Positions 1 through 64,000 of a stretch of 64,000 nt of DNA are shown here, piece by piece. The notes beneath the pieces were generated by a model, which worked only from the letters and a program-made list of their open reading frames with translations, did no database searches and had not been told where the DNA came from. The position numbers were made by a program, and so were the translations under genes. The stretch lies in contig NC_068567.1 of NCBI RefSeq assembly GCF_025698545.1, positions 4,278,001 through 4,342,000 of the forward strand. The letters are read 5' to 3'. The first letter of the stretch is position 1; each line of letters opens with the position of its first letter. Source of the DNA: Gossypium raimondii (Eukaryota > Streptophyta > Magnoliopsida > Malvales > Malvaceae).

Positions 1-30
1 AATTCCATTCTTTTGGTTGATAGTCTTACT

Positions 31-77
31 GTGTGTGTGTGGGCGGGGGGGGGCGGCGGGGGGCGGGGGTTGAATTG
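31..77 (+). repeat. GT-repeat plus G-rich tract in intron 1 of the CXC gene
   Basis: A (GT)n run passes into several G runs of 4-9 bases separated by single C or CGGC. Everything from 1 to 772 appears to be intron: it is T-rich, has no conserved coding match, and ends in a TTTTTTTCCCAG acceptor. Such G runs on the coding strand could form a G-quadruplex in the RNA; that is inference. Confidence 0.6.
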
Positions 78-772
78 TTTACTTTCATGTGAATTAGATC
101 TCTGGGTGGAATTCAAGTTTTTGACACTGTTTTTTGCCTTCTGATTTCTGGGTTTCTTTTTTTTTCCTGCTTTTGGTGTGTTTAATGATAGGGCTTACAA
201 TTGAGTTTTTTTTTTTAATGATTTACTCTTTTTTTTCTTCAACTCATCTTTCTAGGCTTCGTTTTTTTAAGTCTTCTTTTATGTTAATTTTTTTTTTCTC
301 TTGGCTCACAGACATTGTACTGAATTCAGTTGAAATTTTTAGTCACTGCTTTTTTTGTTCTTGTTCTTCCTCAGATTAAGGCCAAAATTGATGTAAACAG
401 TACATTGAAGATCCATTATTTACATCTATGCTTTGCTTTGCTTTTGTTTTTTACTCACTGAACTTTTCTTTCAATAATTGTCCATGGCAGAATTGTCTTC
501 TTTTTCCACTGAAAGTCTCTCTCTTTCTCTCTGGAAATCATAATTTTGGTCCTGATTTGAACCAATTGTTAGTTTTTTAAAGAGATTTGAAAAGATTTGC
601 TATTGCAGCAGTATAGATTTGTCACTTCCCTGCTATTGTATTCATCTATGTTGCAAAAACCTTTGGATTTCAGATAAGCATTTGGTTTGGGTCAAAAGAT
701 GTTTTAAGGGAAATATTTTAGAACTTGATTAATTAAGCTTCTGATATTAATTTTGTAACATTTTTTTCCCAG

Positions 773-3700
773 GATTCCCCAGTCTTTAACTACATCAACA
801 GCCTTTCCCCCATCAAACCAGTCAAATCCATACATGTTACGCAGACGTTCAACCCGCTTAGCTTCGCATCGCTTCCATCTATTTTCACTTCACCCCATGT
901 CAGCTCTCACAAGGAATCTAGATTCCTGAAAAGGTAATGAACTAGTATTTTATAGAGTCTTGATTGTTTGATTTCATGCCTTATTCTTGTTTTTTTTAGT
1001 CGATACTAACTATTCTTTCTTTGCTGGCATAGCTATACAGATCCATTGAAACCCGAGTCGTCTTCTGCGGATGGGACTAAAGTTAGAACAAATGAGGAGG
1101 CGGGTGCGGATGCACAGGAGAATTTTGATCAAGGAGTTTCCCGGGGTGAGACTTCTTTTGAGATGCCTAATGAACCTTCAAGGATTGCAATTGGGCTGCC
1201 ACAAACTTTAAAGTATGATTGCGGTAGCCCCGACTGTGATGCAACACCTTGTGTTATCAAGACAACTTGTGTCTCAGACACATCTCTCGCAATTGTTCCA
1301 TTTGTTCAAGAGGCCTCTGAAAAAGGCTTATCTGATGGAGTGGAAATACGGGACACTTTCCAGGTTGAGCAAAAAAGGGATACTATAGGATCTGAGTGGG
1401 AGAGTTTGATTTCTGATACATCTGACCTATTGATTTTTAATTCCCCCAATGATTCGGAGGCTTTTAGGGGTGTGATTCAGAAATCTTTGGACCCTGGTGT
1501 TCTTATTTCTCAGTTCTCACAAGATGATATCAATGAGGCATGCCAAACTACTGTTGATTTGGACAAGTATAAAGATCAAACTGAAGGAGCCGTAGAGATG
1601 AACGAGATGAACCCTGTGAATGAAAGTTTTGAGGACGCTAGTGTGACTAACTTCATATCTGGCAGTCTGACTGATTACATGGAAACTCGCATGTCAGCCC
1701 CATATTCTTTTAAGGTAAAAGATGCTGTAATTAACAACATTCGGTGAGCTCAAGTGTAATGAGCAATTTCTTTGGTTGTTTATGCAACAATTCGATATTT
1801 TCTCCTGAGAATTAGCATGAAAGTTCTCTCTCTTGATTGGCTTTTACTGACAATGCTTTTATATGTTTCTGCACAGCCCGATTCTAATTTGCATCGTGGG
1901 TTCAGGCGGCGCTGTTTAGACTTTGAGATGCTGGCAGCTCGGAGGAAGAACTTAGATGGCGGTTCAACTACCAACTCTTCTACAGATAACAAATTGGTGC
2001 CCGGTAAGCCTGACAGTGATTCCCCAAGGTGCATTGTACCCGGAATTGGTTTGCACCTAAATGCTCTTGCAATAGCCTCAAGGGATAACAAGAATATGAA
2101 GCTCGAAACTTTATCTTCTGGAACACAAAAGCTAAGTTTCCCTAGCTTGAATTCACCCCGCACAGGCGGTGCAGAAACTGCTTATGAATCTTTGCCTTCA
2201 GCCTCAACTGAAAGAGAATCTGATGCTGTTGAAAATGGGGTTCAACTTGCAGAAGATGCTTCTCAGGCATCTGCCTATTTAGTTAATGAAGAGTTCAATC
2301 AAAATAGTCCCAAAAAGAAGAGGTATGAGAACTTGACAGTAAGTAGTTGAATGGAGTATTTGTTTTTGTTTTGTTCATCATTATTTTACGGATTTTCAGA
2401 AGGAGATTAGAGCAAGCTGGAGAGGGTGAGTCCTGTAAACGATGCAACTGCAAGAAGTCAAAGTGTCTGAAACTGTAAGTTCCTCTAGCTTTGCTTTAAG
2501 TATACAACACGCTTCTTCGTATTCCGCTTACCTCTGTGATCTTACTGGGGTGTTTTGGATTTTTAATTGATGTACTCATTTGACATTGTAACCTTCATTT
2601 TCAGCTACTGCGAATGCTTTGCTGCCGGTGTATACTGCATCGAACCGTGTTCGTGTCAAGACTGCTTTAATAAGCCTATCCATGAAGATACTGTACTTGC
2701 AACACGCAAGCAAATTGAGTCTCGAAACCCACTTGCATTTGCTCCCAAAGTGATCAGGACCTCTGATTCAGTACCTGAAGTCAGGGTACATAATAACTCT
2801 GACACTTCCCTATCTAGTTGGTTAACCACAAGTTGCTATATATAATGCCATTTATTCTTGCAGGATGACTTGATCACAACACCATCTTCAGCTCGACATA
2901 AACGAGGATGCAACTGCAAGAAATCAAATTGCCTGAAGAAATATTGTGAATGCTTTCAGGTTTTCCGCAGAAAAACCTCTCTGCTTATGTTGTTATGTTG
3001 TCCTACATAAACTGATTTAGAACTCGTTTTTTGTCGTCTTCAAGGGCGGTGTTGGATGTTCCATCAACTGCAGATGTGAAGGGTGTAAGAATGCATTCGG
3101 TCGGAAGGATGGTAAGTGTGTGCCTTTAGCTTGCATGATTATTGAATCTATTTAAAGTTTTATTATTGACCGTTCGACATTATTCAAGTTCTTATTCACT
3201 TGATTGCTTTGAAACGCAGGATCTGCTATCGTGGAAACCGACGGGGAGCCAGGAGAAGAAGAAATGGATCCTTCTGAAAAGAATGCACTGGACAAAAACT
3301 TCGAAAAGCCCGACATCTTAAATAATGAAGAGCAAAATCCAGCTTCTGCTCTCCCAACAACTCCACTACAACTTTGCAGGTTCCTTCCTTGAACTTTTTC
3401 AAGTTGTTTCAATGATAAAATCGATATCCATTGTTGCTATAAATTCAATAATATTTCTCTGCGCAGACCTTTGGTCCAACTGCCATTTTCATCGAAAAGC
3501 AAACCGCCACGGTCCTTCATTGCCATCGGATCATCTTCCGCACTGTATACTGGCCAAAGATATGGTAAGCCTAGCATCATTCGACCTCAAAACATTATCG
3601 AAAAGCATTTCCAAACTATTGCTGAAGATGAAACGCCCGAGATTCTACGAGGCAATTCGTCTCCTGGAACTGGGATTAAGACTTCATCCCCTAACAGTAA

Positions 3701-3812
3701 GAGGATCTCTCCTCCTCAATGCGAGTTAGGGTCAACCCCTGGTGGTCGGAGTGGCCGGAAGTTAATATTGCAGTCAATACCCTCATTTCCTTCCCTTACT
3801 CCTAAGCATTAA
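773..3812 (+). CDS. TSO1: TSO1-like CXC (CPP/tesmin) DNA-binding protein, 5' exon(s) outside the window
   Basis: Exons seen: 773-933, 1033-1714, 1877-2322, 2400-2474, 2605-2785, 2864-2959, 3045-3111, 3220-3379 and 3467-3812 (stop TAA). All have GT-AG borders and phases that join into 737 residues without a stop. The first visible exon starts [19 protein letters not shown], the conserved N-terminal block of plant TSO1/SOL proteins, so only a short first exon with the ATG is missing to the left. The signature is two cysteine-rich CXC motifs ([18 protein letters not shown] and [17 protein letters not shown]) joined by a linker with [10 protein letters not shown]. In this family they bind zinc and CHR-like DNA sites (TTYRAA), and members act with MYB3R/DREAM-type complexes in the nucleus to restrain cell-cycle genes in meristems and flowers. 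A low-complexity acidic region lies between. A possible poly(A) signal AATAAA is at 3908. Family membership is certain; TSO1 versus SOL1/SOL2 orthology is not resolved. Confidence 0.93.
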
Positions 3813-3929
3813 AAATGGGAACTTTCCAGTTTCCACAAAGTTCAGATGAAATTCTTTAAAAATCATTGTATGTTAGAGAGGCATTTGCAGTTAGGCTGTA
3901 TCTGTGTAATAAACTTATTACATCTTTGC

Positions 3930-4766
3930 TTCCATAATGTTCAACTTCTCCTTGTATAATATGGAATGTTGCATCTTTATTTTAATGTCCAACCTCAATT
4001 TTGTAAATTTCATTATTGTTCTTAACTCCTCTCTTTTATTATCCTTGTTGGGAAATTATTATTTTTTGGCTAAAGAGTCAATCAAATTAAAATTTGATTT
4101 TGGTCTCTTTGATTATCTCTAATCAAATTAACAAATTAATAATACATTACACTCTTAAAAGAGATAAATTGAGCTTTTAAGATGACATTATTCTTAAAAG
4201 AGATACAAATTGAGCTTTAAAGATGACATTGTTTAAAAGTATATTTCATAATAATAATTTTATATTTACATTAGTAAAATTGTTTAACCCACTACCACTT
4301 CAAAAAATTTGTTTCAGCACTCTGAAAAATAATTTTATGGACTCTTCCTACCATATAATCTATGGTTCTTTTTAATTATTTAATAATATTTCAACAGATT
4401 TTTCCATATCATTGATACATAATTTTGGTAATTTTTTTTTTACCTTGAACTCTGAACTCGAAACCTGAACCCGAACTCAAGTTTAAGATTGGGTTTAGGG
4501 TTTAAGGTTCGGGTTTAAGATTTGAGGTTTCCAGATCGAGATTTTGGGTTCTAAATTTGGAGTTCGAGATTCAAGATTCGAGGTTTAAGATAAAAAGATT
4601 ATCAAATTTATGTATTAATGACATGGAAAAAATTAATAAAATATTATAAAATAATTGAAAAGAAACCATAAATAATATAGTGGAAAGGGTAGATATCCTA
4701 ATCCTATAATAAAAAATATGAACATATCAAAATCTGTTGAAATTTTACGTCTATAAGTTTAACACA
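3930..4766. other. AT-rich intergenic stretch with a degenerate GGGTTTAGG-like tract
   Basis: No gene seen. At about 4440-4600 there is a run of degenerate 7-8 base words such as GGGTTTAGGGTTTAAGG and AACTCGAAACC, reading C-rich first and G-rich afterwards, so the two halves are partly self-complementary. It looks telomere-like but has almost no perfect TTTAGGG units. The rest is simple AT-rich sequence. Confidence 0.45.
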
Positions 4767-6014
4767 CTATTTCACCTTCCTCGATATCTGAACATACTTG
4801 TCTTCCATAGATGAATGTGAAGGATCCGCAATCCCGAACTTATTGATGAACTCTTCGACCCGTAGGACTCTCGACGTCACCGAGGTAATTCGAGGACGAA
4901 AAACATCCCATCAGAATCTCGAATTCCTTTTGAACCTCTAAATTAAGTTGAATCCCAGCAGTGTTTTCGATCTTTTCTAATGCGATCCAAGCAACTTTCC
5001 TATCCCTTTCCCGTCGCTTTTTCAACTCAACATTCACCTTCACTTCATCACCGGCAGCTTCCAGGGAATTTCCTTTTTTGTCAACCTGCCTTGTTTTGGA
5101 TGTTCTCTTTTCTTGTTTCGTTTCCATTAATGGATCAACATTCAGTGCCTCCATCTTCTTCTGTTGTGCATTGAAGATGGTGTCTGCAAATCGGCTTTTC
5201 AACATCGAAGCACGGCGAAGGCGAGCTTTGTTTGAAGAAGCTGAAACTCTTTCACCATTAGCCGCATCTGTTTGCAGGGATTGAAAGGGTTTAAAATCGG
5301 ATAAAACATTCTTATTCTACCATTAATACTAAAATACAGTTGTCGATTTCTTCACCGACACAACTGTAAAATAGAACGTTCATAATAACAATATATTGCA
5401 AAGAAAAGAGAAATAAAAATAAAGAACACATATTTTTTTACGTGGAAACACTTTCAGAAAAAAAAATTTGAATGATTACAAGAAGAGTTTCGACTATATC
5501 TATTTATAGTTAAAAAAAACCTAATTCTAATTAAAGTCAAATATATTATGCTAATAAATGAAAGAAAATATATTTTGTTTAACTTGACTTACAAGCAATC
5601 TCTTAGAATTTTTAACTCTACTCACGTCTAAAACTTCAAATATCAGCCACGAACGCCGCTCTCCTCTAAGATCACGTAAAATAATCATGAATAATCTTTA
5701 ATCATGTTCACGTAACACCTTATACGTAGAAAATTACTACAAAAAAACAATCAATATTTATAATCTTTGATCAAAAACCCTATATACGTACCCACAGATG
5801 GATGTTTCATCAGTCCTTTAAGTATCACCGAGCACTGCGGATTCAAGGTACTGTTCACCACCGTCTTCGGCCTCTTCTCCGGCAAACCACCGTTTAGAAC
5901 CGCCACTTCTGGTCTATGCTTGGAACCTACTGAGCTCTCTTTTCTATATGAAACTGACCCGGACTCGAAAGATTGTATTCCAAGAACTACGTCGATCTTT
6001 TTCATCTTCCGCAT
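4767..6014 (-). pseudogene. Internally deleted GTE (BET-type bromodomain) gene relic
   Basis: Two family-specific ends survive. Near 6014-5792 an ATG-started exon (MRKMKKIDVVLGIQSF...) runs up to NPQCSVILKGLMKHPSVG, the lead-in of a plant GTE bromodomain, and stops at a good donor GTACGT. At 5290-4840 is the C-terminal part: LRRASMLKSRFADTIFNAQQKKM, then a charged segment and ERDRKVAWIALEKIENTAGI, typical of GTE8-12 proteins. The whole bromodomain and NET domain, normally several hundred residues, are missing; only about 500 bp of unrelated AT-rich DNA lies between. After ...NYLGDVESPTG the open frame hits a stop at 4840, while another frame carries on with VEEFINKFGIADPSHSS to a TAG at 4767-4769, so one frameshift is likely there. 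Functional GTEs read acetylated histones in chromatin; this copy cannot. Host-gene pseudogene; exact paralogue unknown. Confidence 0.75.
5290..5760. mobile_element. Possible LTR-type insert replacing the middle of the GTE relic
   Basis: Sequence such as TTTTACGTGGAAACACTTT followed by a short tract ATTACAAGAAGAG and TATTTATAG resembles parts of plant copia LTRs, and it sits exactly where the bromodomain exons should be. No target-site duplication or clear TG...CA ends were found, so it may just be diverged intron. Fossil, boundaries approximate. Confidence 0.3.
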
Positions 6015-6157
6015 CGTTGTTTAAACTGATTTCTAGGTTTCTGGTTTTCTTTGTAATATGAATTTTATGTTTATGACATGAAATTTAAGAAACCTTGATA
6101 ATTTATAACCTGGAAATTAGTCTCCTTGTTGAAGTAGAAATTATACAAGTTTTATAT

Positions 6158-6159
6158 TA

Positions 6160-6192
<33 letters not shown>
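6158..6192. repeat. (TA)n microsatellite
   Basis: About 17 uninterrupted TA units. DNA from 6040 to 6960 is otherwise AT-rich with no gene; at 6200-6260 there is a faint match (GTATTAGTTTAAGCGGCATG) to the SINE-like family described at 21415. Confidence 0.8.
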
Positions 6193-6196
<4 letters not shown>

Positions 6197-6961
6197 GTTA
6201 TTGAGTATTAGTTTAAGCGGCATGCGTATTATTCTCACGTAACTTTGAGTGTCTTTGAAGTGTATTATATATGAATTTAAATTTTATGCAATTTTATATA
6301 TTAAATTAAATCTAAATCAAAATTCAAAGTTCATGTATCAAATTACACATTAAATTAAAATTCATTAATAATTTTGATATTTATCTCAAAATTTAACACA
6401 TTAAATTTTTTTAAAATGTTATAAATATAGTACCCTCATTAAAATCAAATTATCCCTCTTTTTGTTTTCTAAATACTGAAATTTAATAAACATAAAATAC
6501 AAAATATTTCTTATGACAAAATGCAATTCTACACAATTTTCTAATTGTGAATATGCAAACAGGACAGATCAATTTTAGATTTTAATGAAAAATAATTTTC
6601 ATATATTGAAAATAAATATTAAATTTATACATGAATTATTTTAACGTGCAATTATACACAAAATTTAAATTGTGATTTATATGTACACATTAAACTTTAA
6701 CTTCAATTTTGATTAAATTGTACACATTTAAAAAAATAAATACAAACATTAATTTTCATATTGGATTAATAATATAGTTAACATATCCAATATATCAACA
6801 TAAAACGGTGCTAATTTGATAATATTTTAAGTTACTTTTTGAAAATTGACATCAAAATTTTATGTCATGTATAAAATCGTACAAAATCAAAGTTCATGTA
6901 TGCCATTAATATTTATCACTTTAAACTACAACAAAACTTTTCTGCTCTTTTCAGTGTTGAT

Positions 6962-8828
6962 TCAAGCTCCGATAAGCTCAGGGGTAGGCTCAGCCATAGT
7001 TTCATCTGCAGGCCTCTCTATTTTCACCCCAAACATCTTCAGAGTAGTCACCATGAACCTATAAATTAATCAAAGGCACTATGGAGAGGAATATATACTA
7101 TAAATTCAGAGAAACATACCTCCATTAACTTCCCAAGATCAAACTTAGGAGCCTTCAAAATTTTGACTTGACGGATGAACACATTCTGCAACGGATAGAT
7201 GCTAGATGTTGCCTTCTCGATTTCTTTTCCAATCGTCTCAGGGATGAACTTTTGAACCAATTCCTTCAAATCGCATGATGTTGCCTGAGCAGTCATTATC
7301 TCCCTCATCTTTCGGCGTATCTGAAAAACAAAGGCAACTCCATCATGGGATAAATGATCATTGCAGGTCCAAAGTCCCCAAGGTATGAAAAGTGAGTATT
7401 ACTGTTACCTGTCTAATCTGGCTGGATTGGGCATAACATGTCCTTTTAACCTGATTTGGGCGTCTCTTGGTGAACCTGATGCAGAACATTCTAAGGGTGT
7501 AATTATCAGTTTTCACATCCACATGAGCTTCGATTAGTGTTTGCCATTTCCAAACCAATTACCTCAGTTTGTCAGTTGTAAAATTCATTCCCTGCATATT
7601 TGTCAATTTATTACGACAAGCTACACTGAAATTAATGACACAAATGAAGATGTCTATATTTATCATACCCAAAAGTTGGTCAAAACATTCTTTGCTTGAA
7701 CATCTTCAGCTCTCAAACGAATCTTTCTGTAAGCATGATCCTCATCACCACCTTGGAGATCAGCCAGTGAAACCTCAAACACACGGTGTTTGAGTCCTTC
7801 TGAAGCAATCTGTCAATAAAATAGCCAAGTTCAAACCATATAAAATCATAGAAATCAAATTGCAACCATACATTAACTAAATGCATTAAGCAAGTCTAAA
7901 TTCACCATGCTGTACCTACAAGCAAAGTTAAGTATCAAGAAGATTTTCGCTCATACATATGGCATATCATAAGTACAAGTAACTTGTGAAGTTATAAGTG
8001 GCAAAAATCATTGAAACCGACTAAGCATGCAAGACTGAAAATCACAAGGAGACAACAAGTTTCAAGTTCTTCAACAATGCAGCAATTATTGCATCCTCCT
8101 CTACGAAGCCCCGCTGAAGTGCAAGGTCAACATGAAATTAAAATTCGGTTCCAGACACAAGATTTCACCACTCAATAGAGAATTCTAATCATTCAAAATC
8201 AAAATTTCTCGCTATAGCATATTATGCTTTTAAAAGAAAAAGAATATTCAGCATTTCAGCTAACAAATATATCATCAAGATTCAGCAAAAGAAAACTCAA
8301 TAAAACAATAGCTAGCTCAAACAAAAATGAAATCCCCACTTTTCATACAGAACAAAACAAACAACATTGAATCATCATGCTTGTAATAAGCTAGATTCTC
8401 AATGTAATCTAGATGAAACCCAGTTTCCCCACAGGTTCAAACATCCAAAAAAAACTTACATACCTTGGTACCCTGAGTACGGGTAACAAGAGTCTTCCCC
8501 ACATTTCTTGAAGTAAAAACTGATGGAGCCTTGATATCACCAGTCTTTCTTAGCAAATGGATCAGCTCTAACAGAAAAACCCAACAACTAAATCAGCATT
8601 TAACCAACACATCACTCTCTAAAATACCCAAAGCATGTTTAAGGCTAAAATCGAATATATATATATATATATATATATACTCACGCCTTCTTCTTTCCTC
8701 CCTTCTTTCCTTTGGAAATCCTCTTGTTCTTCCTGCATTACAACACGAAACAGATGAGATTCAAGAAAAGAAGCAAAACCCATTTGAGTCAAAAGCGGAA
8801 AATTAAGAAATGAATACCCGACGGCCAT
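6962..8828 (-). pseudogene. Decayed copy of the ribosomal protein S3a gene
   Basis: All seven exons of the neighbouring intact S3a gene (12003-13975) can be recognised here in the same order with similar introns, but the reading frame is destroyed. In exon 3 two bases are missing next to ...AFAKKDW, giving an immediate TGA (about 8538). In exon 5 the Ser codon of KLRSLV is TAA (about 7560). In the last exon one extra base lies in the VGVKIE region (about 7028). Milder changes include Gly to Ala in DVQGKN, loss of one Thr in VKTTDN, and a TGA instead of TAA end. Intron 2 has gained an (AT)n run (8657-8680). The promoter is damaged too: see the telobox/TATA entry at 14045. Many codons are still conserved, so inactivation looks recent relative to the duplication. 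Confidence 0.9.
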
Positions 8829-9300
8829 GGTTGAAGCTCCCTGCTGATTAGCTACAAAAGAGAAAAGCAGACTGCTTGTAAACCCGGGAAAGATTTCAAA
8901 GCCCTGTTTTTCGTTATCTTGATGGATTGCTTTTTGTAAATCCAAGAATTGGGTTTTTCTAACAAATTCAGACCCTATACAGTTAAGGAACTGGATTTGA
9001 TTCACTACCTTAGCTAACAGAGTGATAATTAGAGTTAGTTCATGGGTTAGGTGATTCATTTGCTTGATTAGTTTGATCCAACTTGAATCAGGTTTGGTGA
9101 TAGAATTTTTGTCCACATAAATATCAATATAGTAATATATATTGTTTTATTAATTTTAAACATTAATATGGGCTTTTGGGTAGACCAAGTAGAATTGGGC
9201 TTGAAACACTTTTTTCGAATCGAGCCTTAGTCTAATTTAACCGATGGACACCTTTAATAACAATGGAGCGAAGTCTCATATTTTTATGAATGTTGAAAAT
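6962..9300. repeat. Segmental tandem duplication, proximal unit (partner 12003-14515)
   Basis: The two S3a copies lie in the same orientation. Similarity continues past the start codons into upstream DNA: both flanks share a stretch from 'GGATTGCTTTT' through 'TTAATATGGG', 'GAAACACTTTTTT/GAAACGTTTTTTT' and 'TAACAATGGA', up to 'ATGAATGTTGAAAATAT' (9285-9302 versus 14496-14512). The duplicated unit is therefore roughly 2.3-2.5 kb and includes the promoter, which argues for DNA-level tandem duplication rather than retroposition; introns are kept as well. Confidence 0.85.
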
Positions 9301-9414
9301 ATTTATATCTCGTTATATTCGTAACTACTCCACCTCAAATGATTTTAAATTTAATGTTATAAAAATATATTTATAACCTATTTATGAACATTATTTGGTT
9401 ATTTTTTCTCAAAT

Positions 9415-11955
9415 TGTAACATCCTTCACTCGCTCCGACATGCAGTACAAGTGGAAAATGTTACTAGAACACATACATATCAAAAATCTCATGATTATTT
9501 AAAATTTTAAAACTTAAAACATTTTTTATGAAATGTTAAAAGTTAGTTTAAAATATGAGGGATTAAGAAACATTTTAAAACCATTTGAAGTAATTTTGTA
9601 AGTGGTTGGAAGTGTTCGGGACCAAATACAAGTTTCAACGGGCTCAAAATTCACGAAACAATGTAGTGGCCCAAGATCAGGGCTTATGTATCGATAGATA
9701 GAATCTATGTATGATATGGGCTTAGATTTCGATTCATAGACCTTATGTATCGACACCTAAGCCAAAAATTGTAACTTTTTTTGTTACTGACTTGCCTTGT
9801 TCCAATATTTACAGTATGGGTACTGGAACCTGAATCCCTGAAGTTAAAAATTGGTCTGAAAATACTAAAAAACATACTTGGACAATTCCATAACATATCC
9901 ATATATCTTAAGACATTATAGAACAAAACTTAAACACACATATAAGCTCAAAATGCAAACCTCAAAACATATTCAAGAAAATTAAGGAAGCAAATCTTGT
10001 TTCAAATAAATTTAGAAAGGGAATTTAAATTTATAAATCAAATCACAAGCACAATTCCAGCCTGTATCTTTGCGCACATGCCAAGTTCATACACAAATAT
10101 AAACAAACTAAAAGAACTAAAATCTCAAACTCAAATGGCATTGTGACGCACCCGAGCTGGGATCACAAATCTTCTTAACAATAACAATCCAAAACTTACA
10201 CGTTTAAAACAACTAATGCGTGAGCTTGATGAGCTCAGTAAGTACTCAAGAATCAACCTTATCTTATTTCATTATCAGTGTTGAAGGCTTAACTAATGAA
10301 GACTAACATGCGGCTCTATTAAGGCACTTTCTAATCCATTCACATAAATGAACTTTATATTCATTGCTATCGTAAGTAGAGATTCATCATTTTAAATTCT
10401 TTAAAAAAATGTGGTTCATAGTTTTACCATTTAATGGTTGAGCATTTACACATTTAGTTTAATCAACTTATAGCAACTTCATTAGGTCACAATTGATAAG
10501 AACTTAGTATCATGATTCAACATGTTAGTTTTAAGTCTTCATAAACTCTAGCAAAACATAATTTGGGTACTCGGAACTCGGCCAAATACGGCCAAAAAAC
10601 ACATAAATTCTTAGCCCTAAGGTATCAGATCACACCCCTCCTACACAACCAAATGTGCACAAGTACATCCATCCAAAGAGCACAAAAGTACTAAGCCTGA
10701 AAGCATCCAAGACTGCACGTGAATGTAAGGCTCGAAGGCAAAAGAAAGTGCACGCATCAGAACTCCACAAAGAACACCAAACAGAACACCACTAAGGCAC
10801 ATTAACACATTTATGGATCATACAGAGTCACTTTTAAGGTTTATAAAGTTCAGAGAATATTTAGTCAATCAGGCAACAAAATTATTTCACATATACATTC
10901 AAGTTCGTAGACTGATGTTGGACTCGTAAACATATTCAATTTTTCATATTATGGTTACCATGAATCAAAAGTAACAAATTCATTTATTTATTTATTAACT
11001 AATACATAGCCAAATCCGAAAAGGGGTCGTTATGGCCTCAATTATACATATTTCTACATTACTTCATATAAGTCCTCCTCTAGAATGGATAAAATAGCAT
11101 ATAAATTATTAAACTATTGGTAGTGGTCTAATGACACATTTTCCTCATTTATAAATATGTGTTGACTTTATCAATAAATTTACAAAAGTTAACAAGTTAA
11201 TCACATATTTACCCTTTTCCACTCTGATACCATATTTCATCAATTTTCACAAATTTCAAATCACTTCACAAATATTTATTCATGACAACCATGATGTGTG
11301 GTGTGGTGGTTACTCACTTCATCCTTTAACATATAGTAGAGGGTTTGATCCCCGTTTATCAGAATAAAATACATTTCATGATCAACCGTTTACCTCCTCG
11401 GAGAACACTTACGACGAGGGGATTAATCATTGTTGTAAACAATAAATAGAAAAAGAAAAAACAGCTATTCATGACAACCAAATTTCATAACGTAATACCA
11501 TGAATTATCACATTTTACAAACAAGGCTTATTAAATCATAACCTTCCAAATAACTTATTTCTTGCATTTTAATTCATATGATTTACACATAATTATTACT
11601 ACGTTATCATTTCCATAATTATTTCACAATTTATCCATTTTCCTTAATCATATTAGTATAAGAAAAGTATGAGTATCCATTTCTTACTTCGGTCAAATTT
11701 ACACTTCAATCCCTAAACTTTTAAAAATTATAATTTAATCCTTTTGCCACACCCTTGTTATTATGGTTCATTTCAGAATCCCTTATGACTTGCATAAGAT
11801 ACTTGATCCTAAGCCTACTTAATTTTAATTTGTTTATTTATCATTAATTAACTTTACTAAATTAACAAAATAATTTAAAATTTGATTAAATAAGAAAAAG
11901 GGTAACCAAGAACAAGTTCAACTCAAGCTTCCAACAAAATGAAAATGACCGACAG
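9415..11955 (+). mobile_element. Probable old solo LTR or LTR fragment of a Ty3/gypsy-type element
   Basis: Begins TGTAACATCC, like many cotton-type gypsy LTRs, and carries typical internal LTR phrases (for example GAGCTTGATGAGCTCAGTAAGTA near 10220 and ACTTCAATCCCTAAAC near 11702). No coding domain is seen in these 2.5 kb, which fits a long solo LTR sitting between the two S3a copies. A matching target-site duplication was not found, so the right edge is approximate. Old and degenerate; it contains a later SINE insertion at 11292-11465. Confidence 0.45.
11292..11465 (+). mobile_element. tRNA-derived SINE with 15-bp target-site duplication
   Basis: A 174-bp insert is flanked by the perfect direct repeat TATTCATGACAACCA (11277-11291 and 11466-11480). 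The body starts with a box-A-like GTGGTGTGGTGGTTACTC, has a box-B-like GGGTTTGATCCCC at about 11341-11353, and ends in an A-rich tail (AATAAATAGAAAAAGAAAAAA). These are the hallmarks of a plant SINE transcribed by RNA polymerase III and copied by a LINE reverse transcriptase. Family name not assigned. Confidence 0.85.
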
Positions 11956-12002
11956 AAATTTTTAGTACGAAGAAACAAGGATAAAATTCAAGAAATCTTG
12001 AT

Positions 12003-13975
12003 TTAAGCTCCAATAACCTCAGGGGTAGGTTCAGCCATGGTTTCATCCGCAGGCCTCTCTATTTTCACACCAACATCTTCAGAGTAATCACCATGAACCT
12101 AATTGAAAAACAAATAAATTAATCAAAGGCACAACAATTGCAGGCATGGTTTGAGATCTTAATCACCATTGGAAAAAGCATGATACTATAAATCAGAGAA
12201 ACATACCTCCATTAACTTCCCAAGATCAAACTTTGGAGCCTTCAAAATTTTGACTTTGCGGATGAACACATTCTGCAATGGATAGATGCTAGATGTTGCC
12301 TTCTCGATTTCTTTTCCAATCATCTCCGGGATGAACTTTTGAACCAATTCCTTCAAATCGCACGATGTAGCCTGAGCAGTCATTATCTCCCTCATCTTTC
12401 GGCGTATCTGGAAAACAAAGGCAACTTCATCATGGGATTGTGCATAACAAATGTCTCCAAGGCATGCAAAGGGAGCACTATAATTACCTGTCTAATCTGG
12501 CTGGATTGTGCATAACATGTCCTCTTAACCTGGTTTGGGCGCCTCTTGGTGAAACCAATGCAGAACATTCTCAGAGTGTAATTATCAGTTGTCTTCACAT
12601 CCACGTGAGCTTCTATTAATGTTTGCCATTTCCGAACCAATGACCTCAGTTTGTCAGTTGTAAAATTCATTCCCTGCATATTTGTTAATTTGTTACGACA
12701 TGCAACATTGGAATAATGGTGTAAATAAAGATATTTATATCTATCATACCCAGAAGTTGGTCAAAACATTCTTTCCTTGAACATCTTCAGCTCTCAAACG
12801 AATCTTTCTGTAAGCATGATCCTCATCACCGCCTTGAAGATCAGCCAGTGAAACCTCAAACACACGGTGTTTGAGTCCTTCTGAAGCAATCTGTCGATAA
12901 AATAGCCAAGTACAAACCATATTAAGTCATAGGAATCAAATCCTAACGGTATGTTAAGCAAATTTATTAAGCAAGCAAAGTTAAATATCAATAAGAGTTT
13001 CCTTCATACACACAATATGAGTACAAATAACTCGTGAAGTTACTTAAGTGACAAAAATATTGAAGCCGACTAAGAACACAAGACCGAAAAGCACAACAAA
13101 CAAGTTTTGAGTTTTTCAACAAATGATTCCCTTGGAAGGTAATTGAAGTCTCTTTCTAGAATTCCTAGCAGCAGGAACCGTTGCATCTTCCACTAAGAAG
13201 CCTCCCAAAGTGCAAGGACAACATGAAACTAAAACTCGGTACCAGACGCAAGATTTAACCATTCAATTGAGAACATTAAGCATTAAATAGCCAAATTCCT
13301 TAATATAACATATTATGCTTTTAAAACAAAGGAAAAAAAGAAGAAGTAAATTCAGCATTTCAGCTAACAAAAAGAAACCTCAATATAAGAATGGCTGGCT
13401 CAAATGGAATTCCCACATTTCATACAAACAAAACAAACAACATTAAACTTCCATTATCATCATTATTGCAAAGCTAAAACAAAGATTCTAAGCACTAAGC
13501 TAGTTTTCCAATGTAATCTAAATAAAACCCAGTTTCTCCACAGGTTTAATATATACAAAATTCTCACATACAAAGGCATTTCCAAAGGTGTAAAGAAATT
13601 ATTAAGAACCAACCTTGGTACCCTGAGTACGGGTAACGAGAGTCTTCCCCACATTTCTGGAAGTAAAAACTGATGGAGCCTTGATATCATACCAATCTTT
13701 CTTAGCAAATGGATCAGCTCTAAAAGAAAAACCCCACAACAAAATCAGAATTTAACCGACCTATCATTTTATAAAATGCCCAAAGCATATTTGAAGATAA
13801 AATCAAATGAAAAAAAAACTTATGTACTCACGCCTTCTTCTTTCCTCCCTTCTTTCCCTTGGAAATCCTCTTGTTCTTCCTGCATTACAACACGAAACAA
13901 ATGAGATTCAAGAAAAGAAGCAAATCCCATTTGAATCAAAACCGTAAAATGAAGAAATGAATACCCGACGGCCAT
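12003..13975 (-). CDS. RPS3A: 40S ribosomal protein S3a (eS1), intact copy
   Basis: Exons on the minus strand: 13975-13965, 13879-13832, 13719-13614, 12890-12750, 12673-12488, 12407-12207 and 12098-12003. They splice to 789 nt, 262 aa, the normal plant S3a length. The product begins [31 protein letters not shown], includes [57 protein letters not shown] and [29 protein letters not shown], and ends EPTPEVIGA. It is an rRNA-binding protein of the small subunit head/platform region near the mRNA exit in the cytosolic ribosome. The first exon is only 11 nt (ATG GCC GTC GG), a frequent layout for ribosomal protein genes. It is the functional partner of the pseudogene at 6962-8828 and very probably an expressed gene. 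Confidence 0.97.
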
Positions 13976-14044
13976 GGTTGAAGCTCTCTGCTGGTTAGCT
14001 ACAAAGGAGAAAGAGAGCAGACTGCTGGTAAACCTGGGAAAGAT

Positions 14045-14085
14045 TTCAAAACCCTATTTTTCGTTATCTTAGCTTATATAACTCA
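14045..14085 (-). promoter_or_regulatory. Putative S3a promoter: telobox and TATA box
   Basis: On the plus strand AAACCCTAT (about 14048-14056) is a telobox, common close to the start of plant ribosomal protein genes. About 20 bp further upstream, on the gene strand, is GTTATATAAG (about 14073-14082), a TATA-like motif some 100 bp before the ATG. In the pseudogene copy the telobox reads AAAGCCCTG (8898-8906), and the roughly 20-bp block holding the TATA motif is absent. Confidence 0.6.
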
Positions 14086-14515
14086 TTTTGATGGATTGCT
14101 TTTATGAATCCAAAGGGTTGGGTTCTTAAAATAATTTAGACCTAAAACATTTAAGGATTCGGGCTTTACAATTTTGTTGTGCAGAACTGGACCAGGTTCA
14201 GACTTTGAGCCACTACCTTAGCCCCATATTAATCATTTTAGGTTGTATGGTATGGATGACCTTTAGAGTTGTCTATAGATCGAGTGGTTTGCTTGTTCGG
14301 TTGGTTTGACTCGATTTGAGTTGGGTCCTTATGAATATTAATATAAAAATATATATCGTTTTATTTTTTTTAAATTAATATGGGTTTTTGAACAGATCAG
14401 GTTGAGTTGGTGTTGAAACGTTTTTTTAATCGAGCTTCAGTTCAACTTGACCCATAAACACCTCAGATAACAATGGATTGAGGTCTTGTATTTGTATGAA
14501 TGTTGAAAATATATT

Positions 14516-15379
14516 TGTTGATAAGGTTATATTATGGGATAATTATTGAAGAAAATTCAAGAGATAATTTGATATTATATTAGAGAAGCGCCTGTCGCTT
14601 TTTAGCCTATAAATAGAATGTTGTGCCACATATATGGTTGTGTTTTTGGCTGGTTTTTTGTGTATCTTTTACTTAGTATTTTTTGCGCTTTTTTGTTAGG
14701 CTTATAAATGAGGCTATTTGGGTGAGTGATTGTAACAAGTTAGGGTTATCTATTGAGGTTGCAATGACTTATATTGTGTAAAGGTAGACTGAGCTTTAAC
14801 CAATAGGTTACTAGATCGATTATTAAATAAATCATTAACTGAATGAGACTTCAAAAATAGGATTTTTTTCGAATTGCATTAACAAAATTTTTGTACCTAT
14901 TTCTCTCCTCTTATTTACTTCTTATATTTTATTCGAACTTGTGTTCAAACATCTATGTAAACACGTGTTTGAACATCAAATTGGATAGAGAACAAACTAA
15001 GATTCTAACAACTACAAATCGAAAAAATTAATAATGTGATCCCAAGTTTTATGGGTAAAGTTGCTACCCAAAATTTGTAGGTAGCCTCTTTTACTAGATA
15101 AACCGTACCATACCAAACCTAATACCAAATGATAAATGCCATTGATAGATTCAGAGTTTCATGTGGCAACCATGATCCATGCACATGTCTTCCCCATTCC
15201 ACTGCCTATAATTGAGCAGCTGCATACCCATTAATTAGGCAGCCATGTAAAGAAAAATATCTAAAAGCTAAATTCAAACCATAACTCTGTAATCTAGCAA
15301 AAGAATAACTCTCATTCTCACATGATAAGTTCAATTTCATTTGGAAATGTCAACCGTTTGTGTATTGGTAAAAATATTT
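14516..15379. other. Intergenic, nothing recognised
   Basis: AT-rich single-copy-looking DNA. No open frame with recognisable similarity and no clear element ends. Confidence 0.5.
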
Positions 15380-15615
15380 TTAGGAGGAATCGAAATTAAA
15401 TTTTAATTTTTATGATAGTAAAAATGTAATTTTATCATTTGAATAGCTTATATTTTTATAAATTTTAAATGATTAAATCAATTTTTTATCATTTTTAGGG
15501 GGGCAAAAGTGTAAGTTTACATTTACTAATTTAAAATTTTAAAAATTTTAAAAGGCCTAAATAGAAAATTTTCCATTTTAGGGGGGTCGGACCCCTGCCA
15601 GCCCCCTTGGTAATG
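15380..15615 (+). repeat. Dispersed repeat family B, copy 1
   Basis: About 240 bp with the order: GAAATTAAATTTTAAT, GTAAAAATGTAATTTTATCATTT, AGCTTATATTTTTATAAATTTTAAATGATTAAATCAA, ATTTTTAGGGGGGCAAAAGTG, and finally CCATTTTAGGGGGGTCGGACCCCTGCC. The same order recurs at 16735, 24340 and (inverted) 36545. Not identified; a short non-autonomous element or the end of a larger one. Confidence 0.7.
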
Positions 15616-16056
15616 CCCATGTTTGTGTAATCAAACAAAGGGTCTATTTAATTGGGATCTCTATAAACATATTCAAGGATATTTGAATATGATGAGATGT
15701 TAATAAGGCGATTCATTATTTAATTTTGAACAGTATTTTCTTATGCAAACTGATTCACTTAAGAGTTTTCGATGTTGATTCAAGTAATACTAATGATGTG
15801 GAAAGACTTAAGAACGAGTGTAATGGGTAAACTTTGTGACTTGAGACTTAATTTATCTTTCAGTTTCTTTTTCTTTTTTTATGAACTTTAAGAATAACTA
15901 CGTAATGATATGCTCATGACATGGGTGAAAAAGATTCATATAATAAATCTATTAAAAAATATAAAATCAAATATGACTTCAGTTGAAACGATAAAGTTGA
16001 GATAGTGAACAACGTAATGTTTAGATTTAAATATCGTGATTCTAATTATGCATATA

Positions 16057-16288
16057 CTCCCTTTGTCTTACTAAATTGACACATTTTGACTTTTAATGAT
16101 TTTTTTTCCAAAATTGAACTATTGTTATTTAAATTTACTTATAGTTAAAATTTTGAAAAAAAATATATTATAAAACTTTCATTAAAATAGTTTTAAACAT
16201 ATTTTTATAAATTTTAATTAATTAAAATATTTAAAATAATTTATGTTAAAGCTAAACAAATTTGACTTTTTATTATGACAGGAAAGAG
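16057..16288 (+). mobile_element. Stowaway-like (Tc1/mariner) MITE
   Basis: Ends CTCCCTTTGTCTTACTAAATTG and, inverted, CTCTTTCCTGTCATAATAAAAAG, flanked by TA on both sides (16055-16056 and 16289-16290). The CTCCCT... terminus, the TA duplication, the 232-bp size and the AT-rich centre with internal inverted homology match the Stowaway superfamily. Confidence 0.75.
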
Positions 16289-16734
16289 TACAATTTTTAA
16301 ATTTATCAAAATATAAAACGACATAAATACGCTGTAATTACTTATTATTTTGTAATAACATAACAATATAGATAAACTTATACATTAGTTATTGACTTAC
16401 ACAATGCCTACTTTTAGTCATCAACCTTCCAACCCTTAAATCGAAAGAAAATGCGTGTTTAAACACACTCAAAATCACATTTTTAGTTGTTGTAATAACA
16501 ATACTACCAATTGAATAAGACTCAACCGACATTTAATTATTATTTTTAATTTCAGCTTTGTGGGTATGAAACTATTTTTAAATATAAAATATGCTTACCC
16601 TTCCTATTGAATTAAATTCCACTATTACAAAATAATAAAATTTATTTGTTATGATCTCTAGCAAGATTTTTTTTAGAAACAAAGCAAGATAATTAATTAT
16701 TTAATTGTATATATATAAAAGACGAAGTCAGAAT

Positions 16735-16965
16735 TTGTTTGGAGCGAAATTAAATTGTATATTTTTACTATAGTAAAATGTAATTTTATCATTTTAATAG
16801 CTTATATCTTTATAAATTTTAAATGATTAAATCAAATTTTTATCATTTTCGGGAGGTCAAAATGCATTTTTACAATTACTAAAAATCTTAAGGGGTATAA
16901 ATAAAAAAATTTCCATTTTAAGGACAATTGGCCCTGCCAACCCCTAGATTCGTCGCTATATATAT
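16735..16965 (+). repeat. Dispersed repeat family B, copy 2
   Basis: Same motif order as copy 1, ending CCATTTTAAGGACAATTGGCCCTGCC; slightly shorter in the middle. Confidence 0.65.
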
Positions 16966-17054
16966 TTTCGATTAATAACTCTTGGATGGTTTTGTTTTCC
17001 TCTCAAACAATCACAAAAACCTTGCAAAACCTTGCAAAAGGTTAAAATAAAGGC

Positions 17055-17360
17055 TTAAAGAAAACCTTATTATTTAGTCCTTTAAATTTTAAAAATTAAA
17101 ATTTCCTACTTTTTCAATTTTAAATTTCTAGTCGAATTAATCTCATTAGTAAATTCTAATATTTATTTTCAGTCAATCATATGCCATGTCATATGAGTAC
17201 GGCCTAAAAAAATTTTAATTTGATAAATTTTGACAAAATATAATTTTAACGATTGAACTGAGTTTTTAAATAAAAAAGCCTAATTTTAAACTTTTTTTTT
17301 AAGTACAGGGACTAATATAAATAATTTTTAAAATATAGGGACTAACAGCACATTTTAACC
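17055..17360. repeat. Fold-back repeat of the 'TTAGTCC...GGGACTAA' type
   Basis: Starts near TTATTTAGTCCTTTAAATTTTAAAAATTAAAATTT and ends with AAATATAGGGACTAACAGCACATTTTAACC, i.e. the ends are partly inverted copies. Related in style to the elements at 24642 and 54845. It lies just upstream of the EGF-like gene. Confidence 0.45.
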
Positions 17361-17591
17361 GTTCAAAACCATGCTTTGAATTGAACCTCCAACCACGACA
17401 ACAACCATGGACTGATGAGTTAAACCGAGTTAAGCCACGTAATAATCTCAACTTATAAAATTCTCAATTTCCAGCAAGTAAGGCGCCGTCCATTTGCAGA
17501 AACCTCTTCCAACTCTCTTAAAACTCAATAAATTTTCTTCTTCTTTTTTTGTTTTTTGTTGTATTTGTATTCTCTCATCAATATCCTTTGC

Positions 17592-19172
17592 ATGTTTCTA
17601 CCAATGTCTTCTCTCAAAACCCTTGCTTTCCTTTCAATCTTTCTTCTTTTGCATCTTAAGATTGCCAAAACTGACTTTCTATCCCCACTTTTATCACCCT
17701 TATTTGGTTTGTTCCTTTCCCATTCCATTCTTTTCCTTAATATTTCCTTTTTAGATGAAAAATTAATGTCTTTGAGATCTTTGGGTCTTTCTTTAACTTG
17801 GGGTTTTTCTTAAATTTTAAAGTTTTTTTATGGTTGCAGATGATGTATGCAAAGAAGTGGAATGTGGCAGAGGAAAATGCAAGCCATCTATTAATGGAAC
17901 ATTGCCTTTTTATATATGTGAATGTGATCCTGGTTGGAAGCAAACCTTTTCTGATAAAGATGATCATGCTCATCTCAAGTTCCTCCCTTGCATTGTTCCC
18001 AATTGTAATTAATCTCCTTAACTTCTTTGTTTATTGCTTTTGATTTTGTGTATGTTCGTATCATGAATGTGAATTTGTCACTCATTTGATGATGATGTGC
18101 AATGGGATCTTGTAGATTTTTTAGCTTTAGAAATTAGAAATGGTCTAGGGGTGGTTGTGTGATTACATCATGTGAAGAATGTTAGTATTTTGCTATTTTA
18201 ATTTAACATAATAGCATTGATTTCGGATTGAGATATGCTGCTAAATGATAAAGATTTAGATTTGATAAGCATAATTAAAGTTGGTGATGGATGCCAGTCA
18301 CACCCAAATTCATCACAAGATTGAGTGTCATAATGGTGAGGACCAAATGTTTGTCAATATGTGTGATTGTAATATCTTAGCTAAGTCAAAGATTGCTGAT
18401 CCGAAGATTTGACTGTTTAATCTAACGATTGTTAAACCATAGCTATCGAATTATTTCGGGTTTGGGTTTTCTTTTAGGTTCGATGAACAATGTTTGTTCG
18501 GCAGCTCCATCCCCGGCGCAAGAGAAGGCATCCGATACAGATCAGTCTGCCTTTGACAGTAAGTTGTGTACTGTTTATGCTTTTGCGTTTGGTCATTTGT
18601 TATCGTTTCTTAATGCTGAACGCAGTACTTTGTCTCCGTTTTTCAGTCTGCAAATGGACTAATTGTGGAGGTGGGTCGTGCAACAAGACGTCACCATTTA
18701 CGTATGATTGTCGATGTTCAGAGGGTTACTTTAATCTTCTTAATGTCTCTGCCTTCCCATGTTACAAAGAATGTAAGAACATACTTTTATTTATAGCTAG
18801 CAGAAATCTATATAGGATGCTGTGTAACTCAGGATTTCTGGTTTTCAAACCGGTATTCCGGAAGATTGCTGATTGAGTTCGAACTTTGTGGTTTTTCCAG
18901 GTGCAATTGGATTGGACTGTGCTAACCTCGGGATCTCGTTGACGAATAAGTCTACTCCCGTAACACCAACACCATCAACATCTCAAAACGACGTTAACCA
19001 AGGTAAAACCGGGCTTGTTATGATCTTAAACTCTTGATGATGCATACAATGCTTGCATGAATAAACAAAAATAACCGATTTCTATTTTTTTTCCCTTTCA
19101 GCTTGCTTGAAGCTGTTAGGAACTTGGCATTGGGTCATAGTATTGGTATTGTTGTTGGCTATGGTTGCTTGA
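17592..19172 (+). CDS. Small secreted/anchored EGF-like cysteine-rich protein
   Basis: Six exons: 17592-17706, 17840-18004, 18478-18558, 18647-18772, 18901-19002 and 19102-19172, all GT-AG and all phase-1 junctions, giving 219 aa. A second in-frame ATG at 17604 would give 215 aa. Residues 1 to about 28 form a signal peptide (MSSLKTLAFLSIFLLLHLKIAKT). Two cysteine-rich modules follow: DDVCKEVECGRGKC...YICECDPGW and ICKWTNCGGGSCNKTSPFTYDCRCSEGYF...CYKEC, each with EGF-like CxC spacing. Several N-glycosylation sequons (NGT, NKT, NVS) are present. A Thr/Pro/Ser-rich stretch (TPVTPTPSTS) then leads to a hydrophobic C-terminus (WVIVLVLLLAMVA) that may be a GPI-attachment signal or membrane anchor. 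It is likely displayed at the plasma membrane or cell wall; the function is unknown to me. A TATA-like ACTTATAAAA lies near 17451. The uniform phase-1 introns allow modular exon shuffling. Confidence 0.88.
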
Positions 19173-19610
19173 TTTGTATAGATTTTTAACTCATGCACTA
19201 CTTTGCCCTCTCGAATTCGAAGAGGACATTAAGCTTTTAAGCCCCCTCAAATCTGTAACCTCTAAGCTCCCTCGAATCTGCAACCTCTTAGAATGCGTAC
19301 ATTGGAGTTGATATTTCAATTGGCTTATGGGATGGTAGAGTTAGATATTATGTTTCAATGTAAAAATGTTCATTTCATATCAATAAGTATTTATGAGATT
19401 ATGGCTCATTTTTTCTAGTTCATTATCCGGACTAGGGATGACAATAGAGCCAGACAAGTGTGTTTGCTCGCCTTATCTCGACTTGAGCTTTACTTTTATA
19501 ATTACATCTTCCTGAACTTTATAATAAATTCTAACACTCAGTTCTGATCCCGAAATGATGTCTTTGATGTTGCCAAACATCTCAATCCACCCATCTAAAA
19601 AAAGAAAAAG

Positions 19611-19999
19611 AGAACTATACTTAAGGTCACTAAACTATTAGTAGCTTTATATTCTGATCACTCAACTTTAAAAAGTTACAAAATGGTGATTAAACTATTT
19701 GAAAGTTTTCATTTAAGTCACTGGACTGTTAAGTTTTTTTTATGAAGTCCAACTAGTAAATTCCAAATGACTGTTCAATGATTGATATGGTAAATTAGTA
19801 CCTATTGACAAGTAAAAGAACATATTTTAGATCCAAATTGATTTGACAATCAATGTCAAACAACGGAGACGAAAGTTGTTTGGATTTTAATTCACGGATT
19901 CTTAACTTTCAAATAGCTCGGTAACTATTTTATAACATTTTAAAGTTAAGTGATCAAAGTGTAAACTTACTAACAATTTAATGACATTAGGTAGAATTT
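19611..19999. mobile_element. Fold-back MITE with ~95-bp inverted arms
   Basis: The left arm (19611-19708: GTCACTAAACTATTAGTAG ... GATCACTCAACTTTAAAAAGTTA ... ACTATTTGAAAG) is mirrored by the right arm (19908-19999: CTTTCAAATAGCT ... TAACATTTTAAAGTTAAGTGATC ... CTAACAATTTAATGACATTAGG). Arms are roughly three-quarters identical by eye. The loop is about 200 bp. No coding capacity. Confidence 0.65.
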
Positions 20000-20304
20000 G
20001 CCCAAAAAATTACAAACTGAACCCAATGTATTCTAGACCCAAAATTGTACTAAGTTGTTCAATTTAGCCCAATTTTAAGAAGAACAAAAAGAAAGTATTA
20101 GGCCGAAACAATTGGGTAATTGGACCTAGTGGGCTTTATAGAATTGTCTTCTACGACGTACCAATTATTCGCAGCAATGTAGATCTAATAGGTTGTAAAT
20201 TTCAATATATAGAATAATTATTTTTAAAAAGGGATTTCTTGGGTTTTGTTCTATTGATTTTTTTAATAATAAAATACTATACCATAATTTTTTTAGTCAA
20301 TTGA

Positions 20305-20455
20305 TGGTGATTTTGGATGGGCGGTGCGTTTACCTGCGATTAGTGTAAAAACAGCGGTGGCGGTGAGATTAGATACTGTAGCGAAACTGTAGCGTGAGAC
20401 AAAAAGTAAGCTAAACGCACCGCACCACACCCAATCGCCCATCCAAACCCACCAT
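20305..20455. mobile_element. Harbinger/Tourist-like MITE
   Basis: Inverted ends GGTGATTTTGGATGGGCG and GGTGGGTTTGGATGGGCG enclose about 110 bp with GCGTTTA...AGCTAAACGC. It is clearly related to the 138-bp element at 28058, which has a clean TAA duplication. The target duplication of this copy is not readable. It directly abuts a SINE-like copy. Confidence 0.6.
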
Positions 20456-20459
20456 GAGT

Positions 20460-20605
20460 CTTAATTCGATTTGCTTGGATATTGTTGTTAATGCAGGAGG
20501 ATATGGGTTCGAGTGCGTTAAAGTGTATTATCCTCTTATTTATGGGTTGGAGAGGGGCTATAGATAATTCTAAGTATTGTCTCAAAAATAACAGATATAA
20601 TCGAA
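20460..20605 (+). repeat. SINE-like family D, copy 1
   Basis: Shares with the other copies the order TTGTTGTTAATGCAGGAGG, ATATGGGTTCGAGTGCG (box-B-like), TATTATCCTCTTATTTATGGG, GGGGCTATAGATAATTCTAAG and TATTGTCTCAAAAA. The upstream TTCGATTTGCTTGGAT is a weak box A. Confidence 0.65.
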
Positions 20606-20619
20606 AACTATAACGAAAT

Positions 20620-21410
20620 TATTAAAAAAATAATAAAAGAAAACTATATTTTTTTCAAAAATAGTATAGTATAACTTATTTCCACTTTTTAACAATCATG
20701 TATGTTACCATGAAAAGAATTAGACCTTTCTCGGAATGGGACAATGGTTTTAAGATTAGTGCAAAAATACCAAATTATGTCGTGCAATATCTACGGTTAA
20801 TTGCGTAAATGGTCCTTATACTTTATCATTTTTTAATGTTGTATTTTTGCTTTAAAATATTTATTTATGTATAGTATTAGCTCGAATTTAGTTTGACCCG
20901 TGGATCTTAAATTTTTTCAAATCTATCAATATTAATAAATAGCTAATTTAAGCTCGTTTTATATTCGCACGTATTATTTTAAGTTTCTTTTTACAAGAAA
21001 AGTTATTTTCTTTAATATTTAATTTTTTTAAATATAAACAACTTAACATATATTTTATTGATTATATTACAGTATTATTATATATTTAAAAAAATTATAT
21101 TTTAATGAAAAAAAGGGAATTATATATATATATATTTTTTAGGGTATAAACATTGAATGGTGGGGAATGGGATGGCCTATCTTAGCTAGCATCCACTAGG
21201 TTAAGGAATCGTCTAAAATTGGATAATACCACTGCTAATGGTTTATTTCTTTATCTACAGCCAAGTTCTAAACCCCATTTTGGCCCCATCAACTTCAATT
21301 AGGCATTTATTTTCTCATTTGTTGCTATTTTATGTGCTGCTAATTAAAAATGCAATATAACCCTAAAACAATGATGAATTGGGGAATAAAAAAAAAAGGG
21401 GTTTCTCAAA
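20620..21410. other. AT-rich intergenic, nothing recognised
   Basis: No gene or well-defined element; a (TA)n run lies near 21121-21135. Confidence 0.5.
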
Positions 21411-21414
21411 TTTT

Positions 21415-21570
21415 ATTGAGTATTAGTTCGATTGGCATACATATTATTGTCAATGGAGGAGGATGTGGGTTTGAGTACACTGAAGCTTATTATCCTCCTA
21501 TTTATGGGCTGAAGAAGGGCTATATATAATTATAAGTATTGTGTTAAAAAAAAGACAGATATTATCAAAA
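21415..21570 (+). repeat. SINE-like family D, copy 2 (best preserved)
   Basis: GAGTATTAGTTCGATTGGCAT resembles a tRNA box A (TAGCTCAGTTGGCAT), followed by TCAATGGAGGAGGATGTGGG, TTTGAGTACACTGAAGC (box B), TTATTATCCTCCTATTTATGGG, AAGAAGGGCTATATATAATT and GTATTGTGTTAAAAAAAAGACAG. The layout suggests a tRNA-derived SINE of about 150 bp. Copies also occur at 20460, 23125, 36160 (+) and at 30455, 48860 (-). Confidence 0.7.
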
Positions 21571-21574
21571 TCTA

Positions 21575-22415
21575 TTTGAATTAAACTTCGAGTTCGAGAA
21601 ATTGAAATATTAAAGTTTAAATTTGAATTATATGGTGTAGCAGGGAATTAATGGGAAGACATTGATTGAAAATGAATGTGTTGACCCATTTTAAATGTGC
21701 ATGTAATAGATATACATGAAATTAATACTCCTTTTGTGAAGAAGATGGAGTTTCATAAAAGAAAAAGAAAAAAATCAAATTATGAGATAAGATAATGTGA
21801 GAATGTGATGTTTGTTGTCCACTCACCAGCATTCACATCTGATCTCCCTTGATCTTGTTTTGGGCCTTAATTATGAATTGGACCAACCTTTGTTGGCTCT
21901 AAATAATTGACATTACAGGTTTAGCGATAAATTTGTGCGGATTTTTAGTTGATTAGTACGAGATTTAGTAAATATTTTTTCATTCTTTTATTGTGATGTA
22001 TTGCTCTTTAGGCATTCGAATTTTAAATTTAGTTTTCAAATCCAACAAGTAGAGAACTAAATTTCTAAAGAGTGCATACCAACAAGTATTGAGCGGTGAT
22101 AAGACACATTGCGTTTTAAAGAGAGAACTCAAGTTCAAACACGGAAGATGACATTATGGAAGGGACCGCCACAAACCCAGAATAATTAATTTTTATGGAC
22201 CATAAAACCGACCTGAAAAGTACTATAATACTAATGCATATATTAACACTACTTAACCAAAATCTTTCAGAAGTGCATGTCCATTCCCCATTCATTAAAA
22301 CCTTTCAATAATGCAAATTTAGAATAGTTGGTGACCAAGAAGAGAGAAAGATCAAATGGTGCCCTTAATCAAAGATTCCATTGATATTGAAATGGAAATT
22401 AAGGAGAGGGAAGGT
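21575..22415. other. Intergenic, nothing certain
   Basis: No gene. Near 22085-22145 GAGCGGTGATAAGACACA...CAAGTTCAAACACGG looks like another degenerate tRNA-related repeat, too weak to call. Confidence 0.4.
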
Positions 22416-22417
22416 AG

Positions 22418-22452
22418 TATTTGGTATTTGGTATTTGGTATTTGGTATTTGG
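22418..22452. repeat. (GTATTTG)n heptamer minisatellite
   Basis: Five consecutive GTATTTG units, then GGGGGACG. The following DNA to 23120 holds poly-A runs and (GA)n but no gene. Confidence 0.85.
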
Positions 22453-23124
22453 GGGACGTGGGAGCTTAGTAAAAGAGAGAGAGAGAGCAATTGTATTTGT
22501 TTTTAATTTCATATATCCAAAAAAAAAAAATTGTAGGGTCACCATTGTCATCCACAAACAAAAGGGGTTTTTTTTTAAAATAAAAATAAAAATTGGTACA
22601 AAAATAATGAAATTTTGTGAAGCAATTTCAATGGACTTCCTTGAGCTTGAAAGTTGGTGGTGGGTTTTAATCTCCATTTAATTCCTACTTCTATTCATTT
22701 GCTTATGCCATTGTCCCCATCTCATCATTTCCATTTCCCCTAAACCTATGCAAAAAAGAAAAAAAGTAGTAATTTTTAAAATATAATGAAGATGATCCAT
22801 ATCATTAGTATATAATTATACTAGGTTACTTTTATACTTTTTTTTTACTCATTTACTATATTTTTCATAAATTGTTTCGTTTATAGGTTGAAAGTTTCAG
22901 GATAATAATTAAACGTTAAATCGAATTTAATTTCACTTTGTGAAATTTTAATTTGTATGAAGTGGTGGTTAAAGTTTTTATCGGACACCGTTACAAGTTC
23001 AAACCAGATTATTATTTAAAAATTAGTTATGAAAGTAAAATAATTTTTTTGGATGAGTAAAAAAGTAAAATAAAATTGCTTGTAAATGTAAGGAAAAATC
23101 TTGATTATTATAATATAAAAACAA

Positions 23125-23255
23125 ACTCTTCAACATTATTGTCAATATAGGAGGAAGTGAGTTTGAGTGTGCTGAAACGCATTATACTCCTATTTATAGG
23201 TTGGGGAAGGACTATGGGTAATTCTAAACATTGTGTCAAAAAGAGTAGATTTCAT
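23125..23255 (+). repeat. SINE-like family D, copy 3
   Basis: ATTGTCAATATAGGAGGAAGTG, AGTTTGAGTGTGCTGAAACGC, ATTATACTCCTATTTATAGG, GGAAGGACTATGGGTAATTC and CATTGTGTCAAAAAGAG align with the family order. Confidence 0.65.
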
Positions 23256-23259
23256 TAAA

Positions 23260-24339
23260 ATTTATAATGAAATTATTAAAAAATTAAAAATACAAAAAAA
23301 AAGGGGTTGAATATCACTTAACCAAGTCATTTTCACTTATTGTCTACTCATAGCAAATGTAAGAACTTTCTAAATTACAATTATGAATATTGTGATCTTT
23401 TAGTATGATTCCATAATCATAATCATCATCATAGGTTTGATATTTACCAAATAAATTTGGTTGAGAAAAAAAGATAAAAATATTTCATTCATTCGTAAAT
23501 TTTTTCTCAGTATTCTTCATGCCTATTTTATAATTCATATTCAGGGTTCGTGTCTGCAACTCCTAATAATGCCGTCTTAATAATGCGTCATTTTTAAGGT
23601 TATGAACTTTTGTTATACATTTTTCTACAAAGTCGAGATAAAATTATAATTTCAAAGAGCTTAAAACTGAAATTATCCCATTTACCCTGAGGATCAGAAG
23701 CCCTTACTTAACTCCCAGATTTTTGATTGGTTATATTCATTCGAAAAGTTATTAGACATATAATTTCACTCAAACCCGCGTTTATATGAATCGGTGACTA
23801 TCAATATAAGCGCGAGTCGATTAATAATATCTTAATAATCAAGGCCTATAAAAGAACACGTAGAAGTAGCAATGGAGTCTTAAATGATGAAAATGAGATC
23901 CCTCTGCCCTACCCACTCGTTCATTCATTCACTCATTCTTCCACTTTCATCTGGTTTTTTGTCACTCTTTATCAATCCCAATCTCTTTGATATTTAATAC
24001 CCAGTTCGATTATAAAATAGCTTTCATGTATTTTCCTATACATTTCAAGTATCTTTTAAGTTTCTTTGATAATATATATATATATATATATAATCTAACA
24101 CACGGCTGCAATCATAAAAGTGATGATATATGTTTAATGAAGCCCTTATGAAAAGATAAAAGATAAATAGAACAAGCAAATGCAATCATTTTCTTGAACC
24201 TTGGTGCCATTTTCCCCCCCTTTCTTCCCCCCTTTTTGGGGTTGGGTGCTATGATGAATGATGAAGAAACTAGTAAAGTAGGCTTTGGCTCAGTATATAT
24301 ATATATATAGTGGTGGAGTAAAAGAAGAAAAAAAATCAA
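23260..24339. other. AT-rich intergenic with microsatellites
   Basis: No gene recognised. (TA)n at about 24071-24092 and 24292-24309; a C-rich/G-rich patch at 24213-24245. Confidence 0.5.
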
Positions 24340-24578
24340 GAGGGTCGGAATTAAATTGTATATTTTTACGACAGTAAAAATATAATTTCACTATTTTAAT
24401 AGTCTATATCTTTATAATTTTTAAAGGATTAAATCAAATCTTTATCATTTTTGGGAGGTCAGAGTGTAATTTTACCATTATTAATTTAAAATTTTATAAA
24501 TTATAAATGGCCTAAATGAAAAATTTTCCATTTTAGGGGGATCGGGGCCTGCGAACCCCAGCTTTGCCATTGTATATA
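24340..24578 (+). repeat. Dispersed repeat family B, copy 3
   Basis: GAATTAAATTGTATATTTTTACGACAG to CCATTTTAGGGGGATCGGGGCCTGCGAACCCC, same order as the copies at 15380 and 16735. Confidence 0.65.
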
Positions 24579-24641
24579 TATCCTTCTTCTTTTTTTTAAT
24601 ACGAAATCTTAATTTGAATAGGGATGATATCGAAATTATTA

Positions 24642-25022
24642 GGTTAAATTATGCAATTAGTTCGTGTACTTAATGAAAGTTGTGGATTTAGTCCTTGTAC
24701 TTTAATTTGGTCATTTTTAGTCTCTATATTTTTTAAATTTTAAAATTTCGGTCATCAACAAATGATAACTGTTAAATTTATTAAGTTTTGCTATTTCCAA
24801 ACTGATGCAACGAGCATATTATCATATGAGTAATGTAATGTCAAATTGTTATTTGCACATATTACTCACTAGAAATCTAGTTAATTAATTAACAACTGTC
24901 ATTTATGCCAAGATTGAAATTTCAGAATTCAAAAAGTATAGGGACTTAAATTGATCCAATCAGAGAAAATAGACAAAATATACAACTGCATGCATAGTAC
25001 AAGACTAATGATTGAATTTAAC
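24642..25022. mobile_element. Fold-back element with GGTTAAATT termini
   Basis: Ends GGTTAAATTATGCAATTAGT and, inverted, GGTTAAATTCAATCATTAGT; internal words TTAGTCCTTGTACTTTAATTTGG and AAAGTATAGGGACTTAAATTGA are complementary in style. Related to 54845-55215, which sits in an intron. A further end of the same type (GGGGACTTATAGTAGAATTTAACC) lies at 25136-25160, suggesting two overlapping copies. Confidence 0.65.
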
Positions 25023-25164
25023 CAAACTTATTTAATTGTTATTGTTTGAGCTAGAACTAAAATTTCGAATTTTAAAAAATATAAAAACTAAAAATGACCA
25101 ATTCAAAAAGTACAGAATCTAAATTCGATGAAATATGGGGACTTATAGTAGAATTTAACCGAAG

Positions 25165-26182
25165 TTATTATAATAACTATGGCAAATGTTATAGCGTAAT
25201 CGAGGCATTTTATTGGCTAAACGAGTCCCAACAAGTTATTTGGATTACATCCTCCAATGTTTTAAAAGGCTTAATTCAAGATTTAGTCTTAATTTGGTAT
25301 TTAAAGAATCATTTTCCTCTGTTTTTAGTCCATTTGACATTGCAAAAAAAGCTATTAGGCAACTTTAATCAATGAAAAATTACCACGTGGCATGTTTTAG
25401 CCAATAAAAAAATGTCATGTGCCAATTAGGTTTATTTAAAATAAAAATATTAATTTTAAATCAAAATCAAAAATAGAAAATTATAATATTTAAATCTTAA
25501 AAATACTTTTGACTTTTACGAATATAGACAAACATCATTGTGCTATTAGAACATGCCATGTGTCTTTTTTTAATTTTAGTATTATATATTATATTGATTA
25601 AAACTGTAAAAATCATATATAATATATAAAATTGGTTTTAAAATATTTTTTATAAAATTCTAAAATATATAATTATGAACTTTAAAATTCAAAATAATAT
25701 ATAAAATTTAAAAAAAATTAATTCAAGTAATTGCAGAACGAAAACTTGAAATTTAAATACTTTTTAGAATTTTAGAATTTTATAAAAAATATTTTAAACC
25801 ATTTTTAAAAAAATTACAAGTTTTAATAATTTTTACATTTTTGTTTAATATTATTAATTTCAACTAATTTCCTATCAATTATTGTATTTTTGTAATTTTT
25901 TATAATCTATATGTTTTTTTCTAGATTATATATATTCTGAAATTTTTGTATATTTATTTCTATTTTTATATTCTGAAAATATTTGTTTTTAACATAAAGA
26001 CTCCACGTGGCGCTTTGTGATTAGATTGAAAAAATAATGAAGCATACTTTAGGCACTAAATTGGGAACTTGAGTATATTTTAAGTATCAAATTGAGACAA
26101 AAAATTTAAGTATCAAAAGGAAAAAACAAATTTACTTTCAAGAGTCAAATCATCAATTAAATTGTTTTAAAACTATTTTCAC
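25165..26182. other. AT-rich repeat DNA
   Basis: Very AT-rich, with inverted words around CCACGTGGCA (25383) and CCACGTGGCG (26003) and CAATTAGG/CTAATTG-like motifs. This may be a large degenerate MITE with ends near 25180 and 26170. No gene. Confidence 0.35.
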
Positions 26183-26522
26183 GGGCAAAATACAAAAAAA
26201 GCCCTATTTTTTTAAAATTTACTGAAATGGGCATGATATTTTATTATTTACAGGAATGGGTCATTTTTCCCAAAAATCGCGTCCACGCCAGCGCGATGTC
26301 AGGGGACGTGTCAGCAAATCGCGTCCACGTCAGCGCGCTTTGCTTACGTGGACACAAATCGCGCCTACGAGGACGTGATTTTCTGACACGTCAGCACGTA
26401 CCCTGACATCGCGCTGATGTGGACGCAATTTTGGGGAAAATGGCCCATTCCGGTAAATAATAAAATACCGGGCCCATTTCGGTAAATTTTAAAAAATAGG
26501 GCTTTTATGTGTAATTTGCCCC
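26183..26522. mobile_element. Long fold-back element with a CpG-rich core
   Basis: About 125-bp inverted arms: GGGCAAAATACAAAAAAAGC ... GAAATGGGC ... AATGGGTCATTTTTCCC from the left, and GGCAAATTACACATAAAAGC ... GAAATGGGCCC ... AATGGGCCATTTTCCCC from the right (inverted). The core repeats words like CGCGTCCACGTCAGCGCG and GGGGACGTGTCAGCA in alternating orientation. It could fold into one long hairpin. Confidence 0.75.
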
Positions 26523-26744
26523 TTTTTTTTGGTATTTTGCCCCTAATAATACATATTAATGTATTACTGTAATATGTAGCTCAAATTATGTATTGTAGTT
26601 AATATTCATAATATTGTACCTCAAATTGTCGATTCGTCTATACTATTGTACTAATAATATATATTAATGTAATATTGAAGAGTTAATTGATTAAAAAAAT
26701 AAATGCAACAAGTACAAAAAAGATTCAAAATTATTACCAACAAG

Positions 26745-26810
26745 ATTTGAACCAATGTACTAAGGGGAAAAAGCAAGCATCTTAACCAACTAAGCTAAAC
26801 TAATTAACTG
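26745..26810 (-). repeat. tRNA-like (SINE head or tRNA relic)
   Basis: On the minus strand TAGTTTAGCTTAGTTGGTTA contains a perfect box A (TRGCNNAGYNGG), and about 35 bases later GGTTCAAATCTTG resembles box B. A full cloverleaf is not evident, so a SINE head or dead tRNA is more likely than a functional tRNA gene. Confidence 0.45.
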
Positions 26811-27004
26811 ACACATTATAAAAATACTGTTATTATCTTAATTATATTACTTACGTTCTAACGATTTATCGGACCTATTCCATACACGTGTCAAATCAGA
26901 AAAAATAATACAATAATTCTGTAAAAAAATCCGGTGTTTACTTCAAATAAATAGGGAAAATAATGATTTGAATGTTTCAAAATTCAATTTTAAATCAAAA
27001 AAAT

Positions 27005-27412
27005 CAAAATTTAGAGGCAAGAAAGGATCTTTTTCGATGAAAACTGCGGCAAACCGCCTTCAGCTATTTGTCAGCGCGTAGATCTCGAAAAGTTATTCGA
27101 AATCAAAAAAAAATCGTCTCAATCGGACAACCGAGCCAAAAGTTATGGCCTTTCAAAGTTTTCCAAGCTAAAAAACATAAACTGTTCATGAATTATTGCT
27201 TCCACGTCAGCAAATCACGCTTACGTGGATGCGATTTGTTGCCACGTAAGTAATCGCTCTGACGTGGACGCGATTTGCTGACACATCCCCTGATATCGCG
27301 CTGATGTGGAGGCGATTTCGGGAAAAATGGCCCATTCCGGTAAATAATAAAATACTGGGCCCATTTCAAGAAATTTTAAAAAAATAGGAATTTTATGTGT
27401 AATTTGCCCTAT
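27005..27412 (-). mobile_element. Second member of the CpG-rich fold-back family, one arm only
   Basis: Read from the right (minus strand) it starts GGGCAAATTACACATAAAATTCC and repeats the same AATGGGCC / CGCGTCCACGTCAG words as the element at 26183. It then continues into different DNA (AACTGTTCATGAATTATTGC region, about 27180-27200, onward to GGCGGTTTGCCGCAG near 27050). It could be part of a longer parent element. Confidence 0.55.
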
Positions 27413-28057
27413 TTTCACCGCACTAGAACATTTTTTTTCCGCAGTTTTATGCCCAGATCAAAACTTTCAAACCCCATTGGTGGATCTTTTATATTAATTA
27501 AATGGTGTTTAAATTTTTATTAATTACTATAATAATATATTTATATTATTATATTATTATTTAAAATGTTTAAATAAATATATTACATATTGTGTGAATA
27601 TTTTTATAATTTTTAATTATGTAATAATTTTTTAAATAAGTTATAAGTTTAATCATATAAAAAATTAAATCTAATGTTCATAATGGTCTTTTTGTATTCT
27701 CACCGCAATTCACCTCATCACCACTTCTACATTTGCATCCAAACACATATATCTCACCATTACCATTATTTTCAATCACACGAAATTAATCTCATCATCT
27801 ATCCAAATGAAAACCACGTAACTTTAATTCAGATGTGGACAATACATACAAATATTGAATTTATATCAGCCATAGCAAAAGTTGGACTCGAAAGAGACGT
27901 ACTAAGGTGTCGAAATAAAAATTTAAAAGTGTAATTATGAAAGAATAAAATTATTATTATTATTCTATTTAATCAAGAGGGTCAAGTCCCTACTTATCTC
28001 CTCAACCTACACCTTTGATTTTAAAGTTTAAGGTTTGATATGACTAGTAACGATTAA

Positions 28058-28195
28058 GGGCCCTTTTGGATTGATGTTTACTTCCAGTACGATGCGTTTA
28101 GCTTTTTTTTCCCTCACGTTACAATATCTAATCTTACTGTCACCACTGGTTTTACGCTAACCGCAAGTAAACGTACCGCCCATCTAAAAGGACCC
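28058..28195. mobile_element. PIF/Harbinger (Tourist-like) MITE, 138 bp
   Basis: Ends GGGCCCTTTTGGATTGATG and, inverted, GGGTCCTTTTAGATGGGCGG, with a 3-bp target duplication TAA on both sides (28055-28057, 28196-28198). Terminal GGG and a TAA/TTA duplication are diagnostic for Harbinger-type MITEs. Core GCGTTTAGC and GTAAACG words match the element at 20305. Confidence 0.8.
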
Positions 28196-28783
28196 TAAAT
28201 CAATATCGAGTTAATTTTTTTAAAACCCAAATTTTTTATTAACATTACAAGTTAAGAAACATCCACCTTAGGCATAGGAAAACTGGAGAAACAATGGAAT
28301 TAATGTCAATAAGTTAAAAGACTGTTGTTTTAGGGGTAGATGGTGCATAGCTATCAATTTTGCATGACTTGACTCCTTTTCATGAGAAGTCACTAAAGGA
28401 CTTGAATGAAATAAATGTGTCCCTCTTTTTTCTTTTTGTAAATTATTTTACAAAATTAGTTTTGGTATCAAAGGAGAAGCACCTCATTTATAATGAATCA
28501 ACATCACCATTAAATAATCGGTTTTCTTGAAATCTCAATGCCCTTTTTTTTTTTCAATTGAAAATCAATTCGGATAATTTTTTATGAGTCGGATCGAATC
28601 AAATTTTAATAAAAGATATATATTCATTATATGCCGATTACGTCATTAATTCAATGATAAAATTGGTAAAGTTTTAAGTTAATTAATATAAAATTCATTG
28701 TTAAATACCAATGTTTATAAAAATATAAATTATAAATCTACCAAGTATTAATAGTATTAAAAATGATTAAATGGGGTTATAGT

Positions 28784-29369
28784 AGAGGTGATCATGGGCT
28801 GGGCCAAGCCTCAATAGAATTTTAGACCTAAAATTTTGTCCAAGATCGACCCAGATTAAAACGCCAAAACTCGAGCCCGGCCCGACCGGGCCCGTTTGTA
28901 TTAATTTTTTATATAAAAACAATTTTTTTTAAAAATATAATACATCAAATACACTAAAAATATTAAAATAAATATTTTCCGACAAATTGAAAATAAAATT
29001 AAAAATTATTTATACTTAAATAACACTAAGATATGTGCAACTTAGCAAGCAAATACCTCTAAAATAGCAGTAAAATTAACAATAAAACAATAGTTATACA
29101 ATATTCAAACAATAACAACAAAATAGTAGTAATATAATAGCGAAACAACACTAAAACAGTGACAAAATAAAATAAAAAAAGGTGAAAACAACAGTTTTTT
29201 TTTTGCAAATTTGGGCTGGGTCGAGCCTAGGCAAAAAAAAGCTTACCCAAGGCTTGGCCCGTTTAGAAAACAAGCCTTTTTTTTTTCAAACCCATTTTTT
29301 GAGTCATATTTTTACCTAAACCCTCTCACTTTTCAAACAGATCCCGGCCTGATCCATAATCAGGTGTAG
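28784..29369. mobile_element. hAT-like non-autonomous element, 586 bp
   Basis: Flanked by an 8-bp target duplication with one mismatch (GTTATAGT 28776-28783, ATTATAGT 29370-29377). Termini AGAGGTGATCATGGGCTGGG and, inverted, CTACACCTGATTATGGATCAGG are imperfect inverted repeats. GC-rich ends (GAGCCCGGCCCGACCGGGCCCG) surround an AT-rich middle without coding capacity. This is the common plant 'AGAGGTGxTCATGGGCCGGGC' hAT type. Confidence 0.7.
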
Positions 29370-29377
29370 ATTATAGT

Positions 29378-30400
29378 CCTATCATTCCAATATCAATCTT
29401 ATTTACTATTCCACACTCACGTAGCCACCGTGGCTAATATATACATATGATTCCCAAAATAATTATCAACCAAACACCATAAATAATTATAAATATTCGG
29501 ATCAAAATACAATTTTACTATTTTAAAAGCTATCTAATAATAGATTGAATTTAACCATTTTTTAAAAATAAAAAATTATAAACTCAACCCAACTTGAGGC
29601 ATAATTACATCTACTTGAAAACTTGTCTTCAGTACTTAATTATAAAACTTTCCTCCCACATTGTCTTAGTTGACACAATCCTCAATAAACTTGTATTGAG
29701 ATTACACTTCATTTTTTCTTTGGTCATAGGCTTGAGAGTATTTATTGGAAAATGGAATGTTTTTCATCACTCTCATTAAAGAAGTACAAAGATTCTTCAT
29801 TTTTTTTCTTCAAGTAATCCCACTTTTGCCCACTTATTTGACCATAGGGAAACACTTTCTCTCATATCTTTCACATTAAATTAATAATTTTTACAATTAA
29901 ATTCATAGTGTGAAGATCTTTGTAGGCTGAAAATATTTGAGTCTTTTTTTAAATAAAAAAGTTGTTCCTTTGTATGCTTGAATCCACCAAGTATCAACTT
30001 GTAACACTAATAAAGATAAATAATAGTGAAAAAACATAAATATAAAATATTCTGAATAGTTTGAACAATGGAAAGATAGATTGCCTCAACAATGGGATAT
30101 TGGAAATGTTGTTTTTGACAATGTTCAACAATCAAATTTTCTTTTTGACATAAATGTTTGAGATAGTGGCATTATTCTTACAACTATACTTTTAGGGTTA
30201 GTTTTATAAAAAAAATTGTTAAACTATAAAATATTTTAATCGAGTTATCAAATTATCAGTATATCCAGTCACGTGTTTCTGCTAGGTTGATAGTCAATTT
30301 AAACATTAAATATCAAGCTATTGTGTGTTAATAAAAACTAGAAGGACTATTTTTATATTTACTACTTGATATGTGTTAGGTTTAAATTGACATTTAAGTC
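29378..30400. other. AT-rich intergenic, nothing recognised
   Basis: No credible gene; short open frames here have no recognisable composition or motifs. Confidence 0.5.
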
Positions 30401-30454
30401 AAAGGTAATGCAACCATATGCTTCGACCCACATTGAATGCTGGGCCATTCGTTG

Positions 30455-30590
30455 AAGATAAATGCACATCGAACCCTTATGAAGTTTTACCATAAGCAGA
30501 TTGAATCCATTGGGCAAATATGAGTTTGAACTCACATCCTCCTGTATTAGCAACAATGTCAATGCCAACCGAATTAGGACTTAATTGGAA
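30455..30590 (-). repeat. SINE-like family D, copy 4 (minus)
   Basis: On the minus strand: CCTAATTCGGTTGGCATTGA (box A side), CATTGTTGCTAATACAGGAGG, ATGTGAGTTCAAACTCATA (box B). The 3' half is replaced by other sequence. Confidence 0.6.
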
Positions 30591-30594
30591 CAAT

Positions 30595-31340
30595 TAACCC
30601 ATATTTTAAATAATTTTATACAAGTAATTTGTATAAAATCATTACTTTTGTTTTCATTTTGTAAAATTTGAACCCGTAATAAGTTAACGAAATATTGGTT
30701 AAATGGTATGGTCATAGCTTTCAGTTCCGAGGATTTTGAGTCTTCTTATTTAAGTCTCGCTTGTTAGTTTAAAAAATTAGTTGTATAATTTAGTGATTGT
30801 AATAATTAATTCTGATAGTTGTAAGTTACATGAAAAAAGTTATGTAATAAAATTTTTAAATGTGGCCATTTTTTTTTTTTTTTTGAACTGGCAATTTTCA
30901 AGTGCACTAAATAGGGAATGTAAGCATATAAATAAACTTCCCAAAATTACCTATTAAAGTGAGTAAAAACACAGTAAAAATAAAAGTCCAAAAGGGTTGG
31001 ATGTATATTGTTCCATCAAAATCACATAATGTCAAAAGGGAAGTTAAAAAAACAAGGTAAAAATAGTTTAAAAGGTGGTTGAAGTTAAAGATAACAATAA
31101 TGTGAAATGGGCAAGAATTGTCTTATCCACATTGATTTGGTTGTTGCAAGATATTGATTACATTTTATAATGATTCAATTCTCTCTCTGTTTTTTTACCC
31201 ATTTCTTCTATTGAGAATTGTGTGATCGATAGAATAATTAGATAATTACATATGATATGTGATATGAACTTCATGGTAACGTATAATGATCAGTTTTTTA
31301 CAGTAAAATTAGATTAAATTTTTAACAGAAGAACCAGTTT
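30595..31340. other. Intergenic, nothing certain
   Basis: AT-rich. GGTTAAATGGTATGGTCATAGC near 30695 is another possible tRNA-related repeat start, too weak to call. Confidence 0.4.
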
Positions 31341-31344
31341 GCTC

Positions 31345-31862
31345 TTTTTTTTTTTGTGTGTGTAAAAGCAGTCTAAAAATATATCAAAAGTTTACAAAGT
31401 AGAACCGGGGGACAAAGCACCCCTTGCAACGTCCTCTTCTAAAATTTATTGAATCTCCAGAGGTGATGTGTCAAGTAAGTATAACTCTACCTTGTTTGCA
31501 AAGGCCATTTTAGTTAAAATATTCGTTGCTTGATTATTCTCTCTAGGAATATGCCGTACGAACCACCTTTTTTCTTGAGATAAATTATGTTGAATTCTCT
31601 TAACGAGAAAAATACTTGATCTAGCTGAATTACGATCATAAATAACTTTGACTACCTCTAGATTGTCAGACAGGATAAGTACTCTATCATGCCATTGCTC
31701 TTGAAGCAGAAGCAGACCATCCAAGATTCCCCATAATTGGGCAATAAAAACTGAAGACTTTCCCAGAAACCGATTATAGCCTAATATCCATTTCCCCATT
31801 TCATCCCGAATCACACTACCTACAACAGATAAACCAGAGACTAAATTGTCTTTATCGTATAG
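31345..31862 (-). mobile_element. LINE (L1-type) 3' end with RNase H-like domain
   Basis: On the minus strand an open frame of about 135 codons (ending at 31446) contains SVIRDEMGKWILGYNRFLGKSSVFIAQLWGILDGLLLLQ, ILSDNLEVVKVI and HIPRENNQATNILTKMA. This is the C-terminal RNase H (RVT_3) domain of plant non-LTR retrotransposons of the 'At1g65750-like' kind. The N-terminal catalytic part (xxNxDGA) is missing. Downstream come CCCCTTGCAAC/GGGTGCTTTGTCCCCC and then a poly(A) tail (T-run at about 31346-31356 on plus), marking a 5'-truncated LINE insertion. No target duplication was found. A domesticated RNase H gene is less likely because the domain is incomplete. Confidence 0.75.
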
Positions 31863-31869
31863 AGATTAA

Positions 31870-32510
31870 TTTATCCGTTTTTTGAGTGGATGTGACAAAA
31901 TATAATCCGACTCTTAATATAAGGGTCTTTATGATATTTTTACCTATTATTTAAAAAAAAAATTGGAGGGTTGAATATAAATGAAAGGAATTAAACAAAA
32001 TTCTTTTGATTCTGAAGTTTTTACTGCTAAAATTAACTAAAAGGGAGCGGCTTTGTTGATTCTGTCAGAGATTTCTCTCTCCCTGTATATGTACTTGTTG
32101 TCTGTCATGTGGAAAGAAAAGGGACATGATCAGCTGATTCACCTGCTCCATGTCTTCCTTTGTTTTTATTACGTGGCAGTTATCTATTGGTTAACGGAAG
32201 TTGGACCCACTGTAACTTAAAGTGGGGCCTTGAGTAAGGTCTCAGTTTGATTGAAAATTTTAAGGAATTAGATGGTAAAATTACTATACAGGTCCAGCAG
32301 TGTACTGCAATTTGTTCTGATTTTTGTTACTATAAAACAAGCTGATTTTATATTTTATATTAATGTTGCATCATTTAATTAAATTTACTTCATAAAAATA
32401 ACATTTCCCCATTCTGATAAAATGGTCATTTTACTCGTTTTTTTCATGGGAACATTTGGTTCAAGGATCTCACGCTTTCGAGGTAATCTAATATTTTAAA
32501 ATGATATTTC
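31870..32510. other. Intergenic, nothing recognised
   Basis: Around 32040-32230 the base composition is less AT-rich (for example GGGACATGATCAGCTGATTC) but no gene structure is evident. Confidence 0.45.
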
Positions 32511-32514
32511 TGTT

Positions 32515-34235
32515 AGAAGTGCCCACGGGTCAGGTCAGGCCGAGATTAAGTTTCAAAATAATTTTTAAGCTTACGCTCGTTTTAAGGCCGAGTCGAGCCA
32601 TAAAAAACCCGTTTTATTATTTAAAATTAATAAAATATTAAAATTATATATTTCTAGTTGTTTTTGTTAGAAAATTTCGGTTCATAAAACGACTTTCAGT
32701 TACAGCGGAAGTTTAAAAATTTTGAAAATCAAGTCGGTTTGTGATATTTATAGCTATAAACCTTTTCCCGAAAAGTACCTGTGTTTTGTGAGACAGATCC
32801 AAAATGTTCCTGGCTTTCAACCGAACAACCTTCTTTGCTATCCTCGTACCCAAATTGCGTCGAGTGTGGGCTTGAACAACAAGAATCAGACACAACAAAA
32901 AACGATTTATTACTTTCGATAGGAAAATAATGAATGATTAATTAAATTCTATTTTCAAACTTCAATTATAATTTCATAATGAATAATGATTCAAAAACAA
33001 TTATAATTTAATATTCAATGGATTCATAATGAATAATTAATTTAATTCTATTTTCAAACTTCAATTATAATTAATTAAACAATGATTCAAAAACCTTAAA
33101 TTAATTCTTAAGCCATTTTTATACATAGTGAGAAAACGCATTCATTTGTGAATGCGACCCATTTCTCTAACTTCATCATTTCTATTAATTTTCGTTCATT
33201 TGTTTCTACATGCAATTCATTACGAAAGCCACTTAATCAATACTCGTCCAATAACTTTGTTATAAGTGTGTTACCCTTATAGGATATTCTTAATCTCTTT
33301 GGGATAAATTTCCCTCATAGATTATCCTTAATCTTGGGATAAATTTGTTCTCTCAATATGATCATATTTTATCTCATAGTAACCATTACATCTTCCTTCG
33401 TGAAAAGTCAATTACTATCAAACAATAATCAAGTCATTTATCACAAAGACAAACGATCCGTGACTATGAATTCTACTATTGTGAATGATGCTACATATTG
33501 CAAAAGTTGTATACCCAATGAACTAGCTTTCGGCTATTTATCTATTTGAACTCAGGTTTTTGCTTACATCAAAGTATATGAGTCACGTATACATAGTCCA
33601 TCATCCACTCAGGATTAATGTATGCCACACTATGAGCGCCGCTAGCTTTCAGTTCATGTCTGATGTACTAACAGTCCAGTCAGTTACATATATGTCTTTA
33701 TCTTCTGAGAGTCATCAGCTCCGGTACTCAAGACAAAGCATCTCCCAGTTGGACTTGATAGATTACATATTAGTCTTTCAATCAATTTGCTCATTTTGAA
33801 TTAGGCTAAGGACATGTTTAGGTTCATCTACTAATACAAGTTGTATTTCTGTATTATGATCCGACCACGTAATACCATTTACTATTAGTTAAACATTAGA
33901 TAACAGTGAGCTAATATTTGCTTCCATTTTTGCTTTGTTTGCAAATACATCGAGGACAATATAAAAATGATGTTAATGTAATTAATGTATGTTTTATTAA
34001 ACCAATTTGTTCGAAAGATACAAGTATATATAGATGAACATACTACACTTAGAGCACTATATCCAACAATTTTAAACGTTTTTATATTTAAATTTTAGTT
34101 TAAAAATACTTTTTTATTTAAATTAAATTCGGGTCGGGTTAAGTTGGCCTGAAGTACAAAAATCCTTGTCCAAACTTGGCCCAAATTAGGCCTAGCTTAT
34201 CAGACCGGGTGGGCTACTCGGCCCCTAGAGAGGCC
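32515..34235. mobile_element. hAT-like GC-ended element split by a copia LTR
   Basis: The left part (32515-32660) has AGAAGTGCCCACGGGTCAGG and GAGTCGAGCC; the right part (34075-34235) has GGGTCGGGTTAAGTTGGCC, TTGGCCCAAATTAGGCC and CGGCCCCTAGAG. Together they look like one element of the 28784 type whose AT-rich middle was interrupted by the LTR at 32665-34068. Outer ends are approximate; no outer target duplication read. Confidence 0.5.
32665..34068 (-). mobile_element. Solo LTR of a Ty1/copia-type element
   Basis: About 1.4 kb with TGTTAG at the left and CCAACA at the right (minus strand TGTTGGATATAGTGCTCTAAG ... CTAACA). The flanking pentamers GTTTT and ATTTT match at 4 of 5 bases, consistent with a 5-bp target duplication. 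No internal coding region, so it is an LTR-LTR recombination product. A shorter piece of the same LTR family lies at 44189. Fossil. Confidence 0.65.
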
Positions 34236-34239
34236 TAAT

Positions 34240-34850
34240 TCCCCACTCCCTTTAAGATTTCAAAAATTTATTTGAATAAGTAAGCTTACATCCCTACAAG
34301 TATAAATATTCTGGAATATATGGGTTAATCTCATGACCACATTTTCTTTAACTAATGTAATATTTTTTGGGAAATGTTACTTTTATACTAATTTTAACCT
34401 TCAATTTTTATCATTCACCTTTAAGCCATAGGTTTTGCTCCTTAATTAATATATGCATATGGTATGTTTGGAAGGAGTAGTATTTTTCAACACATCTTAG
34501 GTACATTAGTTAGCATAAAGTGTCAACTAACTTCACATGATAATTTTAACCACTTTGTGACTTATTTTTAATAAATGGAAGAAATTTTTTCATACTTATT
34601 TTTAACTCTTATACTTTTACTCGTATTTCTAATTTTATGTTTAAATTTGTACTAATCATTTTCGTGTCATAACAAACTATTTTAATACTTATGTAATAAT
34701 TAAGTTATTTCTTGTATTAATACACCGATAATCAAACGAAACAATAATATAATTATTTTGCATCTTGTGATTGCATGTTATATGCAAATTTTTAAATATT
34801 TTACTTTACTCATGAAATGCAATTTTAGTTTTGATTTCGATATTTCTTCA
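34240..34850. other. AT-rich intergenic, nothing recognised
   Basis: No gene or element ends seen. Confidence 0.5.
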
Positions 34851-34853
34851 CCA

Positions 34854-34910
34854 ATATGAGGTTAAGTTGTAATATAATAAACTCGTTTTCTTTACAACTT
34901 AACCTCATAT
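34854..34910. repeat. Perfect 19-bp inverted repeat
   Basis: ATATGAGGTTAAGTTGTAA (34854-34872) and its exact complement (34892-34910) with a 19-base loop. It may be the core of a small fold-back MITE. Confidence 0.85.
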
Positions 34911-35149
34911 GATAACGGTAACCTTTATTATTATTAATTAAATTACATTAATTTTAATTAATTGTTATCATAAGTGTGTGTTTTCATTATTAATTCTTTT
35001 TATATTAATTTCTATTACTTTAGAAAATTTAACAATTTTGCATGTTATTATCCTTTTTTTCATAGTTAAATTTTATTCTTGGTATAATTTAATAATTTTT
35101 TTATAATTAGGAAATTTTAATAAAATGTACTTTTAAGTTTTATGTATAA

Positions 35150-35342
35150 ATCAACAAACAACAAAATTTTACATTCTAGCCAAATGGACCAAATGACATA
35201 ATAATCTAACTAATATGGTAATGTGCTAAAAGGGCATTTAGTTCACGAAATGTAAGATTACTTAATATGTTACTGACTATGTTGGATTCTTATTTAGTTC
35301 ATTTAGTTGGAATGTAAAATTTTGTTGTTTGATTGACAAATT
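35150..35342. mobile_element. Small fold-back MITE
   Basis: The left arm CAACAAACAACAAAATTTTA (from about 35152, continuing CATTCTAG) is mirrored on the right by GGAATGTAAAATTTTGTTGT (about 35319-35338). The inner words CATTTAGTTCACG and TTTAGTTCATTTAG fit a palindromic design. No TSD assigned. Confidence 0.5.
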
Positions 35343-35649
35343 CTGAAATTACTTAAAAGTAAATTTTGCTAAGTTATCTTTACCATAGAAATTATTAATA
35401 TTTTTAATAGTATAGGTAAAAATGTTAGAATATGGGCTTAGCATCACTGCCTTGTTAATCGAGAAATCATTGATTAACAAGATGAAACTAGTATGTTTGA
35501 TGCATGTTGTCGAAGGATTCTACAAATACATAATGAGGATTCTAATAGTGATGCCTTTACACCGATTTGATTGATTTTGATGTACTCGTTTACTGCTGTT
35601 TTTTCTACTAAAAAAATTTATTGCTTCAATGCATTTCTCTTAACCATGT

Positions 35650-36128
35650 GCCATTCATTCAAGGGATAAGCATTTCGAAGAATATTTGACTAGATAAGGA
35701 GCTTGTTAGAGGTTATGGTATATCATCCTCATCCCCATTATGTGCATTGAAGTTTTACCTTCAAAAAGCCATTGATTCAATGAGTGGAGAGTGTTTTTTG
35801 GAGGTAGTTCTCAAAGTAAAGGAGTTTCCTCCTTCCTTTATTACTTGGATTATAGGATGCATAACTAGTCCAAGATTCTCAATATCTGAAAATGAAAGCT
35901 TGAAAGGATATTTCTGAAGAGAGGGATCTCTTGTCCCTATACATCTTTGTCATTGTTATGAATATTCTATCTTGTATGCTTAATGTGGCTGGAGCTAGCA
36001 ACATTTTTCAGTATTCTCTTAAAGCTCAAAAGATTGAGTTAACTCATGTGCTTTGTAGATGACTTGCTCATTTCTGTCAAAGGAAAAATAGAGTTTGTTA
36101 TTGGAGTTCAATGAGTTCAAAACTTCTA
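35650..36128 (+). mobile_element. LINE reverse transcriptase fragment (degenerate)
   Basis: Conceptual reading on the plus strand shows plant LINE reverse transcriptase pieces: SSSPLCALKFYLQKAIDSMSGECFLEVV (family ...PRCALKIDLKKAFDSVSWDF), FPPSFITWIIGCITSPRFSISENESLKGYF, and LFVIVMNILSCMLN. The region that should hold the catalytic FADDL instead reads CR-stop-LAHF (GATGAC is preserved in another frame). Several frame breaks and a stop after GYF make it non-functional. About 480 bp; 5' and 3' ends lost. A family D SINE-like copy lies immediately downstream. Confidence 0.8.
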
Positions 36129-36159
36129 GCAAAATAGTTGACTGAATCTTAGCTTGATT

Positions 36160-36300
36160 AACATAGGTATTGTTGCCATGCAGGAGGATGTGGGTTCGAG
36201 TGCACTGAAGCGTATTATTCTCCTATTTATAAGTTGAAAAGGGATCATTATGAATAGTTTTAGACATTATGTCAGAAAGAGCATATATGATTGTTAAAAA
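36160..36300 (+). repeat. SINE-like family D, copy 5
   Basis: GGTATTGTTGCCATGCAGGAGG, ATGTGGGTTCGAGTGCACTG, AAGCGTATTATTCTCCTATTT, GGATCATTATGAATAGTTTTAG and CATTATGTCAGAAAGAGCA follow the family order, ending near a run of A. Confidence 0.7.
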
Positions 36301-36544
36301 AAACTTCTAGCAAAATAGCAAATATAACATAGATTGCCCAAAACTTTCCAAATGATTTATGCATATATAAAAAGGTTTTACAAATGAAAATAATGCTTGA
36401 TATAATAAGAATTTGGTATCTCTTCAAGCATTGAACATTTCAATATATATATTTGGAACTAATTTACTTTTCTTGTTTATTTTAAAGTAAAAATAATAAT
36501 TATTTTAATATTTATAATTATTCTTGCCAACAACATTATCTCCA

Positions 36545-36795
36545 AATTTCAAAATTAGGTCAGCAGGCCCTAGTTCCCCTAAAATAGAAAAATTTTCATT
36601 TAGATTCTTTGAAATTTTAAAATTTTAAATTAGTAAAGATAAAATTACACTTTGGCCCTTAAAATGATAAAAATTGATTTAATCCTTTAAAAATTATAAA
36701 GATATAAGTTATTAAAATGGTGAAATTATATTTTACTATCGTAAAAATTATAATTTAATTTCTACCCTTAAAAAATTTATAGCTTTACGCTTGCC
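36545..36795 (-). repeat. Dispersed repeat family B, copy 4 (inverted)
   Basis: On the plus strand CAGGCCCTAGTTCCCCTAAAATAG ... ACACTTTGGCCCTTAAAATGATAAAAATTGATTTAATCC ... TAATTTAATTTCTACCC, the complement of the copies at 15380, 16735 and 24340. Confidence 0.65.
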
Positions 36796-37330
36796 ACTTG
36801 AACCAAGAAATTGTTAGCTAATAAGGGTACTTGATAAACTCAAAAAAATAAATATATATATATATATATTTAGAAGATGATAACATGGATTATTCAAGAA
36901 TTAAACTTGACCGATTGAGTTTTAACTCGATCGACATCAACATTAATATAAATTTTTTACGGTAATATATTTTATTGAATAGAGATGGAAAAGGAATATT
37001 TGTCTAAAATTGTGAAACATTATTTAAAAAAAATAGATAGTATTTGTTTCCACTTAATTCATTAAGCAATATTTCTGACTTTGAGAATACTAAAAGTAGC
37101 AAACATAACCCGAGATATACTGATTCTTACTTCAATGATTAATCCCTGCCGTCTGATTTAATTACCACACTTTACCTGATCATCAAGCGCGTGACGGTGA
37201 CACCAAAAAATAAAAGCCATATTTCCAATTTTATCCTCGTCCACTGTCTCGAAATTACAACTTTATCATCCCTCGATTAAAAAGAAAAAGAGTACTGATC
37301 ATTTCATTCCCTGTAAACACTGTCACGCTC

Positions 37331-37338
37331 TATAAAAC
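37331..37338 (+). promoter_or_regulatory. TATA box of the FORKED-like gene
   Basis: TATAAAAC, 63 bp before the ATG at 37402, followed by a CT-rich then A-rich leader without upstream ATGs. Confidence 0.6.
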
Positions 37339-37401
37339 TCGTCACATTTCCTTCTCTCACAAAAAAAAGAAAAACCTTTCCTTCCCCAAAAGAAAAAAAA
37401 A

Positions 37402-40148
37402 ATGGAGAAACCCGTTGTGCAACCATGGAGACCGGAGCTGATTCCGGTGCCGGTGCCGGCACCGTTTAGGCCACCGGAGACGCCGTTGGAACCAATGGAG
37501 TTCTTGTCACGTTCATGGAGTGTTTCAGCTTTGGAAGTTTCAAGGGCTTTAGCTCCTTCTCAGCCTCATCCTTCCTCATCGTCCCATCAAATGTGCTTGA
37601 AAGGTTCTTCTTCAAGTGGTAATGTCGTTATACTAGAAGACATAGCCGGTGAACTTGAAGAAAACGGGATAGTTTCAGGCAACCCTTTCTCTTTCGCTTC
37701 ATCTGAAACTTCCCAGATGGTCCTTGAAAGAATCATGTCACAATCGGTAAGTTTAGCAAAAAAAAAAAAAACAACAACCTATGTCAAGACAAAAGGAACA
37801 TCTTTTTATTTTTTTGGTTTTATTGTTTCCCTTGTAAAACAAAAATTCTATTGTTTCAAAGGTTTTCTCTTTTGTCTTTTAACAGCAAGAAGTATCTCCA
37901 AGAACATCCGGCAGGTTATCTCATAGCAGCGGGCCATTAACAGATAGCCCCCCTGTTTCACCTTCTGAGATTGATGATGTTAAGGTTTGTTTTTATGTTT
38001 GAACCCATGTCTATATTTTGCTGTTTTTTTTATCATAATATTCGAATTCGAAACAGCAACGAGCTCTTTGTTTTTTCAAAAATGGACACATTCAACAATA
38101 ATTTGGTAAATACGAAGTATAAAAAACCAAAAAAAAAAAGGGGAAAAAATTGTGAAAATTATTTGGTTTTTATCTTTAAAGGAATCGAAATTTTGTGGAT
38201 AAGTGTTTGTTTTTTTTTACCACAGTTTTAGGCATTTTCTGAGTCACTGACTCAGTAACATAAATATCAGGCTTTCTCAGAGACAGATGGAGAAGAAAGT
38301 GAGAATGGGTTCCTGTGTTTTTGCTTCACTTTATTCAATGTAAATAATTTTTTTTTAAAAAGATAAATGATGGTCATTTTAAACAACAAAAAGAAAAAAG
38401 CTGTTTCCTTTCATTATTTCAATGGAGGTTACACTTACAGCTTAGTACTGTGTTTTTTTTTTATTACCAATGTTGCCCTTGTCTGTTTTTTAGTTTCTGT
38501 GTGAAAATTTTGTTACGTTCTTTTGGTATGAGTCAGTACGCGGGGCGCGTTGGTCCCTATAACGATTTGTTTTACCTTTCATAAAATTGGAAGCTTTCTT
38601 TAATGGCGGTGGTTGTTTGTTATGATATCAAATTTCTTTTCTGTTTTTTTTAAAAAATTTTGAATGGCGGTGGATGATTTCAATTTTGCAGCAATTTTGC
38701 CGCGCTAGTAATTCCCTCAACATGCAGTACCGTACAAACACGGGGATAGGGGCGGCTACTCCTGCAACAACTGCCGTGACGGGTGGTGGGAAGACTGTGG
38801 GCCGATGGTTGAAGGATAGAAGAGAGAAGAAGAAGGAAGAAACGCGGGCTCAGAACGCTCAGCTACATGCAGCCATTTCTGTTGCCGGGGTAGCAGCAGC
38901 CGTGGCAGCTTACGCGGCAGCCACTGCTGCTTCCTCGAGCGCTGGGAAAGATGAGCAGAGGGCAAAGACGGACATGGCTGTGGCATCGGCTGCCACTCTT
39001 GTTGCTGCACAATGCGTGGAGACAGCTGAAGCCATGGGAGCCGAGCGTGATCATTTGACCTCCGTCATCAGCTCCGCCGTCAATGTCCGGTCTGCTGGAG
39101 ATATCATGACCTTAACTGCTGGTGCAGCAACAGGTATACATATACATACATACATATAATTTGAAATTGAAATGGTTGAATTAATGGTGGGAAATTGTTA
39201 TCAATGGCAGCATTAAGAGGGGCAGCCACATTGAAGGCAAGGGCATTGAAAGAGGTATGGAACATAGCAGCTGTAATCCCTGTTGAAAATAATAAAAATG
39301 GTGGCAATGGTAGCAATGGTAGCTCCAATGGCAGCTTTAGTGGTGAGCTTCTCCCTGAAGAGAATTTCTTGGGGATCTGCAGCAGAGAATTGCTTGCCAG
39401 AGGCTGTGAGCTTCTCAAGCGCACGAGAAAAGGTAAGCACAACACTCGCCCGAGTCCGGGCATCATCGAACAACGCATTTTGACATGATGTTTACCATTG
39501 TTGTGAATATTGCAGGTGATCTTCACTGGAAAGTTGTCTCTGTTTATATCAACAGAATGAACCAGGTACCCATACCAAATTGCTCAATTATTGTCGGGCG
39601 GGAAACGATTGTGTTCGAGTCTTCAGTTCGATTATGTTCAATTATTGGGGAATCAGTCTTATTTGCTTCTTTTGTTTAACATTCTTTTGAAACTTCTTTT
39701 TGTTACAAGGTTATGTTAAAGATGAAGAGTAGACATGTTGCTGGGACCATCACAAAAAAGAAAAAGAGTAAGTGATTATTAGCTTTGTCTTTCTCTAATA
39801 ATGTGAAAAATAAAATAAATTCAGAAATGGATGTGGTGCTTTCTTTGTTCCATTTGGGGATTTGAGAAAGCTAAAAGTAAAAAAGAAAAATCAAAAGGGA
39901 TTGTCTTTAACATTCTTCAATTTTTTTTTGCAGATGTTGTCTTGGAGGTGATTAAAGATATGCCAGCATGGCCTGGCCGCCACTTGCTCGAAGGCGGGGA
40001 AAACCGGAGATACTTCGGGTTAAAGACGGTTATGCGCGGGGTCGTAGAGTTCGAGTGCAAGAGCCAAAGAGAGTATGATATTTGGACTCAAGGTGTATCA
40101 AGGCTGCTATCCATTGCTGCTGAGAAGAACAATAGAAATAGGATTTGA
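37402..40148 (+). CDS. FL: FORKED-like / VAN3-binding protein (DUF828 + PH-like)
   Basis: Seven exons: 37402-37746, 37886-37984, 38692-39133, 39211-39432, 39516-39565, 39710-39767 and 39934-40148, giving 1431 nt and 476 aa. The N-terminus holds the family hallmark [21 protein letters not shown]. The central region has [44 protein letters not shown] (basic then Ala-rich), then [27 protein letters not shown]. The last about 110 residues form a PH-like domain ending [26 protein letters not shown]. In Arabidopsis, relatives (VAB/FKD1, FL proteins) bind the ARF-GAP VAN3 and phosphoinositides at the trans-Golgi/plasma membrane, helping PIN1 traffic and leaf vein closure; that role here is by homology. 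[12 protein letters not shown] low-complexity insert precedes [14 protein letters not shown]. There is no sign of damage. Confidence 0.93.
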
Positions 40149-40159
40149 AGCTTTGGGTT

Positions 40160-41740
40160 CACATTCAGGGAGTGAAATTTGACAGAAAGGGTATACATAT
40201 TTGCGGAAATTGTAGCCATTTAGGATCTCAAATGCTTTCTTGGAACATATTTGATATTTGGGGTTGTTTAATCTTGTATAAAGTTGGAAATTAAAGAGGA
40301 AAAAAAAGTTTATCCTAATGGATTTGTGGGCTTTTTTTTTTTTTTTTTTGAACTTAAAAAAAAAGGGTAAAGCTGTTTTGAATGAAAGTACCCAAATGCA
40401 TGTGATCCAAGTTGCTTTGTTCTTTCACTATTGAGGAAACACAAAATTTGGGGTATCTTGGACTAGGGGGATGGTCAAAAAGGAGAAGAAAGGGATCCCA
40501 TCTTGATGAAGGAATATATATATATGTTCTTTATTATATATATTTTCATGTGAACTAAAGTTTTTTTCTTTTTCATTTGTTTTTTTTAAATTACCCCTTC
40601 GGCTCTAGGATTTAGGTGGTGTTGTGTATGGTGGGACTATGATTGTAATGGCTTGGACTTGGTGAATCAAGGACTTTGATAAGAATATTTTACCTTTTAT
40701 TAGTTAGAATGTTTTTGGATTATGATATTATTTTATGTAGGATAATGGAGTAGACAAGGACATAGATTCTAGTTGTGAATGTTTGAAATTTATAACAATC
40801 CCTAAGACACTGTTCCAAATAATGCCTTTTTCAGACTTGGATCAACACTGAGATGGATCCATGCTATCATGCAATATTTTAATTGAAATTGTGTAATGGG
40901 TTTGCTTTGTTTATGACAGATTGTTTATGTTTGGGGTGATAAGCTCATGCTATTGAAATGAAAAAGGTTGATGTTGTCCAAATGTAAACTCCCCCAAAAA
41001 AAACCCTAGATTTTTGTCTTACTTGATCCACACAAAAGGTCTTCTTCTGGGCTTCTTACAAGAACTTGTAATGCAAGAAACAAAATTAGGTGAAATAAAA
41101 AATGAGACTTTTTTTTTGAAGTTTTATTTTGCTTTTAGGATACAACAAGTCGTTAAACAACAAAAGCAGAGTTATGAAAAATAAAATAATAATTACAAAA
41201 CATTATTGCACAACCAAACTCAAGCCCGAGTGTCGAAAGACTTTACACAAGTCATAAGAATTTATCAATATGGAATTACTAACACTGCAAACTATTAACA
41301 ATCTCTCACTAGTTTGGAATGTTAGTAATTGATTTGCCTTTCACACAAATGAAATTATGCCTATAAGATGGTATCTCTCGATTTGAACCATCTATTAACA
41401 AATGTACTTTACGGTTATGTGTAAGAATACTATTTATGCCAATAATGTTTATGCAAAGCTAACATTTAACGAAAAATTATGTTGTGCAAGAACACAAGTT
41501 GTGATAATAATTAAATGCGTATTAGAAGTAGTTTTACATTTTTTTATATAAATAAATTTATGGTTAGCCTTTTTTACTACTCTACTTTGGATGTTTTAAG
41601 ATTTTGTTGTATCTTGGAGGCATAGTAAAGCTTAAAAAAAAGTGTCTCCCGCCTCAGAGTTTATTTTATTTCTTTACTATAAGCATTTTTCTAATAGATA
41701 CCCACAGCTTGGAAGTACCCCTTTTTGACCCACAGCTTGA
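40160..41740. other. 3' region of the FORKED-like gene and intergenic DNA
   Basis: The probable 3' UTR runs to about 40310. A 19-base T run at 40331 and an AT-rich stretch follow. No other gene seen. Confidence 0.5.
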
Positions 41741-41749
41741 AAGTATTAC

Positions 41750-42110
41750 TTTATGCCCATAAGAAGTTGTTTATCTCTTTTATGTCTCTCGACCATCTCG
41801 GTATACCACCACCCATGGTTTCCTTATAAATCGAGATTTCACTCTTGAGCTTCTTGATCTCTACACACAACACTTCTACTAGTGCCTCAAGGGCTTAGTT
41901 ATTGTAGACAATCACTCCTAGATTGATCTATATTATTTAAATTATTTATTTAATGAGATTGACTCACATTATTTAAAGAGGTCTAACTAATTATATATTC
42001 TTATCGTTTTTTTGTTATTTTTCATATTATTTATAATTTTAAATCTATATTTTGTTTGAGCTTCTTGATCTCTACGCACAACACTTCTACTAGTGCCTCA
42101 AGGAAATTTT
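41750..42110 (-). mobile_element. Possible Ty3/gypsy gag relic with internal duplication
   Basis: The minus-strand sequence around 41895-41760 resembles the start of a plant gypsy gag (a coiled-coil lead followed by a NFLW-type motif). A 46-bp part of it is present twice as a direct repeat (41846-41891 and 42058-42103, two or so mismatches). Broken and short; assignment from general resemblance only. Confidence 0.35.
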
Positions 42111-44185
42111 GTCAATGTTAGGGTTGAAATTTTATTTGTATTAAAGATGTTTTGGCTGTTAACTTAAAGGAGTCGCATTTTCTATTATCTTTTTAACTTA
42201 GTTGTTAGCTTCTTCTCCATTTTTAGGTTTTAGTTCTTTACTTTTTCGAGCTTAGTTGTTTTAGTGGTAGTTTTATCAATTTTTTTACTGTAGCTTTTCT
42301 TCTTTTTACAATTAGATACTCAAGCTTTCCTTTGTTTTTTGATTTCTCTTCAAGTCCTTTAATATATTTAAGCTTTTTTGAACTTTAAAAGTGTAAAACT
42401 CCTAACTTTAGTTGTGTTTTATTCTCTATTGTTGTTGCTATAATCTTCTCCAAAGAACCCATCAAAAGCCCCAAAGATTTCTCTAACCTTGCTTTTATGT
42501 TTTTTTTTCAATGAATCATCTGAGCATGTATTTGGCTAATATTGTTGTGTTGATGATGGCTAGTAACTAAACTTTATGGTGCTTGGTTGATGGAAATGTT
42601 GCATATTTAGTTTTTGGGTTAGGGACTAAATTGTAAAAACTGGATTAAATCAAATAAACTTCAAAACCTAGAATTGATGTCTTTATGTGAACATTTAGAT
42701 ATGTGAGACCGAGAGGAGAGCCTATTGAGAACCAATTTGATTGTCCCGATTTAGCTTGGTGAGGTTAATAGACAAACTAGACTAAATCATCTAATTTAGT
42801 AAAATGGTGAGCGTGAGGTAAAATTGAACCAATTAGGAGTTCAAACCATTTGTATCTCTAATCCAAGAATTAATGAGCAACATGGAAGTCAACCAACCAC
42901 TTTAACTCTTTGAATTAATTTTTGCACACTTTGGATTACTTTGCAATTTAGTCTTTTTAGGTAGTAGATAGTGTAATTACCCTTGACAATGATTTGTTGT
43001 AATATAATACTTAGTGAGTAGCTAGCTAGACTTCTTGTTTGCATGCATTTTCATTGTTGATCACCTTATCACTCGAACTCTTTTGGGTTCAATCTTCGGA
43101 ATACTCTGTGTTCTGTTCTATTGTAACAAAAAAAAAATACTACAATTGACTTATCACACTTGCAAATAGCCGCTATAGTTCTTATTGTATTTGTGTTGAT
43201 TCCATAGCCTCGGTGCATGCCATGCCGAGGCGCGGTCAGGAAATTCAAAACAGTAAATCACATGTGATTTATTGCATGTCTCAAGACATAACCTCCCAAT
43301 AGCTATATAACAAGTCTCGAGACATTTTGGAAAATCTCGAGACATACATTGCAGGGACAATTTTTAAGCTCAAATTTAATACTTGCAACGGTTTGATTTC
43401 ATCCCCAATGGTCATAAATGTCTACAAACTTGTTCCTTGGTATAAATAGTCTTCAGGATTCAAGAGAAAAACCTCAAATCCTTTATTTTTTTCATTTTCT
43501 CTTGTACGTATCTCTAGGAACTTATTGTTAGGTCTTTTATCATTCTCATTTCCATTCTTTGAGAGAGCCAACACTTGTAAACACACACTTTTGAGAGGTC
43601 CTCATTGCTTACATCCTTTCTCTTGGCTGTAAAGAGTATACTTAAGGTTTTTGAAATACAAAGCCTTAAAAGGATTAAAAAAGATTTTAGTTGAGCCATA
43701 AAAATTAAGAAGGATTTTAGTTAAGCCATTAAAACTAGGAGAAATGTTCTATCTTAGCCTTGTGAAAAAATAGAGATTGTAAATGTTATATATTTTCATT
43801 GAAAGGTAACAATTCAAGTATAATTGTAATATCCCTTCGCTACTTAGACACGTGTCAGTAAGACAGAATGTGTTGACTTTCCTTTTGACTCCACTTAACG
43901 TGGTGTCCTAGTTGACCACCCAACTAGACTAGAGGAATGACATCCTTCCTTTACCAGGACCATCTGCTAGCAAACACTCCTAGCGAGTCCTTCCACTCAT
44001 TGATAATGAGATAATCGTTTGCTTCTAAGGCACTCGCTTTTAGGTGTTGACCCACCTCAAATGTGAACGTACTTTTAATACATTAAGGGGCCATTTAGGT
44101 GTAATAACCTCGTACTGATTAAATTCATAACAAAATGGGTTCCACAATGCATGTCCTTCACGCCCATGAATATCCTTTACGCATT
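42110..44185. other. Intergenic, no gene recognised
   Basis: Mostly AT-rich. At about 43828 TGTAATATCCCTTCGC resembles a gypsy LTR start and the DNA to about 44110 is less AT-rich, but no second end was found. 43200-43330 repeats the word TCTCGAGACAT/TCAAGACAT three times. Confidence 0.4.
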
Positions 44186-44188
44186 TTT

Positions 44189-44412
44189 TGTTGAATCTAG
44201 TGTCCTAGGTATAGTATATTCGTTTTGTATACTTGTATTTTTCAAATAATTTGGTTTAGCAAAATATCCATTGTTTACCTTAATATTCTTTGTTTATTGT
44301 CCTTAATGGTTTTTGTACGCTAAACAAAATAGAAATAAATATTGATTCATTGATTATCTAACATTTCACTAATACTAAGAGGCATTACATGGTCGGATCG
44401 TAATATGAAAAT
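44189..44412 (+). mobile_element. Truncated copia LTR, same family as 32665-34068
   Basis: Starts TGTTGAATCTAGTGTCCTAGG and ends near GGCATTACATGGTCGGATCG. This corresponds, inverted, to the last 225 bp of the LTR at 32665-34068 (CGATCCGACCATGTAATG versus GATCCGACCACGTAATA; ...TCCAACA end). Truncated fossil. Confidence 0.6.
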
Positions 44413-45020
44413 TCTTGGTTAAGGTATACCATGTTAGTGGAGGTAGGCATTTGGGGTCGAACCACCATAAATTGAAGTGTCCAAGTTGTTCTCTCTTGTT
44501 CTTTTATTCTAAAACAGTTTTTAACAAATTTTCAAAATCCCAAATCACCCCTCTTGGTATTTTCAGTCTTTCATTATGTATTAGTTTATCACATTTTTTT
44601 ATATAGTTTAGTATAATTATTCTATTTTAAAAAAGGGTTATGTTTTCGTGTTGTACTCGCTTCGTGTCTTAATTCATGACAATTTTTTATATAATTTGTA
44701 ATACTAATTCAAATTAAAATATATTCATAATTTTAGTGTTGTTAATATTTTTGTCAAAAAATTCAATTTGGCTTATTAATTAAGTTGTCCTTTTATCTTA
44801 TAGTGTTATATATGATTGACAATAAATAAATATATTAAGTTGACAAATTCTAATAGAAACCACCAAAAACAATAATAGTTGCACTAGGATTTTCAAATTG
44901 GATAAATAAGAGAATTAAATTCTTAACTTTTAAAGTATAGAGACTAAATATCAAATTCTATAAAAGTACGGGGACTGATAGCATATTTTAACATTTTATT
45001 AAACATATTTTAGGTTAAAA

Positions 45021-45053
45021 AGCCCAGACTACAGCCCATAAACCCTCAGCCCA
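45021..45053 (+). promoter_or_regulatory. Site II / telobox-like promoter cluster of RPC9
   Basis: AGCCCA occurs three times (45021, 45033, 45048; complement TGGGCT, the plant site II element) around an AAACCCT telobox-like word. Such clusters are typical of growth- and translation-linked housekeeping genes and often bind TCP factors. A CT-rich leader (CTTCTTTTCTTTCCC) follows at 45065. Confidence 0.55.
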
Positions 45054-45435
45054 TACAATTGTGCCTTCTTTTCTTTCCCGCCGGCGCCGCTGGTTCCTTC
45101 TTCTCTTTCTTTATTTTTTTTTTCCATTTTTTCCGGTGGTTTTCTCTTTATCGGCCACCACGACTTCTTCTTCAAAAGCCAATAGCAGTGTCGGGAGGAT
45201 TAGACGCATATCCACGGGTGTGGCCGCCGTTCAGGCTAGTCCGAGCATTTTCTGTTTTGTGATTTATTCATTTATCGATTTATTTCCCTATGCATTATTT
45301 ATATTGTTATAGATATAAATAATATCTATACATTTAATTCTTTGCTATCACATTTGTAGAATATAGCCTTGTAGCTGACACTCCTTGCGCTTGTGTTTTG
45401 CCCTTGCAATTTATCATCTCCTCTACCCCTTGAGG

Positions 45436-47635
45436 ATGAAGATGTATGTTCGGTCCCTTTTTTCTCTTTAATTTGTCGCTTTAAGTTTGTTTCTTAGCGT
45501 TTTTCAGTCATTTTGTTGCAGAAAAGAAGCTAATGCCGGCGCACTTACCAATTTCGAAGTACTCGATTTTCTACGATCTCGAGGGGCATCGAAGGATCCG
45601 ACAAGAGTTATTGTTCCAATAGCACCATCTGAGTTCAAGGTTAAATTTTTGTAGCAAATTTTCTTTCCTATTTATACTTATTAGAAGAGTGAAAGCGGCA
45701 TCTCTTACTGAGTTTTTCTTATTATGTTCTAGGTTTATGATTATTTGGTAGAGAGTGCCGCTTGCAATCAAACGAAAGAACATGTCAAGGAGTTCTTGGA
45801 AAGGTGTAAAAGTTATAAACTTGCAAAAGCTGAGGTGCTCAACATCATCAATCTCAGACCATCTGCATTAGTTGAAATTGACCCGGTAAAGCTTTTCTTT
45901 TACATGTTTCTATTCTTGTGATATATTGCTCAAGGTATCATCCATGGTTCAATCATGTTTTTAAAGCTAAGCTGCATTAGTTGAAGTCAACCCGGAAAAA
46001 CTTTTCTTTAGTGATATATTGCTTGAGAACCATTCACTTATTCGTATCATCCATGGTCGAATCATGTTTTTAACACTAAGCTGCATTAGTTGAAATCAAC
46101 CCTGAAGAACTTTTCTTTTACATGTTTCTATTCTAGTGATATATTGCTTGAGCACCATTTTCTTATTTGTATCATCCATGGTTGAATCTTGTTTTTAACG
46201 CTAAGCTGCATTAGTTGAAATCAACCCGGAAAAACTATAATTTTACATGTTTCTATTCTAGTGTATATTGCTTGAGCACCATTATCTTATTCATATCATC
46301 CATGGTTGAGTCTTATTTTTCAACCTGAAAAAACTTTTCTTTTACATGTTTCTATTCTAGTGATATATTGCTTGACCACCATTATCTTATTCGTGTCATC
46401 CATGATCAAATCATGTTTTTTTATAGCTAAGCTGCGTTAGTTGAAATCTACCTGGAAAAACTTTTCTTTTTCATGTTTGTATTCTAGTGATATATTGCTT
46501 GAGAACCATTATCTTATTCGTATCATCCATGGTTGAGTCATGTTTTTAAAGCTAAGCTGCATTAATTGCAATCAACCCGAAAAAACTTTTCTTTTACATG
46601 ATTCTATTCTAGTGATATATTGCTTGAACAGCTTGAACACCATTTTCTTTATTCGTATCATCCATAATTGAATCATGTTTTTCTATAGCTAAGCTGCATC
46701 AGTTGAAATTGACCCAGAAAAACTTTTCTTTTACATGTTTCTATTCTAGTGATATATTGCTTGACCACATTATCTTATTCGTATCATTTATGGTCAAATC
46801 ATGTTTTTTATATAGCTAAGCTGCATTGTTTGAAATTGACCCAGAAAAACTTTTCTTTTTTACATGTTTCTAGTGATATATTGCCTGAGCACCATTCAAT
46901 TATTCATATCATCCATGGTAGGATAGTATTTTTAAAGCTAAGCTGCATTAGTTGAAATCAATCCAGTAAAGCTTATCTTTTACATGTTCCTATTCCTGTG
47001 ATATATTGCTCGAGCACTGGTATCTTATTCATGTCATCCATGGTTGAATAAGGTTTTTATAGCTTGGCTGCATTTACTAGGATGTATGATTTTTTTTGTC
47101 AACTCTTATGCCAACAGTATGACATCTCGTGGTACGAATTCAAGTCATTTCTTCATGCCAAATAGTATGTCAAACATTGGAGCATAATATAATTGATTTG
47201 CAGAAGGGGAATGAGTTTATTACATAGCTATATTTGATTTGTCAAAGAACCATCTTTTTGAACCCAAAACTTAGTCTGGTTGGTTCATGCAGTCATGGGT
47301 TAAGAGTTCGAATTCCAACATCTGCAACCCCTTCTTTGCCGTCTTTGGTAATTGGCAATTGCTTTACTTAATTTGGCCTTTTCTCTCTCCAGATAATAGA
47401 GGAATCTGAGAAACGATTCGGAGAACAACTAGAAGAGCTTGTTAATTTGGTGGTAGAGGTGTTGCCAGAGCCTCCTACACGAAAACTTCCCGAACCAGAA
47501 AGCAATGAGGTTAAAGAAGACACCATGGATGGAAAAAACATGGATGAGGATAAAACGGAAACTGTAACAGTTGAACAGATCGACAAGGATCAAACAGAGC
47601 CAAATGAAGATGGTGAACAAATTGTGGTTAGTTAA
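45436..47635 (+). CDS. RPC9: DNA-directed RNA polymerase III subunit RPC9 (CRCP/Rpb4-like)
   Basis: Exons 45436-45443 (only ATG AAG AT), 45522-45639, 45733-45885 and 47393-47635 give 173 aa. The product starts MKIKEANAGALTNFEVLDFLRSRGA and continues PSEFKVYDYLVESAACNQTKEHVKEFLERCKSYKLAKAEVLNIINLRPSALVEIDP. This is the HRDC-like Rpb4/RPC9 domain that, with RPC25, forms the stalk of Pol III for initiation on tRNA and 5S genes; the animal homologue is CGRP-receptor component protein. The C-terminal tail is acidic (KEDTMDGKNMDEDKTETVTVEQ...). The ATG at 45436 was chosen because MKI directly abuts the conserved EANAGALTNFEVLDFL through a good GTATGT donor. The third intron (1.5 kb) is inflated by a tandem array. 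The last few residues (IVVS) lie at GTGGTTAG, so a further splice there cannot be excluded. Confidence 0.92.
45863..47085 (+). repeat. Tandem array derived from the RPC9 exon 3/intron 3 junction
   Basis: About eleven diverged units of 108-136 bp in head-to-tail order. Each contains a piece matching the end of exon 3 (CTGCATTAGTTGAAAT...ACCC), then CTTTTCTTTTACATGTTTCTATTC, GTGATATATTGCTTGAGCACC, ATCCATGGTTGAATCATG and TTTTTAAAGCTAAG. Units start near 45863 (the real exon), 45972, 46081, 46205, about 46320 (truncated), 46432, 46556, 46692, 46821, 46942 and 47067. The true donor is CCCGGTAAAG; in most copies the GT has become GA (CCCGGAAAAA, CCCAGAAAAA), while the unit at about 46942 still reads CCAGTAAAGC. 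Confidence 0.85.
47255..47345 (+). repeat. Possible tRNA-related repeat in RPC9 intron 3
   Basis: ACTTAGTCTGGTTGGTTCATG resembles box A and GTTAAGAGTTCGAATTCCAAC resembles box B, about 30 bp apart. No tail or target duplication was identified. Confidence 0.35.
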
Positions 47636-47639
47636 TGCC

Positions 47640-48855
47640 CATGCCTGATAATTACCATGACAATGGTGCTCCTGGTTTTGCATATATTTTATGAACTGAA
47701 GTTCATGCATTAGGAACCTCTATAACCAGTGGAATTATCCAGTTCTTTTTTTCTTGATGCAGATGATATGTAAAGTTGAAACTCTATTTTGCTATATCAT
47801 GCCCTTTAGCTATAACTTTCACAATAATTTTTGTACGACACATAAGTTTCATCTAAAGGTCTGTTTTAACAGCCGACACCCACTGCTGCATTTTTTTTTC
47901 TTATTCTACAACTGCAGCTCCTTCGGAAGCCCAAATTCGATGGATTTCTGGCTCAACACTTTCCTCATGATTTGCTTCAAATTGGAATGGACATTTAGCC
48001 AGTCTGGTACCTGTATTGTTGATACAAGAACTGGGAAATGATTATAAGACTATCATAAGTCTGGGCTAATAACAACAGGAACCATGAACAATAAAAATAT
48101 AAAGACATGGTATATAGTATAAGTGATAAATAAATCACTACAAACTAATGCATAAATGTCTACATAATAATCTCAAAAAAAGAAAAGAAAAGAAAAGAGA
48201 AGAACAAATTGATGTATCAATTTGATCAAATCATTGAATTTTGCATCTTAACCTCGCCATCATCAAATCAACTTGACAATGAATACTGACTAATCAAGAA
48301 AAAAAATGTCAAAAGCCACAAGAGACTCATTGTACCAATGATGAACAAAAGATTGAGTCTTAGATGACTTATTCTCCTCCTCATTTCGAATCTATCACCA
48401 GCGCTATGATCTATCATGATAAAGTCTTTTGAGAACGGTCCTTAATAGGTCTGGTGGCATTGTAAACTAAGGTAGTGAGAGAAATTATGAGAAAAAAGAG
48501 AGTTAAGTGAATATATATATTTATATATTAAAAGATATTATTGTAAATATTCAAATACGAGTAGTAAGGTCTTGAGCTAATCTTTGGTTAAACATTGAAA
48601 ATTTGAATGCCATAATGCCCTTCAAATCCTCTTAGTCATTTTTCTATTGCAAAAGTTCTTGCTAAGAAGAATGTCAATGTTGTGGCAATTCCACTTGAAA
48701 GGTAGTGAATTGTCCCTACAACATGTCCTTGTATAATACTCAAGGCTCTAGGTTGAGTAGCAGGAACAATTTTTAATTTATTACGATTCCAAACGATAGA
48801 TTCAATAAGTTATTGTCAATTATATAATCCATACAAAATCAGTACTTAAAAGAAG
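47640..48855. other. RPC9 3' region and intergenic DNA
   Basis: The 3' UTR probably runs to about 47980. An (AAAAG)n tract lies at 48180-48203. No other gene recognised. Confidence 0.5.
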
Positions 48856-48859
48856 GCGG

Positions 48860-49005
48860 GGACAAAATAGTACCAACTTTACCCATAACGCATCTCAATC
48901 CATAAATAGAAAATAATACGTTTTAGCGTACGTGAACTCATATTCTCCTACATTAACAATAATATTCATACCAATTGAACTAAAACTCAATCCGCTAATC
49001 TTTTT
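48860..49005 (-). repeat. SINE-like family D, copy 6 (minus)
   Basis: On the minus strand: GAGTTTTAGTTCAATTGGTATGAAT (box A side), ATTATTGTTAATGTAGGAG, ATATGAGTTCACGTACGC (box B), CGTATTATTTTCTATTTATGG, and GAGATGCGTTATGGGTAAAG. Confidence 0.65.
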
Positions 49006-49435
49006 ATATTTATAAATCCAAATTCAAACCTTTGTTTTTTACTCAAAATCGAAAATTGAACATTCTGAATTCACGCAATGTTTGGCTTCTATATGCGGAT
49101 GATGAGACGAGAGCTTACGTAAGCAAAGGCTTTGATTTAGACCCCCCCACCCCCCCAAAAAAAAGAACGCGGACCGGCCGGTCACCTCCTTCTCATGTTA
49201 AATGACCATAAAGCCCTCTCCACACTCCCTCACGTTTCTAAAAGAAATCGATTTTTTTTGGGCCCAAATAAATGGGAAGGGTTTATCTGTATTTTCACTT
49301 TCACATTCCAGCGAATTCTTAAAACTCGTCCCCAATTTCTCCGCTTATTAGCGTTGCCTGGAAGCGTTTTTTTTTTCTTTGTAGAATAAAGTAGATTTTT
49401 TTTTTAATTTGACGGGGAAAAAAAACAAACAAACT

Positions 49436-51574
49436 ATGACCATGGGTGCTGCAGACAAGGTAAATCTGTTTGTTTCATTGGAAAATTTGTTTACAGCATT
49501 AATTTTCCCGAGAAAATTTTTCTATGAGCAGTTTTTTTTCCCTCCTTTGGAGATGTAGTGTCGTGTTAATTGTTTGCAATTTTTTATTTTAGTTTTTCCT
49601 TATTCAGAAGCTGCTGAATTTGAGATTATTTATTTTAAAGCTAGTGATTTGAAAGAGTTTTTTTTTTAATTTAAAATCACAGCCATGGAATTGAAAATTT
49701 CAGCTATTCGCATAACTTGGTAGACTGAAGCTTTATTGGGTTTCTCTATGGCGATTTTAGTTCTTTTTGGTTGGTGGGTTCAATTCAGATTTGGGGGTTA
49801 AATATATTTTGTTCTTAAATTTTAGTTGATATATTGCTTGTATCTTATATTTCAAAGATTGTAAGTCAAAATTCCAAATTTTTTTTTTGTGGTCATTTTT
49901 AAAGAATTGGCTCGTCATATTGAGGATTTGATTGATAGACTTGTGCTCTTGTGTTTTAAGTACTCTTAATGGTTACTTGCAATGCATTGTTGTAAGAATA
50001 AATGTAATATTAACCAGCTAAATTCCTCTGATTCAATTTATTCTTCTCTATTTCAATCCTTGCTTATGATGTGGCATTATGGGGAGCAAGTTGGTTCATA
50101 AGATAGTTATTGGCGACTATTCAGTTCTCTTTGTTCAATATTTTATATATGTTTGATGAATGATTGGAAAAGGAAATGAGATTTTTTGTTGTGTCACTAA
50201 CTTTTTGAGTTTTGTAGAGGGAGGAAGTGATTCAAGCATGGTACATGGATGATAGTGATGAAGATCAGAGGCTTCCCCATCACCGTGAACCTAAGGAATA
50301 TGTATCCTTGGATAAACTTTCTGGTAAGCATCTTAGATAAGAAGCTATTGTTATTAGGTTATTCAAAGATTTTTGACATTGTACTCGTGTTTACCTTGCA
50401 GAGCTTGGAGTACTCAGCTGGCGATTGGATGCTGATAACTATGAAAATGATGAAGAGTTGAAGAAAATTCGTGAAGAACGAGGTTACTCCTACATGGTGT
50501 GTACCTTTTTTTTTCTCTCAAAAAGAATTTTCACATTTGATTGTGATGCAAACAAGTGCTTACGAGTAGGGTTTACTAACCATCAAAGAATGTTTTTTCT
50601 TCACTTGTTTGTTCGCCTCAATACCTGTTGATCATTCAGTATTTTGATAGTAGTGTATTAAAACAGAACTCTATTTAGTTTTCTTGTATGTCGTACTGTA
50701 TGTTATTTAAGTTGTTCTTGCTTAATAGCCTATAATCAGATTGTACTGCACCCTTTTATTGACAAGATACTCTATTTCTTCAGGACTTCTGTGAGGTTTG
50801 CCCTGAGAAGCTTCCAAATTATGAGGAGAAGATAAAAAATTTCTTTGAAGAACATCTTCATACTGATGAGGAGATCCGTTACTGTGTGGCAGGAAGTGGT
50901 AAGATCCCTTGATGACCTTTTTTGTTAAATGATAGACAATTTTTCTTTCTAAGCTGTCTTATTGTTTATTTCTTTGTGAAGGTTATTTTGATGTACGGGA
51001 TCACAATGATAAATGGATTCGCGTGTGGGTGAAGAAAGGAGGCATGATAGTTTTACCTGCTGGAATTTATCATCGCTTTACTCTGGATACAGACAACTAT
51101 ATTAAGGTACTAAGCAACCCACCTACCTCGTCTTATTCTTTCAAAAAGCGCACTTATTTCGGATGCTTTTTTGTAGGAGGTTCCCCTCATTCATTTAATA
51201 AATGAGCATGAAAGGTTGATAATGTTTGAAATCAATAGTAGTGCTTGTGATATTAAGAAAATTTTAAATATATGCATTTCTATCTCTCTCTGGGCCTTGA
51301 CATTTCCTCGAAAATTTATCAATGTAGGCAATGCGGCTCTTTGTTGGTGATCCAATTTGGACTCCGTACAATCGTCCGCACGATCATCTTCCTGCAAGGT
51401 ATGTTTCTTCCTTTGAATGTGGTGAAAATCTCTTCTTTCTCTTCACATCTTTAGTAAAAGAGCATTTGAGATCTGCTTGATGACAAACATTTTATTTTGT
51501 GTTGCAGGAAGGAGTATATCGAGAACTTTTTGCAGGAGGAAGGTGGTGGCCAAGCCGTTGATGCTGCCGCATAA
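49436..51574 (+). CDS. ARD: Acireductone dioxygenase (ARD, cupin)
   Basis: Exons 49436-49459, 50218-50323, 50402-50496, 50784-50898, 50982-51106, 51328-51398 and 51508-51574 give 603 nt, 200 aa, the usual length. An in-frame second ATG (49442) would give MGAADK; either could be used. The cupin metal ligands are visible: H99, H101 and E105 in [13 protein letters not shown], and H144 in [12 protein letters not shown]. The enzyme acts in the cytosolic methionine salvage (Yang) cycle. With Fe(II) it turns acireductone and oxygen into the ketoacid precursor of methionine plus formate; with Ni(II) it makes an off-pathway product plus CO. The product also includes [30 protein letters not shown] and [21 protein letters not shown]. 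In plants it is tied to ethylene and polyamine production because the cycle recycles methylthioadenosine. The frame is intact. Confidence 0.96.
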
Positions 51575-51599
51575 AATCAGCATTCATCTCTGGTATCGT

Positions 51600-52430
51600 G
51601 TCTTATAAAATATGAAACCCCGGATTTGCGGTAATAAATAAGTCTAGGCTTGTCTGCTTGCGATGTGTGGATATGGATCGTTATGGTTGTTGCTTGCTAT
51701 ATATTGCCTATTCCATATCGAAAATTCACGAACTTGCTATTTTTTTCTACATGTTATGTGCTTACTACTGGATAGGGTCTTAATAATCAAAGTTTACATC
51801 ATATACATTTCTATCTTTGGTTTCTGCTATTGCTTCGAAATGTTCATTCTTTGTTTACTTCTCTTGTTGCAAAAAAACTGAACCGGACATTAGACCGGTT
51901 ACTGGTTAATCTTTCGATTCCTGATTGAACCAGCAGGAATATATATAAAATAGAATGGGAGATAAATAGATGGACTGGTTCATACCAATACATCAAATTT
52001 TCGGTTAAATCAATCATTTCTTGATTGCATATTGTTTCGATTTTTACAACGAAGTTTTAGAAAATTAACAATGATTTTTCATTTTAGCTGGTGTAGTTAG
52101 TATCCTTACTGTTGTAATAATCAGGAAAATTTAGGTTTGAATGCTCTTCTGATTTAAGGGTTCAAGGGGTCATGGGTAATGTCTGTCAAAAGGGTGCAAA
52201 TTGAATTGTTTTGGTGAATAAATGGGAATGGGGTTAAAATGGTGCAAAATGAATTATTTCAATTCTATTCCACTTGTATATAATATTTAGTTTTATATGC
52301 TATTATACATATGACCTCTCATTTTCTTGTGTATTTCTTCTGTCTAATTGTAAGAAAAAAAAGAGAAGGCAGCAAGCTTTAACTCAGCCCCCTTATTTTT
52401 ATTTTTTATTTTCTGCAAATTTTTTTAAAA
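51600..52430. other. ARD 3' region and intergenic DNA
   Basis: The ARD 3' UTR probably extends to about 51880. ACCGGACATTAGACCGGTTACTGGTT at 51882 is a small palindrome-like word. No further gene. Confidence 0.5.
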
Positions 52431-52434
52431 ATTT

Positions 52435-55296
<2,862 letters not shown>

Positions 55297-55713
55297 TTGA
55301 AGGGAACTAGAGCTTGAAGGTGATGATGGGTAGTGGCTGTTGTTGGACAACATATAATATGTAGGGTGATTTGATCTCTTCTAAATACAACAAAGGTTTC
55401 TTGTATGAAACGCCAGCTTCTTGTTTCCATTCAATTCGTATAATAGGACAACAAAGGGCATTTCCCTACATTTATTTATAATCCTTGATCGTGATAATAG
55501 CAACATGTTGACAGTGATCCCGCCGGAATTATCACCAGACACCGGAGACTTTTGTTTTAAGTCATAACGGCATTACTGCTTTGTTTCGAGTCTGTATCAT
55601 TCCTCTGTAGGTTTATGGGAAATAGAGTTGTCCATTCTCTCGCTGTCATGAGCTTAGGAAGACATAATCTATTAATGTTTGATGTGAATTGTATGAATGG
55701 CGTTCATGATTTA

Positions 55714-56365
55714 GGGCCAGTTCTTCTTTGCTTTTGAAAAGTGCTGTGGAAAAATGCTATTGAAAAGTTCAGTTTAAAATTTGAGTGTTTAGCATTGCTG
55801 TCAAAAAGTGCTTTTGAGAAATAAAATGTCAATTTTAGACATGTTATTATCAAGTAACAAATATATATTTAACTAATATTTAAATTAGTTAATATCATTA
55901 TATTTTAGTAATAATATAAAAATTATTATAACTTGTTGTTAATATTTTAATATATAAAATATAAATTGTAAATATTTTTAACCAATAAATATTAATTATT
56001 TATAAAATTTAATTAGAATATATAAACTATATTTTAAATATTTAAATATTGTAATTAGTATTTTAATTTTTTTTTTACTTTTAATTAGTGATTTTAACAC
56101 AATTGTAATTAAACACCAAGAAAAAAAAAGAAAAATGCTATGTTATTGGAGGGGTGAAAAAGTAATTAAGCACCAAAAATGCTTTTGGGAGAGGAAATGC
56201 TAAAATTTTTAGCTTCTCCTTTTCAGCTCTTCTCAGAAGTGATTTTCAAAAACACTCCTGAAAAGCTAAAAATTTCAGCCAAAAGCAACTTGTTCTTCAC
56301 AGCTTTTCTTTCAAAAGTGCTTTTGGAGTCAGAAGTGCTTTTTTTAAGCAATGAAGAACAAGCCC
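55714..56365. mobile_element. PIF/Harbinger-type MITE, 652 bp
   Basis: Termini GGGCCAGTTCTTCTTTGCTT and, inverted, GGGCTTGTTCTTCATTGCTT, with a perfect TTA target duplication (55711-55713 and 56366-56368). Subterminal words such as AAAAGTGCTTTTGAG/CAAAAGTGCTTTTGG recur in both halves; the middle (55850-56110) is almost pure A/T. No coding capacity. Confidence 0.8.
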
Positions 56366-56368
56366 TTA

Positions 56369-57420
56369 GTAATGTGTGATACTATTGATGGTTAGTAAAA
56401 GGGTTGAATGATCTCATGAATTCAGAATATACTTGTTAAGGGTTGGATTACATGTCCAAACTTAAAAGTTTGTTCGATATTCAAAAGAACTTAAATATGA
56501 ATATTAGACTTAAAAAATAAATTTAAATAGAAAAATATTCTACTTTTTAAACGTTCGAACTTCGACAAACATAAAAATTATTAAAAATATTGAACTCAAC
56601 CCAACTTTTGGATAAATCTAATTCAAAGTAAACACCTCTTACCCAGTCCGATCGTTGAACTCGAGTTACTGGATGTTACAACAGTTAACAGAACAATTCA
56701 CATATATTTCTGACTTTAATATTCAATAAATCAACAAAACATTTCATAATTCAAGTATAATATGAATTACAACCAAAATCAAGCCTATGAAGCTCTTGAA
56801 CCAACTCAAAAATAAAATCAGGATTAATTTGAAACTTTTACAAAAAAAAAAGGAAGGTAAAAAGACAAAATAGGGATCACATGACCATGTGGTCGGGATG
56901 TGTGACAGGACGATACCGTGTGTAATAGATCATACAGCCGTGTAACAGATTGAGGCCGTGTAAGCTGGGGTTTCATTTTCAAGTGGCGAAAAATTAGAGT
57001 TTATTATATTTATATTAATATATATAATCATATTTAGGTTTAAAGGCTTCTCTAGAGTTTGTAAAATGAAAAAGCAATTTTTATAAACATGTGAGTTTGT
57101 AGGAGCAAATAAATGTTGAATATTAATATTGTATAAAATTAATAACAAATATTTGTAAGTTTGCATATGATTTGAGTATTTACAAAATTTATAAAAACTT
57201 TGTAAAACATCTTGATTTTAACTTCCATATGTTATATATGTGCCCCATACGAATATCAAACGCGATACTTCAAAAAATTCACATTTTCTTTCAAAGCCCA
57301 TGAGATTTGACAAATCACCAGTTCAGTCATGCATTTTATTTGGCACTACAAAGGGAGCACAAAGTGGGTGAAATTCACATCAGCAAAGTGACAATAATTC
57401 TCAACAATGGTGCATTTTTT
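56369..57420. other. AT-rich intergenic, nothing recognised
   Basis: The region between AKR copies A and B. A patch at 56870-56960 (CACATGACCATGTGGTCGGGATG ... CCGTGTAACAG) repeats CCGTGT-like words often found in gypsy LTRs; too short to call. Confidence 0.4.
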
Positions 57421-59040
<1,620 letters not shown>

Positions 59041-59234
59041 TTTTGAAGGAAATTACAACTCGATTGAAATCACTTGCTACTGAGAAAAGGAGAAGACTTG
59101 ATTGAAGTCTTAATAAGCTTAGCTACTTCCTATTTCAAATACTAAAAAGATTCCTCACACCAACCTATTTTTGTTTTTCATTTTAAACTAATCAGCTGAG
59201 CCTAACAATTTGTATTAATTTTTATTTCTTGGTA

Positions 59235-59237
<3 letters not shown>

Positions 59238-59284
<47 letters not shown>
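59238..59284. repeat. (AT)n microsatellite, about 47 bp
   Basis: About 23 uninterrupted AT units just upstream of AKR copy B; likely length-variable. Confidence 0.9.
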
Positions 59285-59287
<3 letters not shown>

Positions 59288-59529
59288 GAAGAAAGGTGCA
59301 AGATACCATACAAGGGATTAAACTATTTTCAATTGCAGACGTTGCCATGGACCCCATGCAAACATCACCATGCACAATCATTTTTTTTTTTGGATAACTT
59401 ATTTTATTTATCCAAATAAGCTGTTTTCTATATATTATAAAAAGTTAATTGTTTATAAAATTATATCCATTTTCCAATTAATTATAAAAACATACTCATT
59501 CTTTTTTTAATCCAACTGTTGTTGGCTTT

Positions 59530-60060
59530 TTAATAGAGATACTCATGAGTTGGGTCGAGCTGGATCTAAGCATGATATTAACATTCTTTATACTTGTCTA
59601 AGCACGACTCAGCTTGAAATATGGGCCTAAAATTTTATCCAAACTGCTTATATATGTAAAAGATTAACCAAAATCTATTTTAGGCCTGCCTATATTATTT
59701 TTTAAATTTTTTTAAAAATATTTATATTATATTATTTTAATATTTAATAATTTTATATATTTTTTATTTATTGAAATTTTTATATAGTCATCTTAACATT
59801 ATTTTAATATTTATATTAGAGTAGTATTATATATTTAGTATATGTTTATTTTTTTAATATGTTCTAAATTACATAATATATAAAAAGAATATAATATAAT
59901 GTATTATAAACTTAAAATGGGCTGAACCAAGTTGGATCTGGCCTTAAATATTCAAGCCCAAGCCCAATTCATATTTTAAATGGGTCTAATTTTTTTGCCT
60001 GAACCCATTTTTCGGGTCTAATATTTTTGTTTAAACCCTCTTAAATTTCAAACAGGCTTT
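59530..60060. mobile_element. hAT-like GC-ended element, right end cut off
   Basis: TAGAGATACTCATGAGTTGGGTCGAG at the left, GGGCTGAACCAAGTTGGATCTGGCC and CCCATTTTTCGGGTCTAATATTTTTG at the right are equivalents of the 28784 element. The normal last segment after TTTCAAACAGG is missing because plastid-derived DNA begins there (60063). Confidence 0.6.
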
Positions 60061-60062
60061 TG

Positions 60063-60540
60063 AAGTGATTGTCTGATAATGAGTAAGGAATATCCGCCTT
60101 TCTGCTAAAAAGGATATATTGAACTCATAATTCATTAGATACTTTTTATGAATGTCAACTAAGTATCGTAAGTAAATTGGTCCTGGTTGTTCAATCATTT
60201 GATAACCAGGGTTATTCTTTGATAAATAATCACTATGAGTCAAACTCAATAGAATTTGATCAATCTTTTTTTCTGTTGTTAAGGTGGAGAACTAAACCAA
60301 GAATTTTCTTTCTTTATCATCAATCGAATCACTGTTCGCGACCCAGAATTCTATTTTCTCATCAATCTAATCACCGCTCACGTTTTTTCTTTTTCTTATC
60401 AATGAATAGATCTCTTTATTTGTATAACTTAGATGTCTCGTATTTCTCGAAAAAATGATTCGATTGATGGGATTTGGTATGATACTTATGAGATCGATGA
60501 TATCGATGAAATTGATATTCAAATATTTCTTCTTAGAACG
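60063..60540 (-). other. Plastid ycf2 fragment in the nucleus (NUPT)
   Basis: On the minus strand, from about 60540 down to 60063, the sequence reads ycf2 of the chloroplast inverted repeat. Recognisable pieces: ISIISNP-like lead, [59 protein letters not shown], and [22 protein letters not shown] ... AERRIF ... HYQTIT, i.e. the segment just before the Walker A of Ycf2. Stops have arisen by C-to-T type changes (Trp after KNVSGD to TAG; Gln in FLVQFST to TAG), as expected for methylated nuclear DNA. The insertion junction at 60063 interrupts a hAT-like repeat. It has no function in the nucleus. Open frames on the plus strand here (60177-60458, 60455-60733) are shadows. Confidence 0.85.
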
Positions 60541-60544
60541 TATT

Positions 60545-61025
60545 GATACAAATAGTCCAACTCATGAACATGTCTATTTTTTAATATGTCCATCCAACAA
60601 AGAGAGTATTAAGACTAAACTGCCTTCTTTTAAAGATATCATGTGTACTCAATCAAACACAAGATTACACCGATTACATTTGATGATGGTTTCTTACACT
60701 GAGAATGTTTGGGTATGCGTGTTATTACACTAATTGCTTTCGTGACTGTTAGAACAATTTGTGTAACATCGAGGAACAACAGTTAAAAAACCAGATGCAT
60801 AAATACACCAAGGATTCTTATATGAAGTTTGATGAACACACCTACATTTGCAGGATTTTACCTAGAGATTGAATACACTAATAAGTCAACAATACAACAA
60901 CTAATTACAACTCAATTAATAAAAATGTTAAAAAAGAGGGGAAAAAGACAATTTTCTTCACTTTGATGGATCGGAGATCCTTCTACCCTGATTTGCTTTT
61001 GTTTTCTCTTTCTATAACTTGTTTT
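60545..61025. other. Intergenic, origin unclear
   Basis: DNA to about 60740 has a less biased composition like the NUPT, but I could not match it to a plastid gene; the rest is AT-rich. Confidence 0.35.
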
Positions 61026-61027
61026 TT

Positions 61028-61955
61028 TCACTTTAATGGAGTATTAGCAAACTTCCAGGCGTATTTAGAGAAGGTACCCAAATCTGTTTCGCCACTCACT
61101 TTATCTAACGACACAGCCTCACTCAAGGAATTTCATTCAAACATACCAGGGATTGGGAAAATATCGTCTCCTTGATGTAGAACCCATGCCAAAGCAAGTT
61201 GAGGAACCGTGCAACCATGCTTTATAGGTTTGAAACTGGGTTATATAGAACTTTGTTCTTCTCAAGATTCTCCCCTATGAACCTTGGTTGGTATGCCTGT
61301 TCCAGGACATAACCCATTTTTGTAATCTAACATTCTACATACATATTCACCGCAAAAAGGACTGAGAATTTGTTGTTTGTCCCATTACCAATTGGCTTAT
61401 AGCCCTTACCAAGAGGACTATAAGCCACTATCCCAATGTCAAGTTCTCTGTAGGAATTCACGCAATAAATGATTTAAAGCAATAGAGATATCTAATAAAC
61501 TTGTGTCGTAAAGCATACCGGTACGTAAAGCGGAATGGTTTCGTCTTCGATTTCGCCAGTCTCCATTTGTTAGGCAGTAATGGGATGAACTTTATGTGCT
61601 CTCTTTATGTATCAACACTAGCTTCTGATAACCCAATGTATTTCATCTTCCCTTCTTCCACCAGCTTCTTCAGCTCTCCCATCTTTGCAAGAAGCAAAGC
61701 AAAGCAATCACCAGAGCCATATGTTTCGTTGCAGTTAAGCTAACTGAAAAAGAAATTAAATGAAACGATCTATTGATGCTTACTGTCTCTTCTATTGGCA
61801 CTAATGTATCAACACGATGTTGAAAGTACAGATCAATGTAGTCCACACCAAGCCTCTCGAGATTTGCTTTGCAGCAAGCTCAAACGTGCTCTGCGGCACC
61901 CTTGACATCATACCAACTGCGTCCCTCCTATTCCGATTTTACAACACCAAAATTA
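61028..61955 (-). pseudogene. Decayed third aldo-keto reductase copy C
   Basis: Remnants of exons 7 to 3 of the AKR gene in the right order on the minus strand, the final codons (ANTPLK) ending in TGA at 61030-61028. Exon 7 has lost its first half and intron 6, running straight into exon 6 at the GIPG region. Exon 6 lacks the codons around KHG...AKLE. Exon 5 keeps only GLGLVAYSPLG-like codons. Exon 4 (61690-61520) has several indels and a stop. Exon 3 (61960-61785) stops abruptly within the KWESEG region, where unrelated DNA joins. Exons 1 and 2 are absent. Intron sequences also match copies A and B, so it is a tandem-duplication pseudogene, closer to copy B (RHVCSAAP / AEHV region) by eye. 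Confidence 0.85.
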
Positions 61956-62029
61956 GTCAGACGGCTTGAATGCTTACTACACTTTGTCATGCGTGGCTTG
62001 TATTCAAGCCATAAAAACCAAATTTCAAA

Positions 62030-63125
62030 GTTTGTCAGACGGCTTGAATTTAAAAGCCAATAGAATCATCATGTCAAGTTTTGTTGGCAATGATGGGCAC
62101 TAAAAGCTACATGGAAAATTTGCTCTTCTAATTGTCAAGCCATATTAAATGTGGTTATTGGCTTAAATGACATGCAAACTAGTATAAATAGGCTTTAGTT
62201 CTAAATCATAGGACACACCAATTTTGAGAGTGAATTAGTTAGTGAGTAGCTAATTTGAGAGCAATTGTATGAAAGTTTTTGGATGTTTTTCTGTGTGAGT
62301 TGTAAGTTTTTCAGGTGTGAGTAGTTAATTTGAGTTTTTTTTTTGTTATAGTGAAATTTCTTGTCGTCTCTGCCCGAGTAAGAGGCTTTAAAGCCGAACC
62401 ACGTAAATTTTTATATCTCTTTATTTATTCCTTTTCACACATTATTTTTTTGTTGTGTGTCCTATTTATTCTCAATAAATTTATTTGTGGTCATATTGAT
62501 GTATTTAGTCCAATCCATCATCAACAAATTGACATCAAAGCTCTGTTTCCACTACTTTTGCGGTATTTGCAAAATGGTTGTGCTCTTGATTTTTTTTTAT
62601 TGCTTCTGTTGTCACGTAAAACATTGATATGGCTGCAAGTGTATCATTGAATAAATACAAAGTCGAGAAATTCACCAAGAAAAATAGTTTCAGTCTATGG
62701 TGCATCAAGATGTGAGCTATGTTTGGTTCAACAAGGATTGCTTAAGGCATTGTCTAGCGGAGACAAATTACAGAACATGCTTTCGGAAGAGCAAAAGGAC
62801 AAGATATTGGACAGAGCATACAATGCTATTCTACTATGTCTAGGTGATGAAGTATTATGAGAGTTAGCCGAAAAGACCATCATGTCTGGTTTGTAGCTCT
62901 GGTTAGAGAGCAAGTACATGACAAAGTCATTAACGAACTTGCTCTACCTCAAGCATCAACTTTACAACTTGAAGATGAGGAATGTACACCTATTGACACT
63001 TTCAATTATGTTACTATACATCTCAATAATATTGATATTAAAATCGATGATGAGGATCAAACATTGATTGTTTTGTGTTCTCGCTAGTACAAAAACTTCA
63101 TTGACACTATGTCGTACGATTGATA
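62030..63125 (+). mobile_element. Ty1/copia-type 5' fragment (LTR/leader and gag part)
   Basis: LTR-like and leader sequence up to about 62550 (with AATAAATTTATTTGTGG and, before gag, CAAATTGACATCAAAGCTC) is followed from about 62630 by a region recognisably like a copia gag (UBN2-type). The element is broken, with several breaks, and lacks protease, integrase and reverse transcriptase. Left boundary uncertain. Fossil of moderate age. Confidence 0.6.
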
Positions 63126-63303
63126 AGTGTCAAAAGTAACATATTTTAGTCTCATTCTTGATGCATTTTTAGGTGGTTATGTGGTGTTACTTGTGAATTA
63201 TATACTACTAATCATTTATACTCATATTTTGATGCTTAATAGAACACTTTAGAGCAATAAGAGTGAAAAATAGATGGAAATTAGAACATTAGAGCAGTCT
63301 GGA

Positions 63304-64000
63304 TGTAATAGCCCGATTTTAGGCTTAGTCGGAACAGTGGTTTCGGGACCACAAATCCGACGAAAAAAAAATGTAATGGCTTGAATTTTCAGAGGTGTCG
63401 GAACGGTGATTCGAGATCACTAAATTCGACAAATGGGTAGAAAATATTATTAATTTAGTAAGTATAAGTTAAATATGAAGTTAGGAAAATTTTTGAAATA
63501 GTGAATAGTGCACTAGAAATAAATATTAAAATAATTAGAATCGAAATGAGGAATCAAGACCTCGGGATTTTAAACTGAGCCATAAATATTTTATAAATAT
63601 TTATGGAGTGTTAAGTTAGTATTAAAGTTTCGTTAAGAAATTTTAAAGTTCCGATAATTAATTGAACAAAAGGACTAAATTGTAACAAATGCAAAATTTT
63701 GGGAAATGATTAAATAGCTTAAATGATAAAAGGAAGAGGGCTTAAAGACAAATAGACCCAAGGTCTATTTGGGCTGGACAACAGAGGCATGAAATCAGCA
63801 AGAAAGTAAGGAGAATTAAGGGCAAAATTGGAAAATTGCAAAATTTGCTTAATAAAGTTAGGACCCAAGTGGAATTATCTAGATTTCTCTTCATTTTCTG
63901 AATTCTCATCAGCTAAAACACCATGGAAGGGCTTCTTCAAGCTGTTTCTTCATATTTTATTACAAGTAAGTTCAATTCTTGACTATTTCTTGAAATTTTT
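63304..64000 (+). mobile_element. Start of a Ty3/gypsy-type LTR, continuing beyond the window
   Basis: Begins TGTAATAGCCCGATTTTAGG and continues GTCGGAACAGTGGTTTCGGG ... GGTGTCGGAACGGTGATTCGAG, the typical 5' end of abundant cotton gypsy LTRs. It has the characteristic ATTGAACAAAAGGACTAAAT and CATGGAAGGGCTTCTTCAAGC phrases. The window ends inside it, so neither LTR length nor internal region can be judged. Confidence 0.65.

Follow-up and report, generated by a model that had tools for sequence, protein, structure and literature searches.

The window analysed here is a 64,000-nucleotide stretch of the Gossypium raimondii genome (contig NC_068567.1, positions 4,278,001 to 4,342,000), and all coordinates count from its first base. 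The gene of interest has four coding exons; joined, they give 173 codons and a stop, and every intron has GT..AG borders:

45436-45443, plus strand: RPC9 coding exon 1, 8 nt (ATGAAGAT), placed by the spliced open frame of 173 codons
45522-45639, plus strand: RPC9 coding exon 2, placed by the spliced frame and a protein search
45733-45885, plus strand: RPC9 coding exon 3, whose last 23 bp (45863-45885) supply the exon-derived portion of the repeat unit described below
45886-47392, plus strand: RPC9 intron 3, GT..AG, phase 0, 1507 bp
47393-47635, plus strand: RPC9 coding exon 4 with stop, placed by the spliced frame and a protein search

The predicted protein matches the Pfam family RNA_pol_Rpb4 at 54.8 bits (cut-off 25.6), and its top PDB match, best among 4 distinct PDB sequences, is human RPC9 (7a6h_D, E 1.3e-15). 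The alignment with the human protein is continuous through the exon 3/exon 4 border of the plant gene. Judged by its predicted product, the host gene is that of the small RNA polymerase III subunit RPC9. A search of the 751-Mb genome (281 contigs) with this protein returned three places, all of them the gene's own exons 2-4, and no paralogue with which intron 3 could be compared, six further Rpb4-family matches lying under the cut-off. RPC9 appears, from this search, to be single-copy.

On a donor matrix built from approximate plant donor frequencies, the exon 1 donor of RPC9 is weaker than that of exon 3 (5.9 vs 8.0). Elsewhere in the window, at 37402-39159, two open reading frames match consecutive parts of Pfam Auxin_canalis (PF05703; four of the five listed frames were scanned). 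They are probably exons of one gene, presumably a VAN3-binding/FORKED-like one.

A tandem array in intron 3

Intron 3 is largely made of a tandem array. In the one assembly studied, the unit alignment resolves ten units (U0-U9) of 109-137 bp and a 7-bp stub:

45863-45971, plus strand: U0, 109 bp, the authentic exon 3/donor junction, with donor GTAAAG at 45886
45972-46080, plus strand: U1, 109 bp, GA replacing the donor GT
46081-46205, plus strand: U2, 125 bp, GA replacing the donor GT
46206-46321, plus strand: U3, 116 bp, GA replacing the donor GT
46322-46431, plus strand: U4, 110 bp, GA replacing the donor GT, most of the exon part lost
46432-46556, plus strand: U5, 125 bp, GA replacing the donor GT
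46557-46693, plus strand: U6, 137 bp, GA replacing the donor GT, with an insertion
46694-46820, plus strand: U7, 127 bp, GA replacing the donor GT
46821-46942, plus strand: U8, 122 bp, GA replacing the donor GT
46943-47067, plus strand: U9, 125 bp, terminal, GTAAAG retained at 46966, A at position -1
47068-47074, plus strand: CTGCATT stub, the second, right-hand occurrence of the 7-mer found at 45863

The array takes up 1182 of the 1507 bp of the intron (78%), which would measure 411 bp minus U1-U9. All of U1-U9 lies within intron 3 of the intact four-exon frame. The 23-bp exon-derived part opens eight of the nine units beyond U0, U4 retaining about 6 bp of it; the border between U3 and U4 is our choice, as a deletion sits there. 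Relative to the other units, U0, U1 and U8 have internal gaps and U6 an insertion.

A blastn search of the window with the exon 3/donor junction as query returned 11 HSPs apart from the self-match. Nine of these fall in the array, at E values from 6e-10 to 5e-24; of the two weaker ones (E 5.5e-4), one is also in the array (46655-46680) and the other lies outside it, at 37984-37964 on the minus strand. When up to 3 mismatches were allowed, the 23-mer from the exon end matched 6 times (the exon itself, U1, U2, U3, U7 and U8), compared with 0 matches in 100 shuffles. The corresponding part differs from the 23-mer by more than 3 mismatches in U5, U6 and U9 and is missing from U4.

These results confirm the original prediction that the array was copied from the gene's own exon/donor junction, with significant similarity to exon 3, and that the donor is changed in nearly all copies. 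Several of its details needed correction. It counted about eleven units of 108-136 bp where we find ten, gave every unit an exon end, which holds for all copies except U4, and placed the end of the array at 47085, 11 bp beyond its real end. It rightly saw GTAAAG kept in the last unit, with a splice position (about 46955) that lies about 10 bp from the actual one at 46966.

Searched against the 751-Mb genome, the whole array returned one place only, and a single unit returned 10 places, all inside the array; very common words were skipped in both searches. A generic satellite or dispersed repeat, which the original prediction had raised as a counter-explanation, is rejected on this search, if not absolutely excluded, as it found no place beyond the RPC9 array. 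A long-period array is in itself not rare in this genome: Tandem Repeats Finder, run on 20 sampled 10-kb stretches, reported 12 rows with a period of at least 60, some of them overlapping, and one of these has 5 or more copies. One unrelated sampled stretch (L037) carries a tandem array with a 66-bp period and about 5.8 copies at 805-1185, with overlapping or neighbouring rows to 1424.

Edges of the array

The similarity between units and exon begins at CTGCATT (45863), and the same CTGCATT at 47068-47074 ends the array, after which the sequence is unlike it. At least 7 bp are shared at 0.0018 of random junctions of the array's span in the window, a figure obtained with the array unmasked, which can only raise it. 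CTGCATT at both edges is the remnant that one tandem duplication between 7-bp direct repeats would be expected to leave. A partial eleventh unit of 7 bp only would leave an identical edge.

Because the gene is intact across intron 3, the exon is the source of the repeat and not a recruit from it. An array predating the exon was ruled out: the exon codes for a stretch that aligns with human RPC9 across the boundary, and exon sequence upstream of 45863 is absent from the units. In the blastn search the array HSPs start at query base 44 (equal to 45863) or later. The unit alignment, the blastn matches and the exon 23-mer matches together support the earlier proposal that the first duplication crossed the splice site and that the copies carried an exon fragment along.

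Loss of the donor in the interior units

The donor GT is lost in eight of the nine copies and retained in U9. In four columns of the unit alignment, U0 and U9 share one base and the eight interior units, U1-U8, all have another: donor position +2 (T vs A), donor position +6 (G vs A), a T vs A difference whose A makes TAG, and a C vs T difference. The same four columns were recovered under four further alignment settings. On the unit tree (built from 127 of 138 columns, or from 115 when the donor columns were dropped), the donor state changes once, whether or not the donor columns are used. If the six GT-killing changes are taken as equally likely, eight independent losses that are all T>A have a probability of about 4e-6. 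One mutated founder is thus supported over repeated loss, since the identical GT>GA and +6 G>A changes occur in all eight units together with two linked changes outside the donor.

The pairing of U0 with U9 has moderate branch support. It accounts for 4 of the 17 splits of two units against the rest (P 0.0005 for the named pair, 0.02 for any of 45 pairs), counted after omitting columns with more than one gap or with a commonest base shared by under 7 units; leaving out the two donor columns gives 2 of 15 (P 0.04). The branch is supported at 82/80 with the donor columns and at 55/36 without them, in which case the two units sit at an open fork of the tree. Six of the seven inner branches are open in each unit tree.

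Some columns conflict with the pairing, namely 16-17, where U0, U7 and U8 are alike, and 22, where U7-U9 are alike, and such conflict would imply either sequence exchange between units or parallel mutation. Columns 16-17 suggest exchange among units. In column 22 parallel change is to be expected, as the column belongs to a CpG. This CpG, at donor positions -2/-1 (45884-45885 and the homologous positions), is kept in four of the ten units (U0, U1, U3 and U6) and has become CA in U7-U9, TG in U4-U5 and CT in U2. Decay of methylated CpG is a source of such changes, and the six altered units look like cases of it. Mean identity is 0.85 for units at distance 1, 0.83-0.85 at distances 2-7 and 0.79 at distance 8, with no clear fall with distance between units.

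Splice-site candidates within the array

The donor retained in U9 reads CCA|GTAAAG and the authentic one CCG|GTAAAG. Among the 78 GT sites of intron 3, the authentic donor ranks 1st on the donor matrix (8.0) and the U9 donor 12th (3.8); 1.2% and 19%, respectively, of the 6006 GTs in the window score at least as well. Pairing energies with U1 snRNA, based on its 5' end and the donor consensus and with the duplex register unforced, are -5.5 kcal/mol for the authentic donor (3rd of 78) and -2.6 kcal/mol for the U9 donor (17th of 78).

The original prediction overlooked a second class of sites, the acceptor-like ones made by the founder. The founder's T>A change created an acceptor-like AG, which all of U1-U8 carry. 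Of the 32 YAG sites in intron 3, eight have at least 15 pyrimidines in the 20 bases before the AG. The real acceptor, with 17, is one of them; the other seven, with 15 to 17, lie in U2-U8 of the array. In U1 the AG is present (ending at 46011) and the pyrimidine tract is absent after a deletion. The array sites are:

46115-46136, plus strand: acceptor-like pyrimidine tract and CTAG in U2, shown as the example
ending at 46261, 46360, 46487, 46612, 46749 and 46873, plus strand: the other six acceptor-like sites

Exon 3 ends in phase 0, and when joined to six of the seven array sites it meets TGA as its next codon; joined to the seventh, in U3, it reads on for 15 codons. YTRAY, the consensus of branch-type motifs, occurs 15-60 bases upstream of three of the seven array sites, and is absent also before the real acceptor of intron 2.

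Discussion

We consider it probable that the array is a neutral intronic minisatellite that arose from a single tandem duplication spanning the donor junction of exon 3 and intron 3. The CTGCATT 7-mer in exon 3 and its counterpart in intron 3 would have bounded a segment of roughly 109-125 bp, and slippage or microhomology-mediated repair would have duplicated this segment, so that U0 was followed by a copy bringing another GTAAAG donor. The first donor would have stayed in use, leaving exon 3 unharmed and turning the copy into intron. One copy would then have gained GT>GA, +6 G>A, the T>A that makes TAG, and C>T. Unequal exchange or slippage would have multiplied this copy into the interior units, leaving U0 and U9 at the two ends outside the homogenisation. 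Drift of the units, including CpG decay at -2/-1, may have followed, with normal splicing presumably removing the whole array. The anatomy, copy number, edges and shared changes of the array are observed, as is the lack of any other place in the genome search; the order of events, the neutrality of the array and its removal by normal splicing are what we infer.

Selection might also have shaped the donor copies. A competing GT in each copy could have made its loss favourable, either separately in each unit or through the spreading of GT-less units, and the original prediction left the choice between a founder and such selection undecided. Eight of the nine copies do lack GT and the sole keeper has lost its -1 G, as selection against decoys would have it. 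However, the identical change and its linked non-donor companions in all eight units are explained by one founder, and the -1 change of U9 is CG>CA, shared with U7 and U8, as methylation decay predicts. Moreover, five other GTs of intron 3 that score above 6 on the donor matrix persist, compared with 3.8 for U9. Selection is unneeded here, since one change of donor state is enough and the exon-derived and intron-derived parts diverge about alike (mean difference over all unit pairs 0.19 and 0.15). The founder half of the earlier alternative therefore stands, and selection we regard as unlikely; its spreading form is compatible with a founder, so that our confidence in the one overlaps with that in the other. 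It is far less likely that U9 offers exon 3 an alternative donor at 46966, and the earlier suggestion to that effect is weakened. Positions +1 to +6 are the same as in the authentic donor, but the -1 G is gone, there is no +5 G (as also in the authentic donor), and both the matrix score and the pairing with U1 snRNA fall well short of the authentic values, with nearly a fifth of the GTs in the window scoring as well or better. Reading on from exon 3 through the real donor reaches a stop after 11 codons, so the product would be truncated.

It is tempting to speculate that the acceptor-like sites matter instead. The 3' splice-site-like motifs of the array (CTAG|TGA) could serve as a ladder of decoys, leading to unproductive RPC9 transcripts and so tuning the level of a Pol III subunit. 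Transcripts that run into an immediate stop are candidates for nonsense-mediated decay, and TGA is the next codon for most of the sites. The share of pyrimidine-rich YAG sites in intron 3, seven of the eight lying in the array, compares with 165 of 2612 in the whole window on both strands, intron 3 included. The array sites also match the acceptors of RPC9 introns 1 and 2 (15 pyrimidines in each), and a 92-nt cryptic exon is possible at 46874-46965, from the acceptor in U8 to the donor in U9. Nevertheless, the seven sites, as copies of one, do not count independently, pyrimidine number gauges acceptors only crudely, the branch-type motif accompanies fewer than half of them, and the real intron 3 acceptor is level with the best array site. 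Such a ladder seems to us improbable. We would give slightly less credence still to the extension of this idea, in which a founder that lost a decoy donor and gained a decoy acceptor was amplified into a copy-number-dependent brake on RPC9 through unproductive splicing.

The neutral minisatellite that we favour would be of some age. The mean corrected divergence of the intron part is 0.17 per site and plant substitution rates are a few 1e-9 per site per year, which together would date the array to somewhere between ten and a few tens of million years. At such an age, related genera may share it.

Among the literature matches listed there is no RPC9 case, in keeping with the original prediction, and no plant donor-junction array was recognised among them. 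The kind itself is known, and by analogy the human CBS 31-bp VNTR is its closest known case. That repeat, c.1444_1467+7(16_21), combines 24 nt of exon end with 7 nt of intron and occurs in 16 to 21 repeats that differ from one another by single nucleotides (PMC2630376); it lies where exon 13 meets intron 13 (PMC1395315). Like it (PMC2630376), the RPC9 unit joins an exon end, here of 23 nt, to the start of the intron, in register and in ten head-to-tail units. Unlike it, the RPC9 unit is about four times longer, sits in a plant Pol III subunit gene and has lost the donor GT in nearly all copies. CBS copy number varies among people, whereas that of RPC9 is known from one genome.

Other junction duplications share parts of this pattern. 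The intron 7/exon 8 duplication described in the same source (PMC2630376) also crosses a splice junction and sets up two competing sites, one strongly favoured, but it is a single duplication with no array. We read it as an acceptor junction, though the passage says 'donor', because an intron 7/exon 8 junction and the cited title point to a 3' splice site. In potato RdRp (PMC4974935), again a plant gene, a tandem duplication over a splice boundary carried splicing signals along; there are two copies, they lie on the acceptor side and they gave rise to a new intron, whereas the RPC9 intron was apparently just lengthened. In human segmental duplications, too, minisatellites lengthen both exons and introns, and internal tandem repeats at boundaries may form novel introns (PMC2812944); unlike the RPC9 array, their units are 30 bp on average, repeated 4 times, in primate-specific paralogues. 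The tandem-duplication model has been laid out in a review (PMC3443670).

In a broader context, the RPC9 array may be viewed as a plant counterpart of the CBS VNTR. Conversion of U0 by an interior unit with GA would be an ever-present route to inactivation of the real donor. The array would be a readable record of a tolerated splice-site duplication, in which the first donor is used and the copies fall into the intron, and of the amplification of one mutated copy while the end units retain the old state.
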